Assembly (NCBI GenBank): GCA_030278955.1
Contig: JAOANR010000003.1
Coordinates: 21,847,050-21,911,049 of the forward strand
DNA from: Hygrophila difformis
Taxonomy: Eukaryota; Streptophyta; Magnoliopsida; Lamiales; Acanthaceae
DNA: 64,000 nucleotides
Direction: 5' to 3'
The translations under genes and the position numbers were made by a program. Under the pieces are notes generated by a model. It searched no databases, had not been told where the DNA came from, and was given only the letters and a program-made list of their open reading frames with translations. Below are positions 1 through 64,000 of this stretch, in pieces. Position 1 is the stretch's first letter, and every line of letters begins with the position of its first letter.

Positions 1-114
1 TAAGTAAAAATTCCCAGGAAGAGATAGTTTGAGGGCTCTATCTAATAAGCCCATTGCTTAATGATATATCTAATAGCTATGATTTTAGATATATCTTTCT
101 TACTATAATTTCAG

Positions 115-349
115 AACAGGAAACTATTCCAATCCTTTCTTAGGACAGATTAGGAGAGAATTTTGTAAGTATGATGAGCATAACTGGGAGGTTGTTCATG
201 GGCCACCATATTTTAACTATGATGTTGATCAAGTCGCTTGCCTTTGTTGCGATGCAACAAGAGCAGTAGCAGAATTCAGATTGCTGGCAAGAGAACCTCT
301 GTATATTCATAATTCTGCTGAAGACTTCTCAGATGAAGAAGAAGATTGA
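115..349 (+). pseudogene. F-box-like gene copy 1, C-terminal exon remnant
   Basis: An open frame ends at the TGA at 347-349 and encodes the tail PFLGQIRREFC, then a paired cysteine (CLCC) and an acidic end. The same tail block (FLGQ.R..FC, then a Cys pair) occurs at the end of the copy at 1471-2231, so this is the last exon of a related upstream gene cut by the window edge. A possible 3' splice site (AATTTCAG) lies just before it. The family resembles plant F-box proteins of the At2g35280-like group, which act as substrate receptors of SCF ubiquitin ligases. That assignment rests on the neighbours, because the F-box of this copy is outside the window. It could belong to a functional gene, as no break is visible in this piece. 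Confidence 0.5.
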
Positions 350-549
350 ACTTTAAACAAGCTTCTTAGTGTCATATTTTTCAGCTTCCTAATATTTCTT
401 TTGATATAATGTTGTTTAGTGATGCAAATCTTTTGTATCTTGTAAAGGCAGCTTGATAGTAATAATAATAGTCTGATCCTTAGCCTCTGAGTTATCTTTC
501 TAAGTAATAATTGTATTTCTTGATGTTTCCCTTTTCTTTTGAAACAGAA

Positions 550-1289
550 ATGTTAGAATTCCTCAGCTCTTGGGAACTCAGATAACTGATTTGCCTATTG
601 AGCGGCTGGGAGACATAATGTTGAGATTGGGGAGAATCAGTGTGATCGAACTTTTTAGAGTCTCAGAGATATCTCCAATATTTCATGAAGCGAGCAAATC
701 ACATCTAGTGTACAAGAGAGTTAATCTAGAAACCTGTATGAGGTGGTGAGAAAATGTTTATCCTGACAACCAGAAGAGGTTTATCAATGAATGCCAGAAT
801 GCAGAAAATTACATGTTCAATCTTGAACCTGCACTTGTGGCATTTGTTGATACCAAAGATGAGAAGAAAGCTTATGAACTTCTCAAGCCTGGTCTAGATG
901 ATAAACATCCGCCTACCATCTTCCTAAGAAGCTTTCTACTCTTATCCAAGCAAGACAATAAGCTAAATGAAGAGGGACTAAAACTGATTAGAACAGTAGC
1001 TGAAGATGTCCTAGATGTAGTGTTCATCAAGATGCATGTTTTTCACTGGCTACTACACTTTAATAGCATTCCAAATCCCTTCCATGCTAGAAGACAGAGG
1101 AGTTTTTGCAAGAACCACTCTCTGTTTAAACGCGAATTGATACCTCCATATTTCATACTAGACTGCATTCCCTGTCAATTCTTTGATATGGTGAGGATGT
1201 TTAGGCGACTATGTGGTGAAATCCTGGGTGATGAAGAAGTGTGGCCTGACTCTAATGATGAAGAAATCATGAATCACTGGATAAAGTAG
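550..1289 (+). pseudogene. F-box-like gene copy 2, broken by in-frame stop
   Basis: After a plausible acceptor (TTGAAACAG) the frame reads ITDLPIERLGDIMLRL, a degenerate F-box. It continues through a Leu/Phe-rich helix region to MRW, where an in-frame TGA sits at 747-749. The same frame reopens at once and runs to the stop at 1287-1289, including a repeat-like block (EKKAYELLKPGLDD) and the Cys pair CIPC near the end. F-box proteins dock on SKP1 in SCF ubiquitin ligases, and the downstream part would bind the target. The single premature stop argues for a relic, unless the TGA is spliced out. It sits in tandem with two relatives on the same strand. Confidence 0.6.
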
Positions 1290-1470
1290 ATTTGCTAAGA
1301 TAGGAAGATTACCCTGATATACTTTTTGTAATCATTTTGTGACTTCGAATTGTAATCTCTGTGGAACTACTTGCTGCTATATTACAAGTTTATATGCTTT
1401 TCTATGGTTTTTGCATTCTTTACAACCCTTTTATTGAATCCAAGTGCAATATCTTTTCAATTTTACTCAG

Positions 1471-2231
1471 CTTTGAAATTGGAAGCTCCTCCAAGAATCC
1501 AAGAATTTCATTACAAAAATCTGGATTAGAGGTCACTCAGATTACAGATCTTCCATATGAGATTCTTGGAAACATTCTGTCGAGGCTGGCATTCGATCAC
1601 CTAGAAACTGTCTTCAACTGCAAATTAGTTTGCAAGACATTGAATAAGGCTACTCAACACCCTCTGGTTCTGAAGAAAGCCACCCTTGAAGATTTTTCTC
1701 TTTGGGGATGGGGGACTTTAGATCCAACAAAAATAAATTTTCTTAAAAGTTGCAGAGAGGCGGGGAACTGGATGTTTCAGATATCAGAGGCGATGCGACT
1801 TTTTGTTAAGTATAAAAATAAAAAAGCAGCATTTGACCTCCTCGATTTAGCTATCTCTGATAATCATCAACCATCAATTTACATAAAAGCACTTATGCTT
1901 TGAAGTAAAGATGATGTTGAAGAGCAGGAGAAGGGCATTTGGCTTTTTGCAACTCTTTGCAAGAGTAGACGCAGGCTGAATAATCTCCAGCTTCATCAGA
2001 GGACGGCAATCAAACCAGACTGAATTCCACTCTCCTTTTCTAGGGCAGCCTAGGAAAAGATTTTGTAGTGATCGGAGCTATTATGATAATAATCATAGAT
2101 GGCCAAGAAAATCTTATGGAGTTAGTACAATTTACTGCATGAGATGTCTAGTCACTGAGCATTGCAATATGTTCACCAGATTTGGCTTGGATGGAGAAAT
2201 TCCTCCTTTAACTAATAAACTGGAGCTATAA
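1471..2231 (+). pseudogene. F-box-like gene copy 3, stops and frameshift
   Basis: This is the clearest F-box of the trio: ITDLPYEILGNILSRLAF, followed by CKLVCKTLN and the FLKSCREAGN block typical of the At2g35280-like plant F-box family, and then a Sel1-like segment. The frame hits TGA at 1901-1903, reopens in frame (SKDDVEEQEKGIWLF), hits TGA at 2021-2023, and then needs a frame change to read SPFLGQPRKRFC and the C-terminal Cys pair YCMRC, ending at 2229-2231. A pyrimidine-rich acceptor (TTTTACTCAG) precedes 1471. Three lesions make it a pseudogene. The presumed former role is an SCF substrate receptor. Confidence 0.65.
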
Positions 2232-2377
2232 AATCTTTTGTACTTGGAAAATTTCTATAATGTTTATGCAAGATACTGTTGAATGACATTTTGTAATATG
2301 TTTTGCTCTGTCTATAAAATGTTTTTATTTTTCCAGCATTATGTTTTTCTTTAGCAAATTTAATCAACACTTAAAAT

Positions 2378-2511
2378 CTTCACATTTAGAGCAAATCTCT
2401 AAATGTGAGTATGGTGAGAGAATGTTTAAAACGAGCTCGGAGAAAAGAATTGATATTATGTTTCCTATCACATCTTCACATTTAGAGCAAATCTCTAAAT
2501 GTGAGTATGGC
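2378..2511. repeat. Duplicated 38-bp hairpin
   Basis: Two identical 38-bp copies lie at 2378-2415 and 2474-2511, 96 bp apart. Each holds a perfect hairpin with arms CACATTTAGAG and CTCTAAATGTG and loop CAAAT. The right arm plus its flank (CTCTAAATGTGAGTATGG) closely resembles the purine-rich site near 6790 (TTCTAAATGTGAGGATGG) in front of the LTR-like region. Confidence 0.85.
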
Positions 2512-2558
2512 GACCATGATTTAATCAGTTTTCTTGTTTTCTCTAAAGGATCCGAAAA

Positions 2559-5500
2559 ATGACTTATGAAGAACTTCAAGCCCGAAATATTGAGTCAGAC
2601 AAGAAAGATAGGTCATTAATGAGGAAGAGGAACACAGAAAACCATGTCAATCAAATCCGGAAAAGCTGTGGATGGGTTGTTATGGAAATCTCACCTCTAG
2701 AATTTTATGTCAATCCCTTAATGATTGAACATATACCTTCTAAGGAAAGGGAGTCGCTTCTGATTGACTTAGAAGAGGCATTTTGGGACAAGATGAGTTA
2801 TTTCTAGGAAAAACAGATAGTGAATTTCATTAATGAAAGAGATATCCCTAAGGAAGTCAAACTGGAAAGGCTTCTGGAGAGGGAGAAGAAATGCATGGCT
2901 GAATGGAATCAAGAATGTTACAGAATTATTAATCCAAAGGACCATGCAGGGCTGGAGTTTGAATATTTTGATCCTCAACCGATGCCTAAGTATGTGAGAA
3001 GACTCACTAAACATTGTTGCAAGCTTAATGAGATTAAGAATGCAAAAGTCTATGATCCTCAATAGGCACTTCCTCCATACATGCCTTCTATATTTTTGAA
3101 TAAGAAGGGACCTGTTGAACAAGACTTCTTGACAAGATTGGCATTGGACAGAATCATTGATGCCCGGATTAATCTTAGACATGCCCTTGAGCCCTATTTC
3201 CGAAAGGCCAAACAAGGCAAGATGGAGTGGCATAAGTTTCTTGAAACCATTCAGCAGGCTAGAGATAGTTGGATAAGAAATATGAATGAATGGACTAAAG
3301 GGCAGAATCTTAAGAAAAGGATCCTTAGACCAGGTCTAGTGAGGAAACCAGATGAAGAATTTCCACTAGAGAATTTTACTAATCTAATGCCTGAACAGCA
3401 GGCATGGGTTAAAGATGCTGAAGAAAGAGAAGCTGAGAGAACATGAAAGAATAGGAAACAGAGGTCAGATGTAAAACAGACACCACAGAACATAGTAAGG
3501 AACATCTTCAGAGAATCTGTCATTAATGAAAGGTTGGAACCGGTAAAAAATTTCAGAAAATTTTCAGCCCCAGTGATAACAACAGCGGATGCAGATATTC
3601 TCATCACAGATAGGCCACATAAGATCATGAAGAGATTGCCTCCACCTCTCCAACAAGAAGTTCATGGACTTGTTCAGGAGAGAAAGAAGGAATTCATTGA
3701 GAAGTATATGAGATTTGATAGTATGTGCAGAGAAAACGCATATAAGGAGCATAGAGTTTACACTGATCAGACACAAGGAAAGATTCAACAACTGATCATA
3801 GAAGATTGGGATGCGTGGAATGAGAAATATCTGAACAGGAAAGGGAAGAATGTTATGCTTAAAGGTTTGGGCAAGAATTTTTATATCAAGAAAAATGACT
3901 CTGATGAGGACAGCACAGATGATGAACGAAGACTTGAGAGGATACGAGCAGTTGAATCAGATATGGACTGAAGATCAACAACAGAAGCTGGCGGAACCAG
4001 AACCAGAAGAACCTACAGAAACACAGAACCAGCAGAGCTTGGAGGTAACAGAAAGGATAGATACAAGCACTTCATTGATACACAGCTCAGATATCGATGA
4101 CTTTCATCATACTGAAACTGTGGAAGCTCAAGAAGAAAATGTGGAACCTGTTAAGGAAGAAAAGCAGCCAAGCAAAGAAGGAGAAGAAGATGTGGGAAAT
4201 AATCAGGAAGAGGCACAGGAATCTGAAGGAAGTGAATCAGATACTTCTGAGTGATCCTCCAATGGAAAAGAAGTTCCAGACCTTATGTCTTTGAGCTATT
4301 GGGGAAAGAATAACCCTAAAGTGAGATTGTAAATTCCTGACAATATTGAGGAAAGGACTGAGTTCACAGAGGAGGAAATCAAGGTTAAATTCAATGGAAG
4401 AAAATAAGCATTAGAGAACTACTTGGGAATGTCAAAGATGATTGTTCCGGACAAGGGATTCCATCCTAAGTATTTGAGCCACAAGTGTATCAATTACTGG
4501 AGAAGAATCAATGAATGGGATAATTTCATGAGGCACAACCACAAGTGTCATTATGTGGAATTGACCAGGAAGTTCTATGCCAATTTTGATGTAGAGGCTG
4601 AGACAACATGGATCAGGGGTAAAACAGTGCAAGTCAATGTTGAAACTCTGAATGATATAATACAGGCACCCCTACTGGAACAGCCGGAAGTCAGGTCTGA
4701 AATTCTGTTAAGGAAAAAGACTCAGTATAACAAGTTGGTAAATGCTAGGAAAATGGCATTAGGATTTTGTTCAACACACAGAGGAACTGAGCAGAACAAA
4801 ATTCCACTGAAGAATTTAAAACCTGAGTACCTGCCAACACTTGACTTCTACTATTCAAAACTCAGGTCTACTACCAATTTCCAAGGACCTTCTGCTGGGA
4901 CTTTTGAAGGATTTGCATTGATTTGGGTAGGAAGAAAGTGTAGTGCCGCACACCATGTGCTAAATGTGATCAAATCAAGAGTTGGGGAAGATGCAGCACT
5001 TGCATACCCAAACCTTATCACGAGACTTTGTGAAAAAAAGGAAGTGCCAATGGCACCATTTTTGACAGAGATTATAAAGATAGATCCCCCTATTCCTTTG
5101 CCAGTGGACACTTTAAGAGGGGAATTAGTTTATCAATTACCGGATCTCGATGAACAGACCTCTGAAGGTTCAGGATCAAAAGTACCATCTCCTAAACTCA
5201 GGCAAGCTAAACTTCCTACAAGATCCAAATCATCTCAGTCTAGAGCTACAGTAAAAAGATCAAAGATATCAGCAGCATCTCCTGCATTAAATGCTATTCT
5301 TGAAGATGAGGAGCTCGAAGATATCTCTGCACCATCTCAACTTCCAAGACAGCTATTAAAGAATACAGTGTCAGTGGATGAAACTCAGAACATGAGTACT
5401 TCAATCCAGAGCTTTGCACAGTCTATGGAAATGATACAAACTGAAGAAAAACTCATGAAAGAGGAGATGGAAAGGCAGGAGAAGATAAGGAAGGAAGAAT

Positions 5501-5844
5501 GGGACAGGCAAGAAAGGCTGAGAAGAGAAGAGATGGAAAGATTCGAGCGATTAAGGAGAGAAGAATTGGAAGAAAGAAGACAGGAAAGAGAGAGGGAAAT
5601 GGAGCTAAGGAGGCAGGAGCAACAGAACAGTACAAGGCTGGTCGATATCCTAGCCACCTTGGTAGCAGACATTAAAAAGCCACCCTCAGCACCACCTAAA
5701 GATCCAAACAATGATGCAGGCCCTCCAGAAATGCATAAATTAAGAAGTGCTGACATTTCCATAGGGGAGCATCTGAAACCCTTTTCTCTTGTATATATTT
5801 TTTCCTTCGGTCTTTCTCATTATATCTCTTGTTTGAATTTTTGA
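2559..5844 (+). pseudogene. Decayed Athila/Tat-type retroelement ORF
   Basis: One long reading frame is broken by in-frame stops near 2805, 3063, 3444, 4252, 4330 and 4405, plus a frame change near 3960. The middle part has ELTRKFYANF followed by WIRGKTVQVNVETLN. This pattern is that of the 'putative plant transposon protein' domain found in Athila-like ORFs. The last third is Ser/Lys/Pro-rich and then strongly Glu/Arg-rich (repeated R.EEMER.E.LR), predicting a long coiled coil. No reverse transcriptase or integrase is seen on this side, so this is a 3' (env-like position) ORF of a gypsy-type element rather than gag-pol. It is certainly nonfunctional. The domain call is from memory of the family pattern. 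Confidence 0.6.
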
Positions 5845-6804
5845 TTGCTTTGTCTGATACCTGATTAGGATAGAATGGATAGTCATAGATCAAGTCATTT
5901 TGTAGGAATGAATTATGTGATACATGTTTAGATTGATAATTAGAACTAGAACCCAAGTAGGATGGGAACTTGATGAAGAAGTAGAAGACTAAGTCTAACT
6001 GGCTGATGATAAAAACATGCACTTTAAAGGTTCCAATTGAATCTGAAGCCGATCTTGACAACTGTTAAAATCTAAGTATTTTGAGATTGATTGATGTCAT
6101 TACTAGATGAATAATTTGAAGACTCTGTGATCTTATTAATTTGAGTGATTTGCATACTATAATCAATAAATTGGACTACGGTTAGAAAGATTGATCCAAT
6201 GACCAATCTAGTCTCTCTTGAAAGATGAGTGTGCATATTAGTGAAGTATGAATCTAAGGCCAAAACAAGGGAAATCACATAAACAAACGTGGTAAAATAA
6301 TGTGGATATAAGTAGCTGGCACAGCTGCCCCTCTGACTTATGAGTTGAAAAACTCTTAAAAAGCAAAGTCAATGGTGAGGGAGTTGAAGTTTCATCTGCA
6401 ATGTCAGGTCATGGAACTCCTCTTAATAATGTGAAACCGAGCTATTGAAAGCCACGAGAAGCCACGAGAAGCCAAGGATTCAGAACCACAAAGTGTGCAC
6501 ATAAGTTGGACAGGATTGAGCGTGAAAGGAGAAAATCTTACTAACTAAAGAACAATGCAATAACTCATATAAATGGAAATCACTCTTGTTAATATTTTCA
6601 TTGGGTCTGGTAAATTTGAATTCAGGTATGAAGCATCAATTGATCGAATGAGTCAAGCTTGAAATAGTTGGAAAAGAGAAGGCAATGAGCCAAGGAAGAC
6701 CTGTTATTAACTTTGAATTTTAGAGGCCACAATTTTGACTCGATTCTTTGAAACTTTATAGTTTCCTGCCATTTGAGGACAAGTGGTTCTAAATGTGAGG
6801 ATGG
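5845..6804 (+). other. Untranslated stretch before the LTR-like region
   Basis: No gene is visible. Features are a short tandem repeat near 6450-6475 (GCCACGAGAA units) and an end in GAGGACAAG..TTCTAAATGTGAGGATGGTGA, an impure polypurine tract such as precedes a 3' LTR in gypsy-type elements. Confidence 0.4.
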
Positions 6805-9800
6805 TGATGACAGTCATTCTTGACTGTCATTTTCGTCCAAATATGTGTCCTCATGATTCTTTTCAATTGTATTTTGCTTGAATATTTCATAAAGAACTGA
6901 AAAGTACATAAATTGTGGAAAGATCAAGATTAGTAAAAGATTTGAAAATGCAAAGAAATAGCTTGAAATTCTTAGATTTTTAACACAAGTGTCTCACGCT
7001 ATGTTTCTATCTGAATTGATCCTCGCTTTGTTCCTAAGCAGGAAATGAGTTGCGTGAAGCAGGATAAATGTTGCGAGGAATGAAGAGTAAGTCTGGAAAG
7101 GATCACTCACATTGTGAGGGAAGGAAAGAGACGTCGCGAGGATGTGAAGGTGAAATCCGGAAAAGTTCAAGGCGGAATGTTCAGAGACCGAAAATCTACG
7201 TGATAATCATCCGACACTGCGTGAGAAGGAATTATTTCTGCGAGCTGATAAAGCCAGCAAGGATATAGCAAGATTGTAGTTTAATTGAAGAACTGTCTTT
7301 GACAAGAAGCGACTTCACAAAGCCCACGCTCTGATGAACGGGACAAAGCGTGGTGCGAGAGAGAGAGTCTCAGCGCGAGCAGTTATCACTAAGGGCGGGA
7401 GACAATTATTTTCGCAGATCTATAAATAGACCCCCTTGGAGATCAGCTCAAAGAGACTAGAGGACTGAAGACTCACTCGAAGTTTTCTCCTGTTCCATTT
7501 TAGAGTTCTTATTAGGTAGGATAGCTAGGGTTTCCAAATTACTTCTGCAATTTTTGTTAGTGTTCTTCAGATTCGCTTTTACATTTTTAGTAGATTAGTT
7601 TGGTGTTTTCATTAGATTAGAATTATATTTTCCAGGAGAGAACAATGGCAATCAGGATGATGATCTATTCCATCACCTCGATGAACGCTCATCTTGTTTT
7701 CATCAACTTCACCGAATCGATTTCGCAAGTTTTTCTGATGAAATTTATATTTCCAGGTGTTTTCGTTTTTATTTCTTGTTGCAATCTATGATATGTGGAG
7801 GAAAATCATATTCTGGTTAGATGTTTACTTTTGGATCATAATCTTTGAGTTGTTATGACTAAATTTGCAAGTATGATGGCCGAATTCAGGGGAATTTTAT
7901 GGTATAAACCGATGAATCTCAGTTTTCGTTTTCGCGAACATCTTGAGATTCTGAAATCATGTTATAAATCCATTGTTAGATTCCTCTAATTCTGTAGAAA
8001 TGGCATAATTCTCGACATAACGCTTGATTCTGGATTTCTGAGAAAACTCATATTTCACAGCTTCAAATTCATTCATATTGTTAATCTTCGTGTTACAATT
8101 GTTCGCAAACATATGTCTCTCAGATCTGTGAAATTGCATACTTTGAGTTAGGTGTTGTTTCTATCAGAATTATTGATTAAATGAATACAGCAGTTGCAAT
8201 TCAATCTGATTTCGATTTCGAATAATAAATTTAAAGGTTAGCGAGTTAATCTCTACTAAGTTCTTTAAGTCCCACGCAGTGTTAAACATAGCGTGATAAT
8301 CTTCAAGAACTGAAAACTTAAATTCACTCACCTTAACAAGGTTAGGAAATCTTCCTCACAATATCATAGAAATCGGAATAACTCGACGAAGACTTTCAAT
8401 CATGTAGTACTTTTTACTTAGTGTTTTCCTTCATAAAATAAGTCATTCTCGCTCTAATCTCATCACTGAGATAATGCGAGGAACAAACTTATTATTTGAA
8501 ACTCTCAAATATGTTATGTCAGAGCTCTCGCTTTGTTCACTTGAACAAAGCGAGGGAATAACTTGGGATAACATCAGAATTGGTTCTTTTTTTCAAGGAA
8601 GCCAAATTTATACTCGCTATAAGTATATATCACCTACTGTATAAATAGGAATTAAACAACCTCGCTTTGTCATGTCCAAACCTTATTGCGAGGAGTTCAA
8701 TTCTTTGTATTAATCAAATCTGAGGAACATTCTTTAAATAATAACTCCCTCCATGCTTTACAAATATCGCACGCGGAAAATTAGAGTGTTCATAGTTTTA
8801 AACCTCAAGATAATTACTGCATGTTATCTTGGACACATATTTTGCAGATTTAATTCTCAAATCTCTTTAAGGAAATCAATTTCCTAAATTCTGTCTAGCT
8901 CCTAATCTATATTTTTGAAGCCTCCTAGCATTTTGCTTAAGAGGATTCAGAACTCTCAACATTTTCTATATACATATATTAATACATATAATCATAGTAT
9001 TTTGGGATATTTTCCAGGCTAATGCAGAGTATTCTACTTCCTGTTATAAACTTACACTTCATATTCAAATACACAATTTTTAGTTCACAAACATACTGAG
9101 AAGGAGATGATGATGATACAGGTTCTCTCAAACATCATTTACTCATGGTAATTAAGAACAAACATGTTCTACTGTTGGATATCCAGTACCTGTCGTTTAA
9201 AAGGGAAAGATGTTTCAAAAATCATCCTTTGTTTCAAGAATTAGTGAGAATATTGAACAGTTAATTTCCAGGGGCCATAGAAGTTATGATACCTAGATCA
9301 TATGCTATGGGTAGGGACTTAATCAACCTTCAGAATCTCACTAATCCTGAGTTAAGTCGTGTGTACTTAGACTTGTTTACAGAGAATTCTAATGCTAATA
9401 AATCTGTATGAATCTTAGTAGCTTAGATAAGTCAAGGATTTTGAGTAGCAAATTCATCGTGAAATACTTACAAGGCTATTATTTCTTTCAAATACTTGTT
9501 GGAATTATTCCGAGGAAGATTTAGTTTTGCACAACCTTTGGATGATAGATTTAAATACTTGCTTTTTTAATTTCTTGTAGAGGACATCCAAGTAAGGAAT
9601 GCAAGATAATTCTTTTATAAGATAATAAGAGGACAACAACAAGTTCAGATTAGTATAAGATTGATTAGTTGTGACCTTGAGTTTTCAATGGCTTAATCTG
9701 AATCTGAAAGAAACAGATTAAGTGACAGTTCTAGAAGCTTTTGCCAAGAAATAAGTCTGATCGATTATTTCTTAGAGGAAGTGTCTCATGATTTCAGTGC

Positions 9801-10389
9801 TGTAAGGTCATGACACTAGATCACAAGTACTCGTCTTGGGAAAGTGATTGAAGACATGAAGAGTTGGTAAACCTAGATAAAGGACTTATCTCGTCTCACT
9901 AAGTTCACTCATCATTATTAAACATAGAAGCATGATTACTCTAGCATAGTCTTATTTTGTTTGTGTGTCATTAAGTCTATAATAATTCTTTGAAATCATA
10001 ATATCAATGATACCATTAGGTATTTCCACCATTTAATGCTTTTTGTTATTTTCTGCCATTACTTTCAATGTTTACTGCAATTTACTTTTAGCTTTAGAAC
10101 TTTAGTCAAATTCTTTACTCAATACAAACCAAGGAATGTATTTAAATTCTAAGATTCATAGTGTTATTAAAATACTTCTATCGTATAATCCTCTAGTGAA
10201 TGATCCCGACAAATAAATAAATACTGCAAGCTTGATACAGTGCGCTTTCGGTGGTGTAAACGAGGCAAAATCTTGAAGAATTCTTTAAGAATCATTGTAG
10301 TTGTTTTGCACAGACAAAACGGGGGATCTTAGCAATCAATTAGCTAAGAAATCTTAATAGCAGAAAGAATAGGAGGGGTTCCCCGAGAA
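6805..10389 (+). mobile_element. LTR-like region of a gypsy-type element (3' LTR side)
   Basis: It begins at TGATGACAG directly after the polypurine-like tract. A perfect hairpin (ATGACAGTCA, TTCT, TGACTGTCAT) occupies 6807-6830. A TATA box (TATAAATA at 7421) sits about 600 bp in, followed by leader-like sequence, as expected for U3/R. The motif CTCGCTTTGT recurs near 7023, 8530 and 8661, suggesting one continuous unit. Near 10201-10265, GATCCCGAC and later CGGTGGTGTAAAC recall sequence found in Athila/Tat-type elements. No matching 5' LTR or target duplication was found, so the right edge is uncertain. Confidence 0.4.
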
Positions 10390-12104
10390 GCTTCAAAAAT
10401 CATTACGGTTTAAGTCAGATTAGTGCATCAAATTCGGATTCAAAATCTGTCGACTTTTACTTCAAGAACACAGTCTGTTCAAATCAAGTTTTGACTATCC
10501 AAACATTAATAAAAATGCACGAAAATTTACCGGCATAATCTTAAAACAATTATCTACGAATTTTATGTTTACACCAAAAATTAGTTTTGACCACAAATGA
10601 TAGAAAAATGCACATCAAGTTCGACTATATACACTGTCATGATTTTCGAAAAAGTCTTGCAATACAAAAAATGTCCGATGCCTTTTGGGGTATCAAATCT
10701 TGATGAAACTTTATGAAATTTTATGGAGGTATTCATGACTCATAGATCTACAAATTTCATGTTTAACACAAGTCCTAATTCGGCCTAGATCAGAGATCAA
10801 AATGGCTAACAAGATCGAAAGTCAAATCTGTCAAAGTTCTAAGTTCGAAAAATATGCTGAAGTGTTCAGATTCAGTTTTCGGGCATCAAACCATAACGAA
10901 AAATTACGAGAATTTTATAGCGTGTAGATCTATGCCTTAGAAACAATTCTTAAGGGTCCAAAAAATTCATCCAAAAACACTGTGCGCGTGTAAATCTCTT
11001 GTTGACATATTCTATTAAGTTTTCGTTAGATCTTCATGTTCGGGATAAGCCACTAAAACCGTAGTAAGGATTAACTTACTTGATATGAGTTCTAAACGGT
11101 CCTTGGGTCGTCCGGAATCTACGGATCGTCACGAATGGATCTCCTCAACACGATTCTTCCTCCATTGGCCACGAATCGGAGTTGAAAGGAAAAATCTAGG
11201 GTTAGATCGAATTTTCGGGTTCGAAAAGATGAACGAAAATTTAACAAATACTTAATAAGAATCTGGAAACCTCAAATCCTTGTTCTCCACGCCTCCTTGG
11301 TCGGATTTCGTCGCCGGAAAGTGATCGGAAGGCAAGAACTTGGTGGTTTCGGGTTTTGGAAGAAGTTTGGAGAGAATATGGGGTGTTGGGGGCTGCTAGG
11401 GTTTGTAGGTCGAAAATAATAAGCCCCAAGACCTCAAAATTCATCCATATACTCCTTCCCTCGACCGGGATTAAGTTACCAAAGTCGGGGGTCGAAAATA
11501 AGGTAAGAAATCGTCGAAAACAGAAAGTTGATTGCACATTGTGATACGGCACGGTGGTGGCGCGTTTTTCATCAAAACCGCGCGGCTCCGGCCTGGGCTG
11601 CGGTCTGGGCCGGGCCGTGCGATCCGTCGGGCCTTTCCTCCTCTCTTTCGGGTTTCTATCCTCCTACGTTTTCGGGCTCGATTTTTCGGGTCATTCTCGG
11701 ATTATGATTCCTATCTTAAATTTATTTCGTCTCGACTTAATTTCGTATTCGCAATCTAGAGTCCGTCGAGTTTGAATTCGTCGGCTTCAAATTCGTCGAC
11801 TTTTGACTCCCGTACAATAATTTATTTATTTAAATCAGTTCCGACTTCACAGGTTCTTGAAATTAAAATTCTTTTCTTTCTTGAATTTAATTCCAATTCG
11901 TTTGGGATCAATCCATGGAATATCTTCGGGCTTCCTTTCCCTCTTTTATTCCATTTAGAATTTTTGAATCTATCGGCATTTCATTTCCGAGCAATAATTT
12001 ATTGTAATAAATTATTTTCTTCTTCTCGGAGATATTTCGACCTTGGTCGGATTACGAAATAAATTTTATTCCTTTGGACGCTGATAAAAATCTCGGGTAT
12101 TACA
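10390..12104 (-). mobile_element. Chromovirus-type (Tekay/Del-like) LTR, minus strand
   Basis: On the minus strand the sequence starts at 12104 with TGTAATACCCGAGATTTTTA, a classic chromovirus LTR start. It contains a G/C-rich middle (near 11580-11630) and a stretch typical of such LTRs (CCGGCGACGAAATCCGACC). No internal domain or primer-binding site adjoins it, so this is a solo or truncated LTR. The inner edge is not defined. Short open frames inside it (for example 11241-11552) have no recognisable domain. Confidence 0.55.
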
Positions 12105-12139
12105 GTGGGTCCGTCAAAAACATCCAAGAACGGAGGAAG
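12105..12139. mobile_element. Terminal scrap of a Stowaway-like MITE
   Basis: GTGGGTCCGTC..ACGGAGGAAG matches the right end of the MITEs at 58440-58697 and 44510-44725. The LTR at 10390-12104 abuts it, so the LTR probably landed in or next to this MITE. Confidence 0.5.
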
Positions 12140-12143
12140 TATA

Positions 12144-12330
12144 TTTTTTTGGTGAATAACTGGGTATATCTCTAGGCCACATTGGATCCAAGACTAATCC
12201 CTCAAGGATCTGCATGGGCAATTAAGGGCGCCTCTCCCAATGCAGTTTTTTGCATACCCAATATTCGAACCCGAGACCTTACTTAAGCGACTAGAGCCCC
12301 AATCCACTCAAGTCAACTGCTGTTGGTGAT
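12144..12330 (-). mobile_element. tRNA-derived SINE, family B
   Basis: On the minus strand a box-B-like GGGTTCGAATAT lies at 12272-12261, with a box-A-like region upstream (reading from about 12330). A T-rich stretch on the plus strand (the A-rich tail of the SINE) lies at 12144-12150. The same sequence recurs at 58850-59017 with the same order of motifs (GACTAATCCCTC, CTTAAGCGACTAGAGCCC). Confidence 0.65.
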
Positions 12331-12593
12331 AGTACATATATTTGAATGGAAGAAATTGAATTACAAATTAATTAATCTTTGAAGAAAACGGGATTACAAC
12401 AGAAAAACGGCTAATAGTCCGGTTCATTGGGCGGCCAATGCTAGTTCTGGTATTAAAAATTATTTCATCCGCTCAAAATTGTTGTTACGGGTGATCAAGG
12501 ATTATAAACCCTTTAATTATGCATGGAGTAATGCTTTTTCACAATAATATACTAGTACAGTGTCTAAAGATTCATCATCTTGTGAAAGATGTA

Positions 12594-12766
12594 CTCCATT
12601 TGTCCCAAGATAATAGTCTTGTTTTGATTTTATTACTATTATTTGTTTTTCAACTTTGACATAATGTTATCGGAATTATATAAAATGAAGTGAGGCCTTG
12701 TTATATCCAAAACGTGTGTTGCAACTTGCATCCATGAGAAAATGAAATATTGGGACGAAAGGAATT
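12594..12766. mobile_element. Stowaway-like MITE
   Basis: It is bounded by TA and has imperfect inverted ends CTCCATTTGTCCCA and TGGGACGAAAGGAA. It contains no gene. Confidence 0.5.
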
Positions 12767-12993
12767 TATATAATAAATTCTGAATATTTTTTGGCATGTG
12801 CAGACTGTATTGCCCTCATTAAATATACTTTATCCTTTTTTAATTTTAAGGATTATATAGTAATTGTGCCTTAGGTTTCCACGTAAACGCTGATTAATCA
12901 TTCAGAAACGTACAGTCATCCCAAAAAAATTACACATCAGCGATGAATCATCCTACAAGCCATGTGATCAACCATTTAAATATCCTATATTTA

Positions 12994-13144
12994 TTTTTTT
13001 TGGTGACACAGCCTGAAAAGGCGAGCAAAGAAAGGAAAATAAAGCAAGAAACAAAACAAAAAGCAAAAAACCCTATCGACGCAAGTAGATCGTGCCCGTA
13101 GCATCAAGTTCCAACAAAGCCTTGACTTCATTCGGGGGGAAAGC
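12994..13144 (-). mobile_element. LINE 3' fragment, severely 5'-truncated
   Basis: It is flanked by a 10-bp target duplication CCTATATTTA (12984-12993 and 13145-13154). Read on the minus strand it encodes the end of a LINE ORF2 (PPNEVKALLELDATGTIYLR, stop), then a short tail and poly-A next to the left target copy. Only about 150 bp were inserted, a dead-on-arrival copy made by target-primed reverse transcription. Confidence 0.7.
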
Positions 13145-13154
13145 CCTATATTTA

Positions 13155-13742
13155 GATAATAAATCTATTTGTTAGTATAAAAAATCTTGAGAAAATCTTT
13201 CCATATATTTCAAAAAGATATAAACTGAAAATAAATTATAATATATTAAATATTTATCACAAATTGAGTTAAACCAAAGTATTATATTAGATAATAAATA
13301 TATTTTTTAGTAGAAGAATATATTTCTATATATTTTAAAAAGAATATTGAATTGAAACAAATTATAATATATTTGATATTTATGACGAATTTAATTAAAC
13401 CAATATATTATAAATTCTTTAATTGAATAATTTATATTTATAAATATATTATAATAATTATATTAAAGTTGAGCCTAAAATATTAACCTAAAACAATATA
13501 TTAAATTACAAAATTAGTTAATAATAACCATATTTTGATAATTTATCAAAATATATATAGTTAATAAAAAATTATAATCCATTATAAAAATTTAATCAAA
13601 TTTTAGTCCTAATTTTTTATATCAGGTTTAATTTTTAAATATTATTTTTATCATAAAAAAATTAATACACGAGTAATATATTAAGAAAAAAATTATTATT
13701 GAAATTTTTTCTTATGAACATAATCCAGAATTTTGTATTTTA
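13155..13742. other. Very AT-rich spacer, no gene seen
   Basis: The sequence is almost only A and T with partial internal similarity (AATAAATATATTTTTTAGTA-like blocks). No coding frame or RNA gene was recognised. Confidence 0.6.
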
Positions 13743-13745
13743 TAA

Positions 13746-14724
13746 GGGCACGTTTGGAACATTGTATTGTATTATGATGTATTGTATTATTTAATGCGGG
13801 CGTATTGTATTAGAATGTATAATATTAATACTTGTATTAAATTAATGTTATACATAGTTTGGCAACACACTGTATTAGTTATGCATATGTAGAAAATGAA
13901 TATTCCTAAACCCAATTTCACAACAATTTCATTCCATATTCCCAACCAACAATGTGTAAATAAAGCAACAGATCAACGGGAATTGGTCAGTGAGAATCTA
14001 AAATTGTTGGTATTTGCATTTTCAGAGAAATCAACAAAAAGGGAAGCAGGGAAGATACGGGTTCTCCCAATCGCCGCCGCCACCGATGAAGAATGGAATA
14101 AGGTAGTTCTGGAGATATGGTACATTATTGAGTTTTTTTGTGCGAAAAGGGAGAGCCGGACCCTAAACCTAATTTCTATTCGGAGATGGTCGGGGAAGGA
14201 GAAGAGACGAAGACAATGGATGAAGACAATCGGACATGGCCGGACCCAAAACCCAATTCCTAAACCCAATTTCTAATCTGGAAACGAAGGGAATGGGGAA
14301 GAAGACAACTCATCACTGAATGGAGGAAAGAGAAAGGAAAAAGGAGTAGAAGAATAAATAATACCGTCTAAACCCATCTTTTCCTCGAGACTAAGTTATG
14401 CAGGGGTTTCCTCACTAAATTAATACAGGCGTAAGGTCAAAAAAGTACCAAACACTCCATTGTACTCCCTCCGTCCCATTCCAAATGTCCTACTTACTAT
14501 TTTTGGATGTCCCATTACAAATGTCTTCTTTCTATAAATAGATATAATTTTCCCCTCCAACAACTATGTGGACCCTACCATCTACTCACAAACCAACTCT
14601 ACCTTAATTTTCGTGCCCAACAGTAACAAGACACTTGGAGTGGGACGGAGGGAGTATTATTTCTTTGCAAAATAATAATGCTATGCGGCCCAATGAAGCC
14701 TAATCCAGTGAACCAAACATACCC
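13746..14724. mobile_element. Tourist-like element, TSD TAA
   Basis: The ends GGGCACGTTTGGAACA and (inverted) GGGTATGTTTGGTTCA are flanked by TAA at 13743-13745 and 14725-14727, as expected for PIF/Harbinger-type elements. A Stowaway-like MITE (14465-14654) is nested inside. An open frame of 126 codons at 13896-14276 has no recognisable domain and overlaps one of similar size on the other strand, so I do not call it a gene. Confidence 0.6.
14465..14654. mobile_element. Stowaway-like MITE (family A), TSD TA
   Basis: The TIR CTCCCTCCGTCCCA is perfect at both ends with TA duplication. Its interior closely matches the copy at 48673-48861 (CAACTATGTGGACCC, CAACAGTAACAAGACACTT). Confidence 0.85.
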
Positions 14725-14796
14725 TAAGTTTCTCAAAAAGGTCTAAGAAATTATTAGTCGATTTTATGATATTATCTGTAATATATTACCAAGAAG

Positions 14797-14865
14797 GGGA
14801 TGAGTATTAGCCCAAGTGGTCAAAGTCCCTTGACTTCCAACGGAATGTTGGAGGTTTGTTTTTAC
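14797..14865 (+). mobile_element. SINE family A, 5' fragment
   Basis: GATGAGTATTAGCCCAAGTGG through GTTGGAGG matches the head of the complete SINE at 41210-41382 and is then lost. The fragment has no tail. Confidence 0.55.
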
Positions 14866-15279
14866 GATGTCATTGGCTGATATATTATCAAGAAAAATAT
14901 GAAAACTTGTTAGGTCCCAGTCTTTAAGTATTAGATTTGTGACGCCATTAAGTATATTAACTGATGAATATTCGTAATAACTAATGCTTCCAAATAGTCT
15001 TACTAAAGTTTACACTCCAATTATCTTTTAATGTTTGAGATTATGTATTTTTAGTCTTCTAGCCCAAAGTTTATAATTCTATTTGCAGGGAACAATGATT
15101 TCTTACTGCCGAAGGATTTTCTTTTATGCATTATCTTTTGAATTTTTTCCCCGTTTGATTATCTATAATTATAAATAAGTATTATGAATTATGGTCCACA
15201 TTTCAATATGCCTACCATTGTTCCCCATTGTTAGGGGACTCTCATCCATTAAGTGTTTGTGTATATCTATTCTCTTATA

Positions 15280-16500
15280 CTTCCTCCGTTTCTTTTTTAA
15301 TGTAACACTTTCCTTTTTTTGGATGTTTCATAATAATTTAAAGGAAAAAATGCCAAATAGGTTATTTTTCTTTACCAAAAATTCAAACCAGTCCTTTTTC
15401 TATTTTATTACCAAAACAGTCCGCTACAAATGTTAATTATGTCCAAATCAGTCCTTTATTCACTAATTATGCTCTAATTACTGACGTGGTAAGGGTTTAA
15501 ATGTAAACCTGACACGTGGACATAATATTAGTCCCTTTTCTTTTATCTTTTGCCAATTCATTCCTAAATTTTTATTTTGTTCCATTTAGACCTCTACCCA
15601 AAGCAGTCATTTTTATATTAATTGGCCTCCATCCTTTCAAATTATTTTATTTCAGGCTAAGAACCTTAAATTTTTTATTATTACTAATCCATTTATCAAA
15701 TAAATGTCCAACATACTTTCGTAAATACAATTAAACACCAAACCTCATGCATTGGGTTTTATTGTCCATGCTTCCTACATCCATAACCTTCCAAAAAGTA
15801 AAATTAAATCATTTACACAAAAATTAAAATTAAATCATTTACTACGTTTTAAGGTAGGAAACAAAGTATGATTGTGTTAATTGTTGCTGAAGGAAACCAG
15901 AACCAATGAACCATCGGTTACGGTCGGATGGTTAGAGAGAGTCCGTAAAATCCCGGATCTTGGAAAACCCGGTAACAAGGCAGTCAAACATAATGTATGA
16001 AGTTTGATGTTTAATTTTATTTACGGAAGTATGTTGGCATTTAGTTGATAAATGGATTAGTAGTAATAAAAAATTTAAGGTTTTGTGCCTGAAATGAAAT
16101 AATTTGAAAGGTTGGAGACCAATTAATATAAAAATGACTGATATGGGTTGATGACTAAATAGAACAAAACAAAAGTTTATGACTGAATTGGCAAAAGATA
16201 AAAGAAAAATGCATAATATTATGCGCACGTGTCAGGTTTAAATTTAAACCCTTGTCACTTTAGCAATTAGAGCATAATTAGTGAACAAGGGACTGATTTG
16301 GACATAATTAGCATTCGTAGCGGACTGTTTTGGCAATAAAATAGAAAAGGGACTGATTTGAATTTTTGGAAAAGAAAAAGGACCTATTTGGCATTTTTTC
16401 CATAATTTAAAGGTAAAAAACTTCCATTAAAGTACTTTTGTTCCTTGCATTAAATCCCGTGCCATTTTCTTATGTTACACTTATTTTGAAACGAATGGTG
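15280..16500. mobile_element. Stowaway-like MITE split by a foldback element
   Basis: The left end CTTCCTCCGTTTC..AATGTAACACTT and right end ATGTTACACTT..GAAACGAATGGTG are inverted and bounded by TA. The element at 15343-16401 sits in its middle. Confidence 0.55.
15343..16401. mobile_element. Foldback MULE-like element, 10-bp TSD
   Basis: The ends are GGAAAAAATGCC and its complement, with inverted arms of several hundred bp. The target duplication ATAATTTAAA is exact (15333-15342, 16402-16411). The long TIR and 9-10 bp TSD fit the Mutator superfamily. No transposase is present. The close relative at 39653-40879 shares most of its length. Open frames in the two arms give look-alike hydrophobic peptides and are not genes. 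Confidence 0.75.
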
Positions 16501-17440
16501 TATATATATATATATCCTATATCCAAGAAGATTTATTTCTCAACGCAAATAAATATCCATTAATGTTCATAATTGTAAATATACATAAGATTTGCATATA
16601 CAACTTAGTTTTCATTTTTCTAGGTGTCAATTTGTGGTTTGAGTGATTATATTGTTATTTGTACATTATTTTATTACTATTCAAATGATTATTGTTTTTG
16701 GTTTTATATGAAAGAGTCTTGGCACATGGGTCGTAATCATACTAATCACTAGAGGGAAAACCTTATGTTCCATGGTATTCAATTAGGATATTTTCTGCAT
16801 TTATGTTCTTCCACCAATCATCCTTAATGTCGGGCAATTCCCTGTACTCTTTTGAGTTGCATCATTTTCTAAATGCAACTTGCTTTTTAGTACTAATTTT
16901 TAATTCAGTAGTTGCTTTTGATCTTTTAATCTTTTAATATTTATGTAGCACATATGATCTTTTAATTAGTTCATCATCATCCATGCTTCTGCTCAAGATG
17001 TCTTATTATGTTGTATATCCTCATTCCTCAACGAAACAAGTATGCACACCGGTCTTAGAATCTAACATTTGATTTTGAGATTAGTGTGAAAATCTAATAT
17101 CAGTGATTGTTTTATTGTAATTAATGAAGAAATATCGATGATCACCTTTCTTGAAATCTGATAATTGGTTATAGGGGGCCGCCGAGATTTGATTATGAAT
17201 GTTTTATTTATTGTAACATTTTACATAATTAAAAGATTCGTACTAACGTTTTAGAATAGCTTGATTTATTGAAATTGGTGGATCAAAATCTTTCTATAGA
17301 AATTAATGTTGATTATCTTGAGGTAATGAACTGATTATTTATTGTGTCGGTTGTGCTATGATCAAATTAATTAATATGATTTCATATGTCTATGTTATGA
17401 GTTTAAAGTAAAGGAAACTCTATGCATAAAAAATAATAAA
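16501..17440. other. AT-rich spacer with (TA)n
   Basis: A short TA run follows at 16501-16514. Otherwise no gene or clear element end was found; part of it may be the body of the Helitron-like element ending at 17502. Confidence 0.5.
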
Positions 17441-17469
17441 ATAATTTTTTTTTAATTTGAAAAAAAAAA

Positions 17470-17502
17470 ACACCGTCCGCAAAGCGCGGGTCAAAATTCT
17501 AG
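17470..17502 (+). mobile_element. Helitron-like 3' end
   Basis: A GC-rich hairpin (CCGCAAAGCGCGGG region) is followed closely by CTAG then T. This matches the 3' terminus of plant Helitrons (hairpin, then CTRR, inserted before T). The 5' end was not located. Confidence 0.5.
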
Positions 17503-17561
17503 TATATAATTAAAAGGACAATCGGTTGAAGGTATTTTTGATCCTATCTTATTATTACTAC

Positions 17562-17600
17562 TAGATTTTTCTTCCGCGCTCCGTGTACGGGTGTTCAAAC
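17562..17600 (-). mobile_element. Helitron-like 3' end, opposite strand
   Basis: On the minus strand CCGTACACGGAGCGCGG is followed by AAAAATCTAG then T: a hairpin plus CTAG end as above. It lies about 60 bp from the plus-strand end at 17502, tail to tail. Confidence 0.45.
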
Positions 17601-18029
17601 TAATATTAACTCGATTATTGTCGTTCTTTTTTTCCAAAATGGCAGAAGAAGAAAAAATCATAATATATACCCAAGCATAAATTCAGATTGTTATGCAAAG
17701 AAAATATAAATACAAAAATTATTTCACTAAGATTACAACCCTCTTCATTATAAATATTATATGTATAATTATAATGATTAAGTATATTAAAACTTTCGCA
17801 TTTGTAACTCACTCTAATCACCCGCAAAATATATGTTGAATGTATAGTATCTATTATATTCATATAGTTTTTTTGTATATTATGTAGTTTTTCAAAATAT
17901 TCCTTTTACAATAAAAAGTTAAATTTTAATACTTCTAAATGCTATTTTCTGTAAAAATAGTATATATATATTTATTTAAAGATTTTTTATGTATTTTCTT
18001 TATATTATTCTATATTATGAATAAACGTT

Positions 18030-18575
18030 GGAGATGAATAGATTTGCAATTCTACAGTCATAAATTTTTAATGAATTTTAGGATGAAGTGATTTTACTTT
18101 ATATACATTTGATATGTATCTTTATTATAGATATGCATATATTTGAAGTAAAATTACTGTTTGAACCCATAATATATATATATATATATATAAATAATTT
18201 TTTATAAAGAGATTAAGTATAACTTAAAAGGGTAATATATGCAGCACAATAAAAATATACTTCCAAGATTTATTATAGTACAGACATAGATTTAAAAGGT
18301 CAATATAGGCATCACAATAAAAATATGGTTTCATGATTAAAGTGAAGATCAATAGATTGCAATCCTACAGTCATCGAATTTTAAGATGAAGTGATTTTAC
18401 TTTCTAGACCTTTGATATGTATCTTTAGGATGGATATGTATATCTTTAAGATAAAATTACTGTTTGAACCCATAATATATAATTTTTATAAAGAGATTAA
18501 TTATAACTTAAAAGGTTAATATAGACAGCACAAAAAAAAAAAAAATGGGTCCAGAATTTATTATAGTATAGATTA
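18030..18575. repeat. Diverged tandem duplication, period about 310 bp
   Basis: Two units share GATGAAGTGATTTTACTTT, TTTGATATGTATCTTTA, AAAATTACTGTTTGAACCCA and TTATTATAGTA in the same order and spacing. No coding sequence was seen. Confidence 0.7.
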
Positions 18576-18599
18576 TTATTGAAACAACCGATTTACAAG

Positions 18600-19200
18600 G
18601 AAAATGAGAGGGATATGAACCGATAGCGATCTCCGATCCTTGAATTCGAAAATGAATTACATGAGCTCTCAGTTAAACTCCGATTCGTCTACTAGTATTT
18701 TATTTAAATTCCAAAGAAAACGAACTCTATATATTCTTTAATCTCATTTTGTCAAATGTTTACCGTTCAAAATTGGTAGCTACAACATGCTGTTATGCTG
18801 TAATTATATTTAATTGATTAGGCTGAATTTGGGCCAACTCATGTTCGAATATTTAATTTAAAAAAATATTTACATGTGGAGTCTAATGAATTTAAGCCCA
18901 AACTAACCACTGCTTGTCAAATGACAATACAGTAGTGGTATGCTAAAAATTACTACTAAAATACTAGAAAGATACTTATACCGTACGGTATGATGTACTA
19001 GGGATGTAAATATGATCAAATAGATTCAAATCGGTACTCCGATGTAATATTCCAAATATTTTAATATATTTATTATTTTTAAAATGAAAGGATATTTTAA
19101 ATTAATTTCTTTAAGAGTTAGAAGTTCTTAAGGAGTATTTTTTTGGTAAACATTGAGTTCTAATATTTATTTTTTAAATAATGTATCGAAATATCACTAA
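18600..19200. other. AT-rich spacer, nothing recognised
   Basis: No open frame with a domain, RNA gene or element end was found. Confidence 0.5.
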
Positions 19201-19210
19201 TTATTAAATA

Positions 19211-19230
19211 ATTTGATAAGATTATTATTA

Positions 19231-19264
<34 letters not shown>
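19211..19264. repeat. (TTA)n microsatellite
   Basis: A run of ATT/TTA triplets, nearly perfect. Confidence 0.85.
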
Positions 19265-19533
19265 GATCAGAACCACCTATTTAAAATGAAATTAATTCTA
19301 AATTAATGATTAAATTGTTTGGTAATATACAAAAACTAGTACCGATTATTTTGTTGTAAATGTATATAATTAACATATACTATATAATTAAATATTTAAT
19401 TTCGAATCGAGCAAGTAAATGGCAAACTTCATGTTATCTAAAACTCTGTTGCAGTTTTACATCTGAGTCTAATACACAACTTACAAGGGATGATGATTTA
19501 AATCCCCACATTACCTATTCCATAGGAGAGGGA

Positions 19534-19537
<4 letters not shown>

Positions 19538-19574
<37 letters not shown>

Positions 19575-19616
19575 AAGAAAGAAAGAAAGAAGAAGAAAAG
19601 AAAAGAAAAGAAAGTA
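19538..19616. repeat. Poly-A then GAAA-rich low-complexity tract
   Basis: An A run of more than 30 is followed by GAAA and GAAAA units. A lysine-rich open frame across it is a by-product of the repeat. Confidence 0.85.
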
Positions 19617-19859
19617 AAAAAAGAATACTTTGAATGAAAATGCATTAGGGATATCTATAAACTAAGCCCTTCCTGCACAACAGCTTTCCATTCTTAACCA
19701 TCTAAAAGAAACAAAGAATAGACTCCTCATATTACTGTTCCCTTACTTCGTCCTAACGAAAGGTTAACCCTTTATTTAGTAAGTATAGGTGTTGTGTTGC
19801 AACACGTGTTATAGGGTTCGGTTGACCACAGATTTACCTGTAGCAGCAGGTTCAGCGCT

Positions 19860-22800
19860 CTAGCTGACTCCGCATGTAATGTCGTCAAAGGGCATGTTCA
19901 GATCAGGGAGGACAAATTTTGGATCAGAAGGCGTGTCTGTGGGTAGTTCGGGATGAACATTTGATGATGATGATGATGTTGATTGTATTACTCCAACAAT
20001 ATTGTTTGAAATCGTAGGCTGCTCGGTAGCAGGAATGACTTGACAAGGACTGGGAGTTGATTGTTCCTCTGCGGACATGGATTGTCTGCCCAACTGGGGT
20101 TGCAATTCGACCTGTGCAGAACATTATTCTTGTTCATGGCAATAATCAAAGCAAACATATGGAACTTGCAATTGAGTTTAAGCTATTATTATGGTGAAGT
20201 TTCAGGGGAAATTATCCGCCTAATGTTTTACTCCGTATCTGTCAAGCATCGCATCCGTTATTGCAGCATATCATTGACAAGTTTCCTGTCAATCTTCTAA
20301 GTTCATGTAGTATATATTTTTTCAACATTTGCAATCTACCTTAGGTGAATACAGTAACATTTATTGGACAAAATACATAAGCAAATTCATTCCTCGAAAA
20401 TTAAAAATTCAAAGCAGAGTTCAAATAATCTGGAAATGAGCTAATACTATTTCTTTTTATAGGCGAATAGATCTGAGTGGGAAAAGAAAAGAATACAAAC
20501 GGGCTCAGGAATTGCACCTTAATTCTCTTCAACCTCTCATTCGTAGCTCTCTGTCTCTCCAGGTTCCGGTGTAGGGCTGCTATTTTCTGAGAAGCAATGG
20601 GTATTTGGTGATCGATAAGTAAGAAGTTACCATCATGAAAATTTAACTGCATCATTGCTCAAATGTAAGTAGAATTACCCTTTTCAACTCTCTTCTTTCC
20701 TTCCACACCGAGCACTCTTCGCCTTTGAGTTCTGCCAAGGTCTGGGCATAAACAAATAAATATAAGATTTTTTTTTTGATTCACTAGTGCAGGAAAACCC
20801 CTTTCTTCCATTATGACAGTCATTACACACCCAATCAACGTACGAATGTATCCCTTTAATAAACCATCAACAATCAATGATAAGATTTCCAATTTGAAAT
20901 AAAGTTTTTGCAAAGCTTTGCAGTAAATGAATGACATAGGAATTGGCGAATTGCATAGATTCTACAAAAATTCAACTTATACATGTAATATTTACCTTCT
21001 TCTTTCTTGATCGCTTGGAGGCGGTTTTCTCATTATTTGTGTTATCCTGAAACCAAAAATTGAGAGTATATAATCAGTGTTGCTATTCTACACTGTACAG
21101 GCGAACTATAATTGGTGTCATTAACCGATTAGAAGATAGCACATCAATAAATTGAAATAATAAAAATGTCCCTGATGGAGAGAATGGGAACCAAATTTTA
21201 TCCCATGGTAGCACCTTGGTTTTTTATGTCAAAATCACAGTCCAGAATCACATGCGACAACAGAAATCAGTTCCCATGGTTATAGTTGACATTAAGTTAA
21301 ATGAGAAGCAAAACCATCAACCATTTCCATCAGTCCAATAATATGGACAAAAAATATCAATAGGAAGTTCTTCGATAAACAAGGTAAGTAAATAACCATG
21401 AATTGTTATACATTTGAAGATCTTGCATAAAGCATGCCTTCCCTGAAGATCTTGCATAAACCATGAATTGTTATATCAATAGTAGCCTCTATTGACTGTG
21501 AAAGACCAGAAAAAGATGGGAACAGAAAAAAGGACACGGAAATGAATAGGCGTGTATAGTCATAGTAGAAGAAATTGAACTGGTCTTTGTCATTAGCCCA
21601 GCCAAAACAAATACTTCGATGATAACTGACTAGTAAACGGTCCCCCCCCCCCCCCCCCCCCCCCCACCTCACTAAACTCCAACCACAAGGTTCAACCCTC
21701 GACCCCATACAGCTCCCCACATTTCATCAAATCACACCAATCTACACATCGTACCTTCAGTGTCCTTTATTCAACAAAATATTCACCGCTCCAAGACCCA
21801 GAAAAGTAAAAAATTCAAATAAACAAATACCATAACAGCAACCTTCCGAGTTAATACAAATATTAAAACCCAGCAATGTGCATTAGAAGTAGTTTCCCAG
21901 ATTTTTACTGGAGAGGAATTTCTGAAAAGGATTGAAGTCATAGTCACAGGAAGAGAAAAAAGAAGGGTCGATTTCCATGCTCCTTCGTCACACATTCTGA
22001 TGAATTTACTGGCTATTACGTACCGAAACCATTTTCTCCCTACTTATATGCTGAATTAGAAGAAAAAACAAAATTACAAAAAGGGAAGGGAAGAAGAGAA
22101 GAAACCCGCGTGGTACAGTTGGGAAGCACCTCGAAATGCACGCGGGGGTTTTGTGTACAAATGGCATAAGATGATTCGAGGATAGAGACAAGCAAAAACT
22201 AGTAAATAACTAGATACATGAAATTTGCAGGTTTACTCAGATTGTTCCACGCCACACCAAAGAACAGAAACTCGTATCTTATTAGTTTATTTATCTTTAT
22301 CTTTTATAAAAAGGCGAAACAACGACCACTAACAACGCTCCACCAACAAACCAGCAGACTTATTTGCCACGACAACACGCCACCGCTTATGCCGGGAATC
22401 ATACACACACACACCACCAACAATTGACCACAATGCCCCTCCACCCAAGTGGGTTTGTTACTCTGTTATCCCTAACCCACTTTCGAATTGAAAATTGGGA
22501 GTGGGGAGTTTGACTTGAGGGGTGAGTAGGGAATTTTGAGGTTAAAAATATATTTTTCTTTCTAAAAAAGTGCTGACTCGTGAGAAGGAGAACTGTTGCG
22601 CAGAGATTCAATTGAGAATTGACCCCTCACCCAGACCCTGATGCCCATTGGCAGAGGGCAGGGCGATATTGGGGATTTCAAAATGGGTGTGAACTGTGGT
22701 GTGTGGGCACAAGAAGCACAATAATGGGGTAGGGCTGGTGAGCAGAAAAGTGAGTGCGAAAAAACGTGATACAGTCATTCAATCTCGTGTGCCCTTCTCA

Positions 22801-23708
22801 TCCTATGCGTTGAAACCAAGTCACCATTCTCCCCCTTTCACAATTATACACAATTAATATCATACATGAATCATGAATGTAATCTGCATCAACAGATCGG
22901 CGTTAGTAGAATGAACGAAATGTGGATGAATTTTTGAGTCATGCAAGACAAAAAGTGTAGTGTTGTCAGTCAATTTGGAAAAAAATTAAAGAGGAGCAAG
23001 GCTAAGAATAGAAAAGTGATGGGTGAAGGAAGCCAAAAAAAGGTCTCCTCCAATGGCGGAATCTGATTCCCTAATCCTTCACAGGCGTGGCGGTGAAAAT
23101 CCATATTCGGTGAGGATATTCTCGTCAATTCACAGACGTCATCGAATGACAGCTCACACCTAACGCTAACAAGGTCGATCGATGTATATAAAATCAAATC
23201 AGACGCCCGCGCGTCTCCGACGACGGTCACCTAACTCCACCGCCACCGACGGTCGCCGGAGAAATCAAAACCAATTCGATATAATCGTATAATAACTCAA
23301 CGCGAAAACACACAGCATCATAAAATATATAGATACATATATTACGGCGATTCGTTGCGTGTTCGAGGAGCAAACCTTAGATCTCGCTGCGTTGTCAAGT
23401 TTAAAAGGCGGTTGCCGCACAGACTCCTCGGCCGCACAACCGCCGCTGAAGGAGGCGCCGCCGCTCCACGAGAGCGGCGTGGTCGGACTGCCTCTGTGCG
23501 GCGGTTTCCTCGGCTTGTGTTGGTGGTTAACCGAAATCGACTTTGACCTTCGTTGACGGACGCTCCACTCCAGGGGCAACACAGCCTTCCTCCGCGGCGG
23601 AGGAGTAGGACGCGCGCTGTGGAGTCCAATAAGTAGCTCGACCACCAAATTGTCATCGGTCATGGCCGCCTGTACCCACTCCTCCTCGGCGGCGGCGGTC
23701 ATGGTCAT
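19860..23708 (-). CDS. Plant coiled-coil/bZIP-like protein with EAR-like C-terminus
   Basis: The spliced model has five exons, all introns in phase 0 with GT-AG borders: 23708-23376, 21046-20996, 20741-20679, 20586-20518, 20111-19860. They total 768 nt and encode 255 residues. The N-terminus (EEEWVQAAMTDDNLVVELL) predicts a helix. Then come PLEWSVRQRRSK and TPLSWSG blocks, a basic stretch KRSRKKK (exon 2), and a coiled coil across exons 3-4 (LAELKGEECSVWKERRELKR, LHRNLERQRATNERLKRIK). The tail is Ser-rich and ends LPDLNMPF, an EAR-like (DLNxxP) repression motif. A nuclear regulatory role is inferred; I recognise the pattern as conserved in plants but cannot name it. The frame is open upstream to 24095, but the ATG at 23708 fits the TATA box near 23830. 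Intron 1 is about 2.3 kb and holds a 24-base poly-C (plus strand). No lesion was seen. Confidence 0.8.
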
Positions 23709-23827
23709 GGTATATGCAGCGATTGGGGGTTTTTGTCTCTGAGGAGAGGAGAATATAGCGGAAAAGGGAAATGAAGAAATGGAGAAATGGTGGCAGCTAA
23801 GAAAAATGGAAATCCTTATGAAGAATT

Positions 23828-23837
23828 TATTTTTATA
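23828..23837 (-). promoter_or_regulatory. Candidate TATA box for the EAR-type gene
   Basis: TATAAAAATA on the minus strand, about 120 bp upstream of the ATG at 23708. It would place transcription start near 23800. Confidence 0.45.
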
Positions 23838-24290
23838 GTAATAATAATAAATACAAGAGGGATGACATGAGAGTGTTTCCCACACACACATACATATATC
23901 TATATGCGTTTTGTATGTATACATGTATGTATATGCTTGCTTGTGTGGTGAAGAAGATGCTTGATGACAAATCTGAGTGTGCGTGTGTTGGGATTGTAGC
24001 GTTACAGCTCCGAGGACTTCAGGGGCTGTACTCTTGTGGATCTGTGACTGGTGCTCGTCATGTTTCCGAGTGTAATGGATAGATGGGCTCATCATATTCC
24101 TTTTTCTTTTTTCTTTTTGGTTTAGGGATTACTACTCCTGTTTTTATTTTCTTTATTTTTTTATATACTGTGTTTGTTGGGCTATAGCCTATGGTTATGA
24201 AATTTGAAATATGAAAGATGAGGAAAATGGGTCCTGTCCACATTAAAGATGTGGCATGACTGGATTCTTTTATTATCACTCCTATAAATA

Positions 24291-24549
24291 CTACCTACAT
24301 TCTTTTTTATTTGCACGTTTTGACTTTTGTCTCTGTTTATTGAGTAGCTTTGATTCGACTTTTTAATATAATTATATAAGATAAAATATAGTCAAGTGAG
24401 ATCTTGTTGGATTCGTCTAATCGCATAGATTTAGAATATCAAATTTGCATAATTTTTACTTGTGTGGAATTTGAGTTATTACGGATTAAAAATATACATT
24501 GAATTGCTTGAAATGTGAATATGTTGCATTTATTTAGGAACGGAGGAAG
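24291..24549 (+). mobile_element. Stowaway-like MITE (family B), TSD TA
   Basis: The ends are CTACCTACATTC and ACGGAGGAAG, with TA on both sides. The interior has the family signature TAGTCAAGTGAGATCTTGTT and GATTCGTCTAAT, shared with 41769-42028 and 58440-58697. Confidence 0.7.
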
Positions 24550-24649
24550 TATAATACTATGGACACCTTTCTAACCCTAAATTTGGGCTTATTAGTAATT
24601 AAGGTTATTCTTAATTACCCCAGGTTAAGTATCTAGGATATCTTCATCA

Positions 24650-24905
24650 GTGTTTGGGTTTAAAATTTAGAGTTTGAAATTTAGAATTAATGGTGAAAAA
24701 TAATTTTAAATTGATATAATTTCAAGCAATGATGTTTGACTGTTTGGTGTTAGAATTTAAATTAGATTTTAGAGGTTGAAGCTTGAAAAGTTAAATGTAA
24801 GAGAGATGGACAAGTTTAGAATTTAAATTTAGCACGAAAATTAATATATACTATATATAATGTTTTAAGCTATTTTTAAAATGTATTTTCAAAGCTAAAA
24901 TTTAA
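24650..24905 (+). repeat. Dispersed repeat, copy 1 (left of the MULE)
   Basis: GTTTAGAATT..AAAAATAATTTTAAATTGA and later TTTTAGAGGTT blocks recur in the same order at 37220-37475. This is probably an old MITE; its ends are unclear. Confidence 0.5.
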
Positions 24906-24947
24906 AGGATAGGGTTTCTCCCAAAACAACCCTAATATAATTGTGAT

Positions 24948-25085
24948 TAAAAAAAAAAAGTCGTTTGGAAGTCCATATCATACAAATTACAAAGGGATAA
25001 AGAAGATGGATAGGGGTCGAGTGGGAACTCAAACCCCCAACACTTAAGTTGGGAGGTCATGGACTTGACTGCTTGAACAAGTCCT
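24948..25085 (-). mobile_element. SINE family A, degenerate copy
   Basis: GATGGATAGGGGTCGAG and AACCCCCAACACTTAAG, with an A-rich start on the plus strand, resemble the minus-strand SINE at 49397-49548. It is degraded. Confidence 0.4.
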
Positions 25086-25188
25086 GATCCCATTTCAAAC
25101 GCATTTTTTTTACAACACCACAAAATTTTAAAAATGCTAATAAACTCAATAATATATCATACTCCGCAATAATTACACACTAAAACCA

Positions 25189-25293
25189 GGGTCCGGTTAT
25201 GGTGCGATTGAACAAATCCGCAGCACATCAAGGCGAAAATCTTGATCGTCCAATTAAAATCCAAGGGTTGTAAATGCAAAAGGGTAAAGTTGT
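25189..25293 (+). repeat. MULE left terminal inverted repeat
   Basis: It starts GGGTCCGGTTATGGTGCGAT and includes CAGCACATCAAG at 25220-25231 and AAAAGGGTAAAG further in. It is imperfectly complementary to 37040-37153. Confidence 0.75.
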
Positions 25294-25469
25294 CCAATTA
25301 AAATATGTAACGGTTTTATTAATTACGAAATTAACGGATTAGTACGTATCTTTAACGGATTTATTGCATATCTTAAACGGATTTGTATCCTAAAATATCT
25401 TACAACAGAAAAAATCACTAAAAATCACTATGCTTTTATTTTTAGCGAAATTATTAATTCCTAATTAAA

Positions 25470-26480
25470 ACATTATTCTTTTCAGCGATACATCACTATG
25501 CTTCATTTCATCGAGAGTGTAACATTATTTTCAGCGATACAACGTAATTCTTTTCAGCGAGGGAATGTTATTCATTTCAGCGAGAATGCCACATTATTTT
25601 CAGCGATGACTTCAAATTCCTTTCTCCGAGATGTGCATCTAATACACTTTGCAGAGATATTATATCTTTTCAGCGATGCAGAATGCAGGATGCATCATAT
25701 GTTTTTATTTTTAACGAAATTATTAATTCGTAATTACAACATATTACTGTCACAAATTATATTAATTTGTATCATTATTTTCAGCGATACAACATTATTC
25801 TTTTCAGCGATGAATGTCCCTTCATTTCAGCGAGAGTGCGTCATTATTTTCAGCGATGACTTTTGAAAAATAATTGTACACTCTCGATGAAGTGCAATTG
25901 TTTTCGTCGAGATACTACACTTTGCAGAGATATTATATCTTTTCAGCGATGTTTACTACTCTTTTCAGCGATGAATGCTATACTCTTTCAGCGATTTCAC
26001 TTTGTAATTTTCAGCGATACATCATATGTTTTTATTTTTAACGAAATTATTAATTCCTAATTACAACATATTACTGACACAAATTATATTAATTTGTATC
26101 ATTATTTTCAGCGATACATTGTTATTCTTTTCAGCGATATAACTTACTTCATTTCAGCGAGAGTGTGCCATTATTTTCAGCGATGACTTGAAAAATAATG
26201 GTACACTATTGATGAAGTGCAACTGTTTTCTTTAAGATACTATTTTTAACGAAATTATTGATTCCTAATTAAAACATATTAATTTGTATCATTATTTTCA
26301 GCGATACAACATTATACTTTTCAGCGATGGTATGTGCTTCATTTCATCGAGATTGTTCTATTATTTTCAGCGATGATTGAGATTCCTTTAACCGAATACA
26401 CTTTGCAAAAGATGTTATAACTTTTCAGCGATGAACAACTATTCTTTTCAGCGAGTTCACTATGTACTTTTCAGCGATAG
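25470..26480 (+). repeat. Left subterminal array of TTTTCAGCGAT
   Basis: About 26 copies of TTTTCAGCGAT or near variants (TTTCAGCGAG, TTTTCATCGAG) occur in 1 kb, spaced roughly 20-60 bp. A higher-order unit beginning TTTTTAACGAAATTATTAAT recurs near 25437, 25708, 26035 and 26243. All copies read TTTTCAGCGAT on the plus strand, opposite to the rest of the element. This is a likely candidate for transposase or host-factor binding; the function is not known. Confidence 0.85.
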
Positions 26481-26758
26481 AGCATAAAAACCGCAAATCA
26501 CTGAAACAATTCGTAGACACTAAAACCAGTTAAATCCATTCAAAGTTATAAAACATTGAACACCATAAAATCAAACCATAAATCAAAATCACATTCCATT
26601 AAAAATCACAGTCATAACACATCCAAAAACAATCCAAAACATGTTCAACACCACCATTCAAAAAAAGTCATAAAAACATCCAAAAACTTCACAAAGAACA
26701 AGTCATTCCAAAAACATCACAAATTCAAGAGTCATTCAAAACACATTCCAAAAACATA

Positions 26759-27798
26759 TTAAACAGCCGGGATATGAGCTGGATCAGAGATGGCTTCATG
26801 CATCGCCCTAAGCCTATGAATCAGATCTCCCCACATATTTGTAAAAGCCTCTTTGCGTTCTCTCAACTGAGCTGGAGTATTTGCAAATGAGACTTTCACG
26901 CTGCGATAGTGATTTGACATTTCACGCAGCTGTGTGGGATCAAATGAACGTCTGTTGACATCAGCACCATTAGATCTGCCTTCATTTTGGAGGACACCAA
27001 TATGAATGTCCAGAGCTTCAAAGTGGGGATACATGATGTTATAAGATCTTTCAGCAGCCTCAATATCAGGATACTCAGTTATAATTTTCAACAGAAAATC
27101 CTGTGTTTCAACATATAAGAAAGATAGCTTATTAATATATAAGATGTAAATATAAGATACAAAGCAATTCATAGCACTGAAACAATAAGTACAATTGAGA
27201 GAACAAAGTAAATATAAGAAAGAAAACCATAATCAGTACAAAAGCAAACATAATCAGTTCAAAACAATCACTAAAACAACCATAATCAGTACAAAAACAA
27301 TTCATATCACTAAAAAACAACCATAATCAGTTCAAAACAAAATCATTAAAACAACAATAATCAGTAAAAAAACAATTAATAACTAAAACAACCATAAAAC
27401 ACTTAAAAACAACTCATAACCCTAGAACAACCATAATCAGTTCAAACAGTTCAAACATAAAACACTGAAACAATTCGTAACCCTAGAACAACTATAATCA
27501 GTTCAAAAAAGCATTAAAAACCATAAATCAGTTCAAAACAATTCCAACCAAAAGGTTCCTAAGCATACTCAGTTGTAATTTCAATAAGAAATACCTGTGT
27601 TTCAATAAGAATATCCTGATGCTTCTTCGGCACATATCCAGCGTTTAACATTTTTTCTATCAAATCATTCAGTCCGCGCGCATTGTCACACGTGGGATGT
27701 GTGTCCTTCAGATAATTGCCGAACATCTCCCAGCATTGTGTGAACAAGTCGGATGTGCGACTGGAACTCTCTTCGGTGCATCTTCTTTTGGACGACAT
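26759..27798 (-). CDS. MULE ORF D, unknown function, two exons
   Basis: Exon 1 (27798-27595) starts MSSKRRCTEESSSRTSDLF. Exon 2 (27100-26759) ends ISDPAHIPAV, stop. The splice (CAG, then GTATTT; ACACAG at the acceptor) is phase 0 and gives 181 residues without a break. The protein is helical and polar with no domain I recognise; the basic, Ser-rich start could be a nuclear signal. The 494-bp intron is built from repeats of an AACCATAATCAGTTCAAAAC-like unit, and its two ends lie inside a direct duplication (see findings). It is the last gene before the left array. An upstream in-frame ATG exists at 27909, but the ATG at 27798 gives a more typical protein start. It could be an accessory transposition factor or captured host sequence. 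Confidence 0.6.
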
Positions 27799-27989
27799 TT
27801 TTGAGAAATGAAGGTGATTCCGATTACGGTTTTGAGAAATTAGGGTTTTGAGAAACGGTTTAGAAATGAAGATTCGAGAAATGAATGTGATTCCTTTTAT
27901 AAGGCTCACAATTTAAAAAATTTTCCGAGGCCCATTTAATTTTATTTAGGCCCATTTCATTTAGGCCACTCCATAAAAACGAAATATAG

Positions 27990-28640
27990 AACCATCGCTG
28001 AAAACAACATAGACCCATCGCTGAAAACAACTTAGACACATCGCTGAAAACAACATAGACCCATCGCTTAAAAGACTTACCAATCATCGCTGAAAACAAT
28101 ATAGAACCATAGCTTAAAAATGCTATATTCACATTTACAAACATTTTGTTGCTTAAATGAATGTATAAATATGAAATTTTCAGAAAACTCAGAAAAGAGA
28201 AAACATATCCCAAAATGCTTGATGTCCATCGCTCAACATAACTCAGAACTCAGAAACATACATACAAAATCAAAAAACGACGATCTATCACCATCGCTTA
28301 AAATGCTTGCTCTATGTCGCTGAAAAACATACAAAAACATCGCTTAAAATGCCATTTACTCATCGCTGAAAAAGTTGCTCTTGACATCGCTGATAATCAC
28401 ATGTACAAACATAACTCAGAACTCACTTAAATGAATGTATAAATGTGAAATTTCAGAAAACTCATAAAAAGATAAACATATCACAACACATACATAAAAT
28501 CGCATAAAATGCTCATATACAAATCGCTGAAAAATGCTATATACACATCGCTGAAAAGAATACAATTTCATCGCTGAAAAGAATATTCAACCATCGCTTA
28601 AAATGCTTACAACTCATCGCTGAAAAATTGATAATCACAT
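27990..28640 (-). repeat. Motif array between ORF C and ORF D
   Basis: Many copies of ATCGCTGAAAA and ATCGCTTAAAATGC occur on the plus strand (TTTTCAGCGAT with the genes), clustered at 27990-28100, 28290-28400 and 28500-28630. The orientation is opposite to the left subterminal array. No gene is seen in it. Confidence 0.85.
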
Positions 28641-28670
28641 CTACAAACGTTTTCACAAAACTGTTTTCTT

Positions 28671-29264
28671 CTACTTTTGGCCAAACTGTTTATCTACAAA
28701 CCTCAAGTAATCTCTCACAAATTGTGGATTGGTGATCCTCACCAGCATCAGTTCCCATGCTCCTTTTATACGTTTGCAGATTAGACTTCTGAATTTGTAA
28801 TCATAATGCATGATCTTCTTTTTATTTCCTGTGTTACAATAATCCAGGGCCTTCTGATCCATTTCCATGAGGAGTTCGAGATAAGAAATTCTGTAACGCT
28901 CCATCATGGCGGACACCATGTCTCTTTCCAGGGCTTCTTTTAAATAAGACATATCTTGTGCCAGATCATATTTCAGATACTCCTCTGCCTCAGCCTTGTT
29001 CATCAATCTGTACTGTCTTGCATTCTTTCTCAGCACTGGCCAGTTCTTACGCGTTATCTCATGTAACACTTTTTCCCTTAGAAGTCTGATGTGCTCAGCA
29101 TGTTCAGGATCCACATCAGTTCCTTTTTCAGCTATCCCAACCTCAGGATCCACATCAGTTCCTTTTTCAGCTATCCCAACCTGACCGAATCGCTCCAAAT
29201 CAGCCAAATAGAGAATAATACTCCATAATTTACAATGCCCATGTAAGAATAAAGAGATGTACAT
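28671..29264 (-). CDS. MULE ORF C, unknown function
   Basis: This is a 197-codon open frame. The first ~25 residues may be non-coding, because a possible acceptor (TTCGGTCAG) lies just before GTTGGGATAGC, so a missing 5' exon cannot be excluded. The body is charged and helical (EAEEYLKYDLAQDMSYLKEAL, MMERYRISYLELLMEMDQKAL), suggesting a coiled coil, and ends VDKQFGQK. A 39-bp exact tandem duplication (29104-29142, 29143-29181) doubles the peptide VGIAEKGTDVDPE. It starts 168 bp downstream of the Ulp1 stop on the same strand. I do not recognise a domain and assign no function. Confidence 0.5.
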   Translation of the reverse strand: MYISLFLHGHCKLWSIILYLADLERFGQVGIAEKGTDVDPEVGIAEKGTDVDPEHAEHIRLLREKVLHEITRKNWPVLRKNARQYRLMNKAEAEEYLKYDLAQDMSYLKEALERDMVSAMMERYRISYLELLMEMDQKALDYCNTGNKKKIMHYDYKFRSLICKRIKGAWELMLVRITNPQFVRDYLRFVDKQFGQK

Positions 29265-29431
29265 TTAAGCGATCACAAAAAGTGCAATATATATAACCGA
29301 TTAAACAATAGACATTTAACAGATGAAACAATGTACATTTCAGCAACGAAAAATTTACATATACATTTAAGCGATGTCATCCATCGCATAAAAAAAACAG
29401 CTCATTCATTCATCAAAAACACTTCATTTCA

Positions 29432-32400
29432 TCATTGTTTCTTTTTCCGACTCTTTTTTGGCTTAGGTGGTGCTGGTTTCTTTACCTCAAATGACTGACT
29501 ATGCTGGGCAACCAACTGCATCTCTCTACTCACTTCTCCTAGCACAAAATCTTTCTTTTGATTGACATCTGACATCAATATTTCAGCGCAGACCTTGGCT
29601 CTTTTTGCCAGATTATACCTCTTGTTCTTCATTTCTGCCAACATGTCATCCATAATTAATCCTTCCCAATAATCCATATAAGACAAGACAAAAACACCGC
29701 AGCTGTGCTCATCTTTCTGCTCTGCAAGCGGCGAGAAAAGCATGCGATATGATGCAAACCATTTTTCAGATTTCATCAGTGTATTTCCCAGCATCCTCAA
29801 GTTATACCATATCCTATTCAAAACATTATAATCAGCTGTCCACCCGCCTTCAGCATTCTTGCTGTTGAAGTAAAAAATTCTTCTCTTTCTCATATCAACA
29901 GAAAAAGCAACCCAGTGGTTTTGTCGACAATATGGGAAGAAGAACTGGAACATTGAGAAAACATATAATTAGAATCTAAAAATGATCAACAATATAAACA
30001 AAATTATCAAAACAAAAATGTATCTTACACTCTCTGCATTCAACACTACATCAATCATTTCTTCAGGAAAAAACTTGAAATCTTTCACGAATGCATCAAC
30101 AAGTTCTGCACCATCTTTTAATGGTAAATCTGCATCCACCTCTGCCTCTGAAAATGTCTGTTTCAAAAGATACAACATATCATGCATCAAAAAGAAGTTA
30201 AATATATATATATCTATGTATGTATATATATATCAGACTCACAGCAAATAATGATGAAAAATAATATTTCAGAATTGGTTTCCCATTGGCTCTTTCGAAT
30301 TCACGACGGTTGATCACTTTCGCGTAACAGTTTATAACAATATCCGCAATATCACTATCAACCCTCAGTGTTTCGATGTCAAGCTTCGACAAGTTCATTT
30401 CTTGATCATCATAAACAATTGTGTTCTTCGCTTCAACCTTTCCTAGAATATTTGTAATGATTGCCCAAACAGCCACATTCAACTCTTCTGGAGTACAGGT
30501 ATATGACGCCTTAAATTCTGGATATTCTTTAAATCGGGTATAAGTCATATCCATGAATGTAAACTTGTTGCATTTTTCAATAGGCTGGAGATCAATCATC
30601 ATCACTCTAGGAGGCATATACTTCTCCTTCAATTTCTCAATTGTCTTAGCTCTATGAACTGTCTTAGCTTGTTCCTGAAAATTACAGATGATATATCAAT
30701 GATCGCTGAAATATGAAAAGGGTCATCGCTGAAAAACACTTAAATTATCGCTGAAAACTATTGACATACCTCTGGATTCTCATCTCTTACAACATTCTCA
30801 TTCTCGGATAAGCCCAAAGAAAAGGTTGGCACATCTTCTCCATGCATCTATACACATACTAGAGTAAATTAGAGAAAATACCTCTATTTACATCACAATT
30901 GATATAGCTAAAAACTATTAAAACCTAAAGTCACACAAGAAAATATATCATTCACCATGTCCAAATCGCTGAAATGTGAAAGATTTAATCGCTGAAAAAC
31001 ACAGAAACCATCGCTGAAAACTATTAAAGTACCTCTGGATTCTCAGCCACATCATGTGCTGCATCTTTATCAGCCCCATCATGTCCTACATCTTTCTTAG
31101 CCCCATCATGTGCTAACTAAAAAATCACACAAGGAAAATATATCAAAACATTTTGTTACATCACAATTGATATAGCTAAAAACTATTAAAAACTAAAGTC
31201 ACAAAAGAAAATATATCAAATCATATCCAATCGCTGAAATGTGGTCGATATCATCGCTGAAAAACACAGAGACCATCGCTGAAAACTAGTACAGTACCTC
31301 TGCATTCTCAGCCACATCATGTGAAGCATCTTTCTCAGCCCCGTCATGTGCTGTATCTTTCTTTGCCCCATCATGTGCTAACTAAAAATCACACAAGAAA
31401 AATATATCAAAACAGTTTGTTACAATAACCCCTATAGCAAACATTTTGTCACTGTACATACATTCAAGGAATCGAAACTGAAAGGGATTCGGAATCGAAA
31501 TAAAGATCTCTGCAATAAAAATAAACAACACAGAAAAAGCAAAAAAGAAAAAAGAATGTCAGAAACTACCTTCAAAAAATATTATGAAGTACAAAATTTA
31601 TAAAACTACCTTCGGTACATTTTCAGGTAAATTTTCAGTGTCCGGGGCAACTCTCTCTTCAGTTTTGTCTTTTACATTCCCAACATCTGCATCACCTCCT
31701 TCCAGCAAACTTGTCACCTCCGGACCCCCTTGACTCATCACAACATTTCCTGCTCCTGCTAATATACCCATCAAGATTTCTCCTTCGCTTGCAGTTATAT
31801 CAAGATTAGTTGACTGTTCTCCTTCACGACGTCGACCCACATTAATCAACAGTTCACCTGCATCTTGATCACAAGGGGGGTGTGGGGAAGGTTCAACATC
31901 ATTTCTGGATGCTTCTATGAGAGGATCAACATTGCCTGAAGCATCAGCATCCATATATTGGCAAGCAATCTTCAAAATAGAGTCCATTGTGTGATCAGAA
32001 AGATGAACAACTGGTTCAGAATCAGTTGTCTCATTTGCATTAGCTTCATGGACAACAGGTGAATGCATAGGCTGCAAGCTAGAAAGATTGGCAGCTTCTT
32101 CATTTCCACTAGCATTCAAATCCACATTTTCTCCTAACTGCTCATCCCCTCCTCCATCCACACTCCTAGAAAGATTGGCAGTTGGTTCATTTGCAGTAGA
32201 ATTCAAACCCTCATCTTCCACTTCTTTCCCACCCCTCCTTTTCTTCTTTAGACCAGAAACAAAAGTGCTAAGTCGATCGTCATCTTCCTCCACAGTCCTT
32301 TTCGTAACCCTCGATTTCTTCTTAAAGTCAATATCTGGATACTTTGCATTAGGGAAAACCTTCCAGATATCAACCATCTCCAAGTATCGATCCTTTTTAC

Positions 32401-33257
32401 AAGTAAATCCAACCAAATGAAGCTCTTCACGCTCATAGAAATCAAAAAACATGTGCTGAAAAAAACAAAAACAAACAAGATACATAATCAACAAACAATT
32501 ACCATAATCAACAATATATATCACATAACAAATATAAATTGCATAAAAAACACAAAATTAAAAATTACCATTAAGCAAAACAGGTCTCCACAGGGGCGTG
32601 CTTGAGCACTGGTTCCCTTATCCAATTTTGCCTTATACTCATTCAGAGATTTGATAAGAAATTGTCTAATATGAAGACACCAATTGTACCTTAAAGCTTC
32701 TTCCGGAGATCTAAGAAACTGAAGATACCTCTTGTTTACAACCCTCCCTGAGTTAGGAGTAAAGACTTTCTGCAGAGCAAACAAAACATACATCCTCCAG
32801 TAGTCATCCAATGGAATTTCATTATTCTCCGTATTCTCTAAAATAGCTCTAAGATCCTTAACAGGTATCCGATTAGGCTCCTTCTTATTCGTAATAAGAG
32901 AATACTTTTCACAAAATTCATCAGCAAAATCATAACCAATTTCATTATTCTTCAAATCTATTATAAACTTATCAACTCCCCATGGCAAACCATATACTTT
33001 ATGAATGTCTTCATCTGTAAACCTCCATCGACGGTTTTTATCAATAATAAAGCATTCCTCCTGAATGCTCCACTGATTAATAAAGTTATAACAGGATCAA
33101 CCTTGAGCATGCACATTTTGAACATGAGCAGACAACTGAAGCAAGTATCGTGAATAAACTCTTTCTTCCCATCTCCGTCAGTCTCGTTCAGGATATTATT
33201 TAAAAGACAAATGCTAGATGGGACGCAACACACCTGAGTATGCACTTTTTCAGCCAT
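29432..33257 (-). CDS. MULE-borne Ulp1-like (C48) protease gene, one apparent frameshift
   Basis: There are eight exons with all introns in phase 0: 33257-32569, 32455-31610, 31381-31298, 31116-31033, 30847-30770, 30674-30243, 30157-30029, 29944-29432. Joined, they would give about 951 residues. The N-terminal part resembles that of plant transposon-associated Ulp1 proteins (RWRFTDEDIHKVYGLPWG). A one-base frame change is needed near 33085, between VDPVIT and INQWSIQEECF. Exon 2 encodes an acidic, low-complexity linker. Exons 3 and 4 are duplicates (AHDGAKKD repeats). The catalytic domain has NHWVAFSVDMRKRRIFYFNS and QKDEHSCGVF: His ~791, Gln ~857 and Cys ~863 are present, but the Asp position (~808) is Asn. 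Ulp1 enzymes remove SUMO. Its role in the MULE is unknown and activity is doubtful. Confidence 0.75.
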
Positions 33258-33835
33258 TCTTGATAAACAAAAAGTAAAGTATCACCGTTCGCCGTTCGCC
33301 GTAGAAAAACAATCGCCGTTCGCCGTAGACGCAGAGAATCGCTAAAATCGCTGAAAAGCCCTAGAGAAAGTATCGACAGTGATAAATTGAAAATTGGCGG
33401 TTAAATTGACATTAAATACTACACGGTGAAATCTCGACGGTTATTTCTTATTAATTACTTAGACGGTTATTTTTTATTAATTACGCGAATTCTGAAAAAA
33501 CATTGTAAAATTTTTATTAACTACTACACTGTTATTTTTTATTAACTCATCTCCATCGCTGAATTGCACTGTGACGATCGCTTTTTATCATTTCTTATCA
33601 TCGCTGAATTGCATTCTTTACGCGATTTTCTGAGACATTGTAACATTTTCTTATTAAATACTACACGGTTATTTTTTTTATTAAAACTAACTTTCATCGC
33701 TGAATTGCATAACGATCATCGCTTTTATATATAAGTAATCATCGCTGAATTGCATTAGTTATCACTGAACTAAGTCGATCAATACAATATTAATGAACAA
33801 TACACTTCATGTCATTTCTAAAAAAACAAAAAACT
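33258..33835. promoter_or_regulatory. Intergenic region between transposase and Ulp1 genes
   Basis: It presumably holds the transposase 3' end and the Ulp1 promoter. A short direct repeat (CGCCGTTCGCCGTAGA) lies near 33285-33325. Repeats of ACTACACGGTTATTTTTTAT and of ATCGCTGAATTGCAT (a motif variant, about four copies) fill 33400-33770. A TATA-like TTATATATAAAA (minus) lies near 33730 but is far from the Ulp1 start. Confidence 0.5.
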
Positions 33836-36800
33836 TCATTTCTGCATCCGTTTACGATGTTCTAACTCTTTCTTTTTCCGAACAGCTTCAGAAATAGAGA
33901 CCATTCTCTTGTTCGATTTCTTCCGCCCTTTACAAGTTTCTCTTTCCCTTAAATGCAAATTTGAGTAATCTGATGTACTTCCAATCTCTGCAAAAAAAAA
34001 AACAAAAACATTGAGAAACACTAATTTCAAAAAAAGCAAAAACATAAATATGTCTTTGATTAGAAATTACCCGACTCTTTGTTAATATCAATGTTGTCAT
34101 ACTTTGTTTTCATCAATGTCTCAAAGTCATACATAAACGATTCACAAGCATCCTCATTTCGTGACAACACAATTGCTGATTTCAAAAACAAGCCACACAA
34201 TTTCCGGTATCTAGATGCTGCATTGACCACATTTGTTTCTTTTCCAACACCAACATCAACATAACTAAGATCACATTTTGCATTCCTTGACCACCGCCGC
34301 AAAATATATTTATCTGGAATAGTATGAAACACTTTTGCTCCACTTCCTGACAGAATATCCATCACCCTCAGAGCATGACAACATAAAATCCCCATATTCT
34401 CAAACATATTGCAACTGCATCCAATTGTACCATCATCAATGTTAACATTCACATGATCACCAATCAACTTTGAATCTGCATCTTCTCTCTTGCAAACACG
34501 ATAAATTAATGCATCTGGTTGAAGCTCAACCACATACCCAAATGACAAATCATACTCATTGTTGAAAATATTGAACACATTTGGTGTGTACTTCTCAGCT
34601 ATATATTTCAATAGTGGATTCATAATAAACCTGGCAGAAACTTGTCTATCATCTGCCTTAAAATCTTCCATCCGTTCATTATCCCTCCTTGACTCCACAA
34701 CCCTTTCAAAATGTGCAAAGAACTCAACATAGTTATCAACTGGCCTTAAGAACCTGTGAAATGTCAACACAATATGGGGATGTGAAAATCAAATTCTCAA
34801 CTACATAGAGCAAACACACATCGCTGAAATAAATAGAACACTCTCGCTGATCAAAACAGTATCGTCTCGCTGAAAATAACTATTCAACTATCGCTGAAAA
34901 CGAAATTTATTCATACCGTTTCACAACTGAGTTAAAAGATTCACTTAGCTGAGTAGTCCTCATTCCTGCAGTAAAATGATTTTTAACCCAAGCAGCGGAC
35001 CATTGACTTCTCAAATTATAAGTAGTCGACAACCACCTATGTTCAGATTGTGAGAAACAAGTTGATAGCATGTATTCCCATTCCACCTCAAATTCCATCT
35101 CTGTCCTCACATCATATACCAAATGATGAAATAGCTTATCAAACCTAAAAAAATGAGTTCAACATGTACATATCAATATCCAAAATCGAAAAAACAATTG
35201 AAAGTAAAAATAACTAAATATTTACCTTGGTGTGTACAGTTGACTCAAATTTTTTTTCGCATTTTCTATAATGTGCCAACTGCATAAAGCATGATAGGTA
35301 TTAGGCAAAATTTTCCTAATTGCCGGTGCCATCGCACAATCTTGATCTGTGAAAATCGTTTGAGGTGCCTTATCCCCCATACACTTCAAAAATGTTTTAA
35401 ATAGCCACTCAAATGATCTTTGAGTTTCATCAAGCATCAATGCAGCTCCAAAAATAGAAGTCTGTCGGTGATGATTGAATCCAACAAAAACAGCTAATGG
35501 TCTGTAATTTTTATTTGTCCGATACGTTGTATCAAAGGTCACACTATCACCAAAAGCTTGATAATCCATCCTCATTTCAGCATCTGACCAAAAGATATTT
35601 GTAATTCTCTCATCATCATCCAGATCATACTCATGGAAGAAAAATGGATTACTGACACATTTCTCAGAGAAATACTTCAATACAACACCAGCATCCCCTA
35701 CTTTTAAATTTCTTTGCCGCCTTCTAACAAGTGCATTCTTCAAATCGTCCTTTAAAAATCCTACAAGTCCACTACCTCCAGCACCCATACTCAACAAGTC
35801 ATACGATGACTTCAATGACAATCCAACTTCTTCATGTATACCAGCAACAACACTGTGTAACTCATCAACTCTTCTATTCGATTTCAACATATGCTTCCTT
35901 GATGGTCCATGCAGATCATGATTATGATCACCACAGAAAAACACAACTCTATAAACTTTTTCATCAGTTTTATAATGTAACCTCACCTTTGCTTCACAAC
36001 CAGTTCGGGTTTCATCACTCCTACGAAATTTCAGACTCTTAGAACGACAAGATGAATCACTATCCAACAAACAACCACGACGAAAACCTTCCTTATTGCA
36101 CGCATATTGTAAATAGAACAATCTATCAACTTCATGTGGCTTTGGTCTCTCATACATTTTCCTTACCGAGAAACCTAAACTATGAGCATAATCACAATAA
36201 AACCTAAACGCATCATCAGCTGTAACAAAACTTAACTCACTCCAATTTATGTTGCCTGTGAAGAAATAAACAAAGAATTCCCATTAAAATAATAAATACA
36301 CGTAGCTGACATAAACCATCGCTTAAAATGCTTAACGTCCATCGCTGAAAATGCTAGACAGTTCTCGCTGAAAAAGCTAGAAATACATCGCTGAAAATAC
36401 TAGGCATGCATCGATGAAAATATAATGGTTCTATCCCTCATAATCACATGTACAAACGTTTTGACGCTTAAATGAACATATAGATATGAAACTTCAGAAA
36501 ACACAAAAAAACAAAAAAAAAAAAAAGAAACATATCAAAGAAGAACTCAAAAACGCTAGTCAGTTATCGCTGAAAATGCTAGTGATGCATCGCTGAAAAT
36601 GCTAAGCGTTCATCGCTGAAAATATAATGGTTCAGTCCCTCATAATCACATGTGCAAACGTTTTGACGCTTAAATGAACATATAGATATGAAACTTCAGA
36701 AAATACAAAAAAAGAGAAACATATCAAAAGAAGAACTCAAAACTCAAAAAACATACATAAAATCAAAAACGACGATCTGCGATAAAAATACTCAAAATTC

Positions 36801-36885
36801 CAAAATGCTAAAAAGTACCATTGGACGCAGAACTCGAATCTGAAAACGTTGCCGACGCATTCAACGACATGCTAATCGCATTCAT
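33836..36885 (-). CDS. FAR1-type MULE transposase, intact
   Basis: The five-exon model is 36885-36819, 36255-35226, 35144-34917, 34753-34071, 33987-33836. It totals 2160 nt, encodes 719 residues and has no stop. Domains in order: a FAR1/WRKY-GCM1-type zinc finger (residues ~30-140, CEAK.. and FFCGDHNHD); the MULE DDE domain with Asp in TFDTTY (~264), Asp in FTDQD (~326), CSWH (~347) and Glu in LSESFNS (~434); a SWIM finger CSC..CCH (~554-568); and a basic tail KGRKKSNKR..RKKK, probably nuclear targeting. It cuts and joins the element at its TIRs. FAR1/FHY3 host regulators derive from this family, but the location inside the TIRs shows this one is the transposon's own. The start is the less certain part: the frame is open to 37029, and a second Met follows at residue 6. 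Confidence 0.88.
36310..36640 (-). repeat. Motif cluster upstream of or within transposase intron 1
   Basis: About nine ATCGCTGAAAA-type motifs (plus strand) sit in two near-duplicate blocks (around 36317-36430 and 36555-36630), each followed by CATAATCACATGT and ACGCTTAAATGAACATATAG. They fall in intron 1 (36818-36256) of the transposase model. Confidence 0.8.
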
Positions 36886-37039
36886 AATTGCCAACAACTT
36901 CCTCACACCGCCGCAACACGTACACAGCAAACAAAACACAGAAGAGAACTTGTCACCAAAAAAAAAAAAAAACAGAAGAGAACTCGGAAATCCAAAGAAG
37001 ACGACGTCCAACGGCGAACAATATGGCAAATATATGAAA

Positions 37040-37153
37040 TTACTTTTCTACCCTTAGAGTTAATCTCAATCGTCGATTTTTAAAGACAATCAACGGCTGT
37101 AAATGCCCACAGCACATCAAGTCAAAAAGGGTGATTGCACCCTAACGAAATTG
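37040..37153 (-). repeat. MULE right terminal inverted repeat
   Basis: On the minus strand it starts CAATTTCGTTAGGGTGCAAT and includes AAAAATCGACGATTG and AAGGGTAGAAAAG. It pairs with 25189-25293. Confidence 0.75.
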
Positions 37154-37219
37154 CTAAAACCAAGTATCCCACGCTAGGTATGGATTTACTTTCCTAAATT
37201 AATAATTACTAGTAATACT

Positions 37220-37475
37220 TTGGGTATGTTTATGAAATAATTAGTGTGTGGAGTTTAGAATTAGTAGAAAAATAATTTTAAATTGAGATGGTTTTGAGTA
37301 ATGTTCTTTCGTGTTATAGTTTAAAAATATAGTTTAGAGATTGGAGATGAGCGTTAAGATTTTAGGGTTTAGAGGTTAAAATTTAGCGATAACTAAAATT
37401 AGTGTTATATATATATAAGGTTTTAAATAATTTTTAGATTGTAATTTAAACGCTAAACATTGAGATTTTTTTTTT
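37220..37475 (+). repeat. Dispersed repeat, copy 2 (right of the MULE)
   Basis: It shares AAAAATAATTTTAAATTGA and several GTTTAGAG-type blocks with 24650-24905, in the same order and orientation. Confidence 0.5.
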
Positions 37476-37779
37476 TCGAATGCAGCCTTTACATATTATT
37501 CTAAAACGCTAGAAAAAAATGCAAAAGAATTAACAAAATGAAAGAGTTAGTAATTTAATATAGAGGTGATAAAGGGGTTTAGATATTAGGCTTATTAATA
37601 GATAGCATATTTGACTAGCATATTTGATTAGCATATGTGAGTAATAAATTTGACCAGTATATAGTAATAGCATATTTGATTAAAGTTTTTTGGTGATTAG
37701 CATATAATTTAACATATATAGAGCCATTAAATTGAAACGGAATCCACTGGCCAATATGCTTAAGAATTTAGCAGATTAT

Positions 37780-38067
37780 GGGTATGTTCTGCACGCAGCT
37801 TTTGGGAGCTTTTGGTGGTTTTAGCTTTTATTTCAAAACAAAAGCTGCGTTCTGTACACTAGCTTTTGGGAGCTTCCGGAAGCTACTTTCCAAATTTAAT
37901 TAATTTTTCTCTTCAATTATAATTTTTGACAGCTACAGCTACTTATACCGAACACTTATGAAAAAACTGATAGCTACATCTCCTACAGCTCCCAACAGCT
38001 AGAGCTCCATACAGGTGCAGCTTGCAGTTACAGCCCGCAGCTACAGTTCGACGTGCAAAACAGACCT
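37780..38067. mobile_element. MITE with GGGTATGTTCTGCACG ends
   Basis: The left end GGGTATGTTCTGCACG pairs with the complement of the right end, AGGTCTGTTTTGCACG. The interior is rich in AGCTTTTGGGAGC and its complement, giving a foldback. No clear target duplication and no gene were found. Confidence 0.5.
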
Positions 38068-38498
38068 TAAATTTGAGCAACTTGAGCCGAATCTGGCTAA
38101 TCTGCTTTTAGAATATGCCACTTAATTAACAAACAATGTGAAACACATGATTGGTCAAGTTAATTTATCCAATTTAATTGCATGTTTACTTTGTATGGAT
38201 TGCGTTTCCCTCCGGACTCCGCATATGCGGAAGTATTTTCCGGACGCACATGTTGTGCTGCAACCACTCACACACACATATGGCAGTATATCATCAAATT
38301 TACTTTCCTTTTTCCATTTGAGTGATTGGTGGGTAATTAATGGGATTGTCCATTTCTGAGTTTTCCTGAAATCTTTTTTAAAGAATTTAATTGTTACACG
38401 TGTGATTGCCAAGATTGACCCCAATTTTGAGAAGATTATGAATATTTTTTTTTATTTTTAGTACAGAATTTAATCTGTGCATGAGATTCTCTCGTGCT

Positions 38499-39133
38499 AC
38501 TTACGCATTAGAAATTATCATTCTCCGATCCACTACTTACGCATTAGAAATTATCATTCTCCGTTCCACTAATATGTATGCATTATCAGTAGCATAATTG
38601 TGCTATGTACTGATATAAGTAATGTTGTCATCCTATTTATAACATGATCTGGCACAGTATCTCTAATAGCAATGCAAGCATTCATTGTCAATGTTATCTT
38701 TAACCGTTTACATGATTCTCTTACCGTCTCTATAAATGTGATATAGTTCATTCCTAAACATTCGCGCTCATGCTCTGTGGAGATTACTAGCAGTTGCTCA
38801 ATTTTTCTATAATTAAATTCAGTGTTATGAACATTACATTCAAGTGTTGTGCAGGCTTTTTTCTCGTGATCCTTAAGCATTAAAAGTTATCGTGCTCTGT
38901 TCAAATATTATGTATGCATTATCAGTAGCATAAATGTGATTTGTAATGATATCCGTAATGTTATCATGTAGTTGACAACATTATCTGTCACAGTTCATCT
39001 ATTATTAATGTTCACATCCATTGGAAAATGTGATCTTTAAACGTTTACATAATGCTCTTAACGTCTATATTAATGTGCTATAGCTTATTCCTTAATATTC
39101 GCGTTCATGCTATGTGGATATTACAAGCAGTTT
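38499..39133. repeat. Two nested tandem duplications
   Basis: A 33-bp unit (CTACTTACGCATTAGAAATT start) is repeated back to back at about 38499-38563. Then a unit of about 340 bp beginning ATGTATGCATTATCAGTAGC occurs near 38573 and again near 38911, with shared blocks such as TTCGCG(C/T)TCATGCT. No gene was recognised. Confidence 0.7.
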
Positions 39134-39652
39134 CGCACATGACACACCACACCACAAATCGAATCTTCATCCACTACGAATAAGGCAGTTACAAATCACC
39201 GCTTCATTACTCCCATGATTTTGGGTAATCAGTGATCCACCTTCCTTAATTATTAAATGCATGTTAATGGTATGAAGACCCACTATGGTGACGCGTAGCA
39301 CAAACTGTGCATGGAAGGAACACGTCCGCATATGCGGATTATTTATAGGGGATGTTTGGAAGCCGGCATATTTAGGAGCATATAGCGGATTCAATCAGCA
39401 TATCCTCTCACAATTCCCTCTCCGAATCTACTATCTGCTAGCGGATCCGGTGACTCCCAAACATCCCTATAGTCCACATAGTAACCGGATTGACTTTATA
39501 GAATTAGGACCTATATAGGCCCATAATAAATAATCTCACATACTAAATTGATGTGATTATAGTCCAAACTAAAATGGTATAACAAAATGATCTCATAACT
39601 AATCTCGCATACTTATTTGTGATTAATCAATTCTATATGGGATTTATTAAAT

Positions 39653-40879
39653 GGAAAAAAGGATAAATAGGTCATTTTTCTTTTCAAAAAATTCAAATCT
39701 GTCCTTTTTCTATTTTATTACAAAAACAGTCCTCTACAAATGCTAATTATGTTCAAATCAGTCATTTTTTCACTAATTATATTCTAATTGCTGACGTGGC
39801 AAGGGTTTTAATTTAAACCTGACACGTGTGCATAATATTAGTTCTTTTTCTTTTATCTTTTGCCAATTCAGTCCTAAACTTTTATTTTGTTCTATTTAGT
39901 CCTCTACCCCAATCACTCATTTTTATATTAATTGGCCTCAAACCTTTCAAATTATTTCATTTTAGGCCCAGAACCTTAAATTTTTTATTATTACTAATCC
40001 ATTTATCAAATAAATGCACAACATACTTCCGTAAATAAAATTAAACACCAAACCTCATATATTGGGTTTGACTGCTTTGTTATCGGGTCTTTCAAGTACC
40101 GGAATTTTACGGACTCTCTCTAATAACCACTCGACCGCAACCGATGGTTCATTGGTTTTGGTTTCCTTCAGTAACAATCAACAGAATCTTACTTTGCGTC
40201 CTACCTTAGGATGTAGCAATATTTGAGTAAATGATTTAACTTGAATTTTTGGAAGGTTATGGATACAGGAAGCCTTGGTTTTATTGAAAAATATTAATAT
40301 TATTAAAAATATTAAAAAAATAGCCTGAATTTTATTGTCCACAAAGTAAGATTCTGTTGATTGTTACTGAAGGAAACCAAAACCAATGAACAATCGTTAC
40401 GGTCGGGTGGTTAGAGAGAGTCCGTAAAATTCGGAACTTCGAAGACCCGGTAACAAGGCGGTCAAACCCAATGTATGAGGTTTGGTATTTAATTTTATTT
40501 ACGGAAGTATGTTGGGCATTTATTTGATAAATGTATTAGTAATAATAAAAAAATTAAGGTTCTGGGCCTAAAATGAAATAATTTGAAAGGTTTGAGGCCA
40601 ATTAATATAAAAATGAGTGATTGGGGTAGAGGACTAAATAGAACAAAATAAAAGTTTATGACTGAATTGGCAAAAGATAAAAGAAAAATGACTAATATTA
40701 TGCACACGTGTCAGGTTTAAATTAAAACCCTTGCCACGTCAGCAATTAGAATATAATTAGTGAAAAAAGGACTGATTTGAACATAATTAGCATTTGTAGA
40801 GGACTGTTTTGGTAATAAAATAGAAAAAGGACTGATTGAATTTTTTGAAAAAAAAAAGGACCTATTTATCTTTTTTTCC
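39653..40879. mobile_element. Foldback MULE-like element, 10-bp TSD, second copy
   Basis: The ends are GGAAAAAAGGATAAATAGG and the complement of CCTATTTATCTTTTTTTCC. The exact 10-bp duplication TTTATTAAAT lies at 39643-39652 and 40880-40889. The arms span about 550 bp and are highly similar to those of 15343-16401, and the centre includes a small AT-rich loop. There is no transposase. Confidence 0.8.
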
Positions 40880-41209
40880 TTTATTAAATTAATCAATCAT
40901 ATCCATCAATTATTTATCACGCCAGGATGTTTTTTCGATCCTGATGTGGCCGAAATCCCATCGTCCTTCTCCAATGCAGTGGTCGCTAACAGTCAGCCCT
41001 AGTTCAAAGGTTTGCAGATGGTGCGATTTTGGGAGGAATAATAGAGGCGGAGCTTGGGAGGAAGAACGATGGAGGCAGAGTATTGAAAATTTGAAATGCC
41101 TCACATGAATGATTGAGTTTATATAAATTTTAGTGAGTGCACCAGACATTACTTAAATTTTATAAATAATGATAGCAATTTATTTGATGTGCCTAAATAA
41201 TTTTGAACT

Positions 41210-41382
41210 AGGATGAAGATTTAGCCCAAGTGGTTAAATCTCTTGACTTCCAACAGAATGTTGGAGATTCGATTCCCACCGGCCCCCTATCTCTCCCTTT
41301 TATTCTCCTTTGTAATTGTGTGACATGGGCTCCCACCACCCCTTTCCCAGGCCTTCAATGGCTCCTAAAAAAAAAAAAAAAG
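41210..41382 (+). mobile_element. tRNA-derived SINE family A, complete
   Basis: The 12-bp target duplication TAATTTTGAACT lies at 41198-41209 and 41383-41394. The head contains TAGCCCAAGTGG (box-A-like) and GATTCGATTCCCACC (box B). The tail ends in a 15-A run. Confidence 0.85.
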
Positions 41383-41768
41383 TAATTTTGAACTTCTAAC
41401 CAACCAATGTAGGACTCTCCTATGGAGAAATCAGAAATACATTATTGTAGTATAAAACATACTACCTCATATCAATGCCATGATTTTTCTTTTTTCTACT
41501 CCAACTTACTTATTTTGAAGTCATAATATAATTAGCTAGCTAGAAACTTGTAAGCCATAAATAATTAGAATATTTGATTAATTGAAATAATTTCTTAAAC
41601 TTTTCAATTCGTCTATTATTAGTTTATATATGAAACTGGAAATATTTTAAAATTATTATAAACTTTAAAAATTTTCCTATTCATTAACCCAAACACAACA
41701 TTCAATACAAAAATTTTTGTTTTAACAATCAAAATTTTTGTCCAAACTCCAGAATTTTATAAATGATA

Positions 41769-42028
41769 CTTCCTCTGTTCTCTTTTAAATGCACCATTCC
41801 TGCATTTCACATCGTCCAAGACACATTTTTAAAGGTTAATAACTCAAATTGTACATAAATAAAAATTATAAAAATTTAATATTCTAAAACTATGTGATTA
41901 GACGAATCTAACAAGATCTCACTTGACTATGTTTTTTCTTATATAACTATGTTAAAAAAATTAGTCAAAGTTACTCAATGAATAGTGACTACTATGCAAA
42001 TGGATCACTTATTTGAGAACGGAGGTAG
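41769..42028 (-). mobile_element. Stowaway-like MITE (family B), TSD TA
   Basis: It has ends CTTCCTCTGTTC and ACGGAGGTAG, TA duplication, and the family signature inverted (ATTAGACGAATC, AACAAGATCTCACTTGACTA). Confidence 0.75.
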
Positions 42029-42340
42029 TAGTAGAAACTAAGAAGGTAATTGATAGAACTCATGACTAAAATCTTAGGTACCAAAAATTTTATCATCGAT
42101 TTCGATTGCAAAATAACAGAAGAAAAACAAACGCAATGGTTTTATCATTTCTTATCTTTCGTTAAGCCGTCTCGCCCGATAGATTTGGTTTTAGAAAAAT
42201 ACAGACAGAAAAAACCAAAAGTATTACAATATCACAAGATCAGAGAATTGTAGATAATCCACAAGACTAGAGGAAGACATACGTATGCATGCACCAAATT
42301 AAATTACAAAATCTTAGATAGCAGTTAATTGAACAATTAT
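42029..42340. other. Downstream flank of the proline-rich gene
   Basis: This is the 3' side of the minus-strand gene. No other gene is supported; a 67-codon open frame here lacks any domain. Confidence 0.4.
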
Positions 42341-43393
42341 TTAACTAAAAGGAGGAGAATCTGGATCCGGCGCCGGGAATTGTACTCGCGGTAAGGTTGG
42401 CAGCGGTGGCGGCAGCGGTTGCTCATCCACTACCGGCGACCCCGGTATAAACGGGATTGGCTGCACAGGATTCTCCGGGATGGTAACCAATGGAGGCGGG
42501 AAGAAGTCCGGTGTCTGAGGGAATGGGAATGTTGGAGTCTGGCCTCCGCCGGGAAGGTCGGTCGCCGGCGGATTTTGAACAAGTGGCGGGGGGAAGAACG
42601 GGAACGGGAAATCAGGCGTCTGCGGCGGCAATTGGGGAGTAAATATCGGGAAAAGTGGTGGCGCGGAGAACGCTGGAGGGGATTCAGGCAAGGGCGGAGG
42701 AAAGACGATGCCAGGCAACGACGGCGGAGTGAATCCTAGAGGCGGAGAATCAGCGGGAGGTTCCAGCGACGGAATCAACGGCGGAAAGATATCAAGGGGC
42801 GGCGGAGAGGGAACCAGAGGCGGCGGGTACACGATCGGGATTATTTCCGGCGGAGGAGGCGAGGCAGGCTCGGGAGGAGGAGGCGACGGGACAACAGGCG
42901 GCGGAGGCGGAGACGGAGATGGAGGAGGCGGAGATGGCGACGGCGTAGGTGAAGGTGGAGGCGACGCTGGAGGAGGAGCAGCAGCCACCGGAGGCGGGAG
43001 GGGAATTAGCGGAGTCGGAGTCGGAGGCGAAGGGATCATCGGAGGCGGCAGAGGAATTAGCGGAGTCGGAGGCGAAGGGATCACCGGCGGCGGCAGAGGA
43101 ACGAGGGGTGGCCTTGGCGGAGCACGAGAGGGAGAACGGCGGCGGAAAGGATTATCAGCGGAGTCACGGCGGAAAGGCCATCGGCCGCAGGTTCCATACA
43201 AAAAGGAATACAAAGGGTCACAATTGGATCGCCTTCCGCCACGGCGTCCACCACCGGCGCGGCCTCGGCCTCGGCCTCTGGCAGGAGGGCGCCTGGTTCT
43301 GGAGGATGGTTGTGATTCAACAAGTGTTGAAAAGTGTGCAAGTGATGCGAGTAGTAGCAGCAGCAGCAGCAAAAGGAAGTTAGAAAACTTCAT
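42341..43393 (-). CDS. Secreted proline-rich (extensin/gp1-like) cell-wall protein
   Basis: The single-exon protein begins MKFSNFLLLLLLLLLASLAH, a strong signal peptide probably cleaved near VES|QPS. A basic Arg/Gly stretch (RGRGRGRAGGGRR) and a short Cys-containing region (NCDPLYSFLYGTCGRW) follow, then about 250 residues of proline-rich repeats (PLPPP, SPPPP, PSPPPPSP). Such proteins are hydroxylated, glycosylated and laid down in the wall. An upstream in-frame ATG at 43417 (adding MAKKTTTI) lies at the expected transcription start given the TATA box at 43441-43447, so 43393 is preferred. Total length is 350 residues (358 from the first ATG). The local G+C is far above the surroundings because of Pro codons. 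No lesion was seen. Confidence 0.85.
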   Translation of the reverse strand: MKFSNFLLLLLLLLLASLAHFSTLVESQPSSRTRRPPARGRGRGRAGGGRRGGRRSNCDPLYSFLYGTCGRWPFRRDSADNPFRRRSPSRAPPRPPLVPLPPPVIPSPPTPLIPLPPPMIPSPPTPTPLIPLPPPVAAAPPPASPPPSPTPSPSPPPPSPSPPPPPVVPSPPPPEPASPPPPEIIPIVYPPPLVPSPPPLDIFPPLIPSLEPPADSPPLGFTPPSLPGIVFPPPLPESPPAFSAPPLFPIFTPQLPPQTPDFPFPFFPPPLVQNPPATDLPGGGQTPTFPFPQTPDFFPPPLVTIPENPVQPIPFIPGSPVVDEQPLPPPLPTLPRVQFPAPDPDSPPFS

Positions 43394-43440
43394 AATAGTA
43401 GTTGTTTTCTTGGCCAAGCTTGTTGAAACTAAAAACCCTA

Positions 43441-43447
43441 ATTTATA
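43441..43447 (-). promoter_or_regulatory. TATA box of the proline-rich gene
   Basis: TATAAAT on the minus strand, about 50 bp upstream of the ATG at 43393. Confidence 0.6.
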
Positions 43448-43797
43448 GTAGTAATGGCAAGCAGGGAGGGTGTGAATTCCAATGTGAGTGGAAATGTGCA
43501 GCAGCAGAGTCCAGAGAGTAGACTACTATGAAGAAAGAGTAGTAATGGCAATGAACAGGACAGCTGGGGAGATACTAGAATTTACTGTACACTAGAATCA
43601 TGAATTGAAATAATAATCCATGAGAATTATTGATCAAGAGATAAAGATGTACTCATGAAGAAAAATGGAGAAGGTGCACTGTGGGCTGTGGCCGCCTTGT
43701 ACTTTGTGCCATTTACACATTCAATGAAGCTAAGGACTCCAAATGTTGTTCCATTTTTTGATTCACACTCACCATTAATTACTAGTATATCTATCCT
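43448..43797. other. Upstream flank of the proline-rich gene
   Basis: Probably promoter sequence. A 64-codon open frame on the plus strand (43655-43849) has no domain and crosses the left end of the small MULE, so it is not called. Confidence 0.4.
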
Positions 43798-43806
43798 TTA
43801 TGAAGC

Positions 43807-44899
43807 CAGTATGGTTCTTGTGCTCGGAGCTCATTCTCTTAACCATTGAATCTTATTTTATATTAAATGGATGGTTTTGATTTTATAAGGATATAAATGT
43901 AATTTGCATATATATAGTGTTTATTTATATTTATTTTATTTTAATATATTTATGATTTTGCAGGTAATTATTATACTTTTGCAGGTAATTATTATCTGAC
44001 AAAAGGTCTAGAATTTCGTGCAAAACCCCATGTTATACAATGCATTGAGTGAAATATTCTCTCTCGTATAATAACCATTCTGTTTTCTTAAGTGCAACAT
44101 TCTGTCTTATATATATTACAACCATTCCATATAACCATTCTGTTTACATAAGTCCAACATTCTGTCTCATATTACAACCATTCCATATAACAATCATTCT
44201 GTTTTCCTAAGTCCAATATTCTGTCTCATATTACAATCATTCTGTTTTCCTAAGTCCAATATTCTGTCTCATAAGTGAAACAGAATGTCATTTTGAATGA
44301 AGACATATTTCAAAACAGACTGTTAATATATTGAAAACAGAATGTTTATGTACTCCAAACAGAATGTCTATATATTTCCAACATAATGTAAAAAACTCAG
44401 AACAGAATGGTAAAACATATCAAACAGAATGTTGACATATTCCGAAACAGAATGTCAAATAATATACTCTAATATTTTGTCTCGAAATATGTTACATTCT
44501 CTATTGTTCATTGGACAACTTTTATTCCAATTTTCATCATAGTTATACAAGTTAAAATATAGTCAAGTGAGATCTTATTATATTCGTTTCATCTTGTAGT
44601 TTTTAAATATCCAAGTTTTAGAATTTTTATTTATACTAAAATTGAGTTATTATTGATTTAAAATGTGAATTGAACAACGTGCACTGTGGGTCCGTAGCAA
44701 AGATTTAAAAATGGAGGAAGCATGAGAAAAGAATTATTAAGTGAAGAAAGTAATCATTAGTATAATTTTATACTATTTTAATTTAAAAGGTGCAATGACA
44801 AATTTATCCCTGCAATCAATATTAACCATTGATTTAGTTTTGGATCCAATGGTTATAAACCACCCCAGTACATGCTGTGCCAGCATGGGAGCCCTTTCG
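43807..44899. mobile_element. Small non-autonomous MULE with ACAGAATG arrays
   Basis: The exact 9-bp duplication TTATGAAGC lies at 43798-43806 and 44900-44908. The tips align in register (CAGTATGGTTCTTGTGCT against CGAAAGGGCTCCCATGCT), and the inner TIR parts share AACCATTG and GGATA..T..TTGCA. The left half carries CATTCTGT repeats (about 44080-44270); the right half carries ACAGAATG repeats (about 44280-44460). A family B MITE fragment lies at about 44510-44725. There is no gene. Confidence 0.75.
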
Positions 44900-44954
44900 T
44901 TATGAAGCAGGCACCAGTTGATCCGTTGACTTATTCATTTCCCTATCCCATCTA

Positions 44955-45115
44955 TGGTGTTAATTTTTTGGACACGACCCCAAAAAACGAACCTGATCTA
45001 TACGAAAAACTTCAGGTTTGAGTTTAGTCATTTTGGAATTTCTCCAAATCAGGTCGACCCAAAATTCGACGTGAAATATTATACAACTTGCTCAACCTGA
45101 TAGAACATACGATCT
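44955..45115 (+). repeat. Direct repeat left of the CACTA element
   Basis: It shares TTCAGGTTTGAGTTTAGTCA and GAAATATTATACAACTTG with 46352-46510, in the same order and orientation. Confidence 0.7.
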
Positions 45116-45129
45116 GAAACCATAAATTG

Positions 45130-46349
45130 CACTACAAGAAAAAGTCAGTTTAGCGACCGAAATTCGCGACCGAAAATTTTTGGTCGCTATTACCGACCGC
45201 ATTAGCAACCGAATTTTTCTGTCGCTACTTTGCCGACCGAATTAGCGACCGAAATTTTCTGTCGCAATTTAACGACCGAAATAGCGACCGCAACGCATTT
45301 GGTGGCTACCTGGCGACTAAAATCCAATCCGCGACCGAAATAGCGACCGAAACTTTCGGTTGCTAATCCAATTTCCAATTTTTTTTATTTTTTTTTAAAA
45401 AAATCTTTTCAAATATACGTTTACCGACCGAATTAGGGACCGAAAATATTCAGTCACAAACTAGCGACCGAATTCGCGACCGAAAATTCGGTCGCAAATC
45501 TTTTTACATAATTTTATTTTTTTATTTTATTTTAATTATTTTTTTTATCTTTTTAATTTTAATTATTTTTCCTGAATTAAATTTTCTTTTAATTTATTTT
45601 ATATTTATATATTAAATTTTATTTTAAATATTTAATTTAATTAATGTTGGATTTAATATGTAATTTTTAATTTTAATTATTGAATTTAATATTTTTATAA
45701 TTAAAAGTTTTTAGTTTAATTAATATTTAATAATATTGATTTCAGGTTTTTTGAATTTTATTAGTGATTTAATTAATTTGATCCATTTAATTTAATTTTA
45801 TATTTTATTTATTTAATCAATTATTCAATTATTTATTTAACTAATATAATTTTTTGATTTTATTATTTAAGTTATTAATTTACACATTTATACAAATATA
45901 TATTATATATAAAACACATTGCATAAGATGACATGAAATTGTGAGTAGCCGAATGGCATGCGCGCGCAGTGGGAGGTCAACAGGACCTTGGTTCGAATCC
46001 CCTCTTCAACACACTTGGGGAGGAATTAAAATATATCACATGTGGCAGGATTTCATTGGTGATTCGGAGGGTTGGTACAGGTGGTTAGGGCTGGGGATGA
46101 TGATGATGAGGTTGTGGGCTCGAGTTTCGCGACCGCAATTTCGGTCGCTAAAATAAAAATTAATAAAATAAAAAATTTAAATTTTCGGTCGCGAAAATTA
46201 GCGACCGAAAAATGCGGCCGCAGTTTCGGTCGCGAAAATCCGACCGAAAAAATTCGGTCGCGAATTCGGTCGCTTACCCTGTTAGCGACCGAATTTTGAG
46301 GCTTAGCGACCGAATTTTTCGGTCGATAAACTGGATTTTTCTTGTTGTG
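45130..46349. mobile_element. Non-autonomous CACTA element, TSD TTG
   Basis: The ends are CACTACAAGAAAAAGTCAGTT and the complement CACAACAAGAAAAATCCAGTT, with the 3-bp duplication TTG (45127-45129, 46350-46352): the CACTA (En/Spm) hallmarks. Both ends carry dense GCGACCGAA/TTCGGTCGC subterminal repeats (about 20 in all). The centre is very AT-rich. A tRNA-like stretch with GGTTCGAATCCCC lies near 45995-46008, followed by a second SINE-like block. No transposase remains. Confidence 0.85.
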
Positions 46350-46351
46350 TT

Positions 46352-46510
46352 GTGTCAATTTTGGACATAACCCAAAAATACAAACCCGAACGACACGAAA
46401 AATTTCAGGTTTGAGTTTAGTCATTTTGGATTTTTTTCCAAATTAGGTCGATCCGAAACCCGACATGAAATATTATACAACTTGACACGAACACGACCCG
46501 AAAACTGAAA
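46352..46510 (+). repeat. Direct repeat right of the CACTA element
   Basis: This is the partner of 44955-45115 and ends ACACGAACACGACCCG. Confidence 0.7.
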
Positions 46511-46846
46511 TTCAAACCCCTTTCCCATCCCATCTACCCCAGGCTACTCTCTCTCACTCATCCTATGATACAATGACGACATATACTACAAACCACTATA
46601 GAAGTATATTGCATCTTCAATTAATTGTCACCTCATATCTTAAATATGTTATCTTCTTAATTCATGGTTTCAACTAAACAGTAGTACTGTCATACTGTGT
46701 ATGAGTATATTTATGCGTTTTAACTTCTCACCAGCTTCTCTATCCATTCATTGACTATGCAGATTGAACATGTTTAATTTCATGCATGTGTGGATGAGAG
46801 TAATTTCTACCTAATAATTGGGGTTGGGGTCCCAAATTAATTGAGA
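46511..46846. other. Spacer, nothing recognised
   Basis: No open frame with a domain and no element end was found. Confidence 0.5.
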
Positions 46847-46855
46847 TGAATCATT

Positions 46856-48222
46856 GGAAAAATGTCAATATAGTCTTTTTTTTCATAAAAATGTCAATTC
46901 AATTTTTTTTGCCTAATTGGTCCGCTACATATACTAATGACGTCCCAATCGGTCCTCCACCCACTAATTATGTCATAATTACATATTTTTGGCCAAATCA
47001 GTCTTTTTTTCCCCAAAAATCTAAATTTGTCCGTTATTAATTTTGGCCATTTTCATTCAGTCAAATACACATTTCAAACCACTAATAACTCAAATTCGAT
47101 ATAAGTAAAAATTCTAAAATTTCAATATTTATAAACTACACGACAAGACGAATCTAACAAGATCCTACTTTGGTCATTTTAACTTGTAGTATATCTATGT
47201 TTAAATTTTAAGTCAAAACAAGTGTGTGAATATTAGCAAATTAGATAATGTAGTTATTAAAAAAATAGAGTATATCGCAATTGGTCTTCATTTTATAGAG
47301 AAATACCAAAAAACACCTAACTCTATAAGAAGATCTACCGCGGTACCTGCTGACAGGGGCGGATGTGGCTCTGTTCAAGGTGGGTCAATTGACCCACCAT
47401 ACATTTCAAAAAAAAAGAAAAAATTAGTTCAGCCCAGCCCAATGGTAGATGGCCCATGAACTCCACCAGCCCACCTTAATTTTAACCACTTACCTCAAAC
47501 TTTTAGATTGTTGTATGAGTTTTGTAATAGCACAGATCAAGAAAGAGGCAAGACAAAGGCGCCTGCTGACCAGAACTTCGATGGCATCCAGCGAAGGTAC
47601 TGTCCAGTCCGATGCGAGAACGGGCTTCGCATATAGGAGGGAATCACACAAAATGATGTTCTTGAAAAACGTAGGTCAAACGATTCCCTCATCTGTTGGA
47701 AACCCGTTCTCGCATCGAATTGGGCAGTACCTTCGCTGGATGCCATCGGAGTTCTATTCATCAGCTACCGGGGTGGATTTTCTTTTAGAGTTCGGTGGTT
47801 TTTGGTGTCTCTCCATAAAATAAAGATCAATTGCGATATACTCCCTCCATTTTTTTATAACTACATTGTCTAATGTGCTACAGTTCACACACTTATTTTG
47901 ACTTAAAGTTTAAACATAATTATACAAATTAAAATGAGCCAAGTAGGATCTTGTTAGATTCGTCTCGTCGTGTAATTTATAAATATTAAAATTTTAGAAT
48001 TTTTACTTATATTGAATTTGAGTTATTGGTGGTTTGAAATTTGCATTGGACTGCATGAAAGGAGCCAAAATTAATAACGGACCAATTTAGATTTTTTTTT
48101 TAAAAAAAAGACTGATTGTGACGTAATTAGTATATGTAGCAGACCAATTGGATAAAAAAATAAAAAAAGGACTGATTTATTAATTTTTTTTGTTAAAAAA
48201 GGACTATATTGACTTTTTTCTG
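46856..48222. mobile_element. Foldback MULE-like element with nested GC-richer hairpin
   Basis: The 9-bp duplication TGAATCATT lies at 46847-46855 and 48223-48231. The inverted arms are about 470 bp and include family B MITE sequence in both arms. The centre (about 47330-47760) has a normal-looking, GC-richer segment in which two blocks of about 75 bp (around 47574-47645 and 47685-47755) are inverted copies of each other (GGCATCCAGCGAAGGTACTG and its complement). Both strands give look-alike peptides (MASSEGT.Q.DARTGF), as expected of a palindrome. No transposase is present. Confidence 0.7.
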
Positions 48223-48231
48223 TGAATCATT

Positions 48232-48672
48232 TGAGATCAATTTTCATGGTAAATTATTACTTACAAAGCATGTTTATTTGGGGTTGGGGTCCAAAATTCA
48301 AGACGGGTAAGTTTTAACAATAGGCCGGGAAGTGACCTGTGGGCTATTTAGAAAAGCCCACTACTCCGCATTATTCACCACATAACATCCACTTGCATTT
48401 GCAGATTAATAAATACAAAAAATAAAATAAAAAAAAAAATACAAATACAAATACAACAAATACTTTTAACATTTTCTATTTCTCAAAGCACATAATATCC
48501 ATTAGAATTTGCGGTTGTGTTTGGTGGGTTACCAACTTTTAAATTATCAAAAATATAAATAATTATAAAAATATTATTAAATATTTTAAATTACCAGAAA
48601 TATAAATTATTGTGTTTGATGTGTATATGAAATTTTACTTGAAATGTTCAAAGTAGAGAAAAATAAGAAATA
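48232..48672. other. AT-rich spacer, nothing recognised
   Basis: An ATACAAATACAAATACAA-type low-complexity stretch lies near 48430; no gene. Confidence 0.5.
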
Positions 48673-48861
48673 CTCCCCCGTACCACTACAAATGTCCTAA
48701 TTACTATTTTTGGATATCCAATTATAAATGTCTTCTTTCTATAAATGGAAATAATTTTTCCCTCAAACAACTATGTGGACCCCATCATATACTCACAAAT
48801 CAACTCTACCTTAATTCTCGTTCCCAACAGTAACAAGACACTTATAATGGAACGGATAGAG
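48673..48861. mobile_element. Stowaway-like MITE (family A), second copy
   Basis: TA-flanked with decayed ends (CTCCCCCGTACCA, GGAACGGATAGAG). The interior closely matches 14465-14654. Confidence 0.75.
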
Positions 48862-48863
48862 TA

Positions 48864-49385
48864 GAAAGGAATACGAAAACAAAATAAAAAGAAAATAATA
48901 GCACATGGAGGTTGCAAATGAGTCGAATAATATTGCCTTATTTGTGATTTGATTCGGAATTTTGATATTTGAATTTGAAATTTTAATAATATTCCATTCG
49001 ATTCGATTTGTCATTCGATCTCATATTAAATAATGTATTAATATAAATTAATTTCTTTAAAAAATTTCAAGTATATTTTTATAAACTATATTACTAATTA
49101 ATAGTATAAATAAATATATTTATGTATGATATTTAGTTACTAAACTGATCTATAAATTGAAGTAAATACTTAAGTCCTATAAATAAAAATTACTAATTTG
49201 TATTAGGTATTAAATAGATAATTATAGATTGATTCGATTCAATTAGGTGATATTTGAAAATTTTAACAAATTAAATCGAATACTGCGATTCGATTCTTTT
49301 GAAACCATAGGGGTGAGTAAGTAGAAAACAGATTTTTTTAGTTTCTCATCCACCCTACAAGGTGGGTATTTATATTTCCACATAA
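48864..49385. other. AT-rich spacer, nothing recognised
   Basis: ATTCGATTCGATTTG-like stretches near 49000 and 49270 may be ends of an old element. No gene. Confidence 0.4.
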
Positions 49386-49396
49386 GTGAGAATATT

Positions 49397-49548
49397 TTTT
49401 TGCTGAACAACCTCTACAGGCTAGGAAATGGTGGTGGGAACTCATGCCACATCACACAAATGACAAAGGAATAAAGGGGATGGATAGGGGCCGGATAGGG
49501 AATCGAACCTCAAACCTACAGGTTGAGGTTGGGGGAGCCATCCCATAC
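49397..49548 (-). mobile_element. tRNA-derived SINE family A, minus strand
   Basis: The 11-bp near-exact target duplication GTGAGAATATT/GTGGGAATATT lies at 49386-49396 and 49549-49559. Box B is GAGGTTCGATTCCC on the minus strand. The T run on the left is the tail. Confidence 0.7.
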
Positions 49549-49610
49549 GTGGGAATATTAGTATTCCTTGTAATATAGATTATTTCCTAACAAACACTAG
49601 TTAAAAGAGC

Positions 49611-51691
49611 ATGCTGGGGGGAGGGAGAATTCCGGCGGAAGGGTGGAAGCAGGGAAGTAGGAGAACTGTGGGGAAGGCAGATGTCATGGGATGGAGGAGT
49701 GTAGGAGGTGGCAGGGCCAAAATCAGGAATAATCTGGTGGGGGTTTTCGTCGGGAATGTACCACTGGAAGTGCCAAACAGCAAGCTGCTGAAGGAGATTG
49801 GTGAGGTGGCAAAGGTGAGGGATTGGTTCATACCGCGTAGAAGATGGCCTGAGAATGGTTTCAAGTTTGGGTTTTTTCGTTTCCAAAGTAAGGAGGAGGC
49901 GGAGAAGGTTATGCGATGTATGCATAGGAGGTCCATGTCGGGGAGAATGTTGAGAGTCAATAGAGCCCACCCAGACCATAGAACTGGAACAAGTGTTGAA
50001 CCTATCAAGAAAAGGGTTTCTCTCCAGAGCAATCAGATTAAGGTAGGGGCTACACAAGGGAGTCGACCGATGAGCTCTAAGGATGCATGGCATGATGGTA
50101 GATCCTACGCTGAGGTCACAAAAGGGTTGAAAGTTACGGAGAAAATGGTGGGGAAGGTTAAGGGTTTGAACCCGATATGTCTGGAGGAGGTGAAGAAGGA
50201 CTCAAAAAGGCTGGAGGAAGCAGTAGCGGTTGAATTAAGGGAGTTCGACAAGCTGGTAGTCTTTCAAGATTGGTTGTACCAGGAATACGTAGAGTGTGAG
50301 GAGGTGATTTATGGCGGAGGCCTAATGGTGCTGCTGGCCTTCAGAGAAGCTGATGCTAGAGACAAATTTTTAGCAGATAGTAGAGACCGGGACATGATTG
50401 TATGGAAACGTAGATGGTTGCCGGGAATGGTGGCTAGGAGTCAGTTGATATGGTTATATGTTTTTGGTCTCCCTTTTAATGCATAGAGTAAAGATAATTT
50501 CCAGAGAATGCTCCAGGGATGGGGGAAGGTGATAACAGTTGATAGTGATACAAAAAATAAAAAGAGGCTTGATAGGGCTAGGTTGTTGGTGGAGTTACAG
50601 GGCGACGTTAACATCCCATCGAAATTGAAAATCCAAGTGGGAACAAAGGTGTTATTTGTTAAACTAGTAGGAAATTTCAGTGAGGCTGTCATTGTCGAGG
50701 ACCTTCGGGGGGAGGCGCTGGAAACTGAGCACAGGAGTGTGGAAGCGAGTTCGGGGTCGATGCCGGAGGCAGCGAAAGTATTGGGATCTCCGGCTAGGAG
50801 AACTGAGACGAGGGCCTGGACTAAGAAACATGGGGAAGTGGAAAAAGCTCAAGAGGTGGAGTATGGGGAATCTCATTATTTGAAAAATTCGGCTGCAATG
50901 AAAACAGACATAATCATGGAAGGAACGAGTGGTTCCCAAGAAGGTGGAGGGGTTTCTGATAGTAAGGTGGTGGGCCTAATTGGGGGCGATGGGCCTGGAA
51001 ATAGTGGGCTTCAAAATTTTTTGGCAGTGGGGGACTGGGCTGAGAAAGAAAATGAGGCAATGGTCGGAAAGGAAGTTCCAAGGGAGGAAGGCAGCTTAAT
51101 TGGTAACGGGCTTGTACACTGCGAAAAAGTTGTCCAAATAGATGTAGAAGGTAATGGGGATGGCGGTTGGAGGAAGGCCTAACAACGAGTGAACAATCTG
51201 TAGATTGGATAGTCGAAGGAAATCGGGATGCGAGGGAGGTTGAGGTGTTGGCTAGTGAGGGTGGGGTTTCGAACTCAGTTCTAGGGAGCGGGGAGGAGCA
51301 GGGGAGTAGGCCGAGCGTTGGTAACCAGCCGAGGGGGGTTGAGGAGACAGAAGGGGTGAGTTCGACGAAGGATAGGGAGGCTAGAGAAGCCATGGAGAGA
51401 TTGATTATAGAGAGATTGGGTTTGAGAAAGAGGGGTCGCAAGAGAGGCAAGATGGGCGGCTGTAGTGCGAACGGCAGGATAACTTCAGGACAGGCGATCA
51501 GAAGAGAGGTGAGCGATGATTTTGCAGTGCTGCAACTATACACAGTCTGGGAAAAGGATCGAGTGAAGGTTATGGATCTCACGGAGGTAGATGAAACTTT
51601 GAAAATTGCGGATGTGTTGGGGTTGGGTTGCTTGGTGGGGAGAGATTCTGCACTGGAGAGAATTAGAGAAGAGGTGAACAGCGAGTCTTAG
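49611..51691 (+). pseudogene. LINE ORF1 with RRM, broken
   Basis: The frame starts MLGGGRIPAEG and has an RRM at residues ~45-125: VGVFVGNVP (RNP2-like) and FKFGFFRFQS (RNP1-like). It binds the LINE's RNA in related elements. A TAG at 50484-50486 sits where a Trp is expected (LPFNA, stop, SKDNF). The same frame continues to 51180-51182, where a frame change is needed to reach the true end at 51691 (EEVNSES). The second half is Glu/Gly-rich and low in recognisable domains. Two lesions remove function. Confidence 0.8.
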
Positions 51692-51732
51692 TTGGATGTT
51701 CGGGGGGTCGGATTGTGGAATTAAAACTTGTC

Positions 51733-54700
51733 ATGAAGATCATTACATGCAATTTGAGGGGGTTGAATGGAGGTGTGAGGAGGAGGGCAGTGATGAGGTT
51801 GTGCAAGAGGAATAGACCTACTGTGGCGTGTTTTCAAGAAACTAAAATGGAGGTAATCAGAGATAGACTTGTTTATCGGCTTTGGGGATCTAGGGAGTGT
51901 GAATTCTGCTTTGTGCCGTCGGAGGGGAATGCAGGTGGTTTGTTGGTGGTATGGGATACCAGGTCAGGGAGTCTTTCTGTGGTGGAGACGGGGCATAATT
52001 TCATTTGTGTCAAGGGTAGATTTATAGGTCTGGATGGGGTTGTCAATTTGGTGTGCGTGCACGCTCCGAACAACAGGCGGGAGAGAGCGATTTTCTAGGA
52101 GATGTTGTCTCAGAAATGCAACACTGCGGATGGTAATTATTGGTGCCTGACAGGGGATTTTAACGCGGTGTTAGGGGTGGAGGAGAGGATTGGGGAGAGT
52201 GATGATGTCGGCTCGTCTAGAGATTTCAGGGAGTTCGTAGATAGTGTGGGGGTGGTAGATTTGCCGATGGAGGGAGGACAATTTACATGGTTCGGTAGGG
52301 GCGGAAGAGCTTGGAGTAGATTAGACAGATTTCTGGTGTCACCTAATTGGCTTTGTTTGGAGGGTTGAGTGATTCAGAAGAAAAGGGAGTCGGTTTCATC
52401 TGACCATTATCCGGTGTTGTTGCTGATGGGTGAGAAAGAGTGGGGTCCCAAACCGTTCCGCCTTTACAACTATTGGATGGAGGACGCGGGGTTCTCTGAT
52501 TTGGTGAATATTGCTTGGACAGAGACACGGCTGAATGGGAGGTGCAAGTTGATTAGTAAACTAAAAGCTCTGAAATTAGCTATCAAGAGTTGGGACGGGT
52601 ATAGTGCGGCGGGTCTTGAATCTCGAATTAAAAATCTTCAAGAGGAAATTGAGGAGATCGAATCAAATTTACAGGGTGGTAATGGAGAGGAGGGAGACAG
52701 GGAGTCATGGGGTAACAAGCAGAGGGAGCTTAAGAAGTTGTTATTGGACGACGAACGAAGATGGCACCAAAAGTCAAGGTTAAAATGGATTAAAGAGGGA
52801 GACCTTAATACAAATTTTTTCCATGTGGTTACATCAATGAACAGGCGGAGGAAACATATTTGTGTCATTCGAGTCGGGGAGGCTGTCATCGAAGAGCCCA
52901 GAAGGATTAAAGAAGAAGCATTTTCCTTTTTTCAAGGGATGTTCTCTAAATGTAAGGGAGAAATCTTTCATGTGGAAGGGATTGGGTTGCCGAAGGTGGG
53001 AGAGTCTGAAAGGAGCTCGATGGTGAGGAATTTTGTAGAAGAGGAAGTCAGGGATGTGGTTTGGGGGTGCGATGGGAATAAAGCTCCGGGACCGGACGAC
53101 TTCAATCTTGGCTTTTTCAAGAAGTATTGGGAAGTAATTAAAGGCGAGGTGTTAGAGGTTTTCAAAGGGCTGGAGACAGATTGTTCACTACCAAGAGAGA
53201 TAGGCAATTCTTTTATAGCTCTCATCCCCAAGGTTGAAAGTCCTACGACGTTTGGGGAGTTCTGACCTATCTCGCTTGTGGGGAGTATTTATAAGATAGT
53301 GGCAAAGGTTCTGGCAAATAGACTAAAGGAAGTACTTGGCAGGGTTGTTGGAAATTCCCAAATGGCCTTCGTTAAAGGCCGACAAATTTTGGATGGCGTA
53401 TTGTTAGCAGCTGAAATCATTAATTCTACTCAGATATCCGGGAGAAGGGGTTTCGTGATAAATTAGACTTCGCGAAGGCATACGATAATGTCTCCTGGGA
53501 GGCACTAATTAGAGTGTTAGAGTCGATGAACTTTGATGGGAAATGGATCAGCTGGATCAAAGCCTGCGTCTGTTCGGCTGCTGCTGCGGTCCTAATAAAC
53601 GGCTCGCCTACGAACTTCTTCAAGTTCAATAGGGGGCTTCGACAGGGAGACCCGCTCTCTCCCTACCTATTTGTTTTGGTAGTAGAAATTCTTAACAGAT
53701 TGTTGGTAAAGGCTGGTAATTTGGGACTGATCAGGGGGCTGGAGGTGATAAGGGGCGGACATGTCATCTCCCATTTGAAATATGCTGATGACACTTTGTT
53801 ATTTTGTGAAGGAGGGATCCACCAGGTTATCATGTTCAAAAGAATCCTGAGGTGCTTTTCCCTAGCCACAGGGTTAAGGATTAACTACGGGAAAAGTAGG
53901 CTATATGGAATAAATTGCTCCCAGGAACTCGTAGGCGAGGCTGCTGGAGTACTGGGCTGTGGTGTAGGCGACTGGCCAATGAATTATTTGGGCATCCCAG
54001 TTGGGGGTCGGTTGAATGGGATGAAGATTTGGGAACCGGTTCTTGAAAAGGTGGAGAAAAGGTTGGCGGGTTGGAAAGGTAGATTGCTATCTCAAGCAGG
54101 ACGGGTTTGCTTAATTAACTCGGTTGTAAGTTGTCTCCCCACATATTATCTATCAGTCTTTAAGATCCCGAAAGTGGTGGCGGAGAGGATAGAACAGTTG
54201 AAAAGAAAATTTTTTTGGAACGAATGGGGCGGAGTAAGGAAAATGCATACAATTAATTGGGAGGTTATAGGTATGTCGAAGGAGGATGGGGGTTTAGGTA
54301 TGAGAAATGTCCAAGATCTTAACAGTGCACTCCTATTAAAGTGGAGGTGGCGTTTCGGGGTGGAACAGGCTGGTTGGAAGGATATAATTGATGAAAAATA
54401 CTATAATCAGTCCAATCCATTGATTCCCCGGATTATTAGAAGTAGGTCAACATGGGGAAATATTTGCAACGTGTGGGAAAGGATGGCGATGGACGGTGGC
54501 AGTGGTAACTTTGCTATTCAAGTAGGAAATGGTCGCCGGACTAGATTTTGGTTGGACAATTGGATAGAGGGAGGATTAGCGTTGAAAAATACTTTCCTCA
54601 GGATATATGCTTTGTCTGTTAAGAAGGATGGGTGGATTTGTGAGTATGGCGAATGGAATGGTGTTGAATGGTGTTGGAAGGTAGAGCTGAGGAGACCTCT

Positions 54701-55868
54701 TTTTGATTGGGAAATTGGTATTTGGGAAAGTCTAATGAATGTGCTGCAACAACAAAAATTGAACAGGTTTTTGGATGACAGGGTGAGATGGAAAAAGGAG
54801 GCAAACGGGATTTTTTCAATTCGGTCCTGCTGGAATATTAACTCTGTTGTGAACGAACACAGGTGGTTCTGGAAGAATTTATGGAAAACTAAATGCCCAG
54901 CTAAGGTTAAATTGCTAGTTTGGAAAATCATGAGAGGAGGCCTGCCAGTCCGATCTCTGTTAGTAGCTAGAGGGTGCTTGGGAGAGGTGCAGGACGTGTG
55001 CCCTACTTGCGGTAGTAATTCTGAAACTCTTGATCATTTGTTCGGAAAGTGTGAGGTATCTAGCAGGTTATGGTACGCTGGGGTGGGCTGGTTTGATGTC
55101 AAATGGTCATTGCCAGGAAGGGTAAAAGATCTACTTGAATGGTGGGTTGGATTCAACCCCGGGAGGGGAAGAAGGGAAGCATGGATGCTTACGGGGTTAG
55201 CTATTGTCTGGTCGACCTGGAAGTTAAGGAATGAGGTGTTGTTCAAGGGACTGCAAGTCGATATCAGGTCGGTGATAGAGGAAGTCAGGTGGAGAGTGGG
55301 AACTTGGTGGCAGGTGAGTCTAGGAGGTGTTGGGGTCAGTATGGCAAGTCTGGATGTGGAGTTCCCTGGTAGTCTGTCGTGTCTACAAATTGGTAGTAAT
55401 AAGGTGAATCGAGGAGGTTTGGTGTGGGTACGCCCGGACGAGGGCTGGTGGAAAATTAACACGGACGGGTCATCTTTGGGGAACCCGGGGCCAGCTGGGA
55501 TTGGAGGTGTTATTAGGAATGATATTGGGGAGGTTATATTTGTGCTAGCAGATTCGATAGGGTGCACGGATTCCACGGAAGCTGAAGTCACAGCAATTAG
55601 TAGGGTATGCAGGGCTCTTATTCGTGATCAAGGGTTTCCACTCCCTAAATTATTATTTGAATGCGACTCAAAAAATGTGGTGCTGTGGTTGAAGGAGCCG
55701 GAGAAATTACCATGGAGACTATATAACTTGTTAGAACCGATTTTGGCCATTTTCCGGTGTGCAGGTGTAATTCGAGTGGAGCATATCTTAAGGGAAAGAA
55801 ATATCCTGGCGGATGCATGGGCTAGGAAAGGCGCGGTCGGTGAAGAAAAATTGGAGGAATGGTATTGA
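51733..55868 (+). pseudogene. LINE ORF2: endonuclease, RT, zinc-binding, RNase H; broken
   Basis: Order of domains: an APE-type endonuclease (MKIITCNLRGLN, FQETKME, GDFNAVL, SDHYPV); a reverse transcriptase ([27 protein letters not shown], catalytic YADD near 53785); a zinc-binding domain (CPAKVKLLVWKI, CPTCG..LDHLFGKC); and RNase H (INTDGSSLGNPG, TEAEVTA, FECDSKNVV, NILADAWAR). Breaks: TAG 52096-52098, TGA 52366-52368, TGA 53263-53265 (where PISL is normally preceded by Arg), and a frame change near 53460 just before [12 protein letters not shown]. The RT to RNase H part (53514-55868, 784 codons) is one clean frame. An alternative start is at 51715. Confidence 0.88.
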
Positions 55869-57767
55869 CCTGCATGAGACGAGAGGTCCAAATATGCAGT
55901 TGTAAGCTAATCCTGGGAATGATCAGGTTCAGTTGATGGTACTGGATGAGGATTTGCGGGTCTGAGGGCTGGGAACAGGCTGCCGGATGAATATAGTAAA
56001 GATTTCTGGGCTAGGAATGGGGTAGCAGTTGTGGAACCTGGTGATCAGGGAAAGGAGACTAGGATCCGGTTGCTGCCTAACTAATTTTCTCTTTTATTTA
56101 TCTTCATCTCCTTGACAGGTTGCTGATATTGTTGGTAAGGTTCGGAACTGGAAGAAGCTTTGTTTGCAGTTGGTGGAAGCTGTGGAGGGCACATTGAGAT
56201 ATCATTTATTGCTGATTGTGGCTGCCATGGGTATGGAACAATTCTTGGTCCAAGGAAATGTTTCACATCCGAGGCTCCTCCCAAATTTACATGATGTTCG
56301 GTCACATACTTGGAAAGATGAGAGTTTGATCTGGTCACACACACATTGAGTCTACTGCCACCGGATGCGGTGAGATCCGATCATTAAGCTTTATATGATA
56401 CTAACATTCGTGATGGTCACTTTGATTTCTTTTAAATTGCTTTAGCACTCATGCCGAACATACACACGTTTCATGTCAATGCATTGCATATGATAAGGGC
56501 GCTAGTTTGATTTCTCCTTGACATTCTCTCTTCCTTCTGTTTGTACCTTTTTCCATCCCTGAGCCTACTCTGAGCCTTCTGTCAATTCTCTTCTAACACT
56601 CCCTCATCTCTTTTCTTTCCTTTGTATCTCCTTTTTAACTATTGCATCTTGCTTGATTTTGTTCCTGTCCCATCCTACCATTTGAAGGACCTGGAATTCT
56701 TATTATGATCCATTTGATTAATCTGCTAAAGCCACAAGCCTTTGTTGGAATCAATAAGGATTTTGGAATGACGTTTTTAGTGGGAGGGTGTGAGTTTTTC
56801 TATATCTTTGGGAGGTTTTCTGTCTAGGCGTGGATTGGGATTTTGATAGGACAGTGATTCTCCTCCCATTTTGGCTAGGAGAGCTAGCTAGCTTCCGGAA
56901 GAGTTTAAAATTAAAAAGTGAACCCCATTGTAGATGTGTGCAGGTTGTAAAAGAAAGAGAGAAGAAAGAAAATTTGAAAAAATGGAAAAAAAAAAGAAAA
57001 AAAGAAAAAAAAGAAATATATATTTGAAAAAAAACAAAAAAAAAAGTTGGGAGGTCTGAGAATCTGTTAAGCTAGTCAGATCCATTTGAGTGGTTACTGG
57101 TTTGTTGTTGATTTTGAGGGGTTTACTCATTGAAATACCATCTCTTGATAATGCAGTGAGTGGGGCATCAGTCTAGTGGATTTCATGTAATAAGCTGTTT
57201 CTGTGGTGGTTATTTTCTGTAGGTTTCGCTCGCTTAGCAGGGTTTGGCTCCCGTGTGACCAACCTTTGACTGCTCCATCTTTTGCCTAAACTACAATGAG
57301 CTTTTTCCTTGTTGTTTCGATTTCCCTTATATGCCATTCCATCGAACTACAACCCATCATCCTAGCTCCGCCCTTTGAATTGGTTTCAATACATTTGACT
57401 TGAACATGTAGTTGGGGAGTCATGATGTTAAAGCAATTTTATAAGATTTTCATAGTGTCTCATTACACAAGTGCTCTATATCCTACTCAATCTTGAAAGG
57501 ACTTGGGAGGGAATCTCTAAAGTGGGATGACTATTTGTTGAAATGCTTGATGAAGATGAAGCTGGAGCTGAAGCCATAGGACAAACTGGACATGTAATTA
57601 CCTCTTTGTTACTGATGTATTTCGAACACTTCACCCTTTGTTTTTCGGTTTTATCTGTTGTGCCGCACATTATATGTCGTCACATGGGGACTGCTTCTTG
57701 TAAAACAGGTTGGACAAAGTTTTGCGGTAGTTATAAAAATACTTCCTTCTCAAAAAAAAAAAAAAAA
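55869..57767 (+). other. 1.9-kb 3' part of the LINE
   Basis: Non-coding sequence lies between the ORF2 stop and the poly-A. It holds an intron-like CTCCTTGACAG near 56110-56120 and a purine-rich A/G tract at 56940-57035. It is enclosed by the same target duplication, so it moved with the LINE. No domain was recognised. Confidence 0.7.
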
Positions 57768-57783
57768 AAACACTAGTTAAAAG

Positions 57784-58437
57784 TAAACCCAAAAAATTTA
57801 AACACAAAATATCAGTAAATGAACGGACGGATTACCACACATAACAAACACAACTCAAAGAAAAAAGAAGTCCCACTGTTAGAAATTTACAACCCAATCA
57901 CCCCCATACCGCTCAACTTGTCTCATTAGCTAGGTTGAACCCATTATGGAATACTAGATTTTAGCATTTATTTTTAGTTTTATATTTTGAAGATCGATAT
58001 AGGGCTTGTATGTTGTATGTATTGAGATTATTTTGGATACATATATACATATATAGTTGTATGTATTGAGATGGAACATGCAATAAACAGCTAGAATCCA
58101 AAATTCTTGATCCTTTCCCAAAATGTAGCCGTAAACCAGATGAACAATTCCACGAGTTACTTAAGAACCAAACCACACTATAAGCTTCACAAACTAGCAT
58201 TTTTGAATCAAAGACCCAACCAATATATCTAAACATCGATATGAGGTATATTCAATTGGATGATACAGGGGCAGACATGTTAATGGGCTCGGGGTGGCGG
58301 CAGTCCGCTCGAGCTTAATGTCCGCTATTAAGTTTTTATATAAGAGCTTGAATTTTAGGTATAGCGAGGGAACCGGATAGGGTGCAGGTGCCCGCACATG
58401 CAGACACTTTGTATGTGTGCTCTGTGATGGAATGATA
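57784..58437. other. Spacer, nothing recognised
   Basis: A short ATACATATATACATATATAG run lies near 58035. No gene is supported. Confidence 0.5.
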
Positions 58438-58439
58438 TA

Positions 58440-58697
58440 CTACCTCTGTCTCGGTGTTTTTGTTACGGATAATTTTTTGGCACTATTCACTGTTTAATTT
58501 TAATTTGAATTTGTATCATAGCTATGTAAGAAAAAACATAGTCATGTGAGATCTTGTTAGATTCGTCTAATCTTGTAGTTTTAGACAATTAACTTTTTAT
58601 AACTTTTTGTTGTACATAATTTAAGTTATTAACCGTTAAAAATGTGTATCGGCATACGTGCTAGATGGGTCCGTAACAAATAGTGAGACGGAGGAAG
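58440..58697 (+). mobile_element. Stowaway-like MITE (family B), TSD TA
   Basis: The ends are CTACCTCTGTCTC and GAGACGGAGGAAG, with TA on both sides. The family signature TCATGTGAGATCTTGTTAG and GATTCGTCTAATC is present. Confidence 0.8.
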
Positions 58698-58849
58698 TAT
58701 GATGGAAGACATGTTTTGTGTGATGGGGGAATATGTGACGGAATAGATGTTCTGTGTGATACGAGATACTATGTTTTTTATAATGTCTGCATATACAGAC
58801 AAGGGGTTGTACCGTAACTGGATTGGATAAAATGTATTTTTAGGCTATT

Positions 58850-59017
58850 TTTTGTGAATAACCGGGTATCCACATACCATATTAGATCCAAGACTAATCC
58901 CTCTATGATATGCATGACACCTCTCCCAAACAGTTTTTTACATAAATAAGGCTCGGACCCGAAACTTTACTTAAGCGACTAGAGCCCTAATCCACTTAAG
59001 TCAACCGTTGTTGGTTA
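58850..59017 (-). mobile_element. tRNA-derived SINE family B, second copy
   Basis: It matches 12144-12330 along most of its length (GTGAATAACCGGGTAT, AAGACTAATCCCTC, TTACTTAAGCGACTAGAGCC). Box B is decayed. Confidence 0.6.
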
Positions 59018-59904
59018 TTTTTAGGCTATTGAATTTTATTGTTGTGGATTTTTTAAAAGAAAAAAAGAAAAAGAAAACAGCCTCACTTAAATAAAATTTG
59101 GACCATGCGAATATATTTTGCAGCCCATTTCTTATAAAAATGCCTGGATATAGGTAGATGAATAACACAATATTGTTTGTAATATGGGAAAACAAAAACC
59201 AAATGATAATTATCCTATTCAAATAAGAGATGAATTAAGGCGACACATTTGATAAAAAAGACCTTGTCGATCAACAACTTCGACATAACTTTTCATCAAG
59301 TAATTTTGGTTAAGAAAATAGAAAATTTCAAGGGTTCAAAAATTCTGTTTGATTAGACTATGCTGTGTATAGAGATACTAACTTTTGTCTTTGGTAATGT
59401 TTCTTCAGTGAAAGTCATAAAAGATGTATTTATATTAAACTTTGAACTTTAATCTTAAGTCCTTAACCATCTGCATCGGCCATTGGGATGATAGGTATGT
59501 GAAGGACTTTAATTTGTAGGATTGAATTTAGGATGGATCTGGGTCGGGTCCGCCAAGGCGCAACCCTAGGATTGGGGTTAGTTTGGTTTCGGGACTGACC
59601 CTGACCCATCGTCATCCTTAGAGATGGCAACAAGTCGTTTCTGGGTCCATTTTTATAAGAACTAGGAACCAACCCAAGCTTGGGTCTTGCTCGGTTATCG
59701 GTTCTGACCCCGACCCATTGCCATCCCTAATTGAATTGGTACATAGTGTCAAATTTTTGGGCAATTGATGTCATCAAAGCCGTCCTATGGCAGGAGCCAA
59801 TGGAGCTCCTGCACAGGGCACCATATTTTTGGGGGCCCATTTTTCCTTTTTTTTTATATTATGTTTTTAAAATTTTTATTATTTCACATTCATTATTTAA
59901 TATC
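59018..59904. other. Spacer with a GGGATGGCAA-type repeat
   Basis: 59460-59730 contains internal near-palindromes (GACCCATCGTCATCC/GAGATGGCAAC and GACCCATTGCCATCCC), which look like ends of an unidentified small element. No gene is supported. Confidence 0.4.
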
Positions 59905-59999
59905 AATGCAAATTTACTTATATAATTTCAACGGTCGGTCGATGAAATTCCCTTTCTTTTGAATGGTAACCTAAAGCTCCCCATTTAAAGAAAAAAACA

Positions 60000-61519
60000 A
60001 TGTCGACGGTTTTTCCCGCACTTGCTCTCCTTGGCGATCCTCCCCTTCCACCTCCTTCTCGTTTTGATCCTACATTGCAGTTCACCTTTTCTAGCGACAA
60101 GAAACCCTCCTTTGGGGACATGATGCTTAAAGGGAAGGATGCAGCTCTTGCCCCCCCTTACGAGTGATGATATTTTAGCGGACATGGTGAAGTTGGATTT
60201 CCTTGACGGGGACAGATTGAAGCCTCGCATCACCATTGCTCCTCAGATTCAGAAAATGCTTCACAAGCCATGGGAAGATGCTTCTTCCTCTCTGCGCTTG
60301 GCAAAAGAGTAGGCTTATATCACTTTGAAAGAAAGGCTTTCCAGGACATGGAAAATAAGAGGAAGCCTTGAGATGATAGATCTTGATGAGGGTTTCTTCC
60401 TAGTGAAGTTCGATAGCAATGAAGACCGCAGGAGAATACTTAATGGAGGGCCATGGATGGTGTTCGATAGCTACCTCACCGTATCGCCATGGAGACCCAA
60501 ATTTTCGGCGTCGAACAACATCCCTAGGAAAACGATCTTGTGGGGTCGCTTCCCCCGTATTGGTATGGAAATATATGATGAGTATTTTAACTAAAATGGC
60601 ACTAGCAATCGGCACTCCGGCGAAGGTGGATGATATGTCCAAAGGACCCAACTGGGGCAAATATGCCCGGATATGCGTACAAATCGATCTAAGTCAGCCT
60701 TTGGTCACATGCATTTTAGTTGGGGAATATTGGCAGCGAGTTGCCTATGAGGGCCTCCATCTCATCTGCACTAACTGCCAGTATGGTCATGCTTCCAATG
60801 CATGTTCGGCGAAAGGGAAGACTGTGGAGAAAGAGGCCGTTACAGTGGTGGCCGGAGAGGATTTTGGTGGTAGGGATGGTACTGTTCAAACTGAAGGAAG
60901 GGACAAATCAGCAAGTCCAATGTTAGCTACAGGGCTAGTGCCATGCAGAGCGCATGCTAACATTGAAGAGCAGTGTAAAGTGTCTATTGTCATTCCCTCT
61001 TCGGTGATAAGTGACAGAAATATCTAGGTTTACTTGGGGGAAGGGGTTGGCCCTAACATCAAAAAGGATAGTGGGCAGGAAGATTTGGAGATGCACCTGT
61101 CGGAAGAGGGTTCTGTGATCTCTGTGGGTTTGCCAATACAACCAAACTGTGAGGATTGGGTAAAAGTCACAAGGTAGAAAAAGAAAGGGTTGGTTAAGAG
61201 TAGGTTTGCTGATGTCAAGGCCAGTCCAAGTCATGTGGGCCAGAAAGGGACCTACAACATCTTAAACGACAAAATGATGGTTGATGGGCCTTCCCCGCTA
61301 AAACAAATCATTAATCAAATGGGCAATTGGGCAAGGTCCAACAATAACGACAAAAATAGGCTGGTGAACTAAAATCCAAAAAGGACCCGACCTTCTTCAT
61401 CGGCAGAGGATGAGGCTGGGAAGAAGGTTGAGGAGGAAGGAATTGAAGAAGCGCGAGAAACCCCAGGCAAGAAAAATCAGGTTACTCCAAAAGAGGACCA
61501 TGAGATGCATGAAGGGTAA
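60000..61519 (+). pseudogene. LINE ORF1 with DUF4283 and zinc knuckle, broken
   Basis: The ATG at 60000 opens MSTVFPALALLGDPPLPPPS. A frame change occurs at a C run near 60155, and a stop at 60310-60312. The DUF4283 region follows (GSLEMIDLDEGFFLVKF, NGGPWMVFDSYLTV). Another frame change near 60590 leads to ALAIGTPAKVDD, YARICVQIDLSQPL, and the knuckle CTNCQYGHASNAC, which is one residue shorter than the usual CX2CX4HX4C. Further stops follow at about 61025 and 61176. The family packages LINE RNA. Confidence 0.75.
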
Positions 61520-61574
61520 ATTGGCTTGACTCTCATAGAATGTTTCTTTATGGATTTTACATCTTTTAGAAATT

Positions 61575-61720
61575 GTAAAATGGTATCTTGGAATATGAGT
61601 GGAATTATGGGTTTAAATTCTCGGAGGATACTTAAGGACATGGTGAGACAACATACTCCAGTTGGCGCTTCGAAAGAGGAATTCTTTACCACTTGCGCTT
61701 TCCCGCCGGATTCGTCTTGA
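61575..61720 (+). pseudogene. LINE ORF2 remnant: start fused to end
   Basis: CKMVSWNMSGIMGLNSRRIL is the start of an endonuclease domain. After HTPVGAS it jumps to KEEFFTTCAFPPDSS, which matches the RNase H-distal end of the LINE at 62677-64000 (KEEFFTTWAFPPD). Confidence 0.75.
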
Positions 61721-61920
61721 CAGACTTAACTGCCGACGCCTTGAGCGTTTGTTAGCCTAATTTGTAGTTTTGTGTTGTTGTTTTCTTTTCTTGTCTTTTG
61801 CTCTTTTCGTCTCTTCCTCAGTGTTGCTTTCTTTTTGTTTCATTCTTTTGTAATTTCGTGTGGTTGTTGTGTTTTCTCCGGCTATTGAATTGGGTTACCC
61901 AAAAAAAAATGCAAATTTAC

Positions 61921-62676
61921 ATAGAGTTTAGGCCTAATATTTCATCCATCTATATCATTATTACTATTAATTATTATTTTAGTAATATTATTTCATTAAA
62001 TTATTTTTTGTTCAAATTCAAAATATATATACTATTAGTACTAATAGCTCTAAAATTAAAATTTGCTACTCTAGTAGCTATTATTTTTCTTCCATTACAA
62101 AAACATCTATGTATTTAATATAGGATATTAGAGGTATATATATTTGTATATATATTATTAATAATTAATTTTTTTCATTATCAAATTTTCATATTATTTA
62201 ATTAGTTATATTTTATTTCAACTGTATTTTTATTGGTAAATTCAGTTTAATTTTTAAACTTATAGCTAGTCTTTACTCCTTATAAAATTTAATAATTCAT
62301 TCAATCTTGCGGTGAAAGAAAAATCTTAATAAAATAATATATCTTTTTGAAAATATTAAATAATATGAAATACTATTTTATATAGTTTAATAAAATAAAT
62401 ATTAAATTAATTTTATGTATTAATAAAATATAATTCTTTTTATAGGCCCATTTATTTATTTATTTATTTTTTGCTAAGGGCCTCTAAAATGTTCAGGACA
62501 TCCCTGGATGTCATGCGCTCATTTATACTACTTAAATAAGCACGACGATAAATTAAAATAATGGTTGCTCATTATAAATTTATTGATGTTAGTAATTGGT
62601 AATGTTTGATAATATAACTTAACCTATAGTAATTGTGTCTAAAGACAAAAGATTGTGGCCAACACATAGAAGGATA
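61921..62676. other. Very AT-rich spacer
   Basis: No gene. TAGGCCCATTTATTTA and AAGGGCCTC near 62445-62490 echo GGGGGCCCATTTTTCC near 59830, so the LINE may have landed in an older repeat. Confidence 0.4.
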
Positions 62677-64000
62677 GTTTTTTTTTTTTTTTTTGAATAG
62701 CCAAGGGGCCAGATAACATAATAAGAGCAAAAGCAGAAGAAATAAAAGAAACTAAGGGAAATACAGCATAGGCGGATCACAACCAAGGGAACCAAGTCCC
62801 TGAGGCATCCGCAAAGAGTTTCCCCCGGATAAAATCGGGCGGAAACGCCCATGTGGTAAAGAACTCTTCCTTATATGATCCATGTCGAGCAAGTCCGTCC
62901 GCCACTTTGTTACCCTCCCGTAGCACATGAGAGATCCCAACCATTCGAAATTTAGCCTCAAGGTCCTGATCCAGCGCAAGATGGGAGCAATGATATGAGA
63001 GGCATCCGTCATCTCAACCATTTTGATGGCCGCCTGAGAGTCTGTGTAGATTTGGACAGATTTGATCTCAAGCCCAGCTGCAAGTTCCAGTCCATGAGCA
63101 ATGCCGGCGAGTTCAGCAAAGAGGATAGAAGTCTTCCCAAGAAAGCCGCACCCGCCTCCACACCACTGACTATTATCCTCACGAACAACGAACCCAAATC
63201 CGGCTCTCCCACTAGTCCCCAGCAGACTACCATCCGTATGGATAATGTTACTAGTGAACCCCAACATGTTCCATCGCACAAACCTCTGAATCCGCTGCCT
63301 CAGGGAGGACGAAGTGCTGGTCATTTCGATGTCCCGACAACAGGTCTGGATATCTTTCAAAAGTACCCTGTGAGGCTTCTCATCCCCTCTAAAAATCCTA
63401 ACGTTTCTTTCCAGCCAAAACGTCCAAATTGCCATTATAAACCTCACCCCATAGGTTCTGTAAAGGGCTTTCAGAAGGATCCTGATATCATTTTGCCTCA
63501 TCTAATCACAATCTGAAGGGATATCCATACGGAGCAGCCTTCAGCAGCGCTTGACCCAATTGCAATGAAAGAGGCAGTGACCCCATGTTTCCCTATTCGT
63601 GCCGCATAACGTGCAAAGGGGGGAGAGGCTAAGCTTTCTGTGGTATCTAGTTTCATTAACCGGGAGGGAGTTATGTGAAATTAGCCATAGAAAGAAACCA
63701 ACCTTTTCCGGGATGTTGACATGCCACATCCAAGTCCAGTCCTGTGAAGGGGATTCAAGCTTCAACAGGAGATTATAAGCCGACTTCACCGTGTATTTCC
63801 CATCCTGATGTGCTGCTCAAGTCCAAATATCTGGAAGGCTCTCATCCAAGAAGGGTGGAGGGGCCGCCTTAATATCGTGTAGCAGCAGGGGGGAATTTGA
63901 GAAGTAATGCCATCCCAATTCCATTGTCGACCACTAATAACATCTTTAACTCTCAGCATACTGTCCCTTGTTTCCACGAATGGTAAGGACGGCCGAAGTT
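62677..64000 (-). mobile_element. LINE 3' part, minus strand, cut by window end
   Basis: It ends in a poly-A (T run at 62677-62694 on the plus strand). Read leftward: a zinc-binding domain (63789-63541, PEKVGFFLWLISHNSLPVN, CTLCGTNRETWGHCLFHC), then RNase H (63501-62752: IHTDGSLLG..GAGFGFVVRED, FAELAGIAHGLELA, YTDSQAAIKMV). A frame change near 62940 is needed to read VLREGNKVADGLARHG and the C-terminus KEEFFTTWAFPPDF. The two domains are also in different frames. It is inactive and of the same family as 59918-61907. Confidence 0.85.

What the first reader, a model, noticed from the sequence alone, without database searches (positions are those of the whole stretch)
25180..37162. Complete ~12-kb MULE with an intact transposase and three further genes
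A 9-bp exact target duplication (CTAAAACCA), TIR tips aligned in register and a five-exon transposase whose exon lengths sum to 2160 nt without a stop are seen directly. FAR1-type MULEs and Ulp1-carrying MULEs are known. An element that combines both with two more unrecognised genes and motif arrays is unusual and may be recently active.
Basis: partly seen in the sequence, partly recalled or inferred. Interest (0 to 1): 0.88.

Follow-up and report, generated by a model that had tools for sequence, protein, structure and literature searches.

The report
Young jumping gene with motif arrays
This is a recently multiplied plant jumping gene that carries its own moving enzyme, a SUMO-protease-like gene and dozens of evenly spaced copies of one short DNA word, a layout resembling the one other jumping genes use to switch off the plant's silencing.

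Summary
In detail: window 25189-37153 is a complete 11,965-bp Mutator-like element (MULE) flanked by CTAAAACCA. At least 117 copies were scored in its own genome (915 Mb). Of 20 sampled, 19 have both ends, and all 19 have an exact private 9-10-bp target duplication; one insertion has an empty counterpart. The inverted repeats are degenerate. The transposase is FAR1-MULE-SWIM type (719 aa) and open. The Ulp1-domain gene of this very copy is frameshifted by a 1-base deletion absent from the 18 others.

The motif arrays are the main feature. TCGCTGAAA occurs 53 times in the window, always inside the element, always in modelled non-coding DNA, mostly 23 nt apart. Among 14 copies the linkers between motif cores are hypervariable (62 of 603 positions; other non-coding 89 of 4,730); the cores are not (3 of 477).

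Best reading (about 0.55): an element-encoded protein binds the arrays and counteracts silencing, as VANC proteins do on Arabidopsis VANDALs. It is not shown to be a VANDAL: the transposase type differs and no DUF1985 was detected. Jittery-like MULEs with ULP genes are known from grapevine. Arrays in this class and the linker hypervariability were not found in the papers searched. Binding and methylation are untested.

The parts
25180..25188 (.). left target-site duplication CTAAAACCA
37154..37162 (.). right target-site duplication CTAAAACCA
25189..37153 (.). the whole element, 11,965 bp; both tips found in 19 of 20 sampled copies
25189..25212 (+). left tip GGGTCCGGTTATGGTGCGATTGAA, degenerate inverted repeat at nt 8-20
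37129..37153 (-). right tip, reads CAATTTCGTTAGGGTGCAATCACCC from outside
33836..36885 (-). transposase gene, modelled exons 36885-36819, 36255-35226, 35144-34917, 34753-34071, 33987-33836; 719 aa; FAR1, MULE and SWIM domains
29432..33257 (-). Ulp1-domain gene (VANC-like in layout), modelled exons 33257-32569, 32455-31610, 31381-31298, 31116-31033, 30847-30770, 30674-30243, 30157-30029, 29944-29432; 951 aa in a sibling copy (longest of 16 open splice combinations tried); frameshifted in the window copy by a 1-base deletion near 33,080
28671..29264 (-). gene 2, up to 197 aa, no Pfam family; true start uncertain (29264 or 29003): two copies have stops at codons 13-14
26759..27798 (-). gene 1, modelled exons 27798-27595 and 27100-26759, 181 aa, no Pfam family above its cut-off
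25480..26477 (+). left array: 24 exact TTTCAGCGA, often 23 nt apart
27995..28625 (-). array between gene 1 and gene 2: 10 exact motifs (TCGCTGAAA on +)
30703..31284 (-). three triplets of the motif in three introns of the Ulp1-domain gene; two of them lie in a 265-bp tandem duplication
33348..33356 (-). single motif upstream of the Ulp1-domain gene
34821..34899 (-). three motifs in transposase intron 3
36342..36621 (-). six motifs (two triplets) in transposase intron 1

Best explanation
A recently amplified MULE of the FAR1/Jittery type that carries its own sequence-specific recognition system. Shown: ends with TSDs, many near-identical copies, one empty site, an open transposase frame, and 53 copies of TCGCTGAAA (wider consensus ATCGCTGAAAA), all in modelled non-coding DNA of the element, in arrays with a dominant 23-nt spacing, with hypervariable linkers between stable cores. 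Inferred: a protein encoded by the element binds the arrays as a row of evenly spaced molecules and keeps or makes the element free of silencing marks, so that the transposase gene is expressed and the ends are accessible. The Ulp1-domain protein is the likeliest binder (rival binders: gene 1, gene 2, the FAR1 domain of the transposase). In the DNA read here the motif occurs only in this family, so the effect would be limited to its own copies. A copy with a broken Ulp1-domain gene, such as the window copy, would be served in trans by others.
For: 53 of 53 exact motifs lie in the element's 5,810 non-coding bp, 0 in 6,155 coding bp and 0 in the other 52 kb of the window; first-order Markov controls of the element give a mean of 0.13, maximum 1, in 30 runs; 0 hits in 45,787 bp of flanks of the 19 copies, about 3.5 kb of it the window's own flanks. 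Spacing of 23 nt is by far the commonest: 36 of 59 same-strand neighbours within 120 nt when one mismatch is allowed, 423 exact pairs over the 19 copies. Introns, intergenic spacers and one terminal region carry arrays, as described for VANC21 targets (PMC5735166, passages). In 14 copies cores vary at 3 of 477 positions, linkers at 62 of 603 (p = 3e-13); cores vary somewhat less than other non-coding DNA (89 of 4,730, p = 0.04). Ulp1 peptidase domain E = 1.7e-7. Ulp1-bearing VANC genes with motif-specific hypomethylation are reported for KIU VANDALs (review PMC13317346, passages). Degenerate TIRs accompany VANC genes in VANDALs (PMC10398659, passages).
Against: No binding, expression or methylation data. 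No DUF1985 detected: Pfam gives none, and exon 1 of the Ulp1-domain gene scores 0.3 bits against a profile of 8 short DUF1985 stretches of the same genome, below the best of 500 shuffles at 10.1 (a small profile, so a weak test). The transposase has a FAR1 N-terminus. Core conservation is modest: cores vary no less than coding DNA (p = 0.37 with 14 copies, 0.61 with 19) and only nominally less than other non-coding DNA (p = 0.04 and 0.03); the sharp contrast comes from fast linkers. 23 nt is 2.19 turns of B-DNA at 10.5 bp per turn, so successive sites are about 69 degrees apart, not on one face. pN/pS of the Ulp1-domain gene among young copies is 0.73, not significantly below 1 (p = 0.23). Five of 19 sampled copies, the window's included, have this gene broken, so it is not needed in cis. 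The genome-wide motif search did not complete.
Confidence: 0.55

Rival explanations
1. The arrays are transposase-binding (subterminal) sites: the FAR1 domain or an accessory protein binds them to bring the ends together, as TNPA does with the subterminal motifs of En/Spm (recalled).
For: 24 of 53 motifs lie 0.3-1.3 kb from the left end and 6 within 0.9 kb of the right end, and they read inward TTTCAGCGA from both ends. The transposase has a FAR1 DNA-binding domain.
Against: The other 23 of 53 motifs sit deep inside the element, between genes 1 and 2, upstream of and within the Ulp1-domain gene and in transposase intron 3; the outermost 291 bp on the left and 532 bp on the right have none.
Confidence: 0.25
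2. The arrays are ordinary tandem repeats kept alike by slippage and inter-unit conversion, without any binding protein. Repair between mispaired units changes linkers (which differ between units) and leaves cores (identical in all units) untouched.
For: Derived linker bases match the adjacent unit more often than expected: 19 of 41, expected 13.5, p = 0.036; a cruder test that ignores base composition gives 41 of 81 against one third, p = 0.0014. Copies show array gains and losses. Cores are only nominally less variable than background, as this reading predicts.
Against: Five separate arrays in two orientations share one core. 0 of 53 motifs are in coding DNA. Tandem repeats without the motif (gene 1 intron) vary at only 1.2%. 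54 of the 62 variable linker positions are isolated changes, not tracts. Units 46 nt away (0 of 4) and distant ones (43 of 128, expected 46.5) show no excess match.
Confidence: 0.12
3. The arrays are promoters or enhancers read by host factors that drive the element's genes; the Ulp1-domain gene serves another purpose, such as removing SUMO or SUMO-like tags from chromatin proteins.
For: Arrays or single motifs lie near the 5' part of the transposase gene, the Ulp1-domain gene and gene 1. The Ulp1 His, Gln and Cys are present, with Asn at the place of Asp (read from the alignment; which residues are catalytic, and that Asn can serve in this protease clan, is recalled).
Against: 24 motifs lie downstream of the last gene, beyond any promoter in the models, and others are in introns.
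Confidence: 0.08

Closest known systems
Jitvine-1 and Jitvine-2 of grapevine (Jittery-like MULEs; PMC2528002, passages)
   Same: The paper lists 11.9 and 14.4 kb with a dash where other families have a TIR length; it says that some Jittery-like families carry an ULP sequence downstream of the transposase (which of the two is not said in the passages seen). Same gene order here.
   Different: No sequence comparison was possible (searches found no relatives). Motif arrays are not mentioned in the passages seen.
VANDAL21/Hiun and VANC21 of Arabidopsis (PMC5735166, PMC10398659, passages)
   Same: MULE with degenerate TIRs and extra genes; one short motif in tandem arrays in introns, intergenic and terminal non-coding DNA; rapid array turnover.
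   Different: VANDALs and Jittery are separate groups (45 and 36) in a MULE phylogeny (PMC6446971, passages); the motif differs (YAGTATTAY); VANC has DUF1985, not detected here; here the candidate carries Ulp1.
KAONASHI (KI/KIU) MULEs of Arabidopsis (PMC13317346 and PMC2528002, passages)
   Same: Non-TIR MULE with an Ulp1-domain gene; reported motif-specific hypomethylation of its own kind.
   Different: ULP in reverse orientation to the mudrA gene; here a FAR1-type transposase and an Ulp1-domain gene in the same orientation.
En/Spm TNPA system of maize (recalled, no call)
   Same: Element-encoded protein binding short repeated motifs, tied to both transposition and reversal of methylation.
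   Different: CACTA superfamily, motifs near the ends.

Membership tests
MULE superfamily | 8-11-bp target duplication | tested here: met
   9-10 bp exact in 19 of 19 copies with both ends
MULE superfamily | MULE transposase domain with DDE | tested here: met
   PF10551 E = 1.6e-27, 96.2 bits against a cut-off of 27.6; candidate D, D and E in VTFDTTYR, FTDQDCAM, QLSESFNS (their role is recalled)
FAR1/Jittery-type MULE | N-terminal FAR1 domain, SWIM finger | tested here: met
   PF03101 58 bits (cut-off 28.1), PF04434 25.9 bits (cut-off 19.6)
FAR1/Jittery-type MULE | groups with Jittery in a transposase tree | not tested
   no plant transposase set was at hand
VANDAL | VANA transposase of the VANDAL clade | tested here: inconclusive
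   FAR1 N-terminus points elsewhere; no tree made
VANDAL / VANC | DUF1985 domain in the anti-silencing protein | tested here: not met
   of 150 DUF1985 places scored in the genome (889 candidates) none lies in the window
VANDAL / VANC | dense short-motif arrays restricted to the element's non-coding DNA | tested here: met
   met within the window and the copies' flanks; genome-wide restriction not tested, the search did not complete
VANDAL / VANC | protein binds the motif and removes methylation in trans | not testable with these tools
   needs binding and methylation data
KI-MULE (Kaonashi) | Ulp1 (Peptidase_C48) domain in an extra gene | tested here: met
   PF02902 31.7 bits, cut-off 20.7
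KI-MULE (Kaonashi) | ULP in reverse orientation to a mudrA transposase | tested here: not met
   same strand, FAR1-type transposase

The most novel reading that the evidence does not exclude
The 23-nt units are built so that the protein-binding part (about 13 nt) is kept while the 10-nt linker changes about five times faster than the rest of the element's non-coding DNA. The element may use this as an escape from 24-nt small-RNA silencing: each new copy soon differs from its sisters within the siRNA-length stretches of its control DNA, yet keeps its binding sites. A FAR1-type MULE would thus have reached a VANC-like anti-silencing system without a recognisable DUF1985, independently or by exchange of modules.
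Probability: 0.25. Interest if true: 0.82.

Novelty: new variant of a known kind. Interest (0 to 1): 0.62.

Why it matters
If the arrays are anti-silencing targets, such systems are not limited to VANDALs with DUF1985 but occur in another MULE type that has multiplied very recently in a large plant genome. The young copies (about 0.5% apart) also give a nucleotide-scale picture of how such target arrays change while an element is active: cores stable, linkers racing. That makes the published idea that target divergence is an escape from RNA-directed methylation (PMC10398659, passages) directly testable by comparing linkers with mapped siRNAs.

Tried and rejected
Protein search of 5.8 billion sequences with the Ulp1-domain protein, gene 2 and gene 1: none scored; that the collection holds few plant proteins is my guess. 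AlphaFold of one stretch of the Ulp1-domain gene (mean pLDDT 47.6) and of gene 2 (40.0): too poor to use, no fold search made. tRNA and Rfam scans of the window: nothing. Empty site for the window's own insertion: only its two halves and partial matches among 40 scored of 243 candidates. Empty sites of the 19 copies were sought only in the DNA already fetched, which gave one, for c13 in the flank of c17. CpG decay: 1 of 53 motif CpGs, 13 of 113 other non-coding, 9 of 115 coding show a transition (motif against other non-coding p = 0.04); suggestive only. A special mutation spectrum in linkers: rejected, transitions to transversions are 23:39 in linkers and 42:48 in other non-coding DNA (p = 0.25); both differ from coding DNA, 50:24. 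Alignment artefact as the cause of linker variability: it stays with 19, 14 and 11 copies and with isolated changes only. Assembly error: many linker variants are shared by several copies. Helical phasing: 23 nt is not a whole number of 10.5-bp turns.
Full report
WHAT WAS CHECKED. The finding names a complete MULE at 25180-37162. The sequence shows the 9-bp duplication and the tips. The tips resemble each other in register only at nt 8-20 (11 of 13), which is more than chance (8 of 20,000 shuffles; 55 of 20,000 random window pairs) but far from a classical long TIR. A search of the window's own genome (915 Mb, 246 contigs) with transposase exon 2 scored 117 places of 1,581 candidates, at 96-100% identity; 36 have the top score and 106 of 117 have no stop inside (counts read from its table). 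Stretches around 20 of those 36, the window's among them, were fetched. Nineteen have both ends; all 19 have an exact private duplication, 17 of 9 bp and 2 of 10 bp. One of them (c03) has an internal deletion of 3.6 kb; the 20th (c02) is rearranged and gave no left end. A twenty-first copy (L060/L040) was fetched in part, gave no left tip and is in no count. The joined flanks of copy c13 match, over 298 of 300 bases and across the junction with a single copy of the duplicated target, a stretch in the flank of copy c17 at 84% identity: an empty site.

GENES. The transposase model has exons 67, 1030, 228, 683 and 152 nt, 2160 with the stop, with FAR1, MULE and SWIM domains above Pfam's cut-offs. 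The second long gene (951 aa in copy c04, the longest of 16 open splice combinations) has an Ulp1 peptidase domain (Sentrin-specific protease 2 as a weak PDB match, E = 0.0007, in which His, Gln and Cys are kept and the Asp place is Asn). In the window copy this gene has a 1-base deletion not shared by the other 18 copies. Over the 19 copies the transposase is intact in 19 (they were chosen for exon 2), the Ulp1-domain gene in 14, gene 2 in 14, gene 1 in 17; 10 copies have all four. pN/pS among these young copies is 0.55, 0.73, 0.49 and 0.39 for transposase, Ulp1-domain gene, gene 2 and gene 1; only gene 1 differs nominally from 1 (p = 0.046, one of five tests). Gene models are predictions; no transcript was seen.

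MOTIF ARRAYS. The most enriched 9-mer of the element against the rest of the window is TCGCTGAAA: 53 exact copies, all in the element, all in modelled non-coding DNA. If placed at random in the element, 53 of 53 in non-coding DNA would have a probability of 2e-17 (copies within an array are not independent, so this is only a guide). The wider consensus is ATCGCTGAAAA, with A at 45 of 53 on either side. With one mismatch allowed, 36 of 59 same-strand neighbours within 120 nt are 23 nt apart; over the 19 copies exact cores lie 23 nt apart 423 times, 22 nt 76 times, 24 nt 38 times, 46 nt 104 times. The left array reads TTTCAGCGA on the plus strand, the other 29 motifs on the minus strand, so the motif reads inward from both ends. 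Between units the linker bases are mixed at every place, with some preferences. Motif numbers differ between copies: 42 to 55 exact cores, with array gains such as an insertion of 665 bases in c16 that repeats array DNA, and one of 356 bases in c10 that carries motif-bearing and gene 2 DNA.

CORES STABLE, LINKERS FAST. In 14 copies without larger array indels (5 of 19 dropped: c03, c09, c13, c16, c19), 3 of 477 core positions, 62 of 603 linker positions, 89 of 4,730 other non-coding and 73 of 6,155 coding positions vary. With all 19 copies: 7, 82, 150 and 123. Linkers against other non-coding DNA: p = 1e-21 and 3e-23; cores against other non-coding DNA: p = 0.04 and 0.03; cores against coding DNA: no difference, p = 0.37 and 0.61. 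So the sharp signal is fast linkers; constraint on cores is only suggested. Each of the five arrays shows fast linkers on its own (p from 0.018 to 1e-10). Singletons alone show it for linkers (38 of 603 against 72 of 4,730, p = 7e-11); for cores singletons are not significantly rarer than background (3 of 477, p = 0.16 with 14 copies; 5 of 477, p = 0.07 with 19). Parsimony gives 0.174 changes per linker site, 0.035 for other non-coding, 0.021 for coding, 0.015 for cores, and 18 of 82 variable linker sites need more changes than the minimum. The variable zone is about 10 nt, the quiet zone about 13 nt (core plus some 4 nt after it; profile), and the peak is 9-11 nt from the motif centre. The mutation spectrum of linkers does not differ from other non-coding DNA. 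Motif-free tandem repeats in gene 1's intron vary at 1.2%. I see three causes that may add up: constraint on cores, faster mutation or favoured change in linkers, and repair between mispaired units; the last has weak support. I cannot separate them with 19 copies.

HOW IT MOST LIKELY WORKS. Steps shown: ends, duplication, empty site, multiplication, open transposase frame, arrays, their pattern of change. Steps inferred: transposase acts on the degenerate ends; an element protein reads the arrays; reading them lifts silencing. The closest tested case is VANC21, which binds a short motif arrayed in the same orientation in introns, intergenic and terminal regions of VANDAL21 (PMC5735166, passages), where targets diverge rapidly and RdDM attacks the same regions (PMC10398659, passages). 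A review states that Ulp1-carrying VANC genes (KIUs) act likewise on their own kind (PMC13317346, passages, citing Sasaki 2022, which is not held and which I have not seen; that it deals with density and periodicity of the motifs is recalled).

MEMBERSHIP. It is a MULE, of FAR1/Jittery type by domains (no tree was made). It is not shown to be a VANDAL: DUF1985 was tested and not met, with the reserve that the profile was small and one search scored 150 of 889 candidates. It resembles one in layout only. The nearest printed relatives by description are Jitvine-1 and -2. Searches for prior reports listed none that by its title or shown abstract describes motif arrays in Jittery/FAR1-type MULEs, but the library lacks most subscription papers, Sasaki 2022 among them.

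LIMITS. The sample of copies is drawn from the top of the list by transposase identity, so age and intactness lean young. With mean pairwise 0.56% in ordinary non-coding DNA and 7e-9 substitutions per site and year (recalled, Arabidopsis) the sample's age is about 0.4 million years. The host species was not identified; that it is a plant is inferred from the gene families. The genome-wide motif count did not complete. The E-values and p-values treat sites as independent.

Noticed in passing
window 25480-36621, linkers between motif cores: Linkers vary about five times more than other non-coding DNA among near-identical copies, while cores vary no more than background.
   Followed up: partly
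own genome G000, e.g. C8:59596523, C12:34492794, C15:24589972, C4:31511497 (L061-L068): 150 DUF1985 places scored, all over Pfam's cut-off, with open frames of several lengths: other candidate VANC-bearing elements live in the same genome; their arrays were not read.
   Followed up: partly
window 49605-55868, + strand: Open frames that look like a non-LTR (LINE-type) retrotransposon with reverse transcriptase (named from reading, no family search).
   Followed up: no
window 45201-45290 and 46184-46273: About 40-bp tandem units rich in GCGACCGAA / TTCGGTCGC, on opposite strands about 1 kb apart: maybe the ends of another DNA element.
   Followed up: no
copy c10 (insertion after window position 33827) and copy c16 (after 28285): Insertions of 356 and 665 bases that carry DNA found elsewhere in the element, as expected from template switching during gap repair (for c10 read by eye from the printed insert).
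   Followed up: partly
window 31033-31381: Two exons of the Ulp1-domain gene are a tandem duplication together with their motif-bearing introns (265-bp unit), coding for repeats such as AHDGAKKD; tandem peptide repeats are also reported for VANC proteins (PMC5735166, passage).
   Followed up: no
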